Of a DNA stretch of 64,000 nucleotides, positions 1 through 64,000 are shown piece by piece; position 1 is the stretch's first letter, and each line of letters begins with the position of its first letter. The position numbers were made by a program, and so were the translations under genes. The stretch covers positions 868,001 to 932,000 of the forward strand of contig NZ_CP010835.1 of the NCBI RefSeq assembly GCF_001577775.1, in the 5' to 3' direction. This DNA is from Pyrococcus kukulkanii. GTDB lineage: Archaea; Methanobacteriota_B; Thermococci; Thermococcales; Thermococcaceae. The notes beneath the pieces were generated by a model. That model did no database searches. It had not been told where the DNA came from and saw nothing but the letters and a program-made list of their open reading frames with translations.

Positions 1-662
1 CCTTTTTCCTGCTTTAGGTACATAAGGATCTCGGTTAGTGCTTGTCTCAGCCATGGTTTACTCTTTATTTCCTGCACAAGCTCAATTACCCTCCTATAGT
101 CACCCACGGAAAGGAGCGGTCTTATTGCTTTTACTATTGCCTCTGATCTATAGGGTTCATCCGTTATTGCCTCAAGTATGAGCTCTATCTTTCTTTTCTT
201 GTAGATTACGTTTATTTTCTCTCCCCCAAGTTCATCGAGGGCCTTTTCTAAAATTTTAAGCAGCTTTTCGTTTTTGATTTTCTTGTTCTTTATTTCTAAA
301 GCGTAGAATAGTGCCTCTTCAAGCTCTCTTAATAGAAGAAGGTACTCAACGGCTTCAGCCCTTATAGCGTCTCTCAGCTCGGGAGGTAACATTTCGGAGT
401 TTATCATGACCTCCCTAAACGCTTTCTTGGAAGATTTAAATCCAGCTAAACTCGTTGAGTACCCTATAACGAGTAAACCCCTTAAGAGAAGGTAGGGATC
501 TTCTATCTTCGATAGTTCCTCAAAGGCAAGCTTGAAGACCTTTTCATACCTTGGGTCGTTTGCCCGTGCGAGGAACACGCCTATCCTTCCGTATGTTACT
601 ATCCTCATATAAGGATCTGGAATTGAAGATACAGATTCTATGGCCTCCTCTATTACCATCAT
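1..662 (-). CDS. Helical-repeat protein, C-terminus cut off by window edge
   Basis: An open frame of about 220 codons runs on the minus strand from ATG at 662 to the left edge without a stop, so the protein is partial. A GGTGAT ribosome site ends just upstream of the ATG; a second ATG follows directly. The product is Leu/Glu/Lys-rich and almost entirely alpha-helical by composition, with repeated blocks of about 30-35 residues (for example DPYMRIVTYGRIGVFLA and DPYLLLRGLLVIGYS) resembling HEAT or TPR-like solenoid repeats. There is no signal peptide and no membrane segment. I do not recognise a specific family; a scaffold or protein-interaction role is only inferred from the repeat pattern. 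Confidence 0.7.
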   Translation of the reverse strand, partial: MMVIEEAIESVSSIPDPYMRIVTYGRIGVFLARANDPRYEKVFKLAFEELSKIEDPYLLLRGLLVIGYSTSLAGFKSSKKAFREVMINSEMLPPELRDAIRAEAVEYLLLLRELEEALFYALEIKNKKIKNEKLLKILEKALDELGGEKINVIYKKRKIELILEAITDEPYRSEAIVKAIRPLLSVGDYRRVIELVQEIKSKPWLRQALTEILMYLKQEK

Positions 663-744
663 GCATCACCATAATTTTAACTACCATCACGATTTAGCCT
701 CAGATTGTGAAATCCTTGGAGGACGTTGTTAATTAGTTTTTCGG

Positions 745-1338
745 TTACCTTCTGGTTTCTCTGATAACTTCTCTAAGCGATTCTATTCCTTCTTTGATAT
801 TGTCCTTGTCAATTTCAATCCACTGTGTGTTATGAAGCTCACTAAATCTTTCCATAAGTTCCTTGAAGAGAAGTCCACTCCCTTTAACGATCCTGAGGTT
901 TCCCTTCTCTATAATTTCCTTATAACTCTTGAGTCTCTCCTCCTTTCCAAGGTAGAAGAACCTTTGAATTGAAGAATAGTCATAGTCTTCTGGATTGCTT
1001 GACGTTGTGGTAAAAACACCACATGTTGGAGATCCTTTAACTCCAACAAAAACAATTCTTTCAGGCTTTTCTTCGGTTATTATCCTCCCTATAAAGTCGG
1101 CTATATCCTTTACAATCTTTTCCATTCCTAAGTGAGCCATTACTTCCTTGCTCATTGGAGGCCTTGGCCACCTTAGAAGGAGGAATTCCGGACAAGGATA
1201 CGAGAGAATTTGCCACTCTTTGTCTAGCTCCGATATTATCCTCCTTACCCCTATTGATGCGATGTATTCTTTTTCCTTTGGTCCCCTGTACACATAGAAA
1301 GGCGTTATTAAGCAAGGTGCAATTACAAGGAGCTTCAT
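745..1338 (-). CDS. DUF523/TudS-like cysteine protein
   Basis: A 197-residue soluble protein. Near the N-terminus is a conserved cysteine (IAPCL, about residue 9), then a CPE motif near residue 49 followed by a proline-rich RWPRPP stretch, and a GSPTCG motif near residue 104. That order (C...CPE...PR.P...SP.CG) is characteristic of the DUF523 family, some members of which are thiouracil desulfurases that bind an Fe-S cluster. The family assignment is from motif order only; the substrate is unknown. The gene stands alone between a helical-repeat protein and cGDP synthetase, all on the minus strand. Confidence 0.55.
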   Translation of the reverse strand: MKLLVIAPCLITPFYVYRGPKEKEYIASIGVRRIISELDKEWQILSYPCPEFLLLRWPRPPMSKEVMAHLGMEKIVKDIADFIGRIITEEKPERIVFVGVKGSPTCGVFTTTSSNPEDYDYSSIQRFFYLGKEERLKSYKEIIEKGNLRIVKGSGLLFKELMERFSELHNTQWIEIDKDNIKEGIESLREVIRETRR

Positions 1339-1376
1339 GAAATGAGGTTAGAAAAAGAATAGATAAAGGTTTGGGA

Positions 1377-2732
1377 TCACTCCTTCTTCTTGAGCTTCTC
1401 GCACTTCTTGACCCACTCTTCAAGGATGTCCTTGAGCTTGGGCGTTCCGATCTCCTCAAGCTCGTACTTAACCCTAACTGCGGGCTTGTTGAGGTTCATG
1501 AATCTCCTTAGGTCGACTGGGGTTCCCATTATTACGACGTCAGCGTCAGCCCTGTTTATGGTCTCTTCAAGCTCCTTGATCTGCTTCTTGCCGTAACCCA
1601 TTGCTGGCAGGATGTTGCTGAGGTGTGGATACTTCTTGTACGTCTCTATGATTGAACCTACAGCGTATGGCCTTGGATCGACGATCTCCTTTGCTCCGTA
1701 CTTCTTAGCTGCAATGTAACCTGCACCGAAGCTCATTCCACCGTGGGTTAGGGTTGGTCCATCCTCAACTACGAGAACCCTCTTACCCTTGATTAGCTCT
1801 GGCTTGTCAACGAAGATCGGTGATGCTGCTTCAATAACGATTGCGTTCGGGTTGATCTTTTCTATGTTCTCCCTTATCTTCTGTATGTTCTCCGGTGGGG
1901 CTGAGTCGATCTTGTTAATTATAATTACATCGGCGCTTCTGAAGTTGGTCTCACCTGGGTGGTGGGTTAGTTCATGCCCAGGCCTGTGTGGGTCGGTAAC
2001 TACGATCCAGAGGTCAGGCTCGTAGAACGGGAAGTCGTTGTTTCCACCGTCCCAGAGGATTATGTCAGCTTCTTTCTCTGCCTCTCTGAGGATCTTCTCG
2101 TAGTCAACTCCAGCGTACACTACCATACCCCTTTCAAGGTAGGGTTCGTACTCTTCCCTTTCCTCAATTGTACACTCGTGCTTATCAAGGTCTTCGAATG
2201 TAGCGAACCTCTGGACAACCTGCTTCCTGAGGTCTCCATAAGGCATTGGGTGTCTCACAGCTACGACCTTGTAGCCCATCTCCTGGAGTAGTCTTGCGAC
2301 CTTCCTTGAGGTTTGGCTCTTTCCACAACCAGTTCTAACCGCTGTAACAGCTACAACTGGCTTCTTGCTCTTGAGCATGGTTGACTTTGGCCCGAGGAGC
2401 CAGAAGTCAGCTCCAGCTGAGTGGGCCCTGCTAGCTAAGTGCATAACATGTTCATGAGAGACATCGGAGTACGCGAACACTACGATGTCAACATCCTTTT
2501 CCTTGATTATCTTCTCGAGGTCATCCTCGGGAAGTATTGGGATTCCATTTGGATAGAGCTCACCGGCAAGCTCAGGTGGGTAAACTCTTCCCTCAATGTC
2601 AGGGATCTGGGTGGCTGTAAAGGCCACGACCTCGTATTCAGGATTGTCCCTGAAGAAGACGTTGAAGTTGTGGAAGTCTCTTCCAGCTGCACCAAGAATA
2701 ACGACCCTCTTCCTCTTCTTCTGCTCGGCCAT
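1377..2732 (-). CDS. cpgS: Cyclic 2,3-diphosphoglycerate synthetase (COG2403)
   Basis: A 451-residue cytosolic enzyme of the COG2403 family, which contains the cGDP synthetase of Methanothermus fervidus (usual length about 458). cGDP synthetase closes 2,3-bisphosphoglycerate into the cyclic anhydride, a thermoprotective solute, at the cost of ATP. An N-terminal Rossmann-like segment begins with VVILGAAGRDFHNF, and a P-loop TGCGKSQTSR lies near residue 135. A GAGGTGAT ribosome site lies directly upstream of ATG 2732, which is why I prefer it to the in-frame GTG nine bases earlier that lies inside that site. The family is clear; whether this member acts on 2,3-bisphosphoglycerate is by homology. 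Confidence 0.8.
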   Translation of the reverse strand: MAEQKKRKRVVILGAAGRDFHNFNVFFRDNPEYEVVAFTATQIPDIEGRVYPPELAGELYPNGIPILPEDDLEKIIKEKDVDIVVFAYSDVSHEHVMHLASRAHSAGADFWLLGPKSTMLKSKKPVVAVTAVRTGCGKSQTSRKVARLLQEMGYKVVAVRHPMPYGDLRKQVVQRFATFEDLDKHECTIEEREEYEPYLERGMVVYAGVDYEKILREAEKEADIILWDGGNNDFPFYEPDLWIVVTDPHRPGHELTHHPGETNFRSADVIIINKIDSAPPENIQKIRENIEKINPNAIVIEAASPIFVDKPELIKGKRVLVVEDGPTLTHGGMSFGAGYIAAKKYGAKEIVDPRPYAVGSIIETYKKYPHLSNILPAMGYGKKQIKELEETINRADADVVIMGTPVDLRRFMNLNKPAVRVKYELEEIGTPKLKDILEEWVKKCEKLKKKE

Positions 2733-2949
2733 CTTAATCACCTCAAAAATGTTTTATGTCGAAACATTTTCGAATTTGGCATTTATAACAGTTTTTGTTT
2801 AGTAGAGAAAGCTCCTGGCTAATATTATTCAGAAAATTCACGAGAGGTCTGAAGAACATTCAAGGAATGCTGTGCAATTTCCGATGTTTAATTTTGTCTA
2901 GGTAGTAGTTTCTTAAGGAAAGGAGTTAAATTTACTTCTGCAAGGTACC

Positions 2950-2990
<41 letters not shown>

Positions 2991-3008
2991 AAAGAGGTAA
3001 AATGAAGA

Positions 3009-3437
3009 TTGAAACATTCGGCTCTTCACGTACTCAAAGGGGCAGTCGTTAAGGTTCTGGGGGAGGAAGCAAAATGGACTGCATCAATGTACGTTAAGGA
3101 TAACCATGGTGTTCTAGTCGTTAAGTTCAATAGGAAGCCTACCAAAGAAGAAATTAAAAAGATTGAGGAACTTGCAAATATGAAAATCAGGGAGAACGTC
3201 CCAATTAAGATATATGAACTTCCAAGGGATGACGCTGAGAAAAAATTGGGCTTGTTCCCTATTCCTAAGGACGTGAAAGTTCTGAGGGTAGTAGTTATTG
3301 AAGATTGGAACGTTAATGCTTGCAATAAGGAGCACACAAACACTACCGGAGAGGTTGGGACAATTAAAGTGAGAAAGGTTAGGTTTAGAAAGAACAAAGG
3401 GTTGCTAGGGATAAGTTTTGATATTGTTGGAGATTAA
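3009..3437 (+). CDS. alaX: AlaX-type alanyl-tRNA editing protein, 5' end possibly frameshifted
   Basis: Resembles the short stand-alone AlaX proteins that hydrolyse Ser or Gly mischarged onto tRNA-Ala. The zinc motif HSALH (residues 3-7 of this reading) and the later segment [10 protein letters not shown] carry the expected Cys/His ligands. Read this way it begins at TTG 3009 and is 142 residues. A better-placed ATG at 3002, four bases after a GAGGT site, is in another frame; restoring about two bases would give an N-terminus like other AlaX proteins. The segment before LFPIPKDV also looks about five residues shorter than in the P. horikoshii relative as I remember it. Function is probable; integrity is uncertain. 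Confidence 0.7.
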
Positions 3438-3449
3438 CTCCACAATAAA

Positions 3450-3461
3450 CTTTTTATTATA
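3450..3461 (+). promoter_or_regulatory. TATA box of the MATE operon, leaderless start
   Basis: A TTTTTATTATAA box lies about 25 bases upstream of ATG 3481, and no ribosome binding site precedes that ATG. This spacing puts the transcription start at or next to the start codon, so the first MATE gene is probably translated from a leaderless mRNA. Confidence 0.55.
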
Positions 3462-3480
3462 ACGTTTAGATGAGCATTTG

Positions 3481-4830
3481 ATGCCCACGCTCCAGCAAGC
3501 GAGAGAAGAGATACTTCATGGGAGCATAGAGAAAACCCTGCTCAAGCTCGCGTTTCCCTTAATAATAAATAACCTAGTTCAGGTTATGTACAACTTAGCG
3601 GATACGTTTTGGTTGGCAAGGCTCGGGAAGGCTGAGCTTTCTGCTCCAGGAACAGTCTGGCCTTTGCTCTGGTTCATGACCAGTTTAGGTGCTGGATTTG
3701 TTACGGCGGGCTTTGCCATGGTTAGTCAGTACGTTGGGGCGGGCGAGTTCAAGAAGGCAGGCAAAGTTGCCGGCTCTCTCTATGCTCTCCTCCTCTTTCT
3801 CTCCTCCATTCTAGCCATTTTTGGGATAGTTATTGCTCCTCACGCACTGAAGTTTGTGAGAGTAACCCCAGAAGTTTACCCCTTCGCCCTGAAGTACATG
3901 ATAATAGTGTTCGCCGGTATTCCCATCGCTCTAACACTCTACGCGTTTAACTTCATACTCAGGGCCGTTGGCGATACAAGGACTCCCGTAATAGTGAACG
4001 TGTTCACGATAATCTTGAACATAGTCCTCGATCCAATATTTATATTTCCCTTGGGAATGGGGGTTCTAGGTGCCGCCTTGGCCACTGTAGTTAGTGAAGG
4101 GATTGGCTCAGTGATAGGAGGTTACCTCCTCTTTACGGGGAAGGTCAGCATAAGGATAACCATAGAGGACATGAAGCCCGACTTCAGCTTGTACTGGAAG
4201 ACCTTTAAGGTAGGCCTGCCAGCAACAATTGGTGATTCAGCTAATTCTTTTGGCTTTGTCCTTTTGACTAGGATAATTTACGGCTATGGAACGGTTGCAT
4301 TTGCGACCTATACTATAACTAACAGGCTAACCAACTTCATGTTCGCCTTTGCCGATGGAATAAGTCAAGCAATGGGAACCATGATTGGGCAAAACGTTGG
4401 GGCAGAGAAGTACGAGAGGGCAAAAACGATAGCTGAGAAGGCAATGCTTATTAATTTCTTAATTCTTTCACTTGGCACCATTGTATTCATAGCCTTTAGG
4501 GAGCAGATATTTGGTTTCTTCATAAGAGATCCTGGGATACTAAAGGAGAGCGAGAAAGTTGTAAAGTACTTCGCCGCATCTTTTCCGTTCTTTGGAATAT
4601 TTGCCGCAGTGACAAACGTTTTTGCTTCAGCAGGCCATACTAAGAAAAACCTCGTCCTGGGTACGATAAGGCTCTGGGGACTGAGAATACCTCTCAGCTA
4701 TTACCTCGGGAAGATGCTCCATGACAGTGCTGGGGTCTGGATAGGGATGGGCCTTAGCAATGTAATCTCGGCTTTAATCGGCCTAGCATGGTTCATGAAG
4801 GGGAGCTGGATGAGGAGGATAATAGAATGA
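3481..4830 (+). CDS. MATE family multidrug efflux transporter (first of tandem pair)
   Basis: A 449-residue polytopic membrane protein with about 12 predicted hydrophobic segments in two similar halves. Each half opens with the MATE pattern of a helix ending in NNLVQVMYNLADTFWLARLG (first half) or ANSFGFVLLTRI (second half). MATE proteins export cationic drugs or metabolites using a Na+ or H+ gradient. ATG 3481 is chosen because the in-frame TTG before it has no support and the TATA spacing fits ATG 3481. The stop overlaps the start of the next MATE gene (ATGA at 4827-4830), so the two are translationally coupled. Substrate unknown. Confidence 0.88.
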   Translation: MPTLQQAREEILHGSIEKTLLKLAFPLIINNLVQVMYNLADTFWLARLGKAELSAPGTVWPLLWFMTSLGAGFVTAGFAMVSQYVGAGEFKKAGKVAGSLYALLLFLSSILAIFGIVIAPHALKFVRVTPEVYPFALKYMIIVFAGIPIALTLYAFNFILRAVGDTRTPVIVNVFTIILNIVLDPIFIFPLGMGVLGAALATVVSEGIGSVIGGYLLFTGKVSIRITIEDMKPDFSLYWKTFKVGLPATIGDSANSFGFVLLTRIIYGYGTVAFATYTITNRLTNFMFAFADGISQAMGTMIGQNVGAEKYERAKTIAEKAMLINFLILSLGTIVFIAFREQIFGFFIRDPGILKESEKVVKYFAASFPFFGIFAAVTNVFASAGHTKKNLVLGTIRLWGLRIPLSYYLGKMLHDSAGVWIGMGLSNVISALIGLAWFMKGSWMRRIIE

Positions 4831-6257
4831 GCATGGAGAAAGTTAAAGCAATGCGAAGGGAGATACTAGAGGGGCCAATTGAGAGGACGCTGTTTAAGTT
4901 AGCTTGGCCCATAATAGTGAACAACTTAGTCCAAGTTATATATAACATAACCGACACCTTCTGGCTCGGCAAGCTTGGAAGGGCTGCCCTTTCTGCCCCG
5001 GGAGTAAGCTGGCCGATAATTGGTACACTCATGGCCCTCGGCATGGGCTTTACAATGGCAGGATTTTCAATAGTTGGTCAGTACATTGGAGCTGGAGATT
5101 ATAGAAAGGCCAATCGGTCAGCAGGAGCCTTGCTCTCGCTTATTCTGTTCTTCTCAACACTATCAGCTGTGATAAGCATCGCAATTCTGCCTCTGGCTTT
5201 GAGATTTATGCACGTGACAAAAACTATCTACCCCTACGCGCTCACTTATTCGCTGATAGTCTTCGCTGGAGTTCCTGCCTCGTTTACCTTCATGGCATCT
5301 ACCGCTTTAATGAGGGCCTCAGGAGATACTAAAACTCCTGTAAAGATAAGCATGCTTACGGTTTTCCTCAACATAATCCTTGATCCGGTGTTTATCTTTC
5401 TCTTAGGGCTTGGGGTGGCCGGGGCGGCAATAGCTACCGTTCTTTCCAATGCCGTTGGAACCGTTATAGGGTTTAAACTCCTTTTGAGTGGAAAAGCAGG
5501 GCTAAAAATTACATGGAGTGACATGAAGCCGGACTGGAAGTTTTATTCGAAGATAATAAAGGTTGGCCTTCCTTCCAGTATAGGTCAATCTGCTAACTCT
5601 TTTGGCTTCGTCGTCCTCACAAGGATAATCATGGGCTTTGGAGATGTAACATACGCAGCTTACACGATAACAACCAGACTGGTGAACTTCATAACGAGCA
5701 TCTCAAGGGGCTTCAGCATGGCTATGGGAACTATGGTCGCCCAAAACGTCGGTGCGGAGAAGTACCAGAGGGCTAAAACGATAGCAGAAAGAACGATGGT
5801 CGTGAACTTTATAATTGCAAGTATTGCCGTTTTAACCATCGGTATTTTTAGGGTTCCCATCTTTAAGGTCTTCCTGAACGATCCAAAGGTTATAGCCGAG
5901 AGCGCGGTAGTCCTCAAGTACTTCCTTATATCGGTTCCCTTCTTCAACGGCATCTTTGTCGTGGTTACGAGAGTTTTCACTTCAGCAGGACATACTAAGA
6001 AGAGCATGATAATGAGCATGTTAAGGCTTTGGGGCTTTAGGATTCCCTTAAGCTATGCTTTTGGCTATGTTCCAGCTTTGGTGATTGCCTTTACACTCTT
6101 GGGCCACTCTATAAACTTTAGGATACCATTGGCGGAGCTCTTCGGCTTCACTAGCAGGGGAGTCTTCTTCGGCATGGGAATGAGCAACTTCTTGGCTGCG
6201 ATAATCGGGCTGATATGGTTCCTTAGGGGAAGCTGGATGAAAAGAATAATAGATTAG
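4827..6257 (+). CDS. MATE family multidrug efflux transporter (second of tandem pair)
   Basis: A 476-residue paralogue of the preceding MATE protein, with the same landmark segments (NNLVQVIYNITDTFWLGKLG; ANSFGFVVLTRI) and 12 predicted helices. It is about 27 residues longer, mainly because of an extra hydrophilic/hydrophobic stretch around residues 415-445 before the last helix. ATG 4827 follows GAGGAT and overlaps the upstream stop by four bases. The strict coupling of two diverged copies suggests recent duplication; a heteromeric pump or separate substrates are both possible and cannot be decided here. Confidence 0.88.
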   Translation: MSMEKVKAMRREILEGPIERTLFKLAWPIIVNNLVQVIYNITDTFWLGKLGRAALSAPGVSWPIIGTLMALGMGFTMAGFSIVGQYIGAGDYRKANRSAGALLSLILFFSTLSAVISIAILPLALRFMHVTKTIYPYALTYSLIVFAGVPASFTFMASTALMRASGDTKTPVKISMLTVFLNIILDPVFIFLLGLGVAGAAIATVLSNAVGTVIGFKLLLSGKAGLKITWSDMKPDWKFYSKIIKVGLPSSIGQSANSFGFVVLTRIIMGFGDVTYAAYTITTRLVNFITSISRGFSMAMGTMVAQNVGAEKYQRAKTIAERTMVVNFIIASIAVLTIGIFRVPIFKVFLNDPKVIAESAVVLKYFLISVPFFNGIFVVVTRVFTSAGHTKKSMIMSMLRLWGFRIPLSYAFGYVPALVIAFTLLGHSINFRIPLAELFGFTSRGVFFGMGMSNFLAAIIGLIWFLRGSWMKRIID

Positions 6258-6259
6258 GA

Positions 6260-7582
6260 TCAGAACTTGAGAACCCTCGCAAGAACGACCAGAGGATCCC
6301 AGACCGGGGCGAAGGGAGGTGCATAGGCTAAGTCCGTGAAGAACGCATCCCTAGTAGTGAAGCCCGCCATCAGCATTGCTGCAGCTGTGTCTATCCTGGG
6401 GAGTATCTCCGCTCCTACAGCTTGCACTCCGAGTAATCTGTTCGTTTCATTGTCAACTACTCCTTTCAGCCATATTAGCTTTGCCCCAGGATAGTAGTGA
6501 GGCCTTGTTGATGCTTTTATGAATGCCGTTCTCACATCATACCCTTCCTTTATTGCCTCTTGCTCTGTCAATCCAGTCTTTCCTATTTCAACGTCCATAA
6601 ACTTGGTAACGCTAGTTCCCAGAACCCCAGGGAAGTGGATCTCTTTCCCCGCTATGTTGCTACCCGCAACGTACCCCATCTTGTTTCCGGCAGGTGCGAG
6701 GGGGATCCATACCCTCCTCCCCGTGATCACGTGTTTTGTCTCGGCAACGTCTCCAGCAGCGTAAACGTTCTCAACGCTCGTCTGCATCTTCTCGTTTGTC
6801 CATATGGCTCCAGTCTCACCGATTCTAACGTCAAGCTGTTTTGCAAGCTCAATGTTTGGCTTTATTCCTGTGGCGAGTATAACTATATCTGCCTTGTACT
6901 CTCCAGCATCTGTGACGACCTTCTCGACCCTGTCCTTCCCCTCTATCCTCACAATAACCTCTTGTAATCTTAGATTAACATGCTGTCTCATCTTCTCCTC
7001 CAAAACATCGGTAATCTCCTTGTCGAAGGATCTCTTCAGGACTCTATCACCCCTCTCGATCAGCGTCACATTCTTACCTTGGGCAACAAATGCCTCTGCC
7101 ATTTCAACCCCTATGTATCCACCACCGACTATAACGACGTCCCTTACCTCGTACTTTTCCATGTACTTCTTTATCGCAACGGCATCTGGGGGTAGATCAG
7201 CGGTAAACACCCCAGGGAGATCAATGCCCTCAACAGGTGGAACTTTAGGAGATGCACCATTTGCAAAAACTAGATAATCCCACTCGTAGCTTTTTTCCCC
7301 GTCCTTTTCTCTAACCCTGACGTATCCCTGATCTACCTCTATGACCTCAGCGTTGAGGTGAAGGTCAATTCCTCTCTTTTTAATGAAGACCTCTGGGGGG
7401 TAGTGCATTAGCTTTTCAGTTGGTGAGATGCCCTCGACGACATACGGAATTCCACAAGGAGCGTGACTTACCCATTCCGTTGCCTCGAATACCTTGACAT
7501 CCCATTCAGGCTTTAAACGCTTTACACGTGACGCCGCGCTCATTCCGGCGGCTCCACCACCTATTATAACGACCCTCTTCAT
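6260..7582 (-). CDS. cdr: CoA-disulfide reductase / NAD(P)H:sulfur oxidoreductase
   Basis: A 440-residue flavoprotein of the pyridine nucleotide-disulfide oxidoreductase family. It has an N-terminal FAD motif GGGAAG (residues 8-13), a single redox Cys43 in APCGIPY typical of CoADR/NADH oxidases, a second dinucleotide fold [14 protein letters not shown] in the middle, and the FAD-binding segment VYAAGDVAE. In Pyrococcus such enzymes reduce CoA disulfides and elemental sulfur with NAD(P)H. ATG 7582 is preceded by GGTGAG; an in-frame GTG at 7594 lies within that site. The gene converges with the MATE operon and is divergent from an MFS gene; a SurR-type box sits in its promoter. Confidence 0.88.
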
Positions 7583-7599
7583 GCTCTCACCCACCGGAG

Positions 7600-7616
7600 G
7601 TTGTAAACCTTACGTT
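7600..7616 (+). promoter_or_regulatory. SurR-type operator in the CoA-disulfide reductase promoter
   Basis: GTT-GTA-AAC-CTTAC-GTT matches exactly the extended SurR consensus GTTn3AACn5GTT described in Pyrococcus. It lies 18 bases upstream of the CoADR ATG and next to a TTTTTAAC TATA-like box of the minus-strand promoter. The position fits repression in the absence of sulfur, as known for the P. furiosus orthologue. Binding itself is inferred. Confidence 0.6.
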
Positions 7617-7664
7617 AAAAAGCTTGGCAAGGCTTTTAAAAAGGTTGTCTGAAAGCTTAGCTCG

Positions 7665-8804
7665 ATGTTTAAAAGGAATACCGTTGCAGTAATATTGCTC
7701 ATCATCTCAGCATTTACCGGAACTTTAGCGTTCAGGTTAGCTGTGCCCGCGATAGCGTACTACAGCAGGGATGTTTTGAAAGCTTCAATGGTTTCTATCT
7801 CGATAATATCGACCTCATTTATATTTGCAAGGGCTTTTGCTGCGGTTTTTGGAGGTTATATCGTTGACAGAAAGCCAAGGCTTATAGTGATAGGTGCTCT
7901 CATGATGGCGTTAAATGCCCCTCTTGTTTACCTATACTCTCTCGCAACATCTTGGATTTACGTAGTAGGAATAAAACTCATAAATGGCTTTCTAAATGGC
8001 ATCGCTTGGCCACTTGCACAATTGGCCGTTGCTTACGCTTCTCCTAAGAACAGTAAGGCAAGAGTCTCTGCAATCTACTTCTTTTTTGGTAGCTTGGCTT
8101 CTCTAACTGGTAACTACCTCTATGCGTTTACGATAAACCTTGGAATGAAGAGACAGATGATATTATCTGGAGCGTTTTACGTTTTAACTGGGTTACTCAT
8201 GTTAATTGCTTACCTTTTAATAGGAGAAATAAAGAGAGGGGGGCAGAAGAAGGGAGAGAATATCGAGGTAGATCCAAAGGTAATAATGGTCTTTGGGGCG
8301 TTTGTATCCTTAATATCGGCCTTTGCTTTTGGAGAGATCACGTATATTTACGTCTCTGAGACTATTAGAATAGGAAAAGGGAAAGTTGCCATGATTCTTG
8401 GTACTATAAGCTTCTTCTCTTCCCTCTCCTCATACTTCCTATCTTGGATTGCCGATTCTTTAGGTAGCGTAAGAGCGCTTAAGGTAATATCCCTATTTGC
8501 CTTTTTAGCTCCAATACTCGCGGGAATTAGGACCGAGCTTACGATATTTATAGGAATTTTCCTGGCATTACTTGCCGTGAACTCTTTCAGGCCTATATCT
8601 AGAAAAGTCCTTGTTGTTCATTCACGCTCATCGTTAGCAATTGGCGGGATAAATGGAATCCAGAACATTTCGACTTTCCTTGGTGGTATGATATTTGGGT
8701 TGTCCTATTCCCTTGGCTCTATCGGCATCTACCACCTAGCGTTCCTACCATACCTTCCGTTTTCCTTAGCCCTTGTAATAGTAACTCGTAAATTGGGGAA
8801 GTGA
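7665..8804 (+). CDS. MFS family transporter
   Basis: A 379-residue membrane protein with about 11-12 hydrophobic segments. After the second helix comes the loop GGYIVDRKPRL, the usual MFS motif A position, and a charged central loop (about residues 190-205) separates the two six-helix halves. A CTTTTAAAAAGG box lies about 25 bases upstream of ATG 7665, suggesting a leaderless start. Pyruvate kinase follows after 22 bases on the same strand, so the two may share a transcript. The substrate is unknown. Confidence 0.82.
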   Translation: MFKRNTVAVILLIISAFTGTLAFRLAVPAIAYYSRDVLKASMVSISIISTSFIFARAFAAVFGGYIVDRKPRLIVIGALMMALNAPLVYLYSLATSWIYVVGIKLINGFLNGIAWPLAQLAVAYASPKNSKARVSAIYFFFGSLASLTGNYLYAFTINLGMKRQMILSGAFYVLTGLLMLIAYLLIGEIKRGGQKKGENIEVDPKVIMVFGAFVSLISAFAFGEITYIYVSETIRIGKGKVAMILGTISFFSSLSSYFLSWIADSLGSVRALKVISLFAFLAPILAGIRTELTIFIGIFLALLAVNSFRPISRKVLVVHSRSSLAIGGINGIQNISTFLGGMIFGLSYSLGSIGIYHLAFLPYLPFSLALVIVTRKLGK

Positions 8805-8826
8805 TTATCATCTATGGTGGGCACCA

Positions 8827-10257
8827 ATGAGGTTACCTCAACACAAGACGAAGATTGTTGCAACGATAGGACCAGCAACTAACTCAAAGAAGATGATAGA
8901 GAAATTAATGAAAGCTGGAATGAGCGTTGCAAGGTTAAACTTCTCCCATGGAACTTTTGAAGAGCATGCAAAGGTAATAGAAATTATAAGGGAGGTCTCA
9001 TGGAAGTTAGATAGGAGGGTTGCAATACTTGCAGATCTTCCTGGACTAAAGATTAGAGTTGGGGAAATTAAAGGAGGTTATGTCGAACTTAAGAGAGGAG
9101 ATAAGGTAGTTTTAACTACTAAGGATGTGGAGGGAGATGGGACAACGATCCCTGTAGAGTATAAAGATTTTCCAAAGCTCGTTTCTAGGGGAGATACAAT
9201 ATACCTAAGCGATGGATACATAGTCCTAAGGGTTGAAAATGTGAGAGAGGACGAAGTAGAGGCAGTAGTTGTTTCAGGAGGAAAGTTGTTCTCAAGGAAG
9301 GGAATTAACATTCCAAAGGCCCACCTTCCAGTCGAGGCTGTAACCCCTAGGGATATGGAGATAATAGAATTTGCCGTCGATCACGGAGTTGACGCTATTG
9401 GTTTGAGTTTTGTTGGCAGTGTTTATGACATCCTTAAGGTCAAAGGGTTCTTGGAAAAGAGGGGTGCAAGCGACATCTTTGTAGTTGCTAAAATTGAAAG
9501 ACCTGATGCAGTTAGGAACTTCGATGAGATCCTGAACGCTGCGGACGGGATAATGATAGCCAGGGGTGATCTGGGCGTAGAGATGCCAATTGAAAAGCTA
9601 CCGATACTGCAGAAGAAGCTTATCAGAAAAGCGAATCAGGAAGGAAAGCCTGTAATTACTGCGACTCAGATGCTCGTTTCTATGACTACTGAAAAGGTTC
9701 CCACGAGGGCAGAGGTTACTGACGTTGCAAACGCAATACTTGATGGAACCGATGCAGTAATGCTTTCAGAGGAAACCGCTGTTGGAAAGTTTCCGATTGA
9801 GGCCGTGGAAATGATGGCAAAAATAGCGAAGGTCACTGAAGAGTACCGGGAAAGCTTTGGACTCAGTAGAATAAGGGAATGGCTTGAAACTAATACACAT
9901 AAAGGAACGATAAAAGAGGCTATCACGAGGAGCGTAATAGATGCACTCTGCACAGTTGATATAAAGTACATCTTAACTCCAACGAGAACGGGAAGGACGG
10001 CTAGGCTTATTTCAAGGTTCAAGCCGAGGCAGTGGATACTTGCCTTCTCGACGAGCGAGAGGGTCTGTAACAACCTAATGTTCAGCTATGGAGTGTACTC
10101 CTTCTGCCTAGAAGAGGGGTTTGATGAGAGAGATATAGTTAGGCTGATCAAGGGACTAGGACTCGTGGAAAGCGACGATATGGTTCTTATGACAGAGGGC
10201 AGGCCGATAGAGAAAACCGTTGGGACGAATTCAATAAAGATATTCCAGATAGCCTAG
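8827..10257 (+). CDS. pyk: Pyruvate kinase
   Basis: A 476-residue enzyme that converts phosphoenolpyruvate and ADP to pyruvate and ATP, the last step of glycolysis. Visible signatures are the N-terminal KTKIVATIGPA and ARLNFSHG, the catalytic segment VVAKIERPDAV (about residue 217) followed by IARGDLGVE, the substrate-binding TATQML (about 277), and a C-terminal allosteric-type domain. Length is normal for archaeal enzymes. GGTGGG precedes ATG 8827. Its stop overlaps by a few bases the stop of the convergent MgtE-like gene. Confidence 0.95.
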   Translation: MRLPQHKTKIVATIGPATNSKKMIEKLMKAGMSVARLNFSHGTFEEHAKVIEIIREVSWKLDRRVAILADLPGLKIRVGEIKGGYVELKRGDKVVLTTKDVEGDGTTIPVEYKDFPKLVSRGDTIYLSDGYIVLRVENVREDEVEAVVVSGGKLFSRKGINIPKAHLPVEAVTPRDMEIIEFAVDHGVDAIGLSFVGSVYDILKVKGFLEKRGASDIFVVAKIERPDAVRNFDEILNAADGIMIARGDLGVEMPIEKLPILQKKLIRKANQEGKPVITATQMLVSMTTEKVPTRAEVTDVANAILDGTDAVMLSEETAVGKFPIEAVEMMAKIAKVTEEYRESFGLSRIREWLETNTHKGTIKEAITRSVIDALCTVDIKYILTPTRTGRTARLISRFKPRQWILAFSTSERVCNNLMFSYGVYSFCLEEGFDERDIVRLIKGLGLVESDDMVLMTEGRPIEKTVGTNSIKIFQIA

Positions 10258-11411
10258 TGCAAAGCTAAAGCGACTACGAAAATCGTTCCCAGGATATCAG
10301 CTATAGTTGTTATCAGGGGAACTCCAAGGTTGTCTGGGTCGAGATGAATCCCCGGAGCAACGAGAACTAATGTTGCCCCTATGATCATCACAGCTAGGGC
10401 TATCAGAGGATACCCTAGGATCAAAGGAGCTACAAGGTCGGAGTGCACATGCATTGTAAGCTCAACTATTAGAATTGCCATAACGTTTGCGATTACTATC
10501 AAGGGAACGCTCATTAAGAGCATTGCCAGTATTTCAAGGAAAGTATCCTTTGACTTTACCCCTTCTTCACCTTCTAGATGATATCTGGTCGATAATCTAG
10601 CTACTATGACGCTCCCCATATTGCCCAGACTGTCAAGGATGGAAGGATAGAGAACAGCCAAAAGTACCATCTTCCCTATCGCCGGGGAGTACTGCTCAAG
10701 GAGAGAGCCCGCAAATGACTCTATCAACGCTAAGAGGGTTAATATACCCGCAATTTCGGTAAAGCTACGCTCAATGATGTTCCCACTCTTTACCCCCATC
10801 CACATAAGTATGCCTAACGTGAAGAAAAACAGAAGATAGAATATTTGCCTGTTGGCGAGGTAAAGCTTCAGGAAGAATATAAGGGTTGGAATCGTTACTA
10901 TGTCGGATATCGATGTTATTAATGGTGCGGCTATTCTATCCGGGTCGAATCCTCTCGAATATGGAACAACAGTTATCAGAGCTGCAGAGTATCCCAAAAT
11001 TATCCCTATCACAAGGGCCGAAAGGATGACAACGAGCAACGCAGCAACTGCTGTCTTAAGGTTGTCCGTGTATAACACTCCAATCATCCAAAGGATTATC
11101 AGGGGTATCTTTGAGGAGAAAATTGCTCTCAAAACTTCTCTCTTGAGTTCCCTGTCCTTGAGTCCCTTTATAATCCCAAGATTTAATTTTGTTGTCAGCC
11201 TAGAGGCCAGAGTTCCAAAAACATTTCCCCTAAGATCCATAAGGCCTGGGAGGATGACGAGAATTATGGGGAAGTTCTTTGCGATTTCAGAATAGTTAAT
11301 GCCTAAGAAAGTCCCTCCTACGAAATCAAGAACTAAGCAAAGAAGCAATGCTGGGAATGTATATCTTATTGATTCTTTCAACTTTTGGAGGGCAATTGTT
11401 GCCATTCTCAT
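10254..11411 (-). CDS. MgtE/SLC41-type divalent cation transporter
   Basis: A 385-residue membrane protein made of two tandem MgtE transmembrane domains, as in SLC41 carriers. The first repeat has LPGLMDLRGNVFG and FDPDRIAAPLITSISDI; the second has YPSILDSLGNMGS and LDPDNLGVPLITTIADI. The paired PLITT/S..D motifs are the pore-lining signature. It lacks the cytoplasmic N and CBS domains of bacterial MgtE. A G-rich Shine-Dalgarno-like stretch precedes ATG 11411; a second in-frame ATG two codons later is equally plausible. Likely role is Mg2+ or other divalent metal transport. Confidence 0.8.
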   Translation of the reverse strand: MRMATIALQKLKESIRYTFPALLLCLVLDFVGGTFLGINYSEIAKNFPIILVILPGLMDLRGNVFGTLASRLTTKLNLGIIKGLKDRELKREVLRAIFSSKIPLIILWMIGVLYTDNLKTAVAALLVVILSALVIGIILGYSAALITVVPYSRGFDPDRIAAPLITSISDIVTIPTLIFFLKLYLANRQIFYLLFFFTLGILMWMGVKSGNIIERSFTEIAGILTLLALIESFAGSLLEQYSPAIGKMVLLAVLYPSILDSLGNMGSVIVARLSTRYHLEGEEGVKSKDTFLEILAMLLMSVPLIVIANVMAILIVELTMHVHSDLVAPLILGYPLIALAVMIIGATLVLVAPGIHLDPDNLGVPLITTIADILGTIFVVALALH

Positions 11412-11515
11412 CCCCCCTCATCCTCTCACCCCTGACAAGGCTACAAAAAGGCAAATTTAAACTTTTTGTATAATCAAAAAGAACATTAATAAAGCTTCGA
11501 GAAGAGGAAAAGATC

Positions 11516-11851
11516 ATGAAGGTTTACTATCCTAAAAGAGACTGGCCTAAAGAATATAGGAAGGTCTTGGAGGATATGAAAGATATAGTTGACCCAATTA
11601 CTGGCGAAAGCATACTGGACTCAGGAGTTTTAGCTGGGCTTGAAGTTGCTGAAGACACCTTAAAAGTTTGGCTCAAGTTTGAGAGCCAGGCAGAATATAA
11701 CATCCTAGGCGGTGCAGCAATGGCGTACTCAAGGATAGTGGGCAGCATAATGGAGAAGTTTGCCTTAGTAAAGTTCGACAACGTTTACGTTTACGACCTC
11801 AGGGGGAACATTATAGGAAAGTTTGAAGCCAAAAAGAAGAAAGCTTTATAA
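11516..11851 (+). CDS. DUF59/MIP18-like protein
   Basis: A small soluble protein of 111 residues. The central part (VDPITGESILDSGVLAGLEV followed by an LKVWLKFE strand) fits the MIP18/DUF59 fold seen in Fe-S cluster assembly factors and PaaD-like proteins, although the usual conserved cysteine is not visible and no cysteine occurs at all in the reading frame. It ends in a lysine-rich tail. It sits directly upstream of ribosomal protein L10e, whose TATA box overlaps its stop. Function is not established. Confidence 0.6.
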   Translation: MKVYYPKRDWPKEYRKVLEDMKDIVDPITGESILDSGVLAGLEVAEDTLKVWLKFESQAEYNILGGAAMAYSRIVGSIMEKFALVKFDNVYVYDLRGNIIGKFEAKKKKAL

Positions 11852-11852
11852 G
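11844..11852 (+). promoter_or_regulatory. TATA box for L10e
   Basis: CTTTATAAG overlaps the last codons of the upstream DUF59-like gene. A start about 25 bases downstream gives a leader of roughly 25 nucleotides containing the strong site GGGGGTGAG in front of ATG 11903. Confidence 0.5.
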
Positions 11853-11902
11853 TTTTCCCTGGGCGCATACATTGGAATCACTCTAATCATGGGGGTGAGA
11901 AT

Positions 11903-12448
11903 ATGGCTCTAAGGCCCGCTAAGATCGATAGGTACGTTGACAAACCTGCTTACACAAGAAGGGAATACATTAGGGGAGCTCCCGGTCCAAAGATAACGAT
12001 ATTTGACATGGGGAACCCTGCAGGTGATTTTGAATTTGAGGTCGCCCTCCACACCGCTGAACCTGTTCAGATAAGGCAGAATGCCCTTGAAGCTGCAAGG
12101 CAGCAAGTCAACAGGTACCTTCAGAAGAACGTCGGTAGGAGCAACTACCACTTCAAGATAAGGGTTTACCCATTCCAAGTACTCAGAGAGAACCCGATGG
12201 CTACCGGAAGGAAAGCTGATCGTTACGGTAACGGAATGAGGAGGCCCTTCGGAAAGCCCATAGGGCTTGCTGCAAGGCTCAAGAGAGATCAGAAGATACT
12301 CAGCATTAGGGTCAACAGGCAACACCTTAAGTTCGCTATCGAGGGTGCAAGGAGGGCAGCAATGAAGTTCCCATGTAAGTGCTATTACAGGATTTACGAT
12401 AAGGAAGGAAATGATGTAACGACAAAGATACTTTCTCAAGGTCTCTGA
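11903..12448 (+). CDS. rpl10e: Large ribosomal subunit protein uL16 (L10e)
   Basis: A 181-residue basic protein of the archaeal/eukaryal L10e family, which sits near the A- and P-site tRNAs on the 50S subunit. The beginning [21 protein letters not shown], the middle [20 protein letters not shown] and a conserved FPCKCYYRI near the end are family landmarks. Length is normal. It is preceded by a strong GGGGGTGAG site and followed by a T-rich stretch and the queD promoter. Confidence 0.97.
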
Positions 12449-12495
12449 TTCTTAATCCTTTTATTTAAATCTGCCTAATTCTTCTTGGTGATCTC

Positions 12496-12843
12496 ATGAA
12501 AGCAAGGCTAATTGTTAAGACAAGCTTTGACGCTGCACATGCAGTTAAAATAGGTAGCGATTGGGAGGAACTACACGGACACACGTTCTTCTTAGAAGTT
12601 GTTGTTGAAGGATCGATAAAGCATGGTTATATAATGGACTTTGTAAGGCTCAGGAAAATCATTGAGGGAATAACTAAGGAGCTTGACCACAAGAACCTAA
12701 ACAAGATCTTTGATAATCCAACTACTGAGAACATAGCCTTGTGGCTCGCGGATAAAATAAAGGAGAAGTTGCCGGACAAGGTGATTTTAAGAAGGCTGGT
12801 TCTCTGGGAAGGGAGTGATTATGGGGTGGAGCTAGAGTGGTGA
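12496..12843 (+). CDS. queD: QueD/PTPS family protein lacking the usual catalytic cysteine
   Basis: A 115-residue member of the 6-pyruvoyltetrahydropterin synthase/6-carboxytetrahydropterin synthase family. Zinc ligands are His15, His27 and His29 (FDAAH and LHGHTF), and LDHKNLN and PTTEN are the other family motifs. The nucleophilic Cys four residues before LHGH's first His (Cys27 in E. coli QueD) is Trp23 here, followed by Glu24-Glu25, as in PTPS-III-like variants that use Glu. GGTGAT precedes ATG 12496. The stop overlaps queE, which supports a role in preQ0/archaeosine formation; an alternative folate-type pterin reaction is possible. Confidence 0.82.
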   Translation: MKARLIVKTSFDAAHAVKIGSDWEELHGHTFFLEVVVEGSIKHGYIMDFVRLRKIIEGITKELDHKNLNKIFDNPTTENIALWLADKIKEKLPDKVILRRLVLWEGSDYGVELEW

Positions 12844-13601
12844 AGCTTGTTCTAGCGGAAGTCTTTAACAGCTGGCAGGGAGAAGGAGGAAGTCTCCCAG
12901 GGAGTGCTTTCGGTAGAAGGCAGATCTTCGTTAGATTTGCAGGTTGTGATTTAAGGTGTGAGTGGTGCGATTCTAGAGAGTACATAGATGCCTCTAGGGT
13001 TTCTCGTTGGAGATACGAAATTGAGCCCTTCACAGGAAGATTCGAATACAAACCGAACCCCGCAAATCTAGAGGACGTTATAAAGGCAATACTTCACCTT
13101 GATACCGGCGATATACACTCGATAAGCTACACGGGCGGCGAGCCAACCCTTCAGACAAGAGCTTTGAGAGCTTTGATGGAGAAGATGAAGGAACTTGGCT
13201 TTGACAACTTTTTAGAGACTCACGGAGGCCTTCCAGAGGCAGTAAGAGAGGTTGCAGACATTACGGACTACGCAAGCGTTGATATAAAGGATGAGAGTGC
13301 GAAGGCAATTAAAAACTGGAGAGAGTTAGTGCTCAGGGAAGTTGAAAGCATAAGGATACTTAAGGATGCAGGGGCCGAAGTTTACGCTAAGCTCGTTGTG
13401 ACGAATGAGACAAAACTGGAAAACGTCCGCTGGTACGCTGAACTGCTGAAGGGTCTTGCTCCTCTAGCTATACAGCCTAAGGAACCTATCGATATTCCTA
13501 TGGCCAGGTTGATGGACATCTACAGGGTTGCGGCGGAAGTTCTTGGGAAGAAGAACGTTGGCTTGAGCTTTCAGGTTCATAAGTACTTGAACGTCCTCTA
13601 A
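12837..13601 (+). CDS. queE: 7-carboxy-7-deazaguanine synthase, radical SAM
   Basis: A 254-residue radical SAM enzyme that turns 6-carboxytetrahydropterin into 7-carboxy-7-deazaguanine on the route to preQ0 and archaeosine in tRNA. The cluster motif is C37-x3-C41-x2-C44 (CDLRCEWC), preceded by the QueE-type start FNSWQGEGG, and the SAM-binding TGGEP lies near residue 101. It starts with GTG at 12837 (or GTG 12840), overlapping the queD stop, so the two are coupled. Length fits archaeal QueE. Confidence 0.9.
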   Translation: MVKLVLAEVFNSWQGEGGSLPGSAFGRRQIFVRFAGCDLRCEWCDSREYIDASRVSRWRYEIEPFTGRFEYKPNPANLEDVIKAILHLDTGDIHSISYTGGEPTLQTRALRALMEKMKELGFDNFLETHGGLPEAVREVADITDYASVDIKDESAKAIKNWRELVLREVESIRILKDAGAEVYAKLVVTNETKLENVRWYAELLKGLAPLAIQPKEPIDIPMARLMDIYRVAAEVLGKKNVGLSFQVHKYLNVL

Positions 13602-13639
13602 CTTTAAAAACCCTTTTACAAATGTAAAATCGTGGTATT

Positions 13640-13924
13640 ATGGATGAAGTTAGGCAGTACCTTGAGCTGTTGAGGGCTAGGATGGAATTCACAGAGAAAT
13701 TTTACGGATTTAGGATGAAGTATCTCCCCCTGTACTTTGAGGGGGATGAAGTTGTTGTTTTGGATAAGAACGATGGAAAGATAAAGTGGCTTAGGGACAA
13801 GAGGCCGCTCAGCGATGAGGAGCTGGAGAGGATAATGCCGAAAATTAAGAAGAATATAAAGAGCGGTCTAATTGACACCTTGATAACCCTGAACTTTCAG
13901 TACATTCATGGGCCCGAAGACTAG
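13640..13924 (+). CDS. Conserved hypothetical protein, 94 aa
   Basis: A small, charged, mainly alpha-helical protein with a beta-like middle (GDEVVVLDKNDGKIKWL). It has no cysteines, signal peptide or membrane segment. An ACTTTAAAAA promoter-like box lies about 30 bases upstream of ATG 13640. The end overlaps by four bases the end of the convergent cysS gene. I do not recognise a family; codon use and start context look genuine. Confidence 0.6.
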   Translation: MDEVRQYLELLRARMEFTEKFYGFRMKYLPLYFEGDEVVVLDKNDGKIKWLRDKRPLSDEELERIMPKIKKNIKSGLIDTLITLNFQYIHGPED

Positions 13925-15351
13925 ACTTTTATCCTCTTCCAGATAGTTTCCCCACCTTTATCTTCAAGCAGTATCCCGAGCTTCCTGAGCTCCTCCCTTA
14001 TCTTGTCCGCAAGATCGTACCTCTTTTCCTTCCTGAGCTGGGCTCTAACCTCCACTAGTAACCTGATGAGTTCTTCTTCCTCTCCTTTCTTTTCTTCCCT
14101 GAAGTAGTCCTCGAATATACCAAAAACCTCGCTGACGATCTTAAAGAACTCCAAGGCCTTTCTCAGTATTGATTCCTTGGGCCTTTCAGTTTCGGTTAGG
14201 TACTTGTTAATTGCGTTGGCTACTTCAAATACTGCTTTCAGCGCTTCCGCTGTATTAAAGTCGTCATCCATGGCCTCGTAGAACTTCCTTCTCCCCTCTC
14301 TGATTGCCTCGTAGGCTTTAAACTCCTTTTCTCCCCATGTGTAGCTTATTTCGGCCCTCTCCATTGCTACTCTGATGTTTTCGATGGTATTATAAAGCCT
14401 CTCCAAGTTGTTCTTCGCATGTTGTAACCCTTCTTCGGTGTAGTCAAGGGGGGAGCGGTAGTGCTTCTGGAGGACAAAGAACCTTATGACCTCTGGGCTG
14501 TACCTCTGCAGGAGCTCTCTCACTGTAACGAAATTGCCTAAGCTCTTGCTCATCTTCTCTCCTTTAACCATGACGAAGCCCGTGTGAAGCCAGTAGTGAA
14601 CCCATTCATGACCAAAGCAGGCCTCGCTCTGAGCTATCTCATTTTCGTGGTGCGGAAAAATTAAGTCGTTTCCACCCCCGTGGATGTCGAAACTTTCGCC
14701 TAAGTACTTGCTACTCATCACCGAACATTCAATATGCCATCCCGGCCTTCCTTCGCCCCATGGACTTTCCCATTTGGGCTCTCCCGGCTTGGCCTTCTTC
14801 CATAGTGCAAAGTCTTCGGGGTTCTTTTTACCTTCACCGGGCTCAACCCTGGCCCCTTTCCTAAGCTCCTCAACTTTAACTCCGCTTAGCTTTCCGTAAT
14901 TCCTGAATTTCTGAACTTCAAAATAAACGCCATCACTCCCCTCGTAAGCGTAACCCTTCTCCTTGAGCTTTTCGATGAACTTTATTATGTCCTCGATGTG
15001 TTCCGTAACCCTAGGATATATATCAGCCGGCTTGACCTTTAGGGCCTGCATATCCTCTAGAAATATTCTTATAAACTTCTCAGCAAGTTCCTTTGGGTCT
15101 TCTCCAGTTTCGTTGGCCCTCCTGATAATCTTGTCATCTATATCTGTGAAGTTCATAACCATCAGAACAGTGTATCCCTTGTGTTCCAGGTATCTCCTTA
15201 TCACGTCAAAAGCTATGTACGTCCTTGCATGGCCTAAGTGGGGATAATCATAAACTGTCGGACCGCAAACGTACATTCGTACTTCCCCTTCTCTGAGAGG
15301 TCTAAACTCCTCCTTTTGTTTGGTTAGGGTATTGTAAACCCTTAAAACCAT
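13921..15351 (-). CDS. cysS: Cysteinyl-tRNA synthetase
   Basis: A 476-residue class I aminoacyl-tRNA synthetase. The HIGH-type motif PHLGHARTY is at residues 37-45, preceded by the zinc ligand Cys29 in VCGPTVYD; ECSVMSSKYLG and GGGNDLIFPHHENE lie in the middle, and KMSKSLGNF is near residue 266. The C-terminal part is an alpha-helical anticodon-stem domain. ATG 15351 follows a GGTGGGTG site; an in-frame GTG at 15360 lies inside that site and is rejected as a start. Length is normal. Confidence 0.95.
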   Translation of the reverse strand: MVLRVYNTLTKQKEEFRPLREGEVRMYVCGPTVYDYPHLGHARTYIAFDVIRRYLEHKGYTVLMVMNFTDIDDKIIRRANETGEDPKELAEKFIRIFLEDMQALKVKPADIYPRVTEHIEDIIKFIEKLKEKGYAYEGSDGVYFEVQKFRNYGKLSGVKVEELRKGARVEPGEGKKNPEDFALWKKAKPGEPKWESPWGEGRPGWHIECSVMSSKYLGESFDIHGGGNDLIFPHHENEIAQSEACFGHEWVHYWLHTGFVMVKGEKMSKSLGNFVTVRELLQRYSPEVIRFFVLQKHYRSPLDYTEEGLQHAKNNLERLYNTIENIRVAMERAEISYTWGEKEFKAYEAIREGRRKFYEAMDDDFNTAEALKAVFEVANAINKYLTETERPKESILRKALEFFKIVSEVFGIFEDYFREEKKGEEEELIRLLVEVRAQLRKEKRYDLADKIREELRKLGILLEDKGGETIWKRIKV

Positions 15352-15457
15352 AACACCCACCGTCCAAAACCTTAGGTTAGTATCTTATTAGAGTGTCGGT
15401 AAAGGTAAGACAATCTTTAAATACCTAACGGAAAATAATTCAATTTGGTGATGGAAA

Positions 15458-15685
15458 ATGGTGACGGCTTTTATCTTGATGGTGACTGCAGCCGGTAAGG
15501 AAAGGGAAGTTATGGAAAAGCTTTTAGCGATGCCTGAGGTTAAGGAGGCTTACGTGGTATACGGTGAATATGATCTAATTGTCAAGGTTGAAACCGATAC
15601 GCTGAAAGATCTTGATCAGTTCATAACTGAAAAGATAAGGAAGATGCCAGAGATACAGATGACCTCTACTATGATCGCCATCTGA
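15458..15685 (+). CDS. Stand-alone Lrp/AsnC ligand-binding domain (demi-FFRP)
   Basis: A 75-residue protein consisting only of the RAM/AsnC effector domain, with the beta-alpha-beta pattern and the signatures VKEAYVVYGEYDLIVKVE and TSTMIAI. There is no helix-turn-helix, so it is one of the demi feast/famine proteins of Pyrococcus that bind amino acids and may assemble with full-length Lrp regulators. A GGTGATGG site precedes ATG 15458 and a CTTTAAATACC promoter box lies about 40 bases further up. Its stop abuts that of the convergent PhoU-like gene. Confidence 0.88.
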   Translation: MVTAFILMVTAAGKEREVMEKLLAMPEVKEAYVVYGEYDLIVKVETDTLKDLDQFITEKIRKMPEIQMTSTMIAI

Positions 15686-16357
15686 TTACTTGTTCATCAT
15701 TATTCTTATTCTTTCCGCAGCGTCTTTTGCTTTATCTGAGATGTTGCTGAGGGTTCTTGCTATGTTGAGGACGTAAAGACCGTCTGCCCAGCTCAAATTG
15801 TTGTTTAATACTAGTTCCATGAGCTTAGTATCGAGACCATCGATTTTGTTCTCGACCTCTTCTATCTGCTTTATTATTTCATACTCTTTTTCTATTTCTG
15901 CATCGGAAAATCCGCTCTCAACTACCGTGTCCATCTGCCTAATTGCTTCGTAAACAAGCTTTGCAGCTTTAATGCTTTCCCTGCCCATCTTTAGGATAAG
16001 GTCTTTTACTTCCTGGGACACTTTTATCTCTTTTTTCACCAGTAACCACTTGGCCGTATCCTCTGCAGCATCGGCCACCTTATCCTGCATGTGGAGGTAT
16101 TCGAGGATATCGGTTCTCTGGACAGGCATTAGCAGTTTTGATGTAACGCTGTTTCTGAGCTCCATCTTTATTCTGTCAGCGACGTCTTCAAGCCTATCTA
16201 CTTCAATTGCATACTTTCTCATTTCTTCATAGTTTCCCTGGGCCCATAGATCAAGGGCCTTTTCTAACGTCTCCACTGTCTGCACTACAACTTCTGCATG
16301 TTTTATCAAGGGCTTAAATGGGCTTTTTGCAAATAATTTAGTCCAAACCTGCATCAT
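15686..16357 (-). CDS. PhoU-like (DUF47/TIGR00153) phosphate transport accessory protein
   Basis: About 223 residues, almost all alpha-helical, with the repeated PhoU-like three-helix pattern (for example EVDRLEDVADRIKMELRN and IEEVENKIDGLDTKL). It is encoded immediately downstream of the PiT phosphate transporter, whose TGA stop is the middle of the GGGGTGAT ribosome site for ATG 16357 (ATG 16354 is an alternative). Proteins of this family are commonly paired with PiT transporters and are thought to regulate them. Confidence 0.85.
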   Translation of the reverse strand: MMQVWTKLFAKSPFKPLIKHAEVVVQTVETLEKALDLWAQGNYEEMRKYAIEVDRLEDVADRIKMELRNSVTSKLLMPVQRTDILEYLHMQDKVADAAEDTAKWLLVKKEIKVSQEVKDLILKMGRESIKAAKLVYEAIRQMDTVVESGFSDAEIEKEYEIIKQIEEVENKIDGLDTKLMELVLNNNLSWADGLYVLNIARTLSNISDKAKDAAERIRIMMNK

Positions 16358-16358
16358 A

Positions 16359-17579
16359 TCACCCCACAATCAGCATCAATGCCTTGAAAATTATAGCCGA
16401 AATTACACCTGCAGTGGGAACGGTAACGAACCACGAGATCACTATGTCCTTTACTATGTCCTTATTTATTGCCTTTATTCCCCTGGCAAGTCCAACTCCA
16501 ATAACGGCACCGACTACGGTGTGCGTCGTTGAGATTGGCATGCCAAGCCAGCTCGCTATTAGGACAACGGTGGCCGCGGAGAAATCTATCGTGAATCCTC
16601 TTGTATTCGTGAGCTCCGTAATCTTCTTTCCAACTGTCTCCATCACCCTGTAACCGTAAGTTGCTACACCGATTGCTATCCCAAGACCACCTAAGGCCAA
16701 TATCCACCTGGGGACTGGAACTTTTGCCCCCGCCATTCCCATCGTTGCTATGGTGTATACGGCAGCAACGGGGCCTATGGCGTTGGCGACATCATTTGCT
16801 CCGTGGGCGAGTGCAACGTAACCTGAAGTTATCACCTGAACTTTCCTGAATATGGCCTCTGCCCCGAGATATGGGTCGACGTTTGGGAACCTAACCCTTA
16901 GGATTAGGGATACTATAATAAAAGCCACAATTCCGGCTGGAATACCGAACTTAACGAACCCGACAATGAGGGACTTCCCGTGTAGAACCTTAAGGTAGAA
17001 CATAGTTCCTATGACGACGAAGGCCAGCCCTATCCAAAACGGAGACCATCTTTTTGCACTTTTTATAGGATCTCCACTTTGTAGAACCGTTTTGCTGAGG
17101 GCTTTGAATACAAGGAATGCAAAGATTGCTCCCACTATTGGGGAGAGAATCCAACTCATTACAACCTTGGCCATCTTGCTCCAGTTAACTATTGATGCTC
17201 CCGCATACACAATTCCATAACCTACTATTCCTCCAATAATTGAGTGCGTTGTTGATACGGGGAGTCCGTACTTTGTCGCAATTATGAGCCAGATCGTCGC
17301 TCCAAGGAGGGCTGCTATTGATCCATAAATTAGAACATTTGGATCATTGATCTTTGATGGATCAATTATTCCCTTCCTTATGGTTTCTGTAACGCTCTTA
17401 CCGAAGAAGTAAGCTCCAGTAAATTCTAGCACTCCCGCAATTAAAACTGCCTGCTTTGGGGTTATTGCACCTGCACCAACGGCGGTACTCATTGAATTTG
17501 CGGCATCATTTGCTCCGATTGCCCATGCCATGGCCAGACCTAAAATTATCGTGAAAAACACCCAGGGATCCGCAATCAT
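16359..17579 (-). CDS. pit: PiT family inorganic phosphate transporter
   Basis: A 406-residue membrane protein with about 10-11 hydrophobic segments and the two PiT signatures, GANDAANSMSTAVGAGA near the N-terminus and HGANDVANAIGPVAA in the second half, plus the paired STTHSIIGG and STTHTVVGA loops. It imports phosphate with H+ or Na+. The start is ATG 17579 because GGTGGAT precedes it by four bases; upstream in-frame TTG codons have no such site. A TTTATATT box 25-35 bases upstream gives a short leader. Confidence 0.92.
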   Translation of the reverse strand: MIADPWVFFTIILGLAMAWAIGANDAANSMSTAVGAGAITPKQAVLIAGVLEFTGAYFFGKSVTETIRKGIIDPSKINDPNVLIYGSIAALLGATIWLIIATKYGLPVSTTHSIIGGIVGYGIVYAGASIVNWSKMAKVVMSWILSPIVGAIFAFLVFKALSKTVLQSGDPIKSAKRWSPFWIGLAFVVIGTMFYLKVLHGKSLIVGFVKFGIPAGIVAFIIVSLILRVRFPNVDPYLGAEAIFRKVQVITSGYVALAHGANDVANAIGPVAAVYTIATMGMAGAKVPVPRWILALGGLGIAIGVATYGYRVMETVGKKITELTNTRGFTIDFSAATVVLIASWLGMPISTTHTVVGAVIGVGLARGIKAINKDIVKDIVISWFVTVPTAGVISAIIFKALMLIVG

Positions 17580-17654
17580 TGGATCCACCGGTTGGTAGAA
17601 GTGGAGGAACAATATAAATTCCTTGTCGAAATAAAATATAGCTTGACAAATACT

Positions 17655-18290
17655 CTATATAGAATACCCCTCTATATGGGTAGAGGGCGGGATTAGCAGA
17701 TCTACAGTTCTTACATCTTTAAGGAATGGAACGAGCTTTATCCCTTCCCTTATGTCCATCCCCTCGAAGAAGGGATTTATCGTAGGAAGGATTACAAAGT
17801 TCCCAGCTTTAACGAAGCACTTCACCCTCCTCTTAACTCCCTTCAGAGAAATAATTGCAGTTGGATGGATATGGCCCAGGAAGGCCCTCTTGAACTCGAC
17901 ATTGGGTAGGGATCTGTGACCGTGCAGAAAAAGTGCTTCATCTAGTAGGTAGTACTCGACGACAGATACATTATCGAACTTTTTCGTTACCTCCTCGATT
18001 CTACCGTCGTGATTTCCCTTTGTTATGATAATCCTGTAATCCCTTAGCATTCTGAAGAACTCCAGCAGTACCCTCCGCGTGTACTCCCTGAGGCCTAGAT
18101 CTTCTTTGATATCCCCAAGGATAATAACGAGATTTGGATCCTCGGAAATAACGAACTCTGCAAGCTTTCTCTCAAATCTGCTCCTAACGTTTATTCCCCT
18201 AAATGGCTCAAATCCAAGATGAGGATCCGCAAAAATAAGAGTTTTACCTTGAGAGCTCTCAAATTCAAAAGAATATAAGAAAAGCTCCAT
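17655..18290 (-). CDS. Metallophosphoesterase (COG1407, SbcD/Icc-like)
   Basis: A 211-residue calcineurin-like phosphoesterase. All five metal-binding motifs are visible in order: ADPHLG (about residue 21), LGDIK (about 58), GNHDG (about 93), HGH (about 124) and GHIHP (about 139). The family includes putative DNA/RNA exonucleases of the COG1407 type. Its ATG at 18290 lies one base after the TGA of the eL41 gene, so translation is probably coupled to that tiny ribosomal gene. The substrate is unknown. Confidence 0.82.
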   Translation of the reverse strand: MELFLYSFEFESSQGKTLIFADPHLGFEPFRGINVRSRFERKLAEFVISEDPNLVIILGDIKEDLGLREYTRRVLLEFFRMLRDYRIIITKGNHDGRIEEVTKKFDNVSVVEYYLLDEALFLHGHRSLPNVEFKRAFLGHIHPTAIISLKGVKRRVKCFVKAGNFVILPTINPFFEGMDIREGIKLVPFLKDVRTVDLLIPPSTHIEGYSI

Positions 18291-18291
18291 G

Positions 18292-18405
18292 TCAGATTAG
18301 CCCTCTCTCTTTCTTCCTCTGTCTCTTCAGTCTCCTGATCCTCTTCTTGATCCACTTCCACCTCATCCTACCCTTCTTTTTCCACTTCCTTGGCCTCCTC
18401 TTCAT
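18292..18405 (-). CDS. rpl41e: Large ribosomal subunit protein eL41
   Basis: A 37-codon gene starting at ATG 18405, preceded by the strong site AAGGAGGTGA. The product begins [15 protein letters not shown] and ends KKERGLI; about 60 percent of residues are Arg or Lys with three Trp, forming a single long basic helix, as in eL41. This is one of the smallest ribosomal proteins and is easily missed by length filters. A TATA-like AACTTAAAAA box lies about 50 bases upstream. The phosphoesterase gene follows with a one-base gap. Confidence 0.88.
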
Positions 18406-18673
18406 GAGCGTCACCTCCTTATTCTCTCATTTTTAGCCCAAGAAGCTCGATTTTTAAGTTTTATTAGTGCGAATGTAATGTCAGATTACATAACTTCTTT
18501 TTGCAAAACAATAGCTTAGATATTTTTAATAACGTAATGCGATACGTAGTATCATTATTGTATCCAGCAGGTTAATTTAATCATATTATTTCCCTGAAAA
18601 ATCCACTATTCATGAAAACATTGATCCACAAACCTTAATTAGAACATTTGTTGTAAGCTCTTCCGGTGAGAAC
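18406..18673. other. AT-rich divergent intergenic region with a GATAC palindrome
   Basis: This 268-base gap separates divergent eL41 and nitrilase genes. It holds the eL41 promoter near 18450-18462 on the minus strand and a perfect palindrome GATAC-GTA-GTATC at 18541-18553, which could be an operator. I see no open reading frame or structured RNA in it. Confidence 0.4.
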
Positions 18674-19462
18674 ATGGTTAAGGTGGGGTTTGTCCAAATG
18701 AACCCTGAGCTTTTATCCCTTGATAGGAACTATTCAAAGGCTGAGAAGCTAATAAAAGAAGCGGAAAAATTAGGAGCTCGATTGGTTGTGTTACCTGAAC
18801 TGTTTGACACTGGATACAATTTTGAGACTAGAGAGGATGTTTTTGAAATTGCTCAGCCGATTCCTGATGGAGAAACTACGAGTTTTCTCATGGATATTGC
18901 CCGAGATCTGGAAGTGTACATCGTGGCAGGAACGGCCGAAAAGGATGGTGAGAACCTCTACAATTCCGCAGTTGTAGTTGGCCCAAGTGGATATCTTGGA
19001 AAATATAGGAAAGTCCACTTGTTTTATCGAGAAAAGTACTTTTTTGAGCCGGGTGATTTGGGATTTAAGGTATTTGACCTCGGCTTTTTGAAAGTTGGAG
19101 TTATGATATGTTTTGACTGGTTCTTTCCCGAATCTGCCCGAACGCTCGCATTAAAGGGGGCAGATGTCATAGCGCATCCCGCTAACTTAGTAATGCCCTA
19201 CGCTCCGAGGGCTATGCCCATTAGGGCTCTGGAAAATAGGGTATACACAATAACCGCCGATAGAGTTGGCGAGGAGAGGGGCCTTAGATTCATCGGCAAG
19301 AGCTTAATAGCCTCCCCCAGGGCAGAAGTACTTGCCATGGCCTCCGAAACGGAAGAAGAAGTTGGAGTTGTCGAGATAGATCCAAGCATTGCGAGGAACA
19401 AAAGGCTCAACGAGCTTAACGATATATTCAAGGACAGGAGGCCGGACTATTACTTCACGTAA
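18674..19462 (+). CDS. Nitrilase-superfamily carbon-nitrogen hydrolase
   Basis: A 262-residue enzyme with the Glu-Lys-Cys triad at Glu42 (VVLPELFDTG), Lys112 (YRKVHLF) and Cys145 (VMICFDWFFPE). It is clearly orthologous to the structurally known Pyrococcus nitrilase/omega-amidase-like proteins, which hydrolyse small amides or aliphatic nitriles. GGTGAG precedes ATG 18674 by four bases. A FAH-family gene follows after 24 bases on the same strand, so the two probably share a transcript and a catabolic theme. Confidence 0.9.
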   Translation: MVKVGFVQMNPELLSLDRNYSKAEKLIKEAEKLGARLVVLPELFDTGYNFETREDVFEIAQPIPDGETTSFLMDIARDLEVYIVAGTAEKDGENLYNSAVVVGPSGYLGKYRKVHLFYREKYFFEPGDLGFKVFDLGFLKVGVMICFDWFFPESARTLALKGADVIAHPANLVMPYAPRAMPIRALENRVYTITADRVGEERGLRFIGKSLIASPRAEVLAMASETEEEVGVVEIDPSIARNKRLNELNDIFKDRRPDYYFT

Positions 19463-19486
19463 TAGTAACGTTTCGAGGGATTTAGC

Positions 19487-20170
19487 ATGTCCTTGGTTAA
19501 ATTACCTTTCAGGGATGGATACTATGAAGTGAGGCCAACGAAGATAATTGCCCTAGCAAAGAACTATACCGAGCACGCAAAAGAGATGAACGATGAGCCT
19601 CCTGAAAGGCCGATATTCTTCTTGAAACCACCCTCCGCTCTAATAGGGCCAGATTCAACGATAGTTCTCCCTAGGATGAGTGAGAGAGTTGATCATGAAG
19701 TTGAGCTTGCGGTTATAATTGGGAAGAGGGCAAGGAAAGTGCCAGCGGAGAGGGCCTTTGACTATATCCTGGGGTACACAATACTCCTTGACATTACTGC
19801 GAGGGATCTCCAAGACGAAGCCAGAAAGCTTGGCCATCCTTGGACACTGTGTAAAGGCTTTGATACCTTCGCCCCCATAGGCCCCAGGATCGTTGACAAG
19901 AAGGAGCTTGATCCTTCGGATCTCGAGATAGGCCTTAAAGTTAACGGAAAAATAAGGCAACTGGGAAGAACGAGCCAGATGATATTCAAGATCCCGGAGC
20001 TAATAGAATACATAAGCTCAGTCATGACCCTGGAGCCTGGTGATATAATTGCAACTGGTACCCCTCCTGGTGTTGGGCCACTGAGACATGGGGATAAAAT
20101 AGAGGCGTGGATTGAGGGAATAGGAGTACTCAGGGAGGACGTCATAGCTGAGGACTCTATACTTTGTTGA
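19487..20170 (+). CDS. Fumarylacetoacetate hydrolase (FAH) family protein
   Basis: A 227-residue enzyme of the FAH/acylpyruvase family. Visible motifs are IALAKNYTEHAKEM near the N-terminus, the metal-binding DHEVELAVIIGK (Glu residues near 67-69), ITARDLQ, KGFDTFAPIGP, and a C-terminal TGTPPGVGP. These enzymes hydrolyse C-C bonds in acylpyruvates or decarboxylate oxaloacetate-type substrates. It directly follows the nitrilase gene. The substrate cannot be told from sequence. Confidence 0.88.
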   Translation: MSLVKLPFRDGYYEVRPTKIIALAKNYTEHAKEMNDEPPERPIFFLKPPSALIGPDSTIVLPRMSERVDHEVELAVIIGKRARKVPAERAFDYILGYTILLDITARDLQDEARKLGHPWTLCKGFDTFAPIGPRIVDKKELDPSDLEIGLKVNGKIRQLGRTSQMIFKIPELIEYISSVMTLEPGDIIATGTPPGVGPLRHGDKIEAWIEGIGVLREDVIAEDSILC

Positions 20171-20335
20171 AAATTTTTCGATAAAATTATTTTTCACGTG
20201 AACTTGCCCCTGCACTTTTTTGTATAATTGCGCTCAAGCATGCATTTGGTCGTTTTCTTGTAATCAGTGAAGCTTGCCTTTTACATACAGCAACCTATAT
20301 TATCCCTGAAAAAGTATCAGTATTTGGTGGTGAGC

Positions 20336-23496
<3,161 letters not shown>

Positions 23497-23923
23497 CTCT
23501 GATCACCGTTATCTCAAATATCACAGTTCCGCCCTCAGTATATGGAGGACCTGGATCTAAACACTGAATGTATGCTTTTTCTCCTCTCCCTAATCCAAGT
23601 TCATAGGGTTTAAGTCCTTTCCTTAATGCAACTATGTATGGGAGGAGTGATGCAAATGCATGAGTACATATTGCATCCGTTTCCTCTAATATGACCTTTG
23701 GCCCTTCTATGACTATTTTGTCTCCCAATTTAAAGACGGGACATTTTCCTCTAATTTCAACGACTTTTGCTATTAGCTTTTCCATAGACTCTCCCCAGGG
23801 AGAAGTTTAAAATATTTAGGATAAAAAACATAGCGACGAAATATAAATAAGCATTTGCGCTGTCATGGATATGTAGTGATATCATTTTAACACCTATTAT
23901 GATAACCCCAGGTGGTGTCAACG

Positions 23924-25325
23924 GTGGCCGAGGATATTGAGGCAAAAATAAGGAGACTTAGGGAATTGGGTAGGGCCGTGAGTGAGAGCGAGGAGCAACC
24001 TCCCACTCCACTTCCACCAAAACCCCCCAAGAGAAGGGTCTCCAGAATTGGCATGTTAAGAGAGAAGGAAAGGAAAAAAAGAATTATTATTGGTGCCCTT
24101 GTTTTATCGATAATCATTATCGGAGCAATTGTTAGTATCTATATGTATTTGGAAAATAAAGCTGCAAGGGAGCTTGAGAATGCAAAGAAAGCTAAAATTG
24201 CTGAAGTTAATGCGTGTTTTAAGGGAGAGCTAGCTAATGACACAGCTAAAATTCAATTAATAAATGCCATAATGGCAGCAAAAAGCATAGAAGAATTGAA
24301 CAAGATAAATGTGAAAAAAAGTTTGTGAAGAAAGATGGAAGGCTTTACAGGAAGCCAAGAAGAGAGCCGAAGAAGAGAGATTAGCTAAAGAACTGGCAGA
24401 ATTGAAGAATCAGACAAAGGCCAACATAAAGATGGCATTTGATCCATTACTTCAGGTTCAAGTTCCTGATGAACTCAAGAAAGAGGTTATTGATACTATG
24501 AATATGCTACTCTCACAGGTGGATAAGGCAAAGACAAAAGAGGAAGTTATAGGGATAGATCCAACTCCTTATCTCTTGGACTTGTGGAAAAGAGTCTACA
24601 TCTATAGAATTGATTCAATTCCTGGGACTAAGGTTATATTAGCAAGGGGAAATGTCACAAATATCTACACCAAATCGGAGGCTAAGGAGGTAATAAGCAA
24701 AACTGAAACACTTTCAGACTTGCTTCAATATCAAGTTAAAGAAGTCCAGTTAGTCCAACTTGCCCTCGTCTTAAGTAGGAAAGATGTTAATGGTGGATTC
24801 TTGGAACCCGGAGATAAGATCCAGATATACGACAAAAGGAGTGGTAAAAGATTAGTACCTGAGGGTTATGTAGTACTGGTTCTCTTTGATGCTGGTCAAA
24901 TTCAGGTATCCGAATCTCAATCTAAGACAAATTCTTGGTCTTCAACTTCATCAACGCTTACCCAGGAATCCTCAAGCACTAATTATACTCCAGGCGAGAC
25001 TCCATACCAAGTATCCCAGACTACAGAGAGCCAGACTTCAGTACAACAGAGCAGTAGCGAAACGCTTTCAGCAAGTTATTCATATTCAGTAAATTTGGCT
25101 GAAATCCTTAAGGCAATAGCAGCTGGAAAGATAACCGATCCAACCGAAGTGCAGAATAAGTTAGAAAAATACGGATGGAAGGTGCTCACCCTTGAAGAGG
25201 CATCCAACTTACTGGCATTAAATGAAAACACAAGGGTACTTGTAATAGTTGAAGTTCCCACTGAATTCGTCTCTGAAGTGTTAAAGTCAGAGAATTACCT
25301 AGTAATCGCCAAGATATCGAGGTGA
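23924..25325 (+). CDS. DUF515-like membrane protein of the pilus-like operon, apparent frameshift
   Basis: Two frames, to 24328 and from about 24321 to 25325, join into one protein of about 466 residues if one base is removed from a run of seven A at 24314-24320; the joined segment reads KINVKK-VCEERWKALQEAKK, a continuous coiled coil. The N-terminus is basic and Pro-rich, then one membrane helix (IIIGALVLSIIIIGAIVSIY, about residues 48-68), a coiled coil, a globular domain and a Ser/Thr-rich stretch near the C-terminus. It resembles archaeal DUF515 proteins. GTG 23924 follows AGGTGGTG; GTG 23912 or 23915 are alternatives. First gene of a five-gene operon. Confidence 0.68.
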
Positions 25326-25332
25326 GAAGTCT

Positions 25333-26295
25333 ATGAGAAGTAGTAAAGCTCTAGTTTCCTTTATGTTACTTATTTTTACTATTACTCCAACTTTTACTTT
25401 GGCCCAATTTGAGGTAGTAGAAAATAATAATATCTACCTCACAGGAACAGTAGAAATGGAGCTTAACGTAACTCTCGTTAATTTAGGTGATACTCCAAAG
25501 TACATAATGGTTAATCCAAGATACCAGTTTGAAGTTATTAGGGAAAATAGAACTGAGTTCTTGTATCACAATAGCACTGGAGCTACAATAATAGGCAACC
25601 CCACAAAAACCCTATTAAATTATAGACCAGGCTTTTGGATATATCCTCATGAAGTTCTTAAGGTTAGATTTTTTATTAATGAAATTGATAAAATCCCAAT
25701 TCCTCTGTATGACTACTATCAGCCTTACTGTACTGGGTATGCATATATAGAAGGGGATAAACTCAGAATTAATGTTCCTGTAGGATTTTACACGGTACCT
25801 ATTTGTGATGTTTTGTACCCTCAGCTCCTCAATAGGCCTATTTACCTATACCCAGAGGCCCTATTTAACGTGAAAGACTTTAGTGTAGTTATGCATGGAT
25901 ACAAGGGGATCGTCAAATTCAAAATAGTCCACAACAGTACACTTGGCCTACCAATAAGAGACGTTTTTGCAGTTGCCCCTCCCATATTATTCCCTAACGC
26001 TAGGATATATGGATATTTCCCATCCCCAACAATGAGTTATAGCGAGTACTTGGATTACGTTAAGGGCTTTTGGAAACTAAATATTCCAAAAATACTTCTC
26101 CCTACTAAGAATCTAACAGATGAAATAGTTTTGTATGGCCTAACTGATGATCTTCTAACTTCAAAGTTTGAAATTCCAAGAGTAAAAAATGTTAAGCAGA
26201 TAAATGTTGAGTATCCAATATGGATAATATGGTTGGGAGATAATTCAACCTTTGAAATCACGTACAAATTTGAATGGGGAATAAATAAGGGGTGA
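25333..26295 (+). CDS. Secreted or anchored protein of the pilus-like operon
   Basis: A 320-residue protein with an N-terminal signal peptide (basic MRSSK, hydrophobic core [18 protein letters not shown], likely cleavage after TLA). The mature part is rich in beta-strand-like segments and Asn/Tyr/Pro with several NxT/S sites, suggesting an extracellular domain, possibly N-glycosylated. It has no C-terminal membrane anchor. It sits between the DUF515 gene and the KlbA ATPase and overlaps the latter's upstream region, so it is probably an external component of the same machine. No family recognised. Confidence 0.68.
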
Positions 26296-26300
26296 GATTG

Positions 26301-29300
26301 TTGGGAGAAGAAAAGAGGAAAAAATCTTGGATAGATGAGATCTTAAGTAGTGACAATCTCACGTTGGAGGCTATATTAAAGAAAGGAGAGAAGTCCGAAG
26401 AGAGCACAGGTAAAAAAGAGGCACCAAAATCATTTTCGTTGGGGGATATCCTAGCGGGGAAGCAAACTCCTTCATCTGAAAAAGAAAAAACGAAAGAAAA
26501 ACCTCCTCTTCCTTTGGCTTTCCTGAAAGATCAGGGAGCTCCTAAACTAGAGGAGATTCTCAAGAGGCCTGAAGTCTCAGTTAGAAAAACGGAAGAAAAA
26601 CCAACAATAAGTTTACAAGATATCCTATCGGCAGGCGCTAAGCCTACTGGATATGTTGGAGAGGTTAAGGTTCTTGACGTTTACGGTAACATAAGGGTTT
26701 TGAGGGTTAAGGGTGAGGCCGTCCCAATATACGAGATTAACCTTCCTAAGCTCAGCAAAGAAGAGGAAAAGCTACTCAAGATGGTTAGAGATAGAGCAAT
26801 TGTTGAAATTCAAATTGATCCTGAAACAATACCAAACTTTGAAGAAAGAAGAAGAGTATTTATGAGAGAAGTTAGAAAAATGATAAAAGAGATGGCTCCG
26901 ACTCTTTCTGAAGGAAGAGTAGAACTTCTTGCAGAGTTAGTTGTTCAAAATATGATAGGATATGGTAAGCTTGATCCGCTTGTAAGGGACGACAACCTTG
27001 AAGAAATTATGGTTATTGGAACCAACAAGCCGGTGTACGTTTGGCACAGGCGTTTTGGCATGTGTAAGACGAACATAGTATTTGAAAACGAGAGGGAGAT
27101 ATTAAATATAATTGAAAGGATAGCGAGAGAAGTTGGAAGGAGAATTGATCAGCAAAATCCACTTCTCGATGCTAGACTTCCTGATGGTAGCAGAGTTAAT
27201 GCTACACTGCCTCCAATAAGCTTAGATGGCCCAACACTGACGATAAGAAAGTTCAAGAAAGATCCACTGACTATTATAGACTTAATAAAATATGGAACCT
27301 TAAACTCTGAAGTTGCTGCCTTTCTCTGGTTGCTAGTTGATGGTCTTGGAGTTAAGCCTGCAAATATTCTGGTTGCTGGAGGTACAGGTTCAGGTAAGAC
27401 TACAACCCTCAACTCACTGGCGATGTTCATCCCGCCAAGTGAGAGAGTTATAAGTATAGAGGATACTGCTGAGCTACAACTCCCTATAGAGCACTGGGTA
27501 AGGCTTGAAACGAGACCACCAAACGTCGAGGGTAAAGGAGAAATTACCATGGATGATCTAGTCAAGAACACCTTGAGAATGCGTCCCGATAGGATTATAG
27601 TCGGTGAGGTCCGTGGCCCAGAGGCCAGAACGATGTTTACGGCAATGAATACAGGACATAATGGAGCTCTCTATGACTTTTCAGTTATCCAGCTCTCAGA
27701 CGGCCGCTTCATTCTGATCGGTGATCTGCTCGAGGAACTCTTCAAGAAGTACTCTGATAGGATTGAAACTTACAAAGATTTAGAGTATGTAGTTCTCGAC
27801 GAGAAGGATAGGTTCGAGGTTGTAAGTGTTGGCCCGGATCTCAAGGCCAGAAAGCATATTGTTTCAAGGATTTGGAGGAGAAAAGTTAGGGAAGGAGAGA
27901 AGCTAATCCGTGTGATAACCAGGACAGGCAACGAGGTAATCCTCACCAAGACTCACCCCTTCTTCGTCTTCTCAGAGGGGGACGTGGTTAGAAAGGAAGC
28001 GGAAAAACTCGAGCCTGGGGATAGAGTTGCGGTAATGAGGAAGCCACCAAAACCGCCGCAGAGAAAGGCAATCATTAATCCAGAGATTTACGCGGGAATA
28101 AGTGACTATTATCTCGTCCCCAATGGAAATGGCCTCGCGAAGGTTCCAAATGATGGTATTCCTCCAGAGATGGCTCAGTATCTTCTTTCAATAAACTCAA
28201 AGCCTGTAAAGATCGTCCGCGAGGTAAATGAGAACCTTTCCTACATAGTTGGAGTCATCCTGGGAGACGGCTACATCTCTTCAAACGGTTACTATATCTC
28301 AGCTACATTCGATGACGAATCTTACATGGAAGCGTTCACCTCTGCTATTCAAGAGTTCCTCCCAGAGAGCAAACCGCAGGTTAAGCGTGAATCCAAGTAT
28401 ACCGTTGTAACATACGGCTCAAAGCCTTTCGCTGAATTCCTACATAAAGCCTTTGGAATACCTAAGGGAAGGAAGGACGCTGTTGACGTTCCCGATTTAG
28501 TGCTCTCGAACGATGACCTGCTGAGGCACTTCATAGCTGGCCTTTTTGATGCCGACGCGTACATAGACGAAAGGGGACCCGCGGTTGTCCTAACGACCAA
28601 GAGTGAGAACCTTGCGAGAAAGGTCTGGTACGCCCTCCAGAGGCTTGGAATAATAAGCACGGTTTCTCGCGTGAAAAACAGGGGTTACAAGAAAGGTGTA
28701 ATCTTCAGGGTCATCGTGAGAGGAGTTGAGGACTTAATTAAATTCTACAACTCTGTCCCACTTAGACATTCAGGGAAGAAAGCAAAGCTTGAGGGGATAA
28801 TAAAGAAGTATAAGACCCACCGCGGAAAGAGGACTGATCGCGTGCCGATTTCACCTGTGATGATTGAACCCATCAGGAGAAAGCTAAGTCTTACTGTTTC
28901 AGAGCTCTCAAGGCTTGCCTCCTATTATGCTGGCGAGAAGATCTCGGAGGGCCTAATCAGGCACATAGAAAAGGGCAAGATAAGGGAAGTCAGAAGATCG
29001 ACCCTTAGAGGAATTGCACTAGCTCTCCAGCAGATTGCTAGAGATATTGGCGATGAAGATTCCTGGGTTCAAGCGAAAAGGCTCGAGCTCATAGCGGAGG
29101 GCGATGTTTACTGGGATGAAGTCGTAAGTGTTGAGGAAGTGGATCCTAGGGAGTTAGGCATAGAATACGTTTATGACCTGACAGTTGAGGACGACCACAA
29201 CTATGTTGCCAATGGGATAGTTGTTTCTAATTGTATGGGAACGATACACTCTAACTCCGCTAGGGAAACAATAATCAGACTTGAAAGCCCTCCAATGAAT

Positions 29301-29729
29301 GTCCCCAGGATAATGATACCTGCATTAGATATAATAATAATGCAGGTGAGGTACCATACAAGAAAGAAAGGAACTATAAGAAGAATAACTGAAATTGCTG
29401 AAGTTTCTGGAATTGAGGGGGAGAGTGTTCAATTAAACTTCCTCTATAAATACGATCCTGCAAAGGATGAACTAGTAAGAACGGAAGTTCCGAGCAGGTT
29501 CCTGCAGACTTTATCTTACCATACAGGAATGCATCCCGATGAGTTGATGTATGAAATAGAGAAGAGGAAACTTGTACTTGACTGGATGATTGAAAAAGGT
29601 ATAAGAAGGATAGACGAAGTAGGAGCTCAGATCAAGGAGTTCTACATAGACGAGGAGGAATTCTTTAAGAAAATAGAGAAAGAAGCAACCACGATAGAGA
29701 TGAGTAAGAGAATCAAGGAGTTTATCTGA
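26301..29729 (+). CDS. klbA: KlbA/GspE-type secretion ATPase interrupted by an intein
   Basis: Read through, 1142 residues; after protein splicing about 620. The N-terminal third is a charged linker, followed by a type II/IV secretion ATPase: Walker [13 protein letters not shown] near residue 363, [11 protein letters not shown], and Walker B-like [12 protein letters not shown]. The intein splits the segment [14 protein letters not shown] just after it. The preferred start is TTG 26301, four bases after GGGTGAG; GTG 26292 overlaps the previous stop. Energises assembly of pili or a secretion complex at the cytoplasmic membrane together with the two TadC-like proteins downstream. Confidence 0.9.
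27666..29231 (+). mobile_element. KlbA intein with LAGLIDADG endonuclease, Ala at position 1
   Basis: A 522-residue in-frame intein. It begins with Ala1 ([13 protein letters not shown]), not Cys or Ser, as in the KlbA-type inteins that attack the splice junction directly with the +1 residue. The splicing blocks include TKTHPFF (block B) and [14 protein letters not shown] at the end, and the next residue is Cys+1. The penultimate residue is Ser, not His. In the middle are two endonuclease motifs, [11 protein letters not shown] and [13 protein letters not shown]. The intein DNA is visibly less AT-rich than the surrounding extein, fitting horizontal homing. Confidence 0.92.
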
Positions 29730-29740
29730 GGTGATGTGTT

Positions 29741-30805
29741 TTGGGTATAGTTTCTGCATTTCTTGAATTCCTTGAGAAGCTTGGGGGAAAGACTATAGAA
29801 GTTACTGAAGCTCCGATTAGGAGGATCCCTAAGAGAGAGATGTCAATCAGAGATAGACTTGAACTCCTCAAACAGATGAGGGAGCAAATAGAAAAGGAAA
29901 AAGAAGCAGAAGAAGAGAGAATCATCGAGGAAGCCATAGAGTGGCGAGAAAAGGTAATGACAAAGCCTCTTTCAGAGAGAATAGCGGAAGGTGTGCTAAA
30001 ATATTTTAGAGGACCAGTTGAATCTCTCAGTAGGTCAATTAAGGGTCTGGAACTAGACTTGTATAGGGCAAACATCTCAATGTCAAAGGAGAAATATGTA
30101 GCTCTTATGCTTGGAGTGGGAATTATAGTTGGGGTCATAAGTTTTGCTTTTTCGATTATAATTCTCCTTCCATGGGATATCTCAATATTAGTCGGGATAG
30201 CGAGTTTCATAGTGGGATTTATGTATATGAGGTTCTACCCAAAGATAGTGTGGAGGAGGAGAGTTGAAGATGTTGAGAGGGCGCTTCCTTATGTTCTTAG
30301 GCACATGGCCTCTCTTTTGAGTGCAGGCGTTGGTATTGCTGAAGCAATGGTTTCAGTAGCCAAGTCAGATTACGGGGTGATATCTGAAGAATTTAACTTG
30401 ATTATACAAGATATGCATAAGGGTGCTAGTTTTGAAGATGCTCTTTCAAGGTTTGAAGAGAGAATGGCTTCTGATAGTGTCACTAAGGTTGTAAAACAAA
30501 TATTGAGGGCAATAAAGTTTGGAGGAAACCTTGCTGACATATTGTATAAAATGGCAGATGAATTTGCATTTGAGTACAGGATAAAACTTATGGACTACGT
30601 CCAGAAGATAAATGGAATAGCATTCATGTACATGTTCATGTCTGTCGTGATGCCAACACTTTTAATTGTGGCGATACTTGCAGGATCCCTTCTGTCTAAG
30701 CGTTTAATAATCTCAATCTCAGGACTTGCAGTCCTGATGTTATTTGCTTTCCCAATGCTTTCTACGATAATCGTGATTATGATAAAGAGAGCAGAACCGA
30801 GGTGA
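29741..30805 (+). CDS. TadC/GspF-like membrane assembly protein 1
   Basis: A 354-residue protein starting at TTG 29741, five bases after GGTGATG. An N-terminal charged coiled-coil-like region (about residues 25-75) is followed by two membrane helices near 122-170, a cytosolic T2SF domain with RALPYVLRHMASLLSAGVGI, and a C-terminal pair of helices. T2SF/TadC proteins form the inner-membrane platform on which the secretion ATPase acts. It lies directly downstream of klbA and upstream of a second TadC-like gene. Confidence 0.85.
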   Translation: MGIVSAFLEFLEKLGGKTIEVTEAPIRRIPKREMSIRDRLELLKQMREQIEKEKEAEEERIIEEAIEWREKVMTKPLSERIAEGVLKYFRGPVESLSRSIKGLELDLYRANISMSKEKYVALMLGVGIIVGVISFAFSIIILLPWDISILVGIASFIVGFMYMRFYPKIVWRRRVEDVERALPYVLRHMASLLSAGVGIAEAMVSVAKSDYGVISEEFNLIIQDMHKGASFEDALSRFEERMASDSVTKVVKQILRAIKFGGNLADILYKMADEFAFEYRIKLMDYVQKINGIAFMYMFMSVVMPTLLIVAILAGSLLSKRLIISISGLAVLMLFAFPMLSTIIVIMIKRAEPR

Positions 30806-30809
30806 GCAT

Positions 30810-31811
30810 ATGGCCAAAAAAGAAAGTCCAATAACTAGTTTATTAGTTAGGTTCATAGAGCGGATAGTCCCTAAGAAAATCCTAAAGAGATATGACCTCC
30901 TACTGTATTCGGCCGGGATAGACTTTAAGGCTTCAGAGTACTTGGGAATCTCTATTATGTTGGGCTTTATAGTTGGAGCTACCTTGCTTATATTATCTGG
31001 TTCTATGGTTCAATTTGTAGTGGGGATATTTGTAGGGTTTATTGGATTTGCCTACGTTTATCCAAACTTCAGAATTTCCAGGAGAATAGAGGACATGGAA
31101 AGAGCACTTCCTGATGCACTCTTTTACTTAGCAGGTTCTTTAAGGGCGGGTGTTTCTTTTTCTGAGGCTTTGGGGGAGCTTACTACAGCGAATTTTGGGG
31201 CTTTAACGGAAGAATTTAAAAGAACCGTCGCCGAGATAAAAAGGGGTAGGCCAACGGTAGATGCCCTAAGGGCATTTGCACTTAGAAATAGGAAATCCCC
31301 TGTAATCTATAGGGCGATGATGATAATAATAGAGGCGCTGGAAAGAGGTGCCCCAATGGCGGATGTTCTTGTTGCTGTTGGTAATGACGTTAGGGAAGTA
31401 TTGAGAATTAAAAAAGAAAGGAAAGCTTCCACTGGAATGCAGATGATGTTCTTCATAACTTCTGGAGGATTTGTGGGGCCGTTCATTGTGGCTGTAATAT
31501 CAAATATAGCCACTATGATGACCTTAACCCAAGGTATGAATGTCCAAATACCAGTAGCAGAACTTAAGACAATCTTATGGTTATTTTCTATTATCCAGGG
31601 ATTTATCACAGGTCTTGGAATTGGAGTTATAAGAGAGGGTAAATTCTCTGCAGGAGCGAAGTATGGAACGTTAATAGGTCTCATGGCAGGGGCGGTGTAC
31701 TGGGCTGGTCTCCAGGTTAAGATCGGGTTTAATTTTTATCTCCATAAATCGTTTAAATGTTCATTTAATATGATGATATGTCAACTAAGATGGGGGGAAT
31801 ATCATGTCTGA
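30810..31811 (+). CDS. TadC/GspF-like membrane assembly protein 2
   Basis: A 333-residue paralogue of the preceding protein, with the matching T2SF segment [20 protein letters not shown], flanking membrane helices, and ATG 30810 preceded by GAGGTGAGC. The last 25 residues after VKIGFNFYL look atypical and run into the tdh promoter, overlapping the tdh start by eight bases. As in archaeal pili/archaella and Tad systems with two TadC subunits, the pair may form a heteromeric platform. Confidence 0.85.
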
Positions 31812-32850
31812 GAAGATGGTAGCTATCATGAAGACAAAACCAGAATACGGTGCTGAGCTTGTGGAAGTCGATGTCCCAAAGCCTGGTCCTGGGGAGGTTC
31901 TCATTAAGGTTTTAGCAACCAGTATTTGTGGCACCGATCTGCACATCTATGAGTGGAATGAATGGGCTCAATCAAGAATAAAACCTCCCCAAATAATGGG
32001 CCACGAAGTTGCCGGAGAGGTTGTTGAGGTAGGTCCCGGTGTAGAGGGTATAGAAGTTGGTGACTATGTATCAGCTGAAACCCATATCGTTTGTGGTAAG
32101 TGTTACGCTTGTAGAAGGGGTCAGTACCACGTCTGCCAGAACACGAAGATATTTGGCGTTGATACCGATGGAGTTTTTGCAGAGTACGCAATAATTCCTG
32201 TCCAAAACGTCTGGAAGAATCCTAAGAGCATACCTCCTGAGTATGCAACCCTCCAGGAACCTTTAGGGAATGCAGTTGATACGGTTTTAGCAGGTCCAAT
32301 AGCTGGAAAGAGCGTCCTCATAACTGGAGCAGGTCCGCTTGGACTATTAGGAATTGCCGTAGCTAAGGCCTCTGGAGCTTATCCTGTCATAGTTTCTGAA
32401 CCAAGTGAATTCAGAAGAAATCTCGCAAAGAAAGTTGGAGCGGACTATGTTATTAACCCATTTGAGGAGGATGTAGTCAAAGAGGTAATGGATATAACCG
32501 ACGGAAATGGGGTTGACGTATTTCTTGAGTTCAGTGGTGCTCCTAAAGCTTTAGAACAGGGTCTCCAAGCAGTAACTCCGGCCGGTAGGGTTTCCCTCTT
32601 AGGATTATTCCCTGGGAAGGTCAGTATAGATTTTAACAATCTGATAATATTCAAAGCTCTGACCGTTTATGGAATTACCGGTAGGCACCTCTGGGAGACT
32701 TGGTACACAGTTTCAAGACTCCTTCAGAGTGGAAAGCTTAACATTGACCCAATTATCACCCATAAATACAAGGGATTCGATAAGTACGAGGAAGCCTTCG
32801 AGTTAATGAGAGCTGGCAAAACTGGAAAAGTTGTTTTCATGTTAAAATAA
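31804..32850 (+). CDS. tdh: L-threonine 3-dehydrogenase
   Basis: A 348-residue zinc medium-chain dehydrogenase that oxidises L-threonine to 2-amino-3-ketobutyrate with NAD+. Catalytic zinc ligands are Cys42 (CGTD), His67 and Glu68; the structural zinc is held by Cys97, Cys100, Cys103 and Cys111. The Rossmann motif is GAGPLGLLG near residue 174. It is nearly identical in layout to the structurally known Pyrococcus enzyme. GGGGGG precedes ATG 31804; an AT-rich promoter lies within the end of the upstream TadC-like gene. Confidence 0.96.
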
Positions 32851-32990
32851 TGCCTTTACATATGTAATGTTTTCGTCCTTTTTTCAACATTATACTCTTG
32901 TAACCTTATTGGGAGAAGAGTTATGGACATAGAGTTGATGATAAACCTAGAGAACTTTGAAATAATGAGCATAATTAATGGAAAAATAAA

Positions 32991-34661
32991 TCAAGAGCGA
33001 TACAGAGGTTTCAGAAACAGCTCAAAGGCAACTACAGGCACTTCAATATTCCAATTTTCAAGAACTTGTGGGTGAATCTCCCCTATAATTCCTACATCTT
33101 TCCCATTAATTAAGATTTTACCGACCCTTCCTGGGATGAAGCTTCTATGCTCTATCTCTTCTATCTCGTACTCAATCCCTAAATGCCTCATAAGTGAGTC
33201 AAGTATTTCCTTTGCATTTGTAAAGGTATAACCGGTTCCCGCAAGGGCCACCGCTAGCTTTGGCTCACTAACGGTTTTTGTCTCCCTTGATTCGTCGATA
33301 AGTGTTGCAAGTCCAACCTCAAAGATCCTCTGCGGGTACTCTTCATGGGTGTTATTGCTTAGGAACTCCATCAGACTGGGAAGGAGCCACTTCCTTAGTG
33401 CACTCCACTTCTGACTTATTGGATTCGCTATCTCGACTATGTCTTCCTCTGGGATGTTCATCTTTGTGAACTGGACTTCCTTATTAGTTAAGTTGAACGT
33501 CATGATCTCCTGTAAGCCAAAGCCGACCATTAAATCCCTTATTGCATCTTCAAAGTCCTTGAAAGGATCTCCTCTTCCTTGGACTGCCAATTTTGGTTCT
33601 TCTGGTTCTATGTTGTTGTACCCATAGGCTATTAAAACATCCTCAAGAATATCCCTTGCATGCATTATGTCATCCCTAAATGCTGGATACTTGACCTTGG
33701 CCTTTTCGCTCTCTATTTCTACTGAATACATCATTTTCTCGAGGAGATCCTTTATTTCCTCGTCCTTTAGGTCAAGGCCAGAGAGCTTCCTTATGTAACT
33801 AAGGTCAACTTCGAACTCTCTCGGGGTTAAGTCGGGGGTTTCTATTTCAAAGTCCTTGTAAACAACCTTGACGCTCTTGATCTTTCCTCCTCTCTCCGCC
33901 AATGCCGTGACCATGACGTTTAGTGCCAGCATTATCTTTCTCAGATCCCACCCAGTAACGTCTATGAAAACGTTCTTAGTTTTCTCTGTTACCCTTCCCG
34001 TGTACTCCGAGTTTATTATTGGAGGCATTGAGAGAACGTTCCCTTCGGAATCAACAAGCAATGGATAATAGGGCTTGTCCCTGATTAAATGCCCGTACTC
34101 CCTACCTTTTTCGTGCTTATCTAGGATTTCCTCAAGGGTCAGCTCTTCAGTGAATCCCAGAGGAACAAACCTCTCGTCCTTTTCTGCGGCCCTGTAATAA
34201 ATTGGAGGCCTTACTTTGTCGAAGTCAAAGACTCCTATCGCTACTTCCCTCCTTCTCCTCCCAAGGGTTAGGGCCACCTTTTCTTGGAGCTGAATAAGCT
34301 GGCTCAGCGAGTCTTCATCAAATTTCAGTCCTTCCACTATGGCGTAAACACCATATGGCCTTACATTCCTGAGCTTTTCATCAACATAGACCACAACGTC
34401 GCTCTTTTCAACTTTGTATTTAGGAAGCCCCCTCTGCATACCCAGGGCAAACCTTATTTGCCTGGCAACACCTTCTGCGCTCCACAGATCAGGTCTGTTT
34501 GTGTCCTTTGAATCAAGCTTGAAGTAAACTTTTCCGTTCTCTTCCCATACATCATCAAGTTCACATTTTGCGTATAGAACTAAGTCCTCCCATTCTTCAA
34601 CGCTGAACTCCTTTCCTATGAGCCTTTCCAAGTCTGATTTCGAAACGTCAAACTTTGGCAT
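32991..34661 (-). CDS. pheT: Phenylalanyl-tRNA synthetase beta subunit
   Basis: A 556-residue archaeal-type PheRS beta chain, shorter than bacterial ones because it lacks the N-terminal tRNA-binding OB domain and the C-terminal anticodon domain. It contains the B3/B4 editing region (about residues 80-270), B5 domain and a pseudo-catalytic class II core ending VPVVAFELFLKPL. GAGGTGATAAT precedes ATG 34661. It lies nine bases after pheS, forming the usual pheS-pheT operon. The alpha-2 beta-2 enzyme charges tRNA-Phe. Confidence 0.95.
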   Translation of the reverse strand: MPKFDVSKSDLERLIGKEFSVEEWEDLVLYAKCELDDVWEENGKVYFKLDSKDTNRPDLWSAEGVARQIRFALGMQRGLPKYKVEKSDVVVYVDEKLRNVRPYGVYAIVEGLKFDEDSLSQLIQLQEKVALTLGRRRREVAIGVFDFDKVRPPIYYRAAEKDERFVPLGFTEELTLEEILDKHEKGREYGHLIRDKPYYPLLVDSEGNVLSMPPIINSEYTGRVTEKTKNVFIDVTGWDLRKIMLALNVMVTALAERGGKIKSVKVVYKDFEIETPDLTPREFEVDLSYIRKLSGLDLKDEEIKDLLEKMMYSVEIESEKAKVKYPAFRDDIMHARDILEDVLIAYGYNNIEPEEPKLAVQGRGDPFKDFEDAIRDLMVGFGLQEIMTFNLTNKEVQFTKMNIPEEDIVEIANPISQKWSALRKWLLPSLMEFLSNNTHEEYPQRIFEVGLATLIDESRETKTVSEPKLAVALAGTGYTFTNAKEILDSLMRHLGIEYEIEEIEHRSFIPGRVGKILINGKDVGIIGEIHPQVLENWNIEVPVVAFELFLKPLYRS

Positions 34662-34670
34662 ATTATCACC

Positions 34671-36172
34671 TCACCAGAGTAGCTTAGCTTCTCTGAGCCA
34701 CCTCAAGTCGTAGCTGAACAGGTACCTTATATCATCGATTCCAAGCTTAAACATCGCTAATCTGTCAATTCCAATTCCCCAGGCTATTACGGGCTCCTTT
34801 ATTCCCAAGGCCTCTGTCATCTCCTCTCTGAACACCCCCGCTCCTCCGAACTCAACCCAGCCAAGTTCAGGGTGGTAAGCGCTCAGCTGAACGCTTGGCT
34901 CCGTGAATGGGTAATAATCAGGGAAGAACTTGACCTTCTTGGCCCCAGCTATCTCTATTGCAAACCTCTTGAGTATCCCAAGGAGGTGTCTAAAAGTCAA
35001 GTCCTCACTAACTACGAAGCCGTCAATCTGGTTGAACTCTATTAAATGCGTTCTGTCGAGAACGTCCGGTCTAAAGACTCTCTGTATTGTGAAGTACTTT
35101 CCGGGAATTTGGACGCCCTTGGCAAGTTGCCTCGCGCTTAAGGCTGTGGCATGAGCCCTCGGCATTAGTAACATTGCCCTCTCTGGACTCCAGACGTAGC
35201 CCCACCCCCTCGATCCTGCCAATCCTTTTCGTGGGCAGTCTTAACTTTCTCGACTAGCTCCCTGTCAGGAAGATGTCCCTTTTCGGGATACTTGAGCTGA
35301 TATGTATCCGTCCACTCCCTTGCAGGATGATTCTGAGGTTGGAAGAGGGCATCGAAGTTCCAGAATTGTGTCTCTATTAAACTATCAACGGTCATCTCAA
35401 TGAAGCCCATCTCAATTAGCCTTCTTCTAATCTTGTCAAGGAAAACTCTGTAAGGTTGCTTTTTCCCAGGATATATCCTTTTAACTGGTGCCTTTATATT
35501 GAAGGGCTTGAACTCTACTTCTCTCCACCTGCCAGTACTTATAAGTTCAGGAGTTAAAGCAGTGACCTCTTTCTTGAGCTCTATTCCTTTTTTCATAAGG
35601 TTTAGACCTTTCTCTGTAATCTCCACGATTCTTTCTACTATCTCATCTTCCTGGGCTATCTTTCTCCTCTTGAGCTCCTTAACTGAAACAACTTTTTCAA
35701 CTTCTTCGTGTGGAAGGTAACCCTTTACCGCAAGCTTCTCAAGGACTTCATCAATTGCCCTTTTCTCGGCTTTCTCTCCCTTCTCCGTGATTTCAAGCGC
35801 TAACCCTTCGGGGGTCTTCTCAACTTTAGCCCAGCCTTCCTTTCGAAGAATCCCAATTATGGGCTTTATTTCATCTTCAGTTAGAACTTCCCTTAACTCC
35901 TCAAGCTTTACTTTCCTTTTTTCTTTTAGCAACTTGAGAACCCTAACTTCTGGCAGACCAATTTTAGCGTATTTCTTTCCCGTGTCTGTAAGCTTAACGA
36001 CTTTTTCCCTTCTCTCTTCAAGCCTTACAAGTCCCTGGGATTGGAGCGTTAGTATTGCTCTCATAACGGCGACCTGTTCCAGTCCCGTTGCCTTTATCAA
36101 TTCCTCGACATCTGCCTTTTTCAGCTCTCCTAGCTTTAGCAAGACAAGTTTTTCGTTGTAGCCAAGGGTCAT
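34671..36172 (-). CDS. pheS: Phenylalanyl-tRNA synthetase alpha subunit, apparent frameshift
   Basis: The coding information lies in two frames: 36172 to about 35225 (winged-helix repeats and class II motif 1 region, ending KTAHEK) and about 35225 to 34671 (GSRGWGYVW..., motif 2 near [10 protein letters not shown], motif 3 GIGIDRLAM). Adding one base in the run GAAAAGG (plus-strand 35224-35231) joins them into about 501 residues reading AHE-(N/K)[10 protein letters not shown], as expected. The gene is essential and single here, so a sequencing error or recoding is more likely than loss. ATG 36172 is chosen after a GGTGTGAG site. Confidence 0.85.
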
Positions 36173-36200
36173 ACTCACACCCCGAGAAGTGAGGGTCGAA

Positions 36201-36212
36201 GGTTTAAAAATC
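36201..36212. promoter_or_regulatory. Shared AT box between pheS and the GC-rich RNA
   Basis: The element GGTTTAAAAATC sits 25-30 bases upstream of the first GC-rich bases on the plus strand and, read in reverse (ATTTTTAAACC), about 30 bases upstream of the pheS ATG. Its near symmetry would let it serve as TATA box for both divergent transcripts. Confidence 0.4.
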
Positions 36213-36231
36213 CTTTTTGGTTAAATTAGAA

Positions 36232-36390
36232 TGTCCGACCCCGCCCGGAGGCCCGACCGAGGGAGCGTGCCGATAACGGCGCGCCGTGAACGAGGCGACG
36301 TCGCCGGGCGGACAGGGCCCGGTCTCCGGGGCCGCCTGAGGGAGCCGATAATGGCGAACAATGAGGGCGGGTGGATAAACCGGGCCTATA
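36232..36390 (+). ncRNA. GC-rich structured RNA, candidate two-hairpin H/ACA guide
   Basis: A strongly GC-rich block of about 150 bases in AT-rich DNA. Hairpin 1: lower stem CCGCCCGG (36241-36248) pairs perfectly with CCGGGCGG (36304-36311), followed at once by ACA (36312-36314); its apical stem is 8 bp (36265-36272 with 36277-36284, loop ATAA). Hairpin 2: lower stem GGCCCGG (36316-36322) with CCGGGCC (36380-36386), inner stem CCGCC (36332-36336) with GGCGG (36366-36370), leaving two nine-base single strands, as in a pseudouridylation pocket. Box after hairpin 2 is AUA, not ACA. The same region could be one of the known high-GC RNAs of Pyrococcus. Confidence 0.68.
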
Positions 36391-37024
36391 TTGTCTTAAT
36401 TCTTATCCTGTCCCCATCCTTAAGATTCAGGGCTTTTCTTAGATTGACTGGTGCTATTATCTCTGCTATTTTTGGGGGATGAATGGTTCTTGATGGGATG
36501 ACTATTGCCCCCTCGATGCCATCTATTCTAACTTTATAAGCTCTGACGTCTCCAAATGTTCTTCCATCCTTCATGAATCCGGGGATTATTATAGGCCTAG
36601 AGGTGCAAAGTGCATCAAATATTGTCTTTGGAAATATCACTTTTACATTCAGTGTTCCTGGGTAGGGATCGAATCCCAAGTACTCCCTAATTAATGGGGC
36701 ATACTGCTGGACGTAATACGCTCCCTCTCCGATCCCAGAAACTACCTCCCCTACAATAATGCCACTGTATAAAGCTGATGAAAGCTCCTCATATAGGTTT
36801 TCCAATAACTTTATTCCCTTATCCTTTATTGAAACAGAGGTTCCTCTCTTAGAGTATCTCCTTGATATGTATCCCATTGCCTCAAGTTCATCAAGCCACC
36901 TTAGGATTGTTTGAGGAGAAACGTTAAGTTCCTTAGCTAACTCTCTAAGAGTTACCATTACTTCCTTTCCTATTGCTCCTCTCTTTGCTAAGTTTATGAG
37001 GAGTAATAGAGCCTTGAGTTTCAT
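36386..37024 (-). CDS. ribK: CTP-dependent riboflavin kinase with N-terminal winged helix
   Basis: A 212-residue protein with an N-terminal winged-helix DNA-binding domain (residues 1-85; [20 protein letters not shown]) and a C-terminal DUF120 riboflavin kinase domain. Family motifs are [23 protein letters not shown] and the C-terminal LKDGDRIRI. The archaeal kinase phosphorylates riboflavin with CTP to give FMN; the fused HTH suggests it also regulates transcription of flavin genes. Its stop overlaps the end of the GC-rich RNA; its start overlaps the end of nfi by four bases. Confidence 0.92.
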
Positions 37025-37572
37025 TTTACCCTCCCCTTTGACAGTTTATCTGCCAATTTTAAGGGTTTTGGATACCCAGTTTCATCAAGAATTTGCTTAA
37101 TTATTCTCTCTGCATCTTCAAGGGTTATTAAATTTCCAACGCTAATGTAGACCCTCCCGACTTTTCTATAAGTTTCTGGCGGGGTATCTCTTAGAAGCTT
37201 CTTTGCAACACCTATTGTTGGCTTTTTTATTAAAAGGCCTATATGCGATGCAAGTCCGTATTTCCTGGGATGTGCTTTTCCGTGTCCCTCTACAATCAGT
37301 ACATCAAACTTTTCCCTTCTAACTGAGAGTAAGACTGGTCGAGTTTCACGTAGGAAAAAGAAAGTTGGAATGTAAGGAAAGTAAACCTCGACTTCGATTA
37401 CTTTTGTCTTTAGTACCCTACACTCAGGATAAGTACAAACAACGAATCCTGCTCTTGCTGAACCATCGCTATAGGACACATCAACTGCTGCAACAGTTCT
37501 AACTTCCCCTATCTTTACCTCCTTCACTTTTTCACTAAGTTTTTCCTGAATTCTTGCAATTTTCTCTAGCAT
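37021..37572 (-). CDS. nfi: Endonuclease V
   Basis: A 183-residue nuclease, which cleaves one base 3' of deoxyinosine (or inosine in RNA). Motifs: [10 protein letters not shown] with the first catalytic Asp near residue 31, the wedge region [16 protein letters not shown] with Glu near 76, and [19 protein letters not shown]. The usual VDGHG is VEGHG here. GGAGGAAG lies eight bases before ATG 37572. The start overlaps the end of the translin gene by 38 bases and the end overlaps ribK by four, so the genes are coupled. Confidence 0.9.
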
Positions 37573-38194
37573 CTATAACTTCCTCCAGCTTTTCCTCGAG
37601 TCGCATATTCAATTTTGCTCTTGTTAAATCTTCAAGAGTTCTCTCAAGAATGTACCTAGCTTGATCCTGCTTCTGCCTAATGTTCACTAGTCCCTTCGGA
37701 TACTCCAAGGTCATTAACTCTTCATAAACATCCTCCATAAACTTATAAGCCTCTTCAGCTTTCTCGATTCTCCCCTGCATTAAATTTATCAGGAAATACC
37801 TTCTAAGTTCTCCTATGAAGTCTCCGACTCCTAAGATATAATCCTGGGGAGGTATTCCTAATTCTTTATGGTCTGGAAAATTTCTATCCGTAAGGTAGTG
37901 ATAAAGCAATATTGCCTCCGTGAACTCTTGGTTGGCAGTTTGGACGTGGCCAACGTAATATAAGTCTGGATGATCTTTAAGTTTTTCTTTGAGAATTGAT
38001 ACAAGCTCTTTAGCCTTGATTAGTCTTTCTCTTGCTACTTTTAACTCCCCTCTGTGCATTGCCTTTATGGAATCCCCACTAAGTCTTACAATTTCTCTCG
38101 TTATTTGAAGGGCATCTTCTCTCAGAGAGTCCTTTTTGTCAAGTTCTTCTTTTATCCTCCATACTATCTCTCCTATCTTCATTTTCTTCACCAT
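37535..38194 (-). CDS. Translin family protein
   Basis: A 219-residue, almost all-helical protein of the translin/TRAX family. The diagnostic segments are [20 protein letters not shown] in the middle and [20 protein letters not shown]. Archaeal translins form octameric barrels and bind or cut single-stranded RNA/DNA; TRAX-like members have catalytic Glu residues. The start may be ATG 38194 or the later ATG 38182, which follows GGTGAAG. It heads the nfi-ribK operon. Confidence 0.85.
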
Positions 38195-38267
38195 TGTCCA
38201 CTATGAAGAACAAAGTTTTTATCTTGAACGGCCTAACCTTGCCCTCGGCTAATAGGGGGGTGAGAAA

Positions 38268-38600
38268 ATGGTGAAGTTCTGTCCCAAGTGTGGGAGTATC
38301 ATGATTCCCGACAAAAAAAGGGGAGTTTTTGTGTGTAGGAAGTGCGGTTACGAGGAACCTATTAATCCTGAAGATGCTAAAGCCTACAGGAGGACCGAAG
38401 AGGTAAAGCATAAACCCGATGAAGGAGTTATTGTAGTTGAGCAGGATTTCTCAACATTACCAACGGCGAAAGTCACTTGTCCCAAGTGTGGCTATCATGA
38501 GGCTTGGTGGTGGGAGTTGCAAACTAGAGCAGGGGACGAGCCAAGCACGATCTTCTACAAGTGTAAAAGGTGTGGCTATGTATGGAGGAGCTACGAGTAG
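38268..38600 (+). CDS. tfs: Transcription factor S (TFS, TFIIS/Rpb9-like)
   Basis: A 110-residue RNA polymerase-associated factor with two zinc ribbons: Cys5, Cys8, Cys23, Cys26 at the N-terminus and VTCPKCG...YKCKRCG at the C-terminus. The hairpin TRAGDEPSTIFY carries the Asp-Glu pair that stimulates transcript cleavage in stalled polymerase. GGGGTGAG precedes ATG 38268. It starts an operon with a small protein, PCNA and GINS, linking transcription rescue with replication. Confidence 0.95.
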   Translation: MVKFCPKCGSIMIPDKKRGVFVCRKCGYEEPINPEDAKAYRRTEEVKHKPDEGVIVVEQDFSTLPTAKVTCPKCGYHEAWWWELQTRAGDEPSTIFYKCKRCGYVWRSYE

Positions 38601-38761
38601 AGGTTCTCAGGCGGTTAGCTGAGAGGGCTTTAAAAGATTTGGAGGAAGCATATAAAAGAGTCCCCGACATAGATAACGGAAAGACTTATCTATGGAGAGG
38701 TAAAGAAAGGGTTAGACTCATGCTTAACATTCTGAAGGAGGTGCAAGAGGATGCCATTTGA
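38582..38761 (+). CDS. Small conserved helical protein between TFS and PCNA
   Basis: A 59-residue protein starting at ATG 38582 (alternatively GTG 38570, 63 residues), overlapping the end of tfs by 19 bases and the start of PCNA by 11. It is charged and helical (VEVLRRLAERALKDLEEAYK; ERVRLMLNILKEVQ) with no cysteines. The tight overlaps on both sides argue that it is translated. No known function; a replisome or RNA polymerase accessory is suggested only by its location. Confidence 0.68.
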   Translation: MEELRVEVLRRLAERALKDLEEAYKRVPDIDNGKTYLWRGKERVRLMLNILKEVQEDAI

Positions 38762-39500
38762 AATAGTCTTTGAGGGGGCTAAGGAGTTTGCCCAGCTCAT
38801 AGAGACGGCAAGTAGGCTCATAGACGAGGCGGCATTTAAGGTTACGGAGGAAGGAATAAGTATGAGGGCGATGGATCCGAGTAGGGTTGTTTTAATTGAT
38901 CTTAACCTCCCCACTAGCATTTTCAGCAAGTACGAGGTTGATGGGGAAGAGACGATAGGAGTAAATATGGATCACCTCAAAAAGGTTCTCAAGAGAGGAA
39001 AAGCCAAGGACACCCTCATCCTGAGAAAGGGAGAAGAGAACTTTCTTGAGATAAGCTTGCAAGGGACTGCAACAAGGACATTTAGGCTTCCCCTCATCGA
39101 TGTTGAGGAGATAGAGGTTGATCTCCCAGATCTTCCCTTCACGGCTAAGGTAGTCGTTTTAGGAGAAGTTCTAAAGGAGGCAGTCAAGGATGCATCCCTT
39201 GTAAGCGACAGCCTCAAGTTCATAGCCAAGGAGAATGAATTCACGATGAAAGCGGAAGGAGAAACCCAGGAGGTTGAAATAAGGCTCACGCTTGAGGATG
39301 AAGGATTGCTTGACTTGGAGGTTCAAGAGGAAACTAAGAGTGCCTATGGTGTCAGCTACCTAGCAGATATGGTCAAGGGCATTGGAAAGGCTGACGAGGT
39401 AACGATAAAGTTTGGTAACGAGATGCCAATGCAGATGGAGTACTACATAAGAGACGAAGGTAGGCTGATATTCCTACTTGCACCGAGAGTTGAAGAGTGA
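38751..39500 (+). CDS. pcn: Replication sliding clamp PCNA
   Basis: A 249-residue DNA sliding clamp with two similar domains. Landmarks are FEIVFEGAKEF at the N-terminus, ISMRAMDPSRVVLIDL, the interdomain connecting loop around residues 115-130, and the C-terminal LAPRVEE that helps bind PIP-box partners. Archaeal euryotes form a homotrimer around DNA with polymerases, ligase and FEN1. A GGAGGTGC site lies before ATG 38751. Confidence 0.97.
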   Translation: MPFEIVFEGAKEFAQLIETASRLIDEAAFKVTEEGISMRAMDPSRVVLIDLNLPTSIFSKYEVDGEETIGVNMDHLKKVLKRGKAKDTLILRKGEENFLEISLQGTATRTFRLPLIDVEEIEVDLPDLPFTAKVVVLGEVLKEAVKDASLVSDSLKFIAKENEFTMKAEGETQEVEIRLTLEDEGLLDLEVQEETKSAYGVSYLADMVKGIGKADEVTIKFGNEMPMQMEYYIRDEGRLIFLLAPRVEE

Positions 39501-39532
39501 TTTCTTCTCTCTTTCATTTCTGGGTGTTGCTT

Positions 39533-40096
39533 ATGGATATAGAAGTTTTGAGAAAACTCCTTGAGAGAGAGCTCTCCTCAGACGAGCTTACTGAAATAGA
39601 TGAGGAATTCTATAAAGATTTGGCAAGTTTTAGAAAGGCCCTTGAGATAAACGCTGAAAGGCACGAAGAAAGAGGGGAGAATATAGAGAAGAGGCTTTAC
39701 TTGGCCCAACTTTCTCTGCTCCAGCAGATAGTTAGGGAGATACTTAAGATAAGGCTCCATAAAATCGTTGATATGGCCTTTGAGGGAGTTCCTAGGAACT
39801 TAGTTGGAGATGAGAAAAAGATATTTGCGATAATTTCTGCTTTCATAAACGGTGAATCTCTTTCCTTTGAGGAAGAAATTGAAATAAAAGAAACCGAGGA
39901 AATTGTTGAAGAGAAGTCAGTTAGATCGGCTTTTGTTGACCTTTATTTGATAAAAGTAGATCTGCCGAAAATCATAGATGAAGACCTTAGGGAGTATGGG
40001 CCCTTTAAGGCTGGGGATTTAGTTAGCCTTCCAAGATCCCTCGGAAATGTATTGGTAAAGAGGGAAGTCGCTGATAGGATAACCCTAAGCCTTTAG
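39533..40096 (+). CDS. GINS complex subunit Gins51/15
   Basis: A 187-residue protein with an alpha-helical A domain (MDIEVLRKLLERELSSDELTE...) followed by a small beta-rich B domain (SAFVDLYLIKVDLPKIIDED...GDLVSLPRSLGNVLVKREVA), the order seen in Sld5/Psf1-type archaeal GINS51. With Gins23, MCM and GAN it forms the archaeal CMG-like helicase. ATG 39533 is preferred, as GGGTGTT precedes it. It follows PCNA by 32 bases and converges with an MFS gene. Confidence 0.85.
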   Translation: MDIEVLRKLLERELSSDELTEIDEEFYKDLASFRKALEINAERHEERGENIEKRLYLAQLSLLQQIVREILKIRLHKIVDMAFEGVPRNLVGDEKKIFAIISAFINGESLSFEEEIEIKETEEIVEEKSVRSAFVDLYLIKVDLPKIIDEDLREYGPFKAGDLVSLPRSLGNVLVKREVADRITLSL

Positions 40097-41317
40097 GACA
40101 AGTATCAAAGCTAGGATAAGTGGAATTGTCGTTGAGTACAGCATTAGTTCGAAGCTTATATCTGCCAAATACCCGCCCAGTAGGGGGCCAACTACCCATC
40201 CAAGGCTCATCATGGTGTTGAGTAGACCCATCCCCTGACCTCTCTCAGTTGAAGGAACCCTTTTGGCAACGTACGTTGAAGAGGAGCTTATTATCATCGC
40301 CCACTTTATTCCGGAGATTATGCATACAAGGGTCATGAGCTCAACGGAATTTGCCCACGCGTAACCTAAGAAAGTGAATATGTATCCAACTATGGAAATT
40401 TTGTAAAATAGCCCTTCTCCATACTTATCTATTAGTCTCCCAATCGCAAGGGAGCTTAAAGCTGCAGCTAAGGAGTCAATACCAAAGAACAGGCCAACGA
40501 ATTCCTCTCCAAACTTCTCTTGGAAGTATACGGAGACCGTTGAGTAGACCTCACCAGAAGCTATCATTGCCAAGAACACCGAAAAGTAAAATAACCCTAG
40601 CTTTCCCCTCATTAACCTTTTGAACGCTAATTTCGTTAGCTCAGCCCTTTCAGATTCTCTCCCCTCCTGTACTATTATCAATCTCTCCCCTCTCTTTCTT
40701 GGTCTCTCCTTCTCCTTTATTGGAATTAGGAATAGTATTGAGAGCACCGAAAATGCGGAAGCTATGAAGAATGAACTCCTAACGTCCATGCTCTTCACTA
40801 TGTAGCTTCCCAGGAAGTTGCCAGCCATGTAGCCCATGTTCTCGACGAAGCTGAAGAAGCCAAAAGCCGAACCTACCTTTGTTGAGAGCTCTGAGATTAG
40901 GGCTGAGTGAGCTGGAGCCATGGAGGCACTCAAAGCTCCTTGCATGGCTCTAAATCCAAGTAGGAGGATCGGAGTTGTTATAAAAGCTATTACGGCGTAA
41001 GTTGTTGCTGAGGAGAGTATTCCTAGGGCTATGAAGGGCTTTCTCTTCCCTATCCTATCTGAGAGGTAGCCGAAGGGATATTGGAAAACTGTGGATGTTA
41101 TATTGAAGACAACGCTAAGCATTCCAACAAGGAACACCGTCCCCCCAATTATCCTCATGTACACCGTGAGGTAAGGGAATGCTATTCCCCAAGATAGATT
41201 GGCGAAAAACATTGCTATGGCAAAGAAAAGCATGTTTTTTCTTGTTATACTTTTCTTTCGAACTTTCCTTGCCTTTTCGTTTATTCCCTGGAGCGTCGCT
41301 GCTTTCCTGGGCTTCAT
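40085..41317 (-). CDS. MFS family efflux-type transporter
   Basis: A 410-residue protein with 12 predicted helices and a basic N-terminal tail (KPRKAATLQGINEKARKVRKK). The loop after helix 2, GYLSDRIGKRKPF, is MFS motif A (G-x-L-a-D-r-x-G-r-r/k), and RAMQGALSASMAPAHSALIS resembles the helix 5 region of drug:H+ exporters. ATG 41317 follows GGTGGTTATA; the in-frame GTG nine bases earlier is inside that site. It converges on the GINS gene with a 12-base overlap. Confidence 0.85.
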   Translation of the reverse strand: MKPRKAATLQGINEKARKVRKKSITRKNMLFFAIAMFFANLSWGIAFPYLTVYMRIIGGTVFLVGMLSVVFNITSTVFQYPFGYLSDRIGKRKPFIALGILSSATTYAVIAFITTPILLLGFRAMQGALSASMAPAHSALISELSTKVGSAFGFFSFVENMGYMAGNFLGSYIVKSMDVRSSFFIASAFSVLSILFLIPIKEKERPRKRGERLIIVQEGRESERAELTKLAFKRLMRGKLGLFYFSVFLAMIASGEVYSTVSVYFQEKFGEEFVGLFFGIDSLAAALSSLAIGRLIDKYGEGLFYKISIVGYIFTFLGYAWANSVELMTLVCIISGIKWAMIISSSSTYVAKRVPSTERGQGMGLLNTMMSLGWVVGPLLGGYLADISFELMLYSTTIPLILALILVLKA

Positions 41318-41364
41318 TATAACCACCTTCTGAACGTTTAATCAAGAACCATATAGGGGTAAAG

Positions 41365-41372
41365 CTTATAAG
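41365..41372 (+). promoter_or_regulatory. TATA box of tRNA-Trp
   Basis: CTTATAAG lies about 30 bases upstream of the first base of the mature tRNA, the usual place for an archaeal tRNA promoter. Confidence 0.55.
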
Positions 41373-41400
41373 CTCATCGGGTGCTAAAGCTAAATCGAGT

Positions 41401-41549
41401 GGGGGCGTGGTGTAGCCTGGTCCATCATCGCGGGCTCCAGAGGCCATGAGGACAGGCGGGTTTGCTGACCTCGGGGCGTGATGAACCTTTGGAGCCCCGA
41501 GGGCCGGAGAAACCCGCGGACCGGGGTTCAAATCCCCGCGCCCCCACCA
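41401..41549 (+). tRNA. trnW: tRNA-Trp(CCA), intron-containing, CCA encoded
   Basis: Acceptor stem GGGGGCG (41401-41407) pairs with CGCCCCC (41539-41545); discriminator A and CCA follow (41546-41549). Exon 1 is 41401-41440 and exon 2 is 41512-41549. After splicing, the anticodon stem GCGGG/CCCGC closes a seven-base loop CUCCAGA with anticodon CCA. The bulge-helix-bulge needed for splicing is visible: CUCC pairs with GGAG (41506-41509), with three-base bulges AGA and AAA on either side. The intron is a C/D-box RNA. Confidence 0.96.
41441..41511 (+). ncRNA. C/D-box guide RNA inside the tRNA-Trp intron
   Basis: The 71-base intron has box C AUGAGGA (41446-41452), D' CUGA (41465-41468), C' GUGAUGA (41478-41484) and D CCGA (41497-41500). 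The guide before D, UGGAGCC, pairs with GGCUCCA of exon 1 so that the fifth base from the box lies on C34. The guide before D', GCGGGUUU, pairs with AAACCCGC across the 3' splice junction, placing position 39 opposite the fifth base. This matches the known euryarchaeal intron-guided 2'-O-methylation of positions 34 and 39. Confidence 0.93.
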
Positions 41550-41558
41550 TCTAACTCC

Positions 41559-42239
41559 TTAATCATGGAGTGCTAACTTAACGGCTACTTCTGCAATAAC
41601 ATCCATCGGATCTACCAATCTAGCTTTTAGGTCGTCCTGCCTCAAAACAACACTGACCTCCGTGCACCCCGCTATTATACAGTCTGCACCTTTTCTCTCT
41701 AGCTCCCTAGCTACGTTAAGCAGGATCTTCCTCCCAAGCTTTACATTCCCAGCCTTGACACCTTCGTATATTCCCCTCATAACATCCTCTTGGTTTTCGG
41801 GTAGAATTACCTCAATTCCATACTTCTCTAGGGCTTTATGGTAAACTTTACTTACTATCGTTCCAGTTGTTGCAATAAGCCCTGCTTTTCTGCATCCAAT
41901 CTCGCTAAGCATCCTTGCAGTCTCCTCTACCATGCTAATAATTGGTATTCCTATCTCCTTTTGTATGTCCTCTATGAATGCATGCGCGGTGTTGCAGGGC
42001 ATTATTATAAAGTCTGCTCCACACTCCTCGAGCTTTTTTGCAGTCCAAATAAGCTGGGGCCTTGGATCTTCTCCCTTCCCCAGGATAAAAGCCGTCCTGT
42101 CAGGTATTTGGGGGTTATTATAGATTATTATCTTGGGATGGTCCTGATCCCTCTTTGCTGGGGTTTTTTCAACGATTCTCCTGAAGAGCTCAACTGTAGC
42201 AAGGGGACCCATCCCACCTAGTATTCCTATAACCCTCAT
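41559..42239 (-). CDS. Aspartate racemase
   Basis: A 226-residue PLP-independent racemase, orthologous to the structurally known Pyrococcus aspartate racemase (228 residues). The catalytic cysteine pair is Cys82 in MPCNTAH and Cys192 in [16 protein letters not shown] opens the N-terminal domain. It interconverts L- and D-aspartate. ATG 42239 overlaps the stop of the cobalamin adenosyltransferase gene by four bases; it is the last gene of a minus-strand operon that converges on tRNA-Trp. Confidence 0.93.
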
Positions 42240-42751
42240 TTTGCCTCCCTCAGCTTCCCTTCTTTCATCTCAATCTCCCTAGCTAGAAGAAAGAGGAGGT
42301 CGCTTAGCCTATTCAAGTAAATCAAGGCCCATCTCCCAATTCCATATTCCCTGAGAACGGTCACAACCCTCCTCTCTGCCCTTCTCGCTATGGTTCTACA
42401 CACATCAAGCTTGGCACTCGCCACCGTGCCTCCCGGAAGAACGAAGCTTTTCAGCTCTATTCTCTCTTCATAATCCCTTATCAGGCTTTCAAGCCAATCG
42501 ATCTCTTCCCTTCCAACGCCTTTAAACTGGCCTTTGCTGCCCAGCTCTCCCATTATTCTGTATAGGTGAGCCTGAACTTTATCCAGTATCTCCCTAACCT
42601 GCTCGTCGACATAGTGCCTTGCTTCTCCCAAGAAGCTCGTTAGTTCATCTATAGTACCATTGGCTTCAGTTATTGGAGAGTCCTTCCAAACTTCATCTCC
42701 TCCAAAAAGCCTCGTGGTTCCCTTATCTCCGACCTTCGTCGTAACTTTCAT
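42236..42751 (-). CDS. Cob(I)alamin adenosyltransferase, PduO type
   Basis: A 171-residue enzyme that moves the adenosyl group of ATP to cob(I)alamin. Motifs: the N-terminal ATP-binding [14 protein letters not shown], the central [20 protein letters not shown], and [14 protein letters not shown] with the catalytic Arg residues. GGTGATGAT precedes ATG 42751 immediately, which excludes the longer in-frame reading. It would supply B12 coenzyme for B12-dependent mutases or ribonucleotide reductase. It is coupled to aspartate racemase. Confidence 0.92.
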
Positions 42752-42771
42752 ATCATCACCGAATAAATAGT

Positions 42772-43710
42772 TCACTTAGCCAAGAAAAGCTTAACTACGA
42801 GGTCATCCCCCTCCCAGTACGCGTACGTCCAGAACGCCTTGTAGGTTTGTAAATCTTTACTCACTTCACTGTCCCCTATAATGGTCTCGGCGAGCATTGT
42901 GGCGTACTGCTGGAGAAATATGGGATTGTAAGATATCCTGAGCATTTTAAACCTGAATACCCACACCTTCTTTTCTGAGAATCCTGGGGGAATTGTAACC
43001 CTTAGCTCTTCCCTGGGGAAGAGACCTGTTTTCCTCCTAAATATTTTTGCTGTCTCCTTACTTAGCTTGAAGGCGTCGTAGTAGGTGGGGGTATAATCGT
43101 TCTCCCTAAACCTGTCAACTCCCCAGATACCCATGTACGATACGTTTCCTGGGGTGTTAAGCATGTAAACTTCAGCAAACGTTATAACTTTACCATTGTA
43201 GGCAAAGCTTTCCCAGTAGCTCCCCAAATCGTGTGGGGGGAGCTTTTGGTCGAGAATGAATGTGTAATCACCGATCTCTACCGCGACAGCGGAGTGTAGC
43301 GTTGGTGTCTCCGAGAAATGGATTACCAAAACGTAAATCGGAGTTACATTTAAGGCCAGAAGAATCCCCGCTGTAAGGACGGTGTAGTCAGTGCAGACCC
43401 CTTTTCTAATCTTTAAAAATTCCGAGGGCCTTAGTATGATGCTCGAATTCTTGAAATCATCGTACCTAAGATTTTCCTCCTCCCACTTGAGAATGTTCCA
43501 GATTGTCCATTCAAGGCTTTCGTTCTTGAATTTTGCTGAAAGATTAGCTAAAAGGTCCCAATCCTGGGGGATGTAACAGGTTAAAGCGAGAGTCAAGTTT
43601 GACGTTAGGCATTCCTGGGGCTCATTAGTGGTCTCTGTAAATTTGTTTCTCTGAAGGCATCCCGATGAGATAAGGAGAATCAACAATACGATTACTGCTA
43701 GTTTCCTCAT
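42772..43710 (-). CDS. Predicted lipoprotein with transglutaminase-like domain
   Basis: A 312-residue exported protein. The signal peptide LAVIVLLILLISSGC ends in a lipobox with Cys18, suggesting membrane anchoring. The core contains RKGVCTDYTVLTAGIL with the catalytic Cys, followed by HSAVAVEIGDYTFILDQ with His and Asp in the order of the papain-like transglutaminase fold. The C-terminal third is not recognised. ATG 43710 is one base after the LysO-C stop, after GGTGGATAG. Proteolytic or structural role on the cell surface is inferred. Confidence 0.78.
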   Translation of the reverse strand: MRKLAVIVLLILLISSGCLQRNKFTETTNEPQECLTSNLTLALTCYIPQDWDLLANLSAKFKNESLEWTIWNILKWEEENLRYDDFKNSSIILRPSEFLKIRKGVCTDYTVLTAGILLALNVTPIYVLVIHFSETPTLHSAVAVEIGDYTFILDQKLPPHDLGSYWESFAYNGKVITFAEVYMLNTPGNVSYMGIWGVDRFRENDYTPTYYDAFKLSKETAKIFRRKTGLFPREELRVTIPPGFSEKKVWVFRFKMLRISYNPIFLQQYATMLAETIIGDSEVSKDLQTYKAFWTYAYWEGDDLVVKLFLAK

Positions 43711-43711
43711 T

Positions 43712-44305
43712 CTATCCACCAGCCGCAATTGAGGCGAGGAGCGGGACAATAACTGGGACTAGGAGAGAAAGTATAAAGCCATGAATGAAGGCGATCATCG
43801 TTATCTCCTTACCACCGAACTTGACGATTACGGGAAGAGTTGAATCCATCGTCGTTGCTCCGCCAATGGAGATCGAAGGTTCTTTGCCGAGCATATTAGC
43901 GAAGAATGGATACAAGATCACGGTAAATACCTCCCTGAGGAAATTAGCGAGGAACCCTATGATGCCATAAAAAGCTGAGTACTGGGCCAGGATGGGGCCG
44001 GTAAGGGAATACCACCCAACTCCAGCAACAACGGGAATAGCCCATTTTAGAGGGATATTTAAAATGATTCCTCCAATAACACCTCCAATTAGAGAGCCAA
44101 TTAACGTGGCTATGGGAAGAAGCAGACTCTTCACGCTTAGACTTTTCTTCATCTCGGCCCATCTGCCGTGGAGCCCTATGTCAAGGCCTATGATGAAAAT
44201 TAGGAGATAAAGGGCAAGCTCATACAGCCCCTCCGCCTTCACTCCCATTTTTCCCAGTATGTACCCCGCTATTAGGGAAGCTATAACGGCCACAGTGAAC
44301 CTCAC
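43712..44305 (-). CDS. LysO (DUF340) family lysine exporter, C-terminal half
   Basis: A membrane protein of about 197 residues with five to six helices. It corresponds to the second part of LysO lysine exporters: the segments AGVGWYSLTGPILAQY and IGGATTMDSTLPVIVKFGG are conserved there. Here it is separate from the N-terminal half; GTG 44305 overlaps the stop of that upstream gene (GTGA) and follows GGAGGGGGAT. Together they probably form one exporter. Confidence 0.8.
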   Translation of the reverse strand: MRFTVAVIASLIAGYILGKMGVKAEGLYELALYLLIFIIGLDIGLHGRWAEMKKSLSVKSLLLPIATLIGSLIGGVIGGIILNIPLKWAIPVVAGVGWYSLTGPILAQYSAFYGIIGFLANFLREVFTVILYPFFANMLGKEPSISIGGATTMDSTLPVIVKFGGKEITMIAFIHGFILSLLVPVIVPLLASIAAGG

Positions 44306-44547
44306 TTTATCCCCCTCCACAAAACCTTCGCCGCGCCAATACTCCCTGCAACTGCAAATAGCATTAATGTGAGGGAGTAAAGAACGGCCTTTGTCGCACT
44401 GACCTCAACCTCTCCAGCCTTTATCCCCATAAGGAATACAAGAGCAATTACTGATGCAGACATTAAAACTTCGGTATTAACCTTTACTTTATTTCTTAGC
44501 AGGTATCCCAGGATGATCCCCAAGATTAGTGGAATCAGGAAGTTCAT
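44302..44547 (-). CDS. LysO family exporter, N-terminal half
   Basis: An 81-residue membrane protein with three helices corresponding to the N-terminal part of LysO (LILGIILGYLLRNKVKVN and ASVIALVFLMGIKAGE). The stop is overlapped by the GTG of the C-terminal half. The start ATG 44547 overlaps the stop of the protease gene by four bases. The gene seems to be naturally split with a ribosome site for each part, so both halves are probably made. Confidence 0.78.
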   Translation of the reverse strand: MNFLIPLILGIILGYLLRNKVKVNTEVLMSASVIALVFLMGIKAGEVEVSATKAVLYSLTLMLFAVAGSIGAAKVLWRGIK

Positions 44548-44984
44548 CTTGCTATCTCCTCCACGAGTTTTACCGCCCTTGGAATAGCCCTCTCAACGCT
44601 TTCACTGAGTTCAAGGCCAAGCTTTATCTTCTTAATAGTTATCCCAACGAAGTGTATCTCAGCACTTCTCAGCCTTTCGTCGAGGGCCATTAAGAGCTTA
44701 AGCCCTTCTATGGCACCCATAAAGTGGGCGCTCCTGATTTCCGCCTTCAATCTTGAGAACACTTCCTCTCCTTTGAGGTGAATAACCTCTCCAGGATTTT
44801 CTGAAAGAACCGCATCGATAATTATAATTCTCTCTTCTCCCTGGTAAACCCTCTGAAGTGAGAAAATGTCAGTCCCCAGCTCCTCTACCCTGTAGCCCTT
44901 CTCCTTTAGTACCCTGCCTATCTTTATCCCTACTCCATCGTCACCCATGACCTCATTTCCAAGTGCAACTATTAGCGTTCTCAT
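44544..44984 (-). CDS. Hydrogenase maturation protease family (HyaD/HycI)
   Basis: A 146-residue endopeptidase. It opens with TLIVALGNEVMGDDGVG, with the metal-binding Glu/Asp pair of hydrogenase maturation proteases, and has IDAVLSENPGEVIHL with the second Asp and SAHFMG with the His ligand. These enzymes trim the C-terminus of NiFe-hydrogenase large subunits. The start ATG 44984 has no ribosome site but lies 27 bases from a TTTAAATA box, so it appears leaderless. First gene of an operon without hydrogenase genes. Confidence 0.88.
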   Translation of the reverse strand: MRTLIVALGNEVMGDDGVGIKIGRVLKEKGYRVEELGTDIFSLQRVYQGEERIIIIDAVLSENPGEVIHLKGEEVFSRLKAEIRSAHFMGAIEGLKLLMALDERLRSAEIHFVGITIKKIKLGLELSESVERAIPRAVKLVEEIAR

Positions 44985-45006
44985 CAAAATTTGAAAAAGA
45001 AATAGA

Positions 45007-45016
45007 GTATTTAAAG
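45007..45016 (-). promoter_or_regulatory. TATA box of the protease-LysO operon
   Basis: On the minus strand GCTTTAAATAC ends about 25 bases before ATG 44984, consistent with transcription starting at the start codon. Confidence 0.5.
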
Positions 45017-45035
45017 CTGAAGTCAAGAAGAAAAG

Positions 45036-45440
45036 TCACTTCAATACTGGCCTAAACTTATAACCGTACAGTATTATTCCGTCCTCGTCGAATTCCCTAA
45101 TCTTTCTGGTTACCATCTCTACTTCCATGCCCTCCTTAATTTCATCTGGATCGACGTCAGTTAGCTGGGCCAGTATTACCGGCCCCTCCTCAAGCTGTAT
45201 TAGTGCTATTGGATATGGCTTGTAGTACTCGAAACCACTTGGCGGATTCCTAACTAATGTCCATGATATGACTTTACCCTTGCCACTGAATTGGAAGTCC
45301 TCAACGTTCCTGCTACCACAAACTGGGCAGACGGGTCTCTTCGGGAAGAACACATGGCCGTTCTCACACTTTCCTCCAATTAACCTGTATTTCTCCTTGA
45401 AGTGCCTCCAGTAACGGGAAACCTGCATGGGCTTCCCCAT
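45036..45440 (-). CDS. DUF35 zinc-ribbon/OB-fold acyl-CoA scaffold protein
   Basis: A 134-residue protein with a rubredoxin-like zinc ribbon (CENGHVFFPKRPVCPVCGS, four ligands) and a C-terminal OB fold (GKVISWTLVRNPP...). In archaea this protein joins thiolase and HMG-CoA synthase in one complex that passes acetoacetyl-CoA between active sites. Here it is the third gene of precisely that operon, following the thiolase by one base. GGAGGGT precedes ATG 45440. Confidence 0.9.
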   Translation of the reverse strand: MGKPMQVSRYWRHFKEKYRLIGGKCENGHVFFPKRPVCPVCGSRNVEDFQFSGKGKVISWTLVRNPPSGFEYYKPYPIALIQLEEGPVILAQLTDVDPDEIKEGMEVEMVTRKIREFDEDGIILYGYKFRPVLK

Positions 45441-45441
45441 T

Positions 45442-46608
45442 TCAGACCCTCCTTAAAACAGTGACAGTTATATTTGATCCTGTTCCACCAATATTCTGCG
45501 TAACTCCAACCTCGGCATCTGGAACCTGAATTCCATCTGGTGCCTCTCCTCTTAGCTGAAGCACTGCCTCCACTGTCTGGTAAACTCCGGTAGCCCCAAC
45601 TGGGTGTCCCCTTGCCTTAAGTCCTCCCATTGTCTGGATTGGATAGTCTCCATCAATCGTTATCTGCCCCTCCTTAGCGAGTTTTGCCCCCTCTCCCTTC
45701 TTTGCCGCACCCAATGCCTCCAAGCTTAGAGCGGCCATGACAGTAAAGGCATCATGAACTTCAAAGAAGTCTATCTCATCAACCGTAACTCCGGCCATCT
45801 TGTAGGCCCTCTCAGCGGCGATCTTTGCGGCTTTAAGCGTGAGTAAGTCTTCCCTGTTGGCGAGGTTTATTGTGTCAACGGCCCTTCCCATTCCCGCGAT
45901 TTCAACCCACTTCTCTTTAGGGATTCCAAGCTCCTTGGCTTTCTCCGGAGTTGTTATTATCACGGCAGCAGCTCCATCACATACTGGGGAAGCATCGAAC
46001 AGCTTCAGCGGATCTGCAACGTAGGGGCTCTTCATGACGGTATCGACAGTTATTGGTTTCTTAAACATTGCATAGGGATTCTTTGCACCGTTGGCATGAG
46101 CATTTACTGCGAACAATGCTAGGTCTTCCTCCGTGTACCCGTAGGTGTTCATATAGTGCCTCATTATCAAGGCGTTAAGGGCTACAAAGCTCGCCCCATG
46201 GAACAACTCCCATTCAGCATCGCTCGCATAGGCTAGGTATCTTGTGGCATCGCTTGGCCATGCGTCGGTCATCTTTTCAACTCCGACAACGAGAACGACA
46301 TCCTCAAGACCGCTCAGCACGGCTTTTGCCCCCTCTTGAACGGCGGCTCCTCCGGAAGCACAGGCAGCTTCAATCTTTACCGCAGGTATATTTCCAAGGC
46401 CAGCCCAGTCAGCTATTAACGCTCCAAGGTTTTCCTGTTCAACAAAAGGCCCGGAAGCCATGTTGCCCACGTAAAGCGAATCGACCTTGTCTATGCCGGC
46501 ATCATCCATGGCGTTGAGGATTGCTTCAACCGCGAGATCTCTGAGTGAGAGCTTCCAGTGCTCCCCAACTGGGGTCATTCCAACTCCAACAATAACTGCT
46601 TTCCTCAT
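45442..46608 (-). CDS. Acetyl-CoA C-acetyltransferase (thiolase)
   Basis: A 388-residue archaeal thiolase that condenses two acetyl-CoA to acetoacetyl-CoA, the first step of the mevalonate route to isoprenoid lipids. The nucleophile is Cys83 in AACASGGAAV; EVHDAFTVMAALSLEALG and RGHPVGATGVYQTVE contain the catalytic His residues. The second Cys of classical thiolases is replaced as usual in archaeal enzymes. GAGGTGATT precedes ATG 46608; HMG-CoA synthase lies 10 bases upstream. Confidence 0.93.
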   Translation of the reverse strand: MRKAVIVGVGMTPVGEHWKLSLRDLAVEAILNAMDDAGIDKVDSLYVGNMASGPFVEQENLGALIADWAGLGNIPAVKIEAACASGGAAVQEGAKAVLSGLEDVVLVVGVEKMTDAWPSDATRYLAYASDAEWELFHGASFVALNALIMRHYMNTYGYTEEDLALFAVNAHANGAKNPYAMFKKPITVDTVMKSPYVADPLKLFDASPVCDGAAAVIITTPEKAKELGIPKEKWVEIAGMGRAVDTINLANREDLLTLKAAKIAAERAYKMAGVTVDEIDFFEVHDAFTVMAALSLEALGAAKKGEGAKLAKEGQITIDGDYPIQTMGGLKARGHPVGATGVYQTVEAVLQLRGEAPDGIQVPDAEVGVTQNIGGTGSNITVTVLRRV

Positions 46609-46618
46609 TTAAATCACC

Positions 46619-47668
46619 TCAAAGTATGTATTTTCTTCTCGCCTTGGCGTATAGTGCGTAGTCGATGATCTTCCTCCTCTTTATGTAATCCTCAACTTTT
46701 GGGGCAAGATCTCTCTTTTCCTCAATTGCATCCTGAACAACTATGCTGAACGCATCGCTTCCGGCTCCTGAACCGAATGAGACCCAAAGTATCCTATCCC
46801 CAGGCTTTGCAATGTCGAGAACCGCAGAAATTCCTACCATCGTTGCTCCGCTGTACGTGTTTCCAATCCTTCCGGTTAAAAGCCCAGGGAGAACTTTTTC
46901 CTTAGGTATTCCTAATATTTTGGCCACTGTAAGCGGGAACTTGACGTTTGGTTGATGGAATACTGCATAGTCGAAGTCGCTTGGCTTTAAACCGAGCTCA
47001 TCCATTAGCGTCTTCGCTGCAGTTATTATGTGATGGAAGTACGCTGGCTCTCCTGTGAACCTGTTCCCGTGCCTGGGGTAGTGCTCATGTTGCCTCCTCC
47101 AGAAGTCGGGAGTATCGGTAACATATGAGTAGCTCCCTTCGAAGTACGCTAGGGTTTCATTATTCTTCTCTCCAATTATAAAAGCTGCTCCTCCAGCTCC
47201 GGCAGTGAATTCGAGGTGATCGGCTGGTCTACCCTGGGCGGTATCCGCTCCTATTGCCATCGCATATTCGGCCATTCCTGAGGCCACGAAGCCTATTGCT
47301 GCCTGCAATGCTTCGGTTCCTGCTTTACATGCGAATTCAAAATCAGCAGCCTCTAAATCGGGAGTTGCCCCAATAGCTTCAGCTATTATCGTTGACGAGG
47401 GCTTGACCGCGTAAGGCTTGCTCTCGCTTCCAAACCATATTGCTCTTATCTTCCTGGGGTCGATTTTAGCCCTCTTAAGGGCATTCCTTGCAGCTTCAAT
47501 TCCTATGGTTACGGCATCCTCATCAAGACCAGGGACTGCCTTCTCCTCGATTGGGAAGCTTGAAACTCCCCAAACCCTACCTATCTCTTCATTCCTGATC
47601 CTGTACATTGGTACGTAGGCACCGTAACCAACAATACCTACGTCTTTCGCTGGCTTCAGCAGTTTCAT
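46619..47668 (-). CDS. Hydroxymethylglutaryl-CoA synthase
   Basis: A 349-residue enzyme that adds acetyl-CoA to acetoacetyl-CoA to give HMG-CoA. The nucleophile is Cys114 in [11 protein letters not shown], the His is in [10 protein letters not shown], and [10 protein letters not shown] is another conserved loop. Length is typical for the archaeal form. AGGTGATG precedes ATG 47668. First gene of the HMGS-thiolase-DUF35 operon, divergent from the POR/VOR operon, which provides acetyl-CoA. Confidence 0.95.
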
Positions 47669-47722
47669 TCACATCACCTTAGTGAATTTTCATGAGAACG
47701 GGCTTTCGTATTTGGAGGATGT

Positions 47723-47752
47723 GAATTATATAAAAGGCTTTCGGTGAAAGCC
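47723..47752 (-). promoter_or_regulatory. HMG-CoA synthase promoter with a palindrome over the BRE
   Basis: Read on the minus strand, CTTTTATATAATTC (centred near 47730) is a clear TATA box about 60 bases before ATG 47668. Immediately upstream, at 47736-47752, is a perfect palindrome GGCTTTC-GGT-GAAAGCC that covers the TFB recognition element. A repressor bound there would block TFB. Confidence 0.5.
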
Positions 47753-47839
47753 AAAACGTCATTCGTTGATTATCGAATATATAGAATAAACCATTTTCAA
47801 CCAAAAGTTTGACAATTGACGTGATCATTTTCACTCTCC

Positions 47840-47860
47840 ACCGAAAACTAAATAAATGGA
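47840..47860 (+). promoter_or_regulatory. POR/VOR operon promoter
   Basis: CCGAAAACTAAATAAATGG contains a BRE-like CGAAAAC and an AT-rich TATA box about 60-70 bases before ATG 47920. The resulting leader would carry the AAGGAGG ribosome site. Confidence 0.4.
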
Positions 47861-47919
47861 ACTCCATCAAACTAAAAATGACCCAGATTAATTTGAAAAA
47901 ATTTTAAGGAGGCTTGAAG

Positions 47920-48477
47920 ATGATAGAGATTCGTTTTCACGGTAGAGGTGGACAAGGTGCCGTTACAGCTGCAAACATTCTTGCAGAAGCAGCATTTCTA
48001 GAGGGCAAGTACGTTCAAGCTTTCCCATTCTTCGGTGTTGAAAGGAGAGGTGCTCCAGTTACCGCATTTACCAGGATAGACGACAAGCCCATTAGGATCA
48101 AGACCCAGATCTATGAGCCCGATATAGTGGTGGTTCTTGACCCAAGCCTCCTTGAGACCGTCGATGTTACTGCTGGCCTTAAGGATAATGGGATCGTGAT
48201 AATAAACACCGAGAAGAGTAAAGAGGAAGTCCTTGAGAAGCTCAAGAAGAAGCCAAAGAAGTTGGCCCTAGTTGATGCTACCACGATAGCCCTTGAGGTT
48301 CTTGGCCTCCCAATTACGAATACTGCAATTCTTGGCGCTGTTGCGAAGGCTACTGGGCTAGTTAAGGTAGACAGTATCAAGGAGGCAATTAAGAACACAT
48401 TCTCTGGAGAACTTGGAGAAAAGAACGCTAAAGCTGCCCAAGAGGCTTTTGAAAAGACTCAAATATTCGAACTCTGA
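47920..48477 (+). CDS. porG: Shared gamma subunit of pyruvate and 2-ketoisovalerate ferredoxin oxidoreductase
   Basis: A 185-residue subunit common to POR and VOR. It opens [20 protein letters not shown], the gamma-domain signature, and contains [14 protein letters not shown] 47920 follows AAGGAGG by seven bases; this start gives the same length as in P. furiosus. First gene of a seven-gene operon; POR makes acetyl-CoA from pyruvate and VOR makes branched acyl-CoA from 2-ketoacids, both reducing ferredoxin in the cytosol. Confidence 0.96.
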
Positions 48478-48533
48478 ATTTCCCTAAATTTTTACACTAA
48501 TATGGATTCCTCAAGCCTGATGAGGTGATTACC

Positions 48534-48851
48534 GTGAATACGTTATTTGGAAAAATCAAAGAAGAAGCAAAACAAATTTCTCCAAAGTCAGTAGAGGAAT
48601 ATCCTGAAGCCCCCATAAGTCTTGGAACAACCTTAATTAACTTTACAGGTGACTGGAGAACATTCATGCCTGTTATTGACGAATCTAAGTGTGTAAAGTG
48701 TTATATTTGTTGGAAGTTTTGTCCTGAGCCTGCAATATACATAAAGCCAGATGGAATGGTTGCAGTAGATTATGACTATTGTAAAGGTTGCGGGATTTGT
48801 GCAAATGAATGTCCAACTAAGGCAATTGCGATGGTTAGAGAGGAGAAGTGA
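48534..48851 (+). CDS. vorD: 2-ketoisovalerate ferredoxin oxidoreductase delta subunit
   Basis: A 105-residue ferredoxin-like subunit with two [4Fe-4S] motifs: CVKCYICWKFCPEP and CKGCGICANECPT. It starts at GTG 48534, preceded by GAGGTGATTACC, giving the normal length. It carries electrons from the TPP site to ferredoxin. It is followed by vorA, whose ribosome site overlaps its stop. Confidence 0.95.
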   Translation: MNTLFGKIKEEAKQISPKSVEEYPEAPISLGTTLINFTGDWRTFMPVIDESKCVKCYICWKFCPEPAIYIKPDGMVAVDYDYCKGCGICANECPTKAIAMVREEK

Positions 48852-48862
48852 GGTGTCAAAGT

Positions 48863-50047
48863 ATGGAGTACAAACCAATTAGAAAGGTTGTAAGTGGTAA
48901 CTATGCAGCCGCTTATGCAGCGCTTCATGCAAGAGTTCAGGTTGTTGCCGCTTACCCCATAACTCCACAAACAAGCATCATTGAGAAGATCGCCGAGTTC
49001 ATTGCTAATGGTCTTGCTGATATTCAGTACATTCCAGTTGAGAGTGAGCACTCTGCGATGGCCGCGTGTATAGGAGCTTCCGCAACTGGAGCTAGAGTTT
49101 TCACAGCAACTTCAGCTCAAGGTCTTGCTCTGATGCACGAAATGCTTCACTGGGCCTCTGGAGCAAGATTGCCAATAGTAATGGTCAATGTGAACAGAGC
49201 AATGGCCCCTCCATGGAGCGTTTGGGATGATCAAACTGACTCGCTTGCTCAAAGAGACACTGGATGGATGCAGTTCTATGCAGAGAACAACCAAGAAGTT
49301 TACGACGGGGTACTGATGGCTTACAAAATTGCCGAGAATGTAAACCTACCAGCCATGATCATAGAGAGTGCATTTATCTTGAGCCACACCTATGATGTAG
49401 TCGAGATGATTCCCCAGGAACTTGTAGATGAGTTCCTTCCACCAAGAAAGCCCCTCTACAGCTTGGCTAACTTCGATGAGCCCTTCGCAGTTGGCGGACT
49501 TGCAACTCCAAATGACTACTATGAGTTCAGGTACAAGATAGCGAAGGCCATGGAAGAGGCAAAGAAGGTTATTAAAGAAGTTGGTAAAGAGTTTGGTGAA
49601 AGGTTCGGAAGAGACTACAGTGAGATGATAGAGAAGGCTTACATCGATGATGCAGACTTCGTGTTTATGGGAATGGGTTCCCTAATGGGAACCGTTAAAG
49701 AGGCAGTAGATCTGCTGAGGAAGGAAGGCTACAAGGTGGGTTATGCAAAGGTTCGCTGGTTCAGGCCGTTCCCGAAGGAGGAGCTTATGGAAATTGCGGA
49801 GAGCGTTAAGGGCATAGCCGTTTTAGACAGGAACTTCTCATTCGGGCAGGAAGGGATTCTCTTTAACGAGGCTAAAGGATCTCTCTATAATACCAGTGCG
49901 AGGCCAATAATGAAGGACTACATTGTAGGACTCGGAGGAAGGGACTTTACGGTCAAAGACGTTAAGGCTATTGCTGAGGATATGAAGAAGATTATTGAGA
50001 GCGGTAAGTTGGATAGGGAAATTGAATGGTATCACCTTAAGAGGTGA
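48863..50047 (+). CDS. vorA: 2-ketoisovalerate ferredoxin oxidoreductase alpha subunit
   Basis: A 394-residue subunit with AAYPITPQTSIIEKIAEF, VESEHSAMAACIGAS and [18 protein letters not shown], all typical of the alpha subunit of 2-oxoacid:ferredoxin oxidoreductases. ATG 48863 follows GAGGTG; an in-frame GTG at 48848 belongs to that site. Its last codons overlap the vorB region (stop 50045-50047). It is about 50 percent similar by eye to porA downstream, reflecting duplication. Confidence 0.95.
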   Translation: MEYKPIRKVVSGNYAAAYAALHARVQVVAAYPITPQTSIIEKIAEFIANGLADIQYIPVESEHSAMAACIGASATGARVFTATSAQGLALMHEMLHWASGARLPIVMVNVNRAMAPPWSVWDDQTDSLAQRDTGWMQFYAENNQEVYDGVLMAYKIAENVNLPAMIIESAFILSHTYDVVEMIPQELVDEFLPPRKPLYSLANFDEPFAVGGLATPNDYYEFRYKIAKAMEEAKKVIKEVGKEFGERFGRDYSEMIEKAYIDDADFVFMGMGSLMGTVKEAVDLLRKEGYKVGYAKVRWFRPFPKEELMEIAESVKGIAVLDRNFSFGQEGILFNEAKGSLYNTSARPIMKDYIVGLGGRDFTVKDVKAIAEDMKKIIESGKLDREIEWYHLKR

Positions 50048-50052
50048 GAATG

Positions 50053-50988
50053 ATGGAAGTTCCTGAGAACATTAAGAAGAGGCTTACCCTTCCGTTTGAT
50101 GAACACTTTTATGCCGGCCACACGGCCTGTCAGGGCTGTGGTGCATCTCTAGGCCTTAGGTATGTCCTTAAAGCTTACGGGAAGAAGACAATAGTTGCAA
50201 TCCCTGCATGTTGTTCAACGATAATAGCTGGACCTTGGCCATATTCAGCTTTGGACGCTAACCTCTTCCATACTGCTTTTGAAACTACTGGAGCCGTAAT
50301 CAGTGGTATTGAAGCTGCATTGAAAGCCCTGGGATACAAGGTTAAAGGAGAAGATGGAATAATGGTTGTTGGCTGGGCTGGTGATGGAGGTACAGCGGAT
50401 ATAGGGCTTCAAGCATTAAGCGGATTCCTTGAGAGAGGTCATGACGCGGTCTACATAATGTACGATAATGAGGCTTACATGAATACTGGAATTCAGAGGT
50501 CAAGTTCAACCCCCTACGGAGCATGGACTACAAATACTCCGGGAGGAAAGAAGCACTTCCTTGAGAAGAGACACAAGAAAAAAGTTATTGACATTGTAAT
50601 TGCTCATAGAATTCCCTACGCTGCAACTGCAAGCGTTGCTTATCCCGAGGACTTTATAAGAAAGCTTAAGAAGGCCCAGAAAATTCCAGGACCAAGTTTT
50701 ATCCAGCTCTTTGCTCCCTGCCCAACGGGTTGGAGGAGCCCAACTGACAAGACTATAGAGATTGCAAGACTGGCTGTACAAACCGCATACTTCCCGCTCT
50801 TTGAATATGAAAACGGCAAGTACAAAATCAATATGCCAAATCCAAAGAAGGAGCCAAAGCCAATCGAGGAGTTCCTCAAGTTACAGGGAAGGTTTAAGTA
50901 CATGACCAAGGAGGACATCGAAATACTCCAGAAGTGGGTTCTTGAGGAGTGGGAAAGGCTCAAGAAGCTTGCAGAAGTGTTTGGTTGA
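50053..50988 (+). CDS. vorB: 2-ketoisovalerate ferredoxin oxidoreductase beta subunit
   Basis: A 311-residue thiamine pyrophosphate-binding subunit. Cys ligands of the proximal [4Fe-4S] cluster start at ACQGCGA; the TPP/Mg motif is [14 protein letters not shown]...[10 protein letters not shown], and CPTGW lies near the C-terminal part. ATG 50053 gives the length known from P. furiosus; ATG 50050 lies just before it, both after GAGGTGAG. Confidence 0.95.
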   Translation: MEVPENIKKRLTLPFDEHFYAGHTACQGCGASLGLRYVLKAYGKKTIVAIPACCSTIIAGPWPYSALDANLFHTAFETTGAVISGIEAALKALGYKVKGEDGIMVVGWAGDGGTADIGLQALSGFLERGHDAVYIMYDNEAYMNTGIQRSSSTPYGAWTTNTPGGKKHFLEKRHKKKVIDIVIAHRIPYAATASVAYPEDFIRKLKKAQKIPGPSFIQLFAPCPTGWRSPTDKTIEIARLAVQTAYFPLFEYENGKYKINMPNPKKEPKPIEEFLKLQGRFKYMTKEDIEILQKWVLEEWERLKKLAEVFG

Positions 50989-51041
50989 GTTCCCCCTTAA
51001 TTTATTTAAGTTAGATGGATAACTCACTTGAGGTGGTATGT

Positions 51042-51359
51042 ATGGCTGAGAGCCCGTTTAAGGTGGATATTGAGAGAGCCCAAAAAGAATTAACAGAAAA
51101 AATGACCCCAGGGGCAATAGTGTATCTCCCAGGAAGCAGCGTAATCAACAAGACCGGCTCTTGGAGAGTCTTTAGGCCTGAGTTTAACAAGGATAAGTGT
51201 GTTAGGTGCTTCTTGTGCTACATCTACTGTCCAGAACCTGCAATCTATTTAGATGAAGAGGGCTACCCAGTTTTCGACTATGACTACTGTAAGGGTTGTG
51301 GGATTTGTGCAAATGAGTGCCCAACTAATGCTATTGAGATGGTTAGAGAAGTTAAGTGA
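51042..51359 (+). CDS. porD: Pyruvate ferredoxin oxidoreductase delta subunit
   Basis: A 105-residue ferredoxin-like subunit with two [4Fe-4S] motifs, CVRCFLCYIYCPEP and CKGCGICANECPT. ATG 51042 is preceded by GAGGTGG; the longer in-frame reading from 51015 has no start signal. It is a paralogue of vorD in the same operon. Confidence 0.95.
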   Translation: MAESPFKVDIERAQKELTEKMTPGAIVYLPGSSVINKTGSWRVFRPEFNKDKCVRCFLCYIYCPEPAIYLDEEGYPVFDYDYCKGCGICANECPTNAIEMVREVK

Positions 51360-51376
51360 ATTTGAGGTGATGAAAA

Positions 51377-52564
51377 ATGCCAATTAGAACCGTTATGAAG
51401 GCAAATGAGGCTGCTGCTTGGGCTGCTAAGCTCGCTAAACCCAAGGTCATTGCAGCGTTCCCAATTACACCCTCAACCCTAGTTCCCGAGAAGATCAGCG
51501 AGTTCGTGGCAAATGGTGAACTCGATGCTGAGTTCATAAAGGTTGAGAGCGAGCACTCGGCTATTTCAGCACTGGTAGGAGCTGCAGCTGCGGGAGTTAG
51601 AACATTCACGGCGACTGCATCTCAGGGTCTTGCCTTAATGCATGAGGTACTCTTCATAGCAGCTGGAATGAGGTTGCCGATTGTGATGGCAATTGGTAAC
51701 AGGTCATTATCTGCCCCAATCAACATCTGGAACGATTGGCAAGATAGCATTAGTCAGAGGGACACTGGATGGATGCAGTTCTACGCTGAGAACAACCAAG
51801 AGGCCCTGGATCTAATATTACTTGCGTACAAGGTTGCTGAAGATGAAAGAGTTCTATTACCAGCAATGGTTGGGTTTGATGCTTTCATCCTAACGCACAC
51901 AGTTGAGCCGGTGGAGATACCAGATCAAGAAGTTGTCGATGAGTTCTTGGGAGAGTATGAGCCAAAGCACGCATACGTTGATCCACACAGACCCATAACC
52001 CAGGGAACATTAGCTTTCCCAGCTCACTATATGGAAACCAGATACTTAGTGTGGGAGGCCATGGAAAGGGCTAAGAAAGTTATTGATGAGGCATTTGCAG
52101 AGTTCGAGAAGAAGTTCGGTAGGAAGTACCAAAAGATCGAGGAGTACAAGACCGAGGACGCAGATATAATCTTCGTTACTATGGGTTCACTTGCTGGAAC
52201 ACTCAAGGAGTGGGTTGACAAGAAGAGGGAAGAGGGATACAAGGTTGGGGCAGCAAAGATGACAGTTTACAGACCATTCCCAGTTGAGGAGATAAGAGAG
52301 CTTGCAAAGAAGACTAAGGTTCTCGCATTCATAGAGAAGAACATAAGTATGGGTCTCTATGGTGCTGTCTTTACAGATGCATCAGCTGCCCTAATTAACG
52401 AGAGCGAGAAGCCGATACTTCTAGACTTCATAGCCGGACTCGGTGGAAGAGACGTGACATTTGACCAGCTTGATGAGGCACTCTCAATAGCGAAGAAGGC
52501 CCTTGAGGAGGGTAAGGTTGAGAAACCAATCAGCTGGATTGGATTGAGGAAGGAGCTCTTGTGA
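51377..52564 (+). CDS. porA: Pyruvate ferredoxin oxidoreductase alpha subunit
   Basis: A 395-residue subunit, same length as in P. furiosus. Motifs [33 protein letters not shown] and [13 protein letters not shown] are conserved. GAGGTGATG precedes ATG 51377. It combines with PorB, PorD and the shared PorG to make acetyl-CoA, CO2 and reduced ferredoxin from pyruvate. Confidence 0.96.
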
Positions 52565-52574
52565 GGTGATTGAA

Positions 52575-53570
52575 ATGGCAGTTAGAAAGCCTCCCGTTAC
52601 TACTCGTGAGTATTGGGCTCCTGGTCACGCTGCCTGTGCTGGATGTGGGTGTGCTATAGCTCTAAGACTTGCGACCAAGGCCTTTAGTGAGGCCATGGAG
52701 GAGAAGTATGGTGATCCAAATGCTTTTGCCATTGCCCAAGCAACTGGATGTATGGAGGTAGTTTCGGCAGTATTTCCATACACCGCTTGGAAAGTTCCAT
52801 GGGTTCATGTTGCATTTGAGAACGCTGCAGCAGCGGCAAGTGGGATTGAAGCAGCATGGAAAAAGAAGGGAATTAAGGGGAAGATTCTTGCCATAGGTGG
52901 CGATGGTGGTACGGCAGATATAGGTCTGCAAGCTCTCTCGGGAATGCTCGAAAGGTGGCACAATGTAGTATACCTGATGTACGATAATGAGGCCTACATG
53001 AACACCGGAATCCAGAGATCAAGCTCAACGCCCTACGGAGCATGGACTACAACATCACCGCCAGGAAAATACTCAATTGGTGAGGACAAGCCAAAGAAGT
53101 GGGTTGCTCTCATTGCAGCTGCCCATCAAGTCCCATATGTCGCAACTGCTAGCATTGGTAACCCATTCGATTTCATAAAGAAAGTAAAGAAAGCTGCTAA
53201 AGTTGACGGTCCAGCGTTTATCCAGGTTCACTGTACCTGCCCAACTGGATGGAGGACACCGCTTGAGAAAGGTGTTGAGATAGCAAGACTTGCGATTGAG
53301 ACTGGGATATGGCCACTCTTTGAGATCGAGTATGGGGACATATGGAACATTAAGATCCAGCCACCAGGAGGAGGAGCGAAAGTACACAAGGAAGGCGGAA
53401 GGGTGGTGAGGATAGAATTCAAGAAGCCAATTGAAGAGTACCTTAAGCTTCAGGGAAGATTCAAGCACCTATTCAAGAGACCTGAAGCTATTGAGGAACT
53501 TAGGAACCAGATAAAGGCCATGTGGAAGGTACTTGGTGTTGAGGCAATTCTCCCCAAGCCTGAGGAGTGA
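52575..53570 (+). CDS. porB: Pyruvate ferredoxin oxidoreductase beta subunit
   Basis: A 331-residue TPP-binding subunit with [10 protein letters not shown] (cluster cysteines), [12 protein letters not shown] and [32 protein letters not shown] precedes ATG 52575. Last gene of the operon; the T-rich segment right after its stop may serve as terminator and also contains the promoter of the next gene. Confidence 0.96.
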
Positions 53571-53571
53571 G

Positions 53572-53581
53572 CTTTTTATTT
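53572..53581 (+). promoter_or_regulatory. TATA box of the RNase H-like/Cdc48 operon
   Basis: CTTTTTATTT starts immediately after the porB stop and lies about 28 bases upstream of ATG 53605, which lacks a ribosome site; a leaderless transcript is likely. Confidence 0.5.
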
Positions 53582-53604
53582 CTCTTAATTCTATTTACTT
53601 ACCG

Positions 53605-54378
53605 ATGCGGGTAGCGATAATAACAACGGATGCTAGGGTGTACTATATTGCTGCAAAGGTATTGAGGGAGCATAAGATTCCATTTTACAGTTTAAGAATT
53701 AATGAGGACATTCCTTTTGATGTTGAGATTGTACTGACTTCGGAAAAAGATTACAAAAGGATAAACTTTCCCACTAAAATAGTTGTCAGAGATGAGAATT
53801 TTATAGACGAGCTACTTTTGAAGCTGGAAGGGAAGAGAAAGTTTGAGTCCGTGTATATTGCGATTGATCCCGGAGAAAGACCCGGAGTAAGCGTTGTAGC
53901 TGATAATAGAGTTCTTGAGGTCTATCACTTAAAAAGCCCCAAGGATGTTGATATTATAGTTCAGCTACTTGAAAAATATCCTGGGGCAAAGATAAAAATT
54001 GGCCATGGTGCTAAGAGGCATAGAACGCTTATGCTAAAGACGCTTTCAAAAATCTTAGGCGATGATTATCGAGTAATCTTAGTCAACGAGAAAGGGACAA
54101 CACCGAGGGTTGGAGGGATAGAAGCCTGGGCAATTCAAGATATCGTTGCATCGATAAATATAGGATTGAGAGAGGGGAGGGAGGTTACAATAAGGGAACT
54201 CATTAGAGGGAATAATGTTACAAAGGGGGAAATAGAAAATATAAAGGCTCAAAGTAGAAGATTGAGTGGGGGTAAAATCACTATCTCTTCAGAGCTCGCG
54301 AGGGAGGTGGCATTGGGCAATATCACGATAGAGGAAGCTATTGAGATACAGAAGAAGAAGGGAGAGGTGAGAAAATGA
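53605..54378 (+). CDS. Uncharacterised RNase H/RuvC-fold protein coupled to Cdc48
   Basis: A 257-residue protein. Residues 1-85 form an alpha/beta domain; from about residue 92 the segment [15 protein letters not shown] resembles the first strand and catalytic Asp of RNase H-fold nucleases (RuvC, YqgF). It is followed by [11 protein letters not shown], an [10 protein letters not shown] segment where another acidic residue is expected, and [15 protein letters not shown] with a final Asp. No close relative recalled. The start is ATG 53605, and its stop overlaps the Cdc48 start (ATGA). Nuclease activity is inferred, not shown. Confidence 0.7.
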
Positions 54379-56888
54379 TACTTGGGAGAGGGGATGAAAA
54401 GAAGGAAGAAATAAAGCTTAGGGTTGCCGAGGCTTTAAAATGGGATGTGGGAAGGGGAATAGTTAGGTTTGACAGAAAATACCAAAGAATGCTGGGTGTT
54501 CAAGCTGGAGACATCGTTGAGATTGAAGGAGAAAGAGTTACGGCTGCCATTGTTGCAAATGCTCATCCAGACGACAGAGGACTTGATATAATTAGAATGG
54601 ATGGTTACATAAGGAGGAATGCTGGAGTTAGTATAGGAGACTTTGTAACTGTTAGGAGGGCCCAAGTTAGAGAAGCTAAGAAAGTTGTCTTGGCACCCGC
54701 TCAAAGGGGGGTTATCATCCAGATACCTGGGGACATAATAAAGAATAATCTCCTTGGAAGGCCAGTTGTAAAGGGAGATATAATAGTTGCAAGCGGTAGG
54801 GGCGAGTTCTATTCAGGCACTCCCTTCGATGAACTATTCAGAGGATTCTTTGAGGCGATGTCCGTTGGCTTTGGTGAGCTAAAGTTCGTAGTCGTCAACA
54901 CGATACCCAAAGGAATTGTTCAGATAACTTATAATACCGAGGTCGAAGTTCTTCCTCAGGCAGTCGAAGTTAGAGAAGAGAAGGTTCCAGAGGTTACCTA
55001 CGAGGACATCGGTGGTCTTAAGGATGCAATAGAAAAGATAAGAGAAATGGTTGAGTTACCCCTCAAGCATCCTGAATTGTTTGAAAGGTTAGGAATAGAG
55101 CCTCCAAAGGGTGTTCTCCTCTATGGTCCGCCAGGGACAGGTAAAACGTTGTTAGCTAAGGCTGTGGCTAATGAGGCTAATGCTTACTTCATTGCAATCA
55201 ATGGGCCAGAGATAATGAGCAAGTACTATGGAGAAAGCGAGGAGAGGCTTAGGGAAATATTCAAGGAGGCTGAGGAGAACGCTCCAGCAATAATCTTCAT
55301 AGACGAGATTGACGCAATAGCACCAAAGAGGGAGGAAGTTGTTGGTGAAGTGGAAAAGAGGGTTGTATCCCAGTTACTAACTTTGATGGATGGTCTTAAG
55401 TCAAGAGGTAAAGTGATAGTTATCGCAGCCACTAACAGGCCTGATGCTATTGATCCGGCTTTGAGGAGGCCTGGGAGGTTTGATAGGGAGATTGAGGTTG
55501 GTGTTCCAGACAAGCAGGGTAGGAAGGAAATCCTACAAATCCACACAAGAGGAATGCCAATAGAACCAGACTTCGAAAAAGATGCAGTGTTGAAAGTTCT
55601 CAAGGAATTAGAGAGGGAAGAGAGATTTGACAAGACTGTTATCTCTGAGCTCATGGAGAAAGTGAAAGAAGCAAGTAGCGAAGAGGAGATAAAGGAAACC
55701 CTCAAAAAGGACGGCAAGGTATATGTTGAGGTTAAGGCAAGGCTTATTGATAAGTTGCTCGACGAGCTTGCAGAGATAACCCATGGATTCGTTGGTGCTG
55801 ACTTAGCTGCACTGGCCAGAGAAGCTGCAATGGTCGTTCTGAGAAGGCTAATCAAGGAAGGCAAGATAAACCCAGAGGCCGAAACAATTCCGAGAGAAGT
55901 TCTTGAAGAACTCAAGGTAACGAAAAGGGACTTTCTTGAGGCCTTAAAAATGGTTGAGCCTTCGGCATTGAGGGAGGTGTTGATTGAAGTTCCAAACGTC
56001 CACTGGGATGACATCGGAGGCCTTGAAGAGGTAAAACAACAGCTCAGGGAGGCGGTAGAGTGGCCGCTTAAGTATCCGAAGGCCTTCAAAAAGCTGGGTA
56101 TAACTCCACCCAAAGGTATCCTCTTGTATGGACCCCCAGGAACTGGTAAAACTTTATTAGCTAAGGCAATAGCTACTGAAAGTCAGGCAAACTTCATAGC
56201 CATTAGGGGCCCAGAAGTTCTGAGCAAGTGGGTTGGTGAAAGTGAAAAGAGGATAAGGGAGATCTTCAGGAAGGCAAGGCAGGCTGCCCCGTCGATAATA
56301 TTTATCGACGAAATTGATGCCATAGCTCCAGCGAGGGGAACCTCTGAAGGTGAGAAGGTTACTGACAGGTTAATCAATCAATTACTAACTGAGATGGACG
56401 GAATACAAGAGAACAGCGGTGTCGTTGTTATTGCCGCAACGAACAGGCCAGATATACTTGATCCAGCCCTGCTTAGGCCAGGAAGATTTGACAGGTTGAT
56501 TCTGGTTCCGGCGCCTGATGAGAAGGCGAGGCTTGAGATATTCAAGGTACACACAAGGAATATGCCGCTAGCAAAAGACGTCGACCTCAGGGAATTGGCC
56601 AGGAGAACTGAAGGATACACAGGAGCTGACATAGCGGCCCTAGTGAGAGAAGCAGCACTAAATGCCCTAAAGAGGGCAGTTTCCTCTTTGCCCAGAGAAA
56701 TTGTTGAAGAGGAAAGCGAGGAGTTCTTGAACAACCTTGTAGTCACAAGAAGGGACTTTGAGGAGGCATTTAAGAAGGTCAAGCCGAGCGTTACTAAGTA
56801 CATGATTGAATATTATAAGCAGTTCGAGGAGAGCAGAAAGAGAATGGGTGGTGAAACCGTTAAGGAGCCTGATTACTTTACCGGCTGA
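54375..56888 (+). CDS. cdc48: Cdc48/VAT (p97-type) AAA+ ATPase
   Basis: An 837-residue hexameric unfoldase. It has an N domain (double-psi barrel plus four-stranded part, residues 1-190) and two AAA modules, each with Walker [14 protein letters not shown] (about residues 250 and 585), Walker [13 protein letters not shown] (about 306 and 640) and arginine-finger region RPGRFDR. Between D1 sensor segments, after [11 protein letters not shown], there is an insertion of about 55 charged residues absent in VAT. It hands substrates to the proteasome. It has no intein. The start overlaps the RNase H-like gene. Confidence 0.95.
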
Positions 56889-56913
56889 TTTTTAATATTT
56901 TTTAAGTCAGAAT

Positions 56914-58553
56914 GTGAAGGTTAATAAGCTTGAGAACGATTTACAGATGATGAGCTGGGCAAAGGTAATATTTGCTTCTATAATCGCTGGGATCGGAGGA
57001 GGATTAGGAGCATTACTTTTCAGATTCTTGGTTAACGTTACAACGACGTTTTTCTTTGACGTTTTGTCTGCTAAGTTCAAGTTGTTTCTGATGCCAATAA
57101 TAGGGGCCCTTCTAATATACCCAATCGTCAAGAACAATCCAAGGGTTAGGGGGACGGGAGTTCCTGAGGTTATAGAGAGCGTAATATTCAGGAAAGGAGA
57201 GATAAGTGGGAAATTTGCAATATTAAAGGTTGTTGCGACATCAATAACGATAGGCTCTGGGGGAAGCGCAGGCAGGGAGGGTCCGATAGGGTTCATAGGT
57301 GCATCAATAGCATCTTGGATCGGCAGGAGACTTTCCCTCTCACCTCAAATGAAAAGACTTATAACAACATGTGGACTTGCTGCCGGAATATCAGGAACTT
57401 TTAACACTCCCCTTGCTGGGGCTATGTTCGCCCTTGAGGTTATTTATATGGGCGCATTTTCTCTAAATTTAGTCCCAATATTTATCTCATCGATAATAGG
57501 AAATGCCATAACCCTAACATTCCTTGGGAGAGCCTTTGAAGTTGAAATACCTGCTGGATTATCTCATTCAATTTCTGAGGGTCTTTATTATGTCCTTATG
57601 GGAATAATTATGGGAGTTTTGGCTCCAATTTTTGCCAAATCCCTCTATAAAACTGGGGACATGCTAGAGCGAATTCCACTCCTTCTAAGGTTGATTCTTG
57701 CTGCGTTAATTGTTGGGGTTCTTGGATCCCAACTGGAGGGCTATGGAATATTTGGTGTTGGGTACGAGGGTCTTCAGTTGGCTTTACTTGGGAAATTAGG
57801 ACCGGGGATCATGATAACCCTAGCAGTTGCAAAGGCCGTTGCTACGATTTTTACCATTGCATCAGGATTTAGCGGTGGTATTTTTGCCCCTAGCCTCTAT
57901 ATAGGCGCAATGCTTGGTGGAGCGTTTGCCATGTTGTTTCACTTGAATCCTCAAAGCTATTCCCTCGTTGGAATGGCTGCATTTTTTAGTGCGTTAACCC
58001 AGGCACCGATAGCCCAAATTCTGATGGTAGTTGAGCTCACGAGAGGATATTCCCTCCTACCGGCGGTAATGATAGCTTCAACTGTCAGCTTTTTGACTGC
58101 GAGGTTTATATTCAAGGGATCCTCGATTTACACCCTTAAGCTTGAGAAGAGAGGGATGAGGATAAGAACTGGAAAGCCGATGATACTTGAAATGGTAAAG
58201 GTTGAAGATATAATGTCTAAGGAAGTTATTTGTTTGAAAGCTGGATTTAGCAATGAAGAGGTTATTTCAAAAGCTACACAAACTGGCCACGACTGTTTTC
58301 CAGTTTTAGACGATAATGAGAAAGTTATTGGCATTATCTGTGTGCAGGATGTTTTAAGGGGGATAAAAGAACCTTTGAAAGCGCACACGATTGAGAAAGA
58401 CAGGACTGCCAGAGATGCACTTGAGATCTTAATGGGACAGAGAATTCTGCCAGTAGTTGATGAGACTGGGAAATTAGTTGGAGTTGTTACTAAAAGTGAT
58501 GTATATAGGGCTTATTATATGGCCCTCGAGGAAACATTCATAGAGGGTGGGCC

Positions 58554-58557
<4 letters not shown>
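56914..58557 (+). CDS. CLC chloride channel/antiporter with CBS domains
   Basis: A 547-residue membrane protein with 16-18 helix segments, then two CBS domains (about residues 425-545; EDIMSKEVICL and KDRTARDALEIL). CLC motifs are RGTGVPEV, GSAGREGPIGFIG with the gating Glu in REGP, and GFSGGIFAPSLY. Presence of the gating Glu fits either channel or H+/Cl- exchange. Start at GTG 56914, or possibly ATG 56944 or 56947; a TATA-like TTTTTAATATTTT precedes it. It overlaps the next reading frame by four bases. Confidence 0.9.
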
Positions 58558-59168
<611 letters not shown>

Positions 59169-59969
59169 ATCCCTCCAAATCCGTTGGGTAACTCTCTTAT
59201 GACGTAGTATGATTTTCCTAATCTCCCTGCCTCTAAAATTTTATCTATATCTGCAATTAAGTCTACAAAGCTTGAAAACCAGTGATGATACGAACTTTGA
59301 AATCTTCCAGCGACAAGCTCAAGTCTCTTTACTTTCTCCCACGAAAAACTGCAAAGCTTTGCATCTTCTGGGTCAAAATTCCCAGTGCTTATCTTAACGA
59401 CATAGTTCTCTAGCAACTTTTTGTATCCCAGTCTCTTGTAGAAACCATAGGACCTGTCCTCAGGAGTCACTAATATGACATCACATCCTTTAGCCTTAGC
59501 AAATTCCTCCGCTTTTTGCATTAATGCCTTGCCAATCCCCTTCCCCCTAAAGCCCCTGTGAACTATAAGAACATCTGCGTTACACACTTTCCTAAGTTTC
59601 TTTAGAAACATTTCCTCCTCAATTAGGAGTTCAAGCTCTCCAACAACCTCATTTCCAATTTCTGCAACTAAGACTGGCTGGTTATGAAGAAACATGTAGT
59701 TTAGATGGATTGAGCAAGTCTCAACGCTCATCCAAGGTCCCCCATACTTATACCTATCAAAAACGCTTAACCTGGGATATTCTGGAATATCAACGTCAGA
59801 AAGATGACACTTCACTATTCTCATGGTGTCATCTAGAGTTGCTTCCCTTATCATTTTGTAACCCTGAAGAGGCATAGACTTAGATATATTTAGAGGTTGT
59901 TAAAATGTCAACTCATGTGACGACGATGCCAGGACTCACTAACGGGTAATGAGTACTCGGTTGGTGGAG

Positions 59970-61094
59970 TTACTTTGAGTACAGCCACTTGAGTATTGGG
60001 GGAGTTATGGTCGTCGTTATGAATACCATAAGGATTGCTACCGCTAGGGCATCAGGACCTATTACCCCGCTTCTCATAGCAACAGCTAGCATTGCTAACT
60101 CAACGCCCATTCTCGGAATCATTCCAACGCCTATTCTAAGGGAGGAGCTCCAATCAAACCCAGCTAACTTAGCACCAAAACCGCAGCCAATTATTTTGCT
60201 GAGCACGGCCGCGAGAGTGTAAAGAACTGCAAAGAGACCCGCGTGGAGGATGTAATTTATTTTTATCCTCATCCCCACCTCAACGAAAAAGAGAGGGATG
60301 AAGAGAGAGTAGCCGAGGACATTCATATGATCCATTATTGACTTCTTCTTGGAGCTCTGACCAAGGGCAAGGCCTGTGAGGTATGCACCGAGTATCGAGG
60401 CGAGGTTCAGGTGCTCCGCGAGAAATGCAAAGACTATGAGAAAAACGAGTGCAAAGGCCGTCTCGCTCTCTGGCAGATCAATCCTAGAAAGAACGCGAAA
60501 GACCCTGTCCGCAACCCCTGGTCCAAAGTAAAGAAAGAAGAAAAGTAGGAGTGAAACCGAGAGGATAACCTCGGCGAGGCTTGCATAGTTGATTTCTCCA
60601 CCTTTTATCATCGAAATTGCCACAGTGAGAACAAGGATTCCGAGAACATCATCAACGACGGCAGCAGCCAAGATAGTCGTGCTTTCACGCGTATTTAACT
60701 TTCTGAGCTCCATTAGCACCTTGACAGTTATGCTCACGCTTGTTGGCGTCATCATTGCACCGTAAAGAATTGCCTCGTCAAGAGGAACGAAGAAGTAAGC
60801 CACCGCGAAGCCGGAGAGGAAGGCGACCAGAACGCCCAGACTTGCAACCATTACGCTTTGTTTTCCAACGCGTTTGAACTCTTCAAGCTCGCTCTCGAGT
60901 CCGGCAATGAAGAGGAGAAGAAGAACGCCGAGATTAGCAAACTGCTCTATCACGGGATTTGTTTCGAAGAAAATGCCAATCAGCAGGCCCCCGAATATCT
61001 GGCCGAGCACTACCGGCTGACCCAGTCTTTCGAAGAGGTACCCCATCAACTTCGCTGTTGCGAGCATTACCGCTATTAGGAGGAGTATCTTCAT
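59970..61094 (-). CDS. CPA2 family Na+(K+)/H+ antiporter
   Basis: A 374-residue membrane protein with 11-12 helices. Landmarks are LGQPVVLGQIFGGLLIG in helix 2, GVLLLLFIAGLESELEEF, MTPTSVSITVKVL and the ion-binding AAAVVDDVLGILVL with a tandem Asp pair, typical of the NapA/Kef branch of CPA2. It is the third gene of a minus-strand cluster with a CBS protein and a deleted paralogue. GC content is above that of the flanks. Confidence 0.9.
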   Translation of the reverse strand: MKILLLIAVMLATAKLMGYLFERLGQPVVLGQIFGGLLIGIFFETNPVIEQFANLGVLLLLFIAGLESELEEFKRVGKQSVMVASLGVLVAFLSGFAVAYFFVPLDEAILYGAMMTPTSVSITVKVLMELRKLNTRESTTILAAAVVDDVLGILVLTVAISMIKGGEINYASLAEVILSVSLLLFFFLYFGPGVADRVFRVLSRIDLPESETAFALVFLIVFAFLAEHLNLASILGAYLTGLALGQSSKKKSIMDHMNVLGYSLFIPLFFVEVGMRIKINYILHAGLFAVLYTLAAVLSKIIGCGFGAKLAGFDWSSSLRIGVGMIPRMGVELAMLAVAMRSGVIGPDALAVAILMVFITTTITPPILKWLYSK

Positions 61095-61104
61095 GATATC
61101 CCCC

Positions 61105-61803
61105 CTATTCCCCCGAAAAGGTCCATTTCAGGAGGAAGGGCGTCACTATGGTGGTTACCAAGACCATCGTGACGGGGATCGAAAAGGTGCCGCTGTCGAA
61201 GACGCCCTCGTTGAGGGCCACGTTGGCCATGATGAGGGCCACCTCCATATGAGGTATCATGCCAACGCCCACTTGGAGGGCTTCAATCGGTCTGAACTTC
61301 GAGATGAAGGCCCCGAAGCCGCAATCGGCTATCTTACCCACTATCGCGAGAATGGCGTAGATCACGGCAAAGGTTCCCGCGTGGGCCAGAACCCGCATGT
61401 CGCTCTCTATGCCGATGCTTACGAGGAACACTGGAATGAAGAGGGAGTAACTTATCGTCATGAACTTCCTGTCAACTTCCCTCGCCTCATCGGTGCTCGC
61501 CACAAGGAGGCCTGCCAGATAGGCACCCGTTATGCCCGCTATCTGGAACTGCTCGGCGAGATAGGCAAAGATAAGCATTATAGCTATGGCAAAAGCCGTA
61601 ACGGTCTCCGGTAGGGTGATTCTCTCCGAAAGCTTCAGGGCCTCGTCGAAGCCGACTAAGTTCAAAATGGACGGTCCTATTAGAATCCCTCCAATCAGCT
61701 GGCCTAGGGCCGCTAGAAAGCCGAGGCAAACGGCGGGGTAGCCGAACGGCTTCGCAGCTATGAGTATCAGCGCCAGCTCTAGGAACACGTCCATGATTAT
61801 CAT
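61105..61803 (-). CDS. Internally deleted CPA2 antiporter paralogue
   Basis: A 232-residue frame that matches the neighbouring antiporter at both ends but not in the middle. The N-terminal part runs through GQLIGGILIGPSILNLVGFDEAL, then jumps to LPETVTAFAIAIMLIFAYLAEQ, which corresponds to residue about 205 of the full protein; about 140 residues with the DD ion site are missing. The remainder, to LLKWTFSGE, is intact. It is therefore probably a decayed transporter, though still in frame. GC-rich codons differ from most of the window. Confidence 0.75.
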   Translation of the reverse strand: MIIMDVFLELALILIAAKPFGYPAVCLGFLAALGQLIGGILIGPSILNLVGFDEALKLSERITLPETVTAFAIAIMLIFAYLAEQFQIAGITGAYLAGLLVASTDEAREVDRKFMTISYSLFIPVFLVSIGIESDMRVLAHAGTFAVIYAILAIVGKIADCGFGAFISKFRPIEALQVGVGMIPHMEVALIMANVALNEGVFDSGTFSIPVTMVLVTTIVTPFLLKWTFSGE

Positions 61804-61824
61804 CTCGCGTTGATTTTGAGTAAA

Positions 61825-62391
61825 TCAGGCCGAAACTATGCGGATTAGGCGGATTATGTCCTTGACCTCAAGGATGCCATGAACGCGGTTCTCGTCATCC
61901 ACGACAGGGAGGTGGTGCTTTCCAGTTTCGAGCATTATTTGTATCGCCCGCCCGAGGTTCTCATCGACGTGAATCGTTATGGGCCTGCGAATCATTATGT
62001 CCTTTACACGGGAGGCACGGTCTATAGAATACTTCTTGAGGAGGCCTACACCTACTATGGAGTACTTCCTCGGAGGCTCAAAGAAGCGGAGGAGATCCTT
62101 CATCGTGATGAAGCCAAGGAGATGACCCTTCTCATCCACGACCACCGCTGAACTCTCTTCGCCGCGGAGGCTCTGGACAAGTAGCGATATTGGATCTTCA
62201 GGCTGAAGGGTTAAGAACTCCCTATCCATGACGAGCTTCACAGGAACCTTGGAGATGTAGCGGATGTTATAGCTTAGTTCCTCCTTTCTCTTGAGCTGGA
62301 GCATCCTGCGTTTATTGCGAATTATTTTGAGTTTCTTCGCCTTCAAGTTCTTGGAGCCTTCCTTGGGGTTTAATGTGTCCATTTTCTTCAC
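61825..62391 (-). CDS. CBS-pair domain protein
   Basis: A 188-residue cytosolic protein. A basic N-terminal tail (about 45 residues, rich in Lys/Arg) precedes two CBS motifs: VKLVMDREFLTLQPEDPIS with GFITMKDLLRF, and VKDIMIRRPITIHVDENLG with HGILEVKDIIR. CBS pairs bind adenine nucleotides and gate transporters. Its place at the head of the antiporter cluster suggests it regulates those antiporters. Start is GTG 62391 or ATG 62382 after GTGAAG. Confidence 0.85.
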   Translation of the reverse strand: MKKMDTLNPKEGSKNLKAKKLKIIRNKRRMLQLKRKEELSYNIRYISKVPVKLVMDREFLTLQPEDPISLLVQSLRGEESSAVVVDEKGHLLGFITMKDLLRFFEPPRKYSIVGVGLLKKYSIDRASRVKDIMIRRPITIHVDENLGRAIQIMLETGKHHLPVVDDENRVHGILEVKDIIRLIRIVSA

Positions 62392-62640
62392 TAGTAGACA
62401 CTAATGTGCTAAAGCGTTTAAAGATTTTGGAACTCATGTTAAGGAATAAATGTCAAAATTTAAGTTTATATGCAAAATAAATTGACAAATATTAGCTAAA
62501 GCTTTTTGAATGGGTTTCATTTTTCTGAGGGTTTCTTGGGGATGTAGTAATTAAGGCTGTTCTTTCAGTGGTTTCTTTTGTTGTGTTTGTGTATTTTTGT
62601 TACTGTAAGGTTTTTTAAGTTCTGGGTGTGTGTTTTATTG

Positions 62641-62793
62641 GGGTCGTTTCCGTTCGGCCCGGAGGTTGATGACCTCCCGTCTGAGGTGACCGGTGATCCC
62701 GATGTGGACGGGAGTGCGAAACCAACCGCACCAGTTGCACTACAACCAGTAGCGGAAACGGTTCAACTTTACCCTCATCAACTAGCAGGCTAA
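62641..62793 (+). mobile_element. Folded relic resembling the tnpB 3' end/omega-RNA of an IS200/IS605 element
   Basis: A GC-rich island between AT-rich stretches. It can fold into a multibranch structure: closing stem CGTTTCCG (62645-62652) with CGGAAACG (62753-62760), hairpin GGAGGT/ACCTCC (62661-62677), stem CCCGTC/GACGGG (62676-62681 with 62707-62712, sharing two bases with the former), GTGCG/CGCAC (62714-62731) and GTTG/CAAC (62734-62746). One frame reads EVDDLPSEVTGDPDVDGSAK, which I recall at the C-terminus of thermococcal TnpB. There is no tnpA/tnpB nearby. This may be an orphan guide-scaffold RNA. Confidence 0.5.
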
Positions 62794-63200
62794 TCTCTTT
62801 GCCTTATTCCCTCATTATTTTCGGTTGGGCTTATAAACCCACTCTTTCTAATTCAAACTTCAGATGGAACATGGCTGATTGAAATTCTCCTCGTTGCCTC
62901 GGAGAATCCTCCATCTGTCTGTAATTCTTACACATAGCTTTAATTGGCTCATCTATTGTTTTCGCTCTAAAGATCCTCATTCTTCATTGCATCGACATCA
63001 TACGGAAAACAAGCCAAGTCCAAAAATAAGAGGTTCAGAAAAGGAGACAAGATATTAAAAAATAAAAACTTTTTAATCTATGTTCACTTGCGACTAAATA
63101 TTCACATCTGGGCTCTTATTTGTGTCTTAGCGAATGTTATGTAGTCTATATAGTCTCGGTAGATTTTTGAGGAGTTTCGCCTAGAGAAAAGGCGATAGCG
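62794..63200. other. Non-coding region before the XPD helicase
   Basis: About 400 AT-rich bases without a credible gene. It holds a nested inverted repeat: CAGATGGA (62861-62868) pairs with TCCATCTG (62910-62917), and inside it ATTCTCC (62884-62890) pairs with GGAGAAT (62901-62907). A TATA-like TTATAA at 62831-62836 could serve either strand. The helicase ribosome site AAGGCGAT is at its right end. Confidence 0.4.
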
Positions 63201-64000
63201 ATGCTGGAGTACTTCCCCTACCAGAGCCTTCGACCGCATCAGGAGGAGTTCATAAACTTGGTTAGAGAAGCCGTTAAAAGCGGAAATAACTTAATAGTGG
63301 AGGCTCCCACGGGGTTCGGGAAGACGATAAGTGTTCTGGCAGGAGTGTTGCCATATGCAATCTCCCTGGGGTACAAGGTGATCTACCTAGCGAGGACTCA
63401 TAAGCAGATGGATAGGGTTATAGAAGAGCTCAAGGCAATAAGAAAGGTGGGAAAAGTTAGTGGAGTTGAGTTCAGGAGCAGGAAGGATCTGTGCCTACAC
63501 AAGTATATTCAAACGTTCGCCCCAGACGCTTACACGAGCATGGTCGTCTGTAAAAGTCTTAGGAAGCTTGGGAAGTGCAAGTTCTATGAGAACCTAAGGG
63601 AGAAGAAAGATAGGGTTAAGGAGATAGTTGAATTCTTTCTGGAGAGACCCTCTTTTCCCTGGGAAGTCCTTGAGTACTCGGAATTGCTGGAGCTATGTCC
63701 TTATGAGGTAACTAGGAAGGTGGGGGAGAAGGCCAACGTAATAGTAGCGAGTTATCTATATATGTTAAACCCATGGATCAGGCAGGCCTTTATGGACAGC
63801 CTTGGAGTTGATTACTCTGATCTGATAGTAATATTCGATGAGGCTCACAACGTTCCAGATCAGGCAATCTCAACGTTAAGCGACAGACTAAGCGTGAGGA
63901 CTATAGAGAGGGCCATTAAAGAGGCCCACGAGTATGGAGAGGATGACGTTGAAAACTTTCTTTCCATATTCCTGAAGGGGCTAGAGATACTGTACAGGAA
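63201..64000 (+). CDS. xpd: XPD/Rad3-type Fe-S DNA helicase, C-terminus beyond window
   Basis: The first 266 residues of an SF2 helicase, open to the right edge. Walker A is EAPTGFGKT (residues 34-42) and the DEAH box is at residues 213-216 (IFDEAHNV). Four cysteines between them, Cys98, Cys117, Cys126 and Cys166, are the [4Fe-4S] ligands of XPD-family helicases, which unwind DNA 5' to 3'. The Q-like motif YQSLRPHQ opens the protein. ATG 63201 is preceded by AAGGCGAT. Role: nucleotide excision repair or related DNA processing. Confidence 0.92.
   Translation, partial: MLEYFPYQSLRPHQEEFINLVREAVKSGNNLIVEAPTGFGKTISVLAGVLPYAISLGYKVIYLARTHKQMDRVIEELKAIRKVGKVSGVEFRSRKDLCLHKYIQTFAPDAYTSMVVCKSLRKLGKCKFYENLREKKDRVKEIVEFFLERPSFPWEVLEYSELLELCPYEVTRKVGEKANVIVASYLYMLNPWIRQAFMDSLGVDYSDLIVIFDEAHNVPDQAISTLSDRLSVRTIERAIKEAHEYGEDDVENFLSIFLKGLEILYR

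Follow-up and report, generated by a model that had tools for sequence, protein, structure and literature searches.

Stand-alone omegaRNAs and PATEs of the IS200/IS605 family consist of a guide RNA, or of element ends, without a nuclease gene, and belong to Y1-transposase elements. The IS607 family and TnpB guide RNAs are also already known, and IS607 elements insert at a GG target without duplicating it (PMC6188088). Two non-coding RNAs of P. abyssi, sRkB and sRkC, were detected by Northern blotting as processed transcripts, with 5′ ends mapped 24 nt after BRE/TATA boxes, and were found to bind L7Ae through K-turns; sRkB extends into the start of PAB0571 (excerpts of PMC3124441). The same excerpts describe six similar loci in P. 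abyssi, one of which corresponds to the 3′ end of the OrfB gene PAB1452, and report expression for only two of the six, namely those with BRE/TATA boxes.

The window analyzed here is a stretch of 64,000 nt from Pyrococcus kukulkanii, and the segment under study (62641–62793) is intergenic and non-coding. It lies between a divergent CBS-domain gene on the minus strand (61825–62391) and a helicase-like gene that runs from 63201 onward on the plus strand, both named from their translations. The G+C content reaches 0.57–0.63 around 62630–62750, compared with 0.2–0.4 in the surroundings, as expected from the GC-rich island in AT-rich non-coding DNA described in the original prediction. That prediction also took the segment for an isolated orphan; instead, it belongs to a family of short mobile copies that have both element ends, and it represents, with very little doubt, a non-autonomous IS607 element with a TnpB guide-RNA scaffold (Table 1). 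The edges had to be redrawn as well, since the true repeat and its scaffold both end at 62761, and the rest of the segment (62762–62793) is flanking DNA that holds the would-be guide and the nucleotides beyond it. The region 62775–62825 gave matches of 22–33 nt (88–95%) to single places in the P. kukulkanii genome, G004 and G073, perhaps by chance.

Table 1. Features of the IS607-type element, in window coordinates
Feature	Position	Strand	Evidence or remark
Whole non-autonomous IS607-type element	62555–62761	+	207 bp, GG to GG, no ORF; edges in the window GG^CTGTTC and GGAAAC^GG; block common to other copies, empty sites at other copies
Left-junction AGG (GG crossover core 62555–62556 plus invariant A); candidate TAM	62554–62556	+	Left flanks of copies
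Left end (LE) remnant, T/G-rich	62557–62638	+	First ~45 bp match LE of the own-genome tnpB element (62553–62597 against L055)
Compact omegaRNA (guide-RNA) scaffold	62639–62761	+	62639–62704 matches tnpB 3′ end
H1	62641–62646 with 62655–62660, loop UUUCCGUU	+	GGGUCG/CGGCCC, GGGCUG/CAGCCC, GGGGUG/CACCCC, GGGCCC/GGGCCU across relatives
H2	62664–62667 with 62720–62723	+	GGUU/AACC, GGCU/AGCC, GGCC/GGCC
Predicted kink-turn	GAUGA 62668–62672 opposite GA 62718–62719	+	Kept bases; K-turns demonstrated experimentally in sRkB/sRkC (excerpts of PMC3124441)
H3	62674–62681 with 62707–62714	+	5 of 8 pairs with both-side changes
H4	62688–62691 with 62695–62698	+	4 of 4 pairs with both-side changes; one mismatch in the window copy
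H5	Base 62726–62729/62752–62755; compact top 62730–62737/62743–62750	+	Two mismatches in the window copy
Predicted pseudoknot	Loop CCGUU 62650–62654 with terminal AACGG 62757–62761	+	Complementary in most copies
Right GG core; right end is CGG, not AGG, beside the guide	62760–62761	+	Copy alignment, flanks
Predicted guide (flanking DNA directly past the right end)	62762–62781	+	Placed by analogy with TnpB guides

Nine copies of the compact form are present in the P. kukulkanii genome (1,977,126 bp), together with a single copy of the long form and a single relative that bears a gene. A search of this genome with 62600–62860 recovered L002 and L003 at 98–99% identity, L004–L007 at 82–86%, and two deleted copies, all with an identical terminal base. 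Flank alignment placed the unit edges at (A)GG^CTGTTC and GGAAAC^GG, and the other copies, 119–210 bp in length, lie at unrelated sites. Empty sites were taken from other copies, because the intergenic DNA flanking the window copy does not align in relatives and yielded no orthologous empty site. For L005, CAGCTAAAGGATAGC stands against CAGCTAAAGGGATAGC in G010, and the site is also empty in G005; for L003, GTGAGGTGATAA stands against GTGGGGTGATGG in G010; the empty site of L021 reads AGTAGG in G004. The intergenic DNA at the sites of L006 and L007 was too diverged in relatives for a verdict. Insertion occurs cleanly at GG, without target duplication, and GG is present at both ends, which is the pattern of a non-autonomous IS607 element. 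Among 18 distinct left flanks, the A and each of the two G residues of the junction are found in 17 (P ~2 × 10⁻⁸ for at least 17 of 18 A at p = 0.3), and at the right end the GG is always preceded by C (CGG).

Two of the copies, L002 (G000:C1 501039–501203, minus strand) and L004 (514500–514664, plus strand), are inverted relative to each other, and were compared with L020/L021 and with G004:C1 36.3–36.8 kb. In G009, G010, and G004, one copy's left flank adjoins the right flank of the other, and for this reason the ~13.5 kb between them was probably inverted in the P. kukulkanii genome by recombination between both copies.

The suggestion that a TnpB might be encoded elsewhere in the genome was borne out by a tnpB-only element of the same subfamily (L055/L098; G000:C1 ~1,285.2–1,286.7 kb). 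Its left end resembles 62553–62597, its tnpB 3′ end resembles 62639–62704, and its terminal GGAAACGG is identical to that of the window copy. The proposed tnpB 3′-end scaffold without tnpB at the locus was thereby recovered, as was the resemblance of one frame (G-FPF-P--D--P-E) to the C-terminal tail of thermococcal TnpB. The TnpB of L055/L098 (437 aa) scored 122.6 bits against NF040570 guided_TnpB, contains the RuvC D-E-D motifs (VDYN, LEAI, and DRDF), and aligns over the Zn-ribbon/RuvC to the solved TnpB 8bf8. A complete element of ~2.02 kb from another Pyrococcus (L095) has a left end like that of the solo unit, followed by a serine recombinase, tnpB, and a matching right end, so that both ends are held in common with an autonomous element. 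The recombinase was assigned to the NCBIfam IS607 transposase (205.7 bits against a cut-off of 110), and the TnpB to NF040570 guided_TnpB (114.4 bits against a cut-off of 100). A Y1 transposase (PF01797), the mark of IS200/IS605, had no match in the P. kukulkanii genome. The solo unit is consequently read as an IS607 derivative minus tnpA and tnpB, because its ends match those of L055/L098 and L095 and because the genome has no Y1 match. The IS200/IS605 origin assumed in the original prediction was rejected in favor of an IS607 type, with a serine transposase and a GG target. The other IS607 element of the P. kukulkanii genome (L096; G000:C1 551500–555500) is intact and encodes an intact TnpA, and its termini, GGCTGTT...AACGG, are similar to the solo ends. 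A short RNA just past its tnpB (920–1028 of L096, minus strand) weakly matched the covariance model of the scaffold (E 0.0005). In G008, a complete tnpA-tnpB copy is decaying (G008:C1 1042790–1043949; L167/L181), with frame breaks and an almost intact scaffold.

The fold of the RNA is established by comparison of sequences only, and consists of five helices and a predicted pseudoknot. Twelve solo and four tnpB-linked relatives were compared (n = 16; 31 pairs in six helices). Overall, 95.1% of the cells were paired, and both-side changes were found in 52 cells and in 15 of the 31 pairs, which are the compensatory changes in relatives that had been called for. None of 500 shuffles matched the real alignment on any of five measures, and the signal collapsed when the partners were slid, a control that is somewhat flattering because the structure was named after inspection of the alignments, which were made by MAFFT and not structure-fitted. 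The compact copies alone were 93.3% paired, with both-side changes in 10 pairs. RNAalifold, applied to the solo copies alone, recovered H1, H2, H3, and H5 unprompted, and H4 is backed by the named-structure counts. Support for the stems comes from this comparison; the minimum free energy (MFE) of the window copy taken singly did not differ from chance (z −1.10), with 28 of 200 shuffles equally good. The conserved helices are mostly missing from the MFE fold of the window copy, in which only H1 (62641–62660) appears as such. A marginally better fold was obtained for the opposite strand (z −1.97), which homology does not support as an RNA.

The K-turn bases are kept in the compact copies (AUGA in 12 of 12, GA in 11 of 12), and the compact H5 replaces a long hairpin that, in tnpB elements, contains the stop codon. 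The bases of the predicted pseudoknot are nearly invariant and, for that reason, show no covariation. No family in Rfam 15 matched the scaffold at E values up to 1. It has attributes of an omegaRNA, namely a conserved secondary structure, homology to the tnpB 3′ end and right end, and a stop at the element boundary. A palindromic GATGACGACGCA-CTGCGTCGGAGGG is kept in long-form solo copies (L027, L033, and L037 of P. abyssi) as well as in tnpB 3′ regions (L055, L049, and L057); in tnpB it codes for part of the zinc ribbon, and it may form a further RNA hairpin.

A covariance model, to which the scaffold of the window copy scored 137.7 bits (E 5.6e-36), had matches in 42 of 94 Thermococcales genomes. 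Among the strong matches, the long form (~145–159 nt), in which H5 holds the tnpB end, is mostly linked to tnpB, and the compact form (≤127 nt) is linked to tnpB in none. A tree built from 52 sequences set the 25 compact copies apart with a support of 1.0 (0.966 without the H5 columns), although the shortness of the sequences leaves both its topology and the count of independent events uncertain. The compact clade spans Pyrococcus and one other genus of the Thermococcaceae (G022, G039, G030, and G033). Within the compact-only H5, pair 95/113 occurs as A-U, U-A, or G-C, and pair 99/109 as G-C, G-U, or A-U; these changes took place once tnpB was gone, and they speak for an RNA that has stayed in use. 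Such a gene-less, structure-conserved compact lineage looks new beside the known IS607 elements and TnpB guide RNAs. Pattern scans of the collection gave matches in three contigs of one Guaymas MAG only, and matched no viral contig. Nine weak matches of ~99 nt on G014:C1 (e.g., L173; E 1e-5 to 3e-3) possibly represent another protein-less guide-RNA family in a second genus.

The scaffold matches at 810096–810254 and 1612988–1613146 of G004 lie inside the published sRkB and sRkC loci (809887–810256 and 1612986–1613347; excerpts of PMC3124441), and the identification of G004 as P. abyssi rests on this coincidence of coordinates. The present search of G004 likewise gave six loci, one of them at a tnpB 3′ end, and the 3′ ends of sRkB and sRkC given in the excerpts fall 2–11 nt past the right end. 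In the literature searched, which covered few subscription papers, sRkB was found in one paper only, whose excerpts link such RNAs to OrfB 3′ ends. The window copy may be transcribed; counted against its use are a promoter that looks weak by eye in compact copies and the expression of only two of the six P. abyssi loci. A sigma-70-type promoter scan, a type not applicable to archaea, gave nothing.

Beyond the established copy family, its ends, the insertion at GG, the tie to the tnpB/tnpA element, and the conservation at the RNA level, it is fairly probable that the unit is a MITE-like internal-deletion derivative of the IS607 family, which kept LE, RE, and the guide-RNA scaffold, lost tnpA and tnpB, and borrows TnpB in trans. 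A domesticated RNA and a relic had been the two options offered originally; a mobile non-autonomous element with its guide RNA retained has better support than either. In the proposed mechanism, the element would be moved by an IS607 serine transposase acting in trans, and its transcript would be bound by a TnpB that likewise acts in trans. With the ~20 nt that follow the right end as its guide, TnpB would cut the AGG-flanked empty site on a sister copy, and recombination would then copy the element back. The site of the element itself would be spared, since CGG and not AGG precedes the guide: if AGG is the TAM, the empty site would be cut and the occupied one would not. The 5′-AGGAG of bacterial IS607 TnpBs (excerpts of PMC11061315) suggests, by analogy, that AGG may act as the TAM, and the constant AGG at the left junctions is consistent with TAM-adjacent guided cutting; the invariant A could instead reflect a preference of the transposase. 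TnpB may bind, and cut with, the RNA of the window copy. In favor of the mechanism are the cognate TnpB of the P. kukulkanii genome with its D-E-D residues, the intact IS607 TnpA, the selection at the RNA level, and a guide (62762–62781) with no second match in that genome when up to three mismatches were allowed. Counted against it are the spread of a scaffold-deleted variant and G010, in which the cognate TnpB is absent despite 13 scaffold loci, because the TnpBs of that genome are only 27–34% identical to it. Taken by itself, the trans-guide mechanism is about equally likely to be right or wrong.

The deleted variant bears on the possibility of a plain IS607 MITE, in which the transposase needs the ends only and the RNA scaffold is an unused passenger. 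Scaffolds are broken in L008, L009, L032, L034, L036, and L038, and L032, L034, and L038 (G009 and G010) have an identical internal deletion of part of H2–H3 at three separate sites; mobility therefore has no need of an intact RNA. IS607 transposition also requires tnpA only (PMC6188088). However, the solo clade has accumulated compensatory changes, both in the compact-only H5 and in H2/H3/H4, with several parsimony steps per pair, and a serine recombinase that acts on dsDNA should not require an RNA-like multibranch fold, so that a plain MITE is unlikely. It is far less likely that the scaffold is a domesticated RNA that controls adjacent genes, either by itself or together with TnpB or L7Ae. 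Such a role would fit the kept K-turn bases of the compact copies, the K-turn-mediated L7Ae binding of sRkB and sRkC, and the reach of sRkB to the PAB0571 start (excerpts of PMC3124441), but the copies are mobile and located at unrelated sites, the guide lacks a second target in the P. kukulkanii genome, and the catalytic residues of TnpB are kept, unlike in the dead repressor type. A decaying fragment of a single tnpB gene at the window site, to which the tnpB-like frame pointed, has a negligible probability and was refuted by the copy family, with 98–99% identical copies elsewhere that have both ends, and by the empty sites, according to which it is the short form that inserted.

The preferred reading, a mobile IS607 derivative that keeps its guide RNA and borrows TnpB, ties the long-known hyperthermophile RNAs sRkB and sRkC to TnpB guide RNA and IS607. 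A broader version, which falls somewhat short of an even chance, is a long-lived, RNA-only transposon lineage with its own selected scaffold, which would have spread through Pyrococcus and Thermococcus by borrowing transposase and TnpB in trans, the guide of each copy defending its site. The natural uncoupling of guide RNA from nuclease gene makes TnpB help for non-encoding elements testable, and the compact scaffold (~123 nt versus ~159 nt) would be a guide RNA, already shortened in nature, for a heat-stable TnpB.

Like the stand-alone omegaRNAs and PATEs, the window element lacks a nuclease gene; it differs from them in family, being of IS607 and not of the Y1-dependent IS200/IS605 type. It has the GG crossover of the IS607 family (serine TnpA plus TnpB), the lack of target duplication, and ends as in L095, whereas autonomous members carry tnpA and tnpB and the window element carries neither. 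With the guide RNAs of IS607 TnpBs (reRNA, RAGATH-18 group; excerpts of PMC11061315), the scaffold has in common its origin on the 3′ side of tnpB, pseudoknots and a guide past the 3′ end, both of them predicted for the window copy, and a TAM that would begin with AGG. Those RNAs are bacterial with a 5′-AGGAG TAM, and protein-less copies are not mentioned in the excerpts; the window scaffold is archaeal, has no Rfam match and, unlike them, overlaps the tnpB coding end. The closest relatives, sRkB and sRkC, are described in the excerpts of PMC3124441 as P. abyssi-specific and transposase-related, with no guide-RNA or IS607-MITE reading in those excerpts. Their loci are homologous to the window copy, and have the long-form scaffold, in which H5 is a long hairpin, together with a BRE/TATA box, whereas the window copy is of the compact form.
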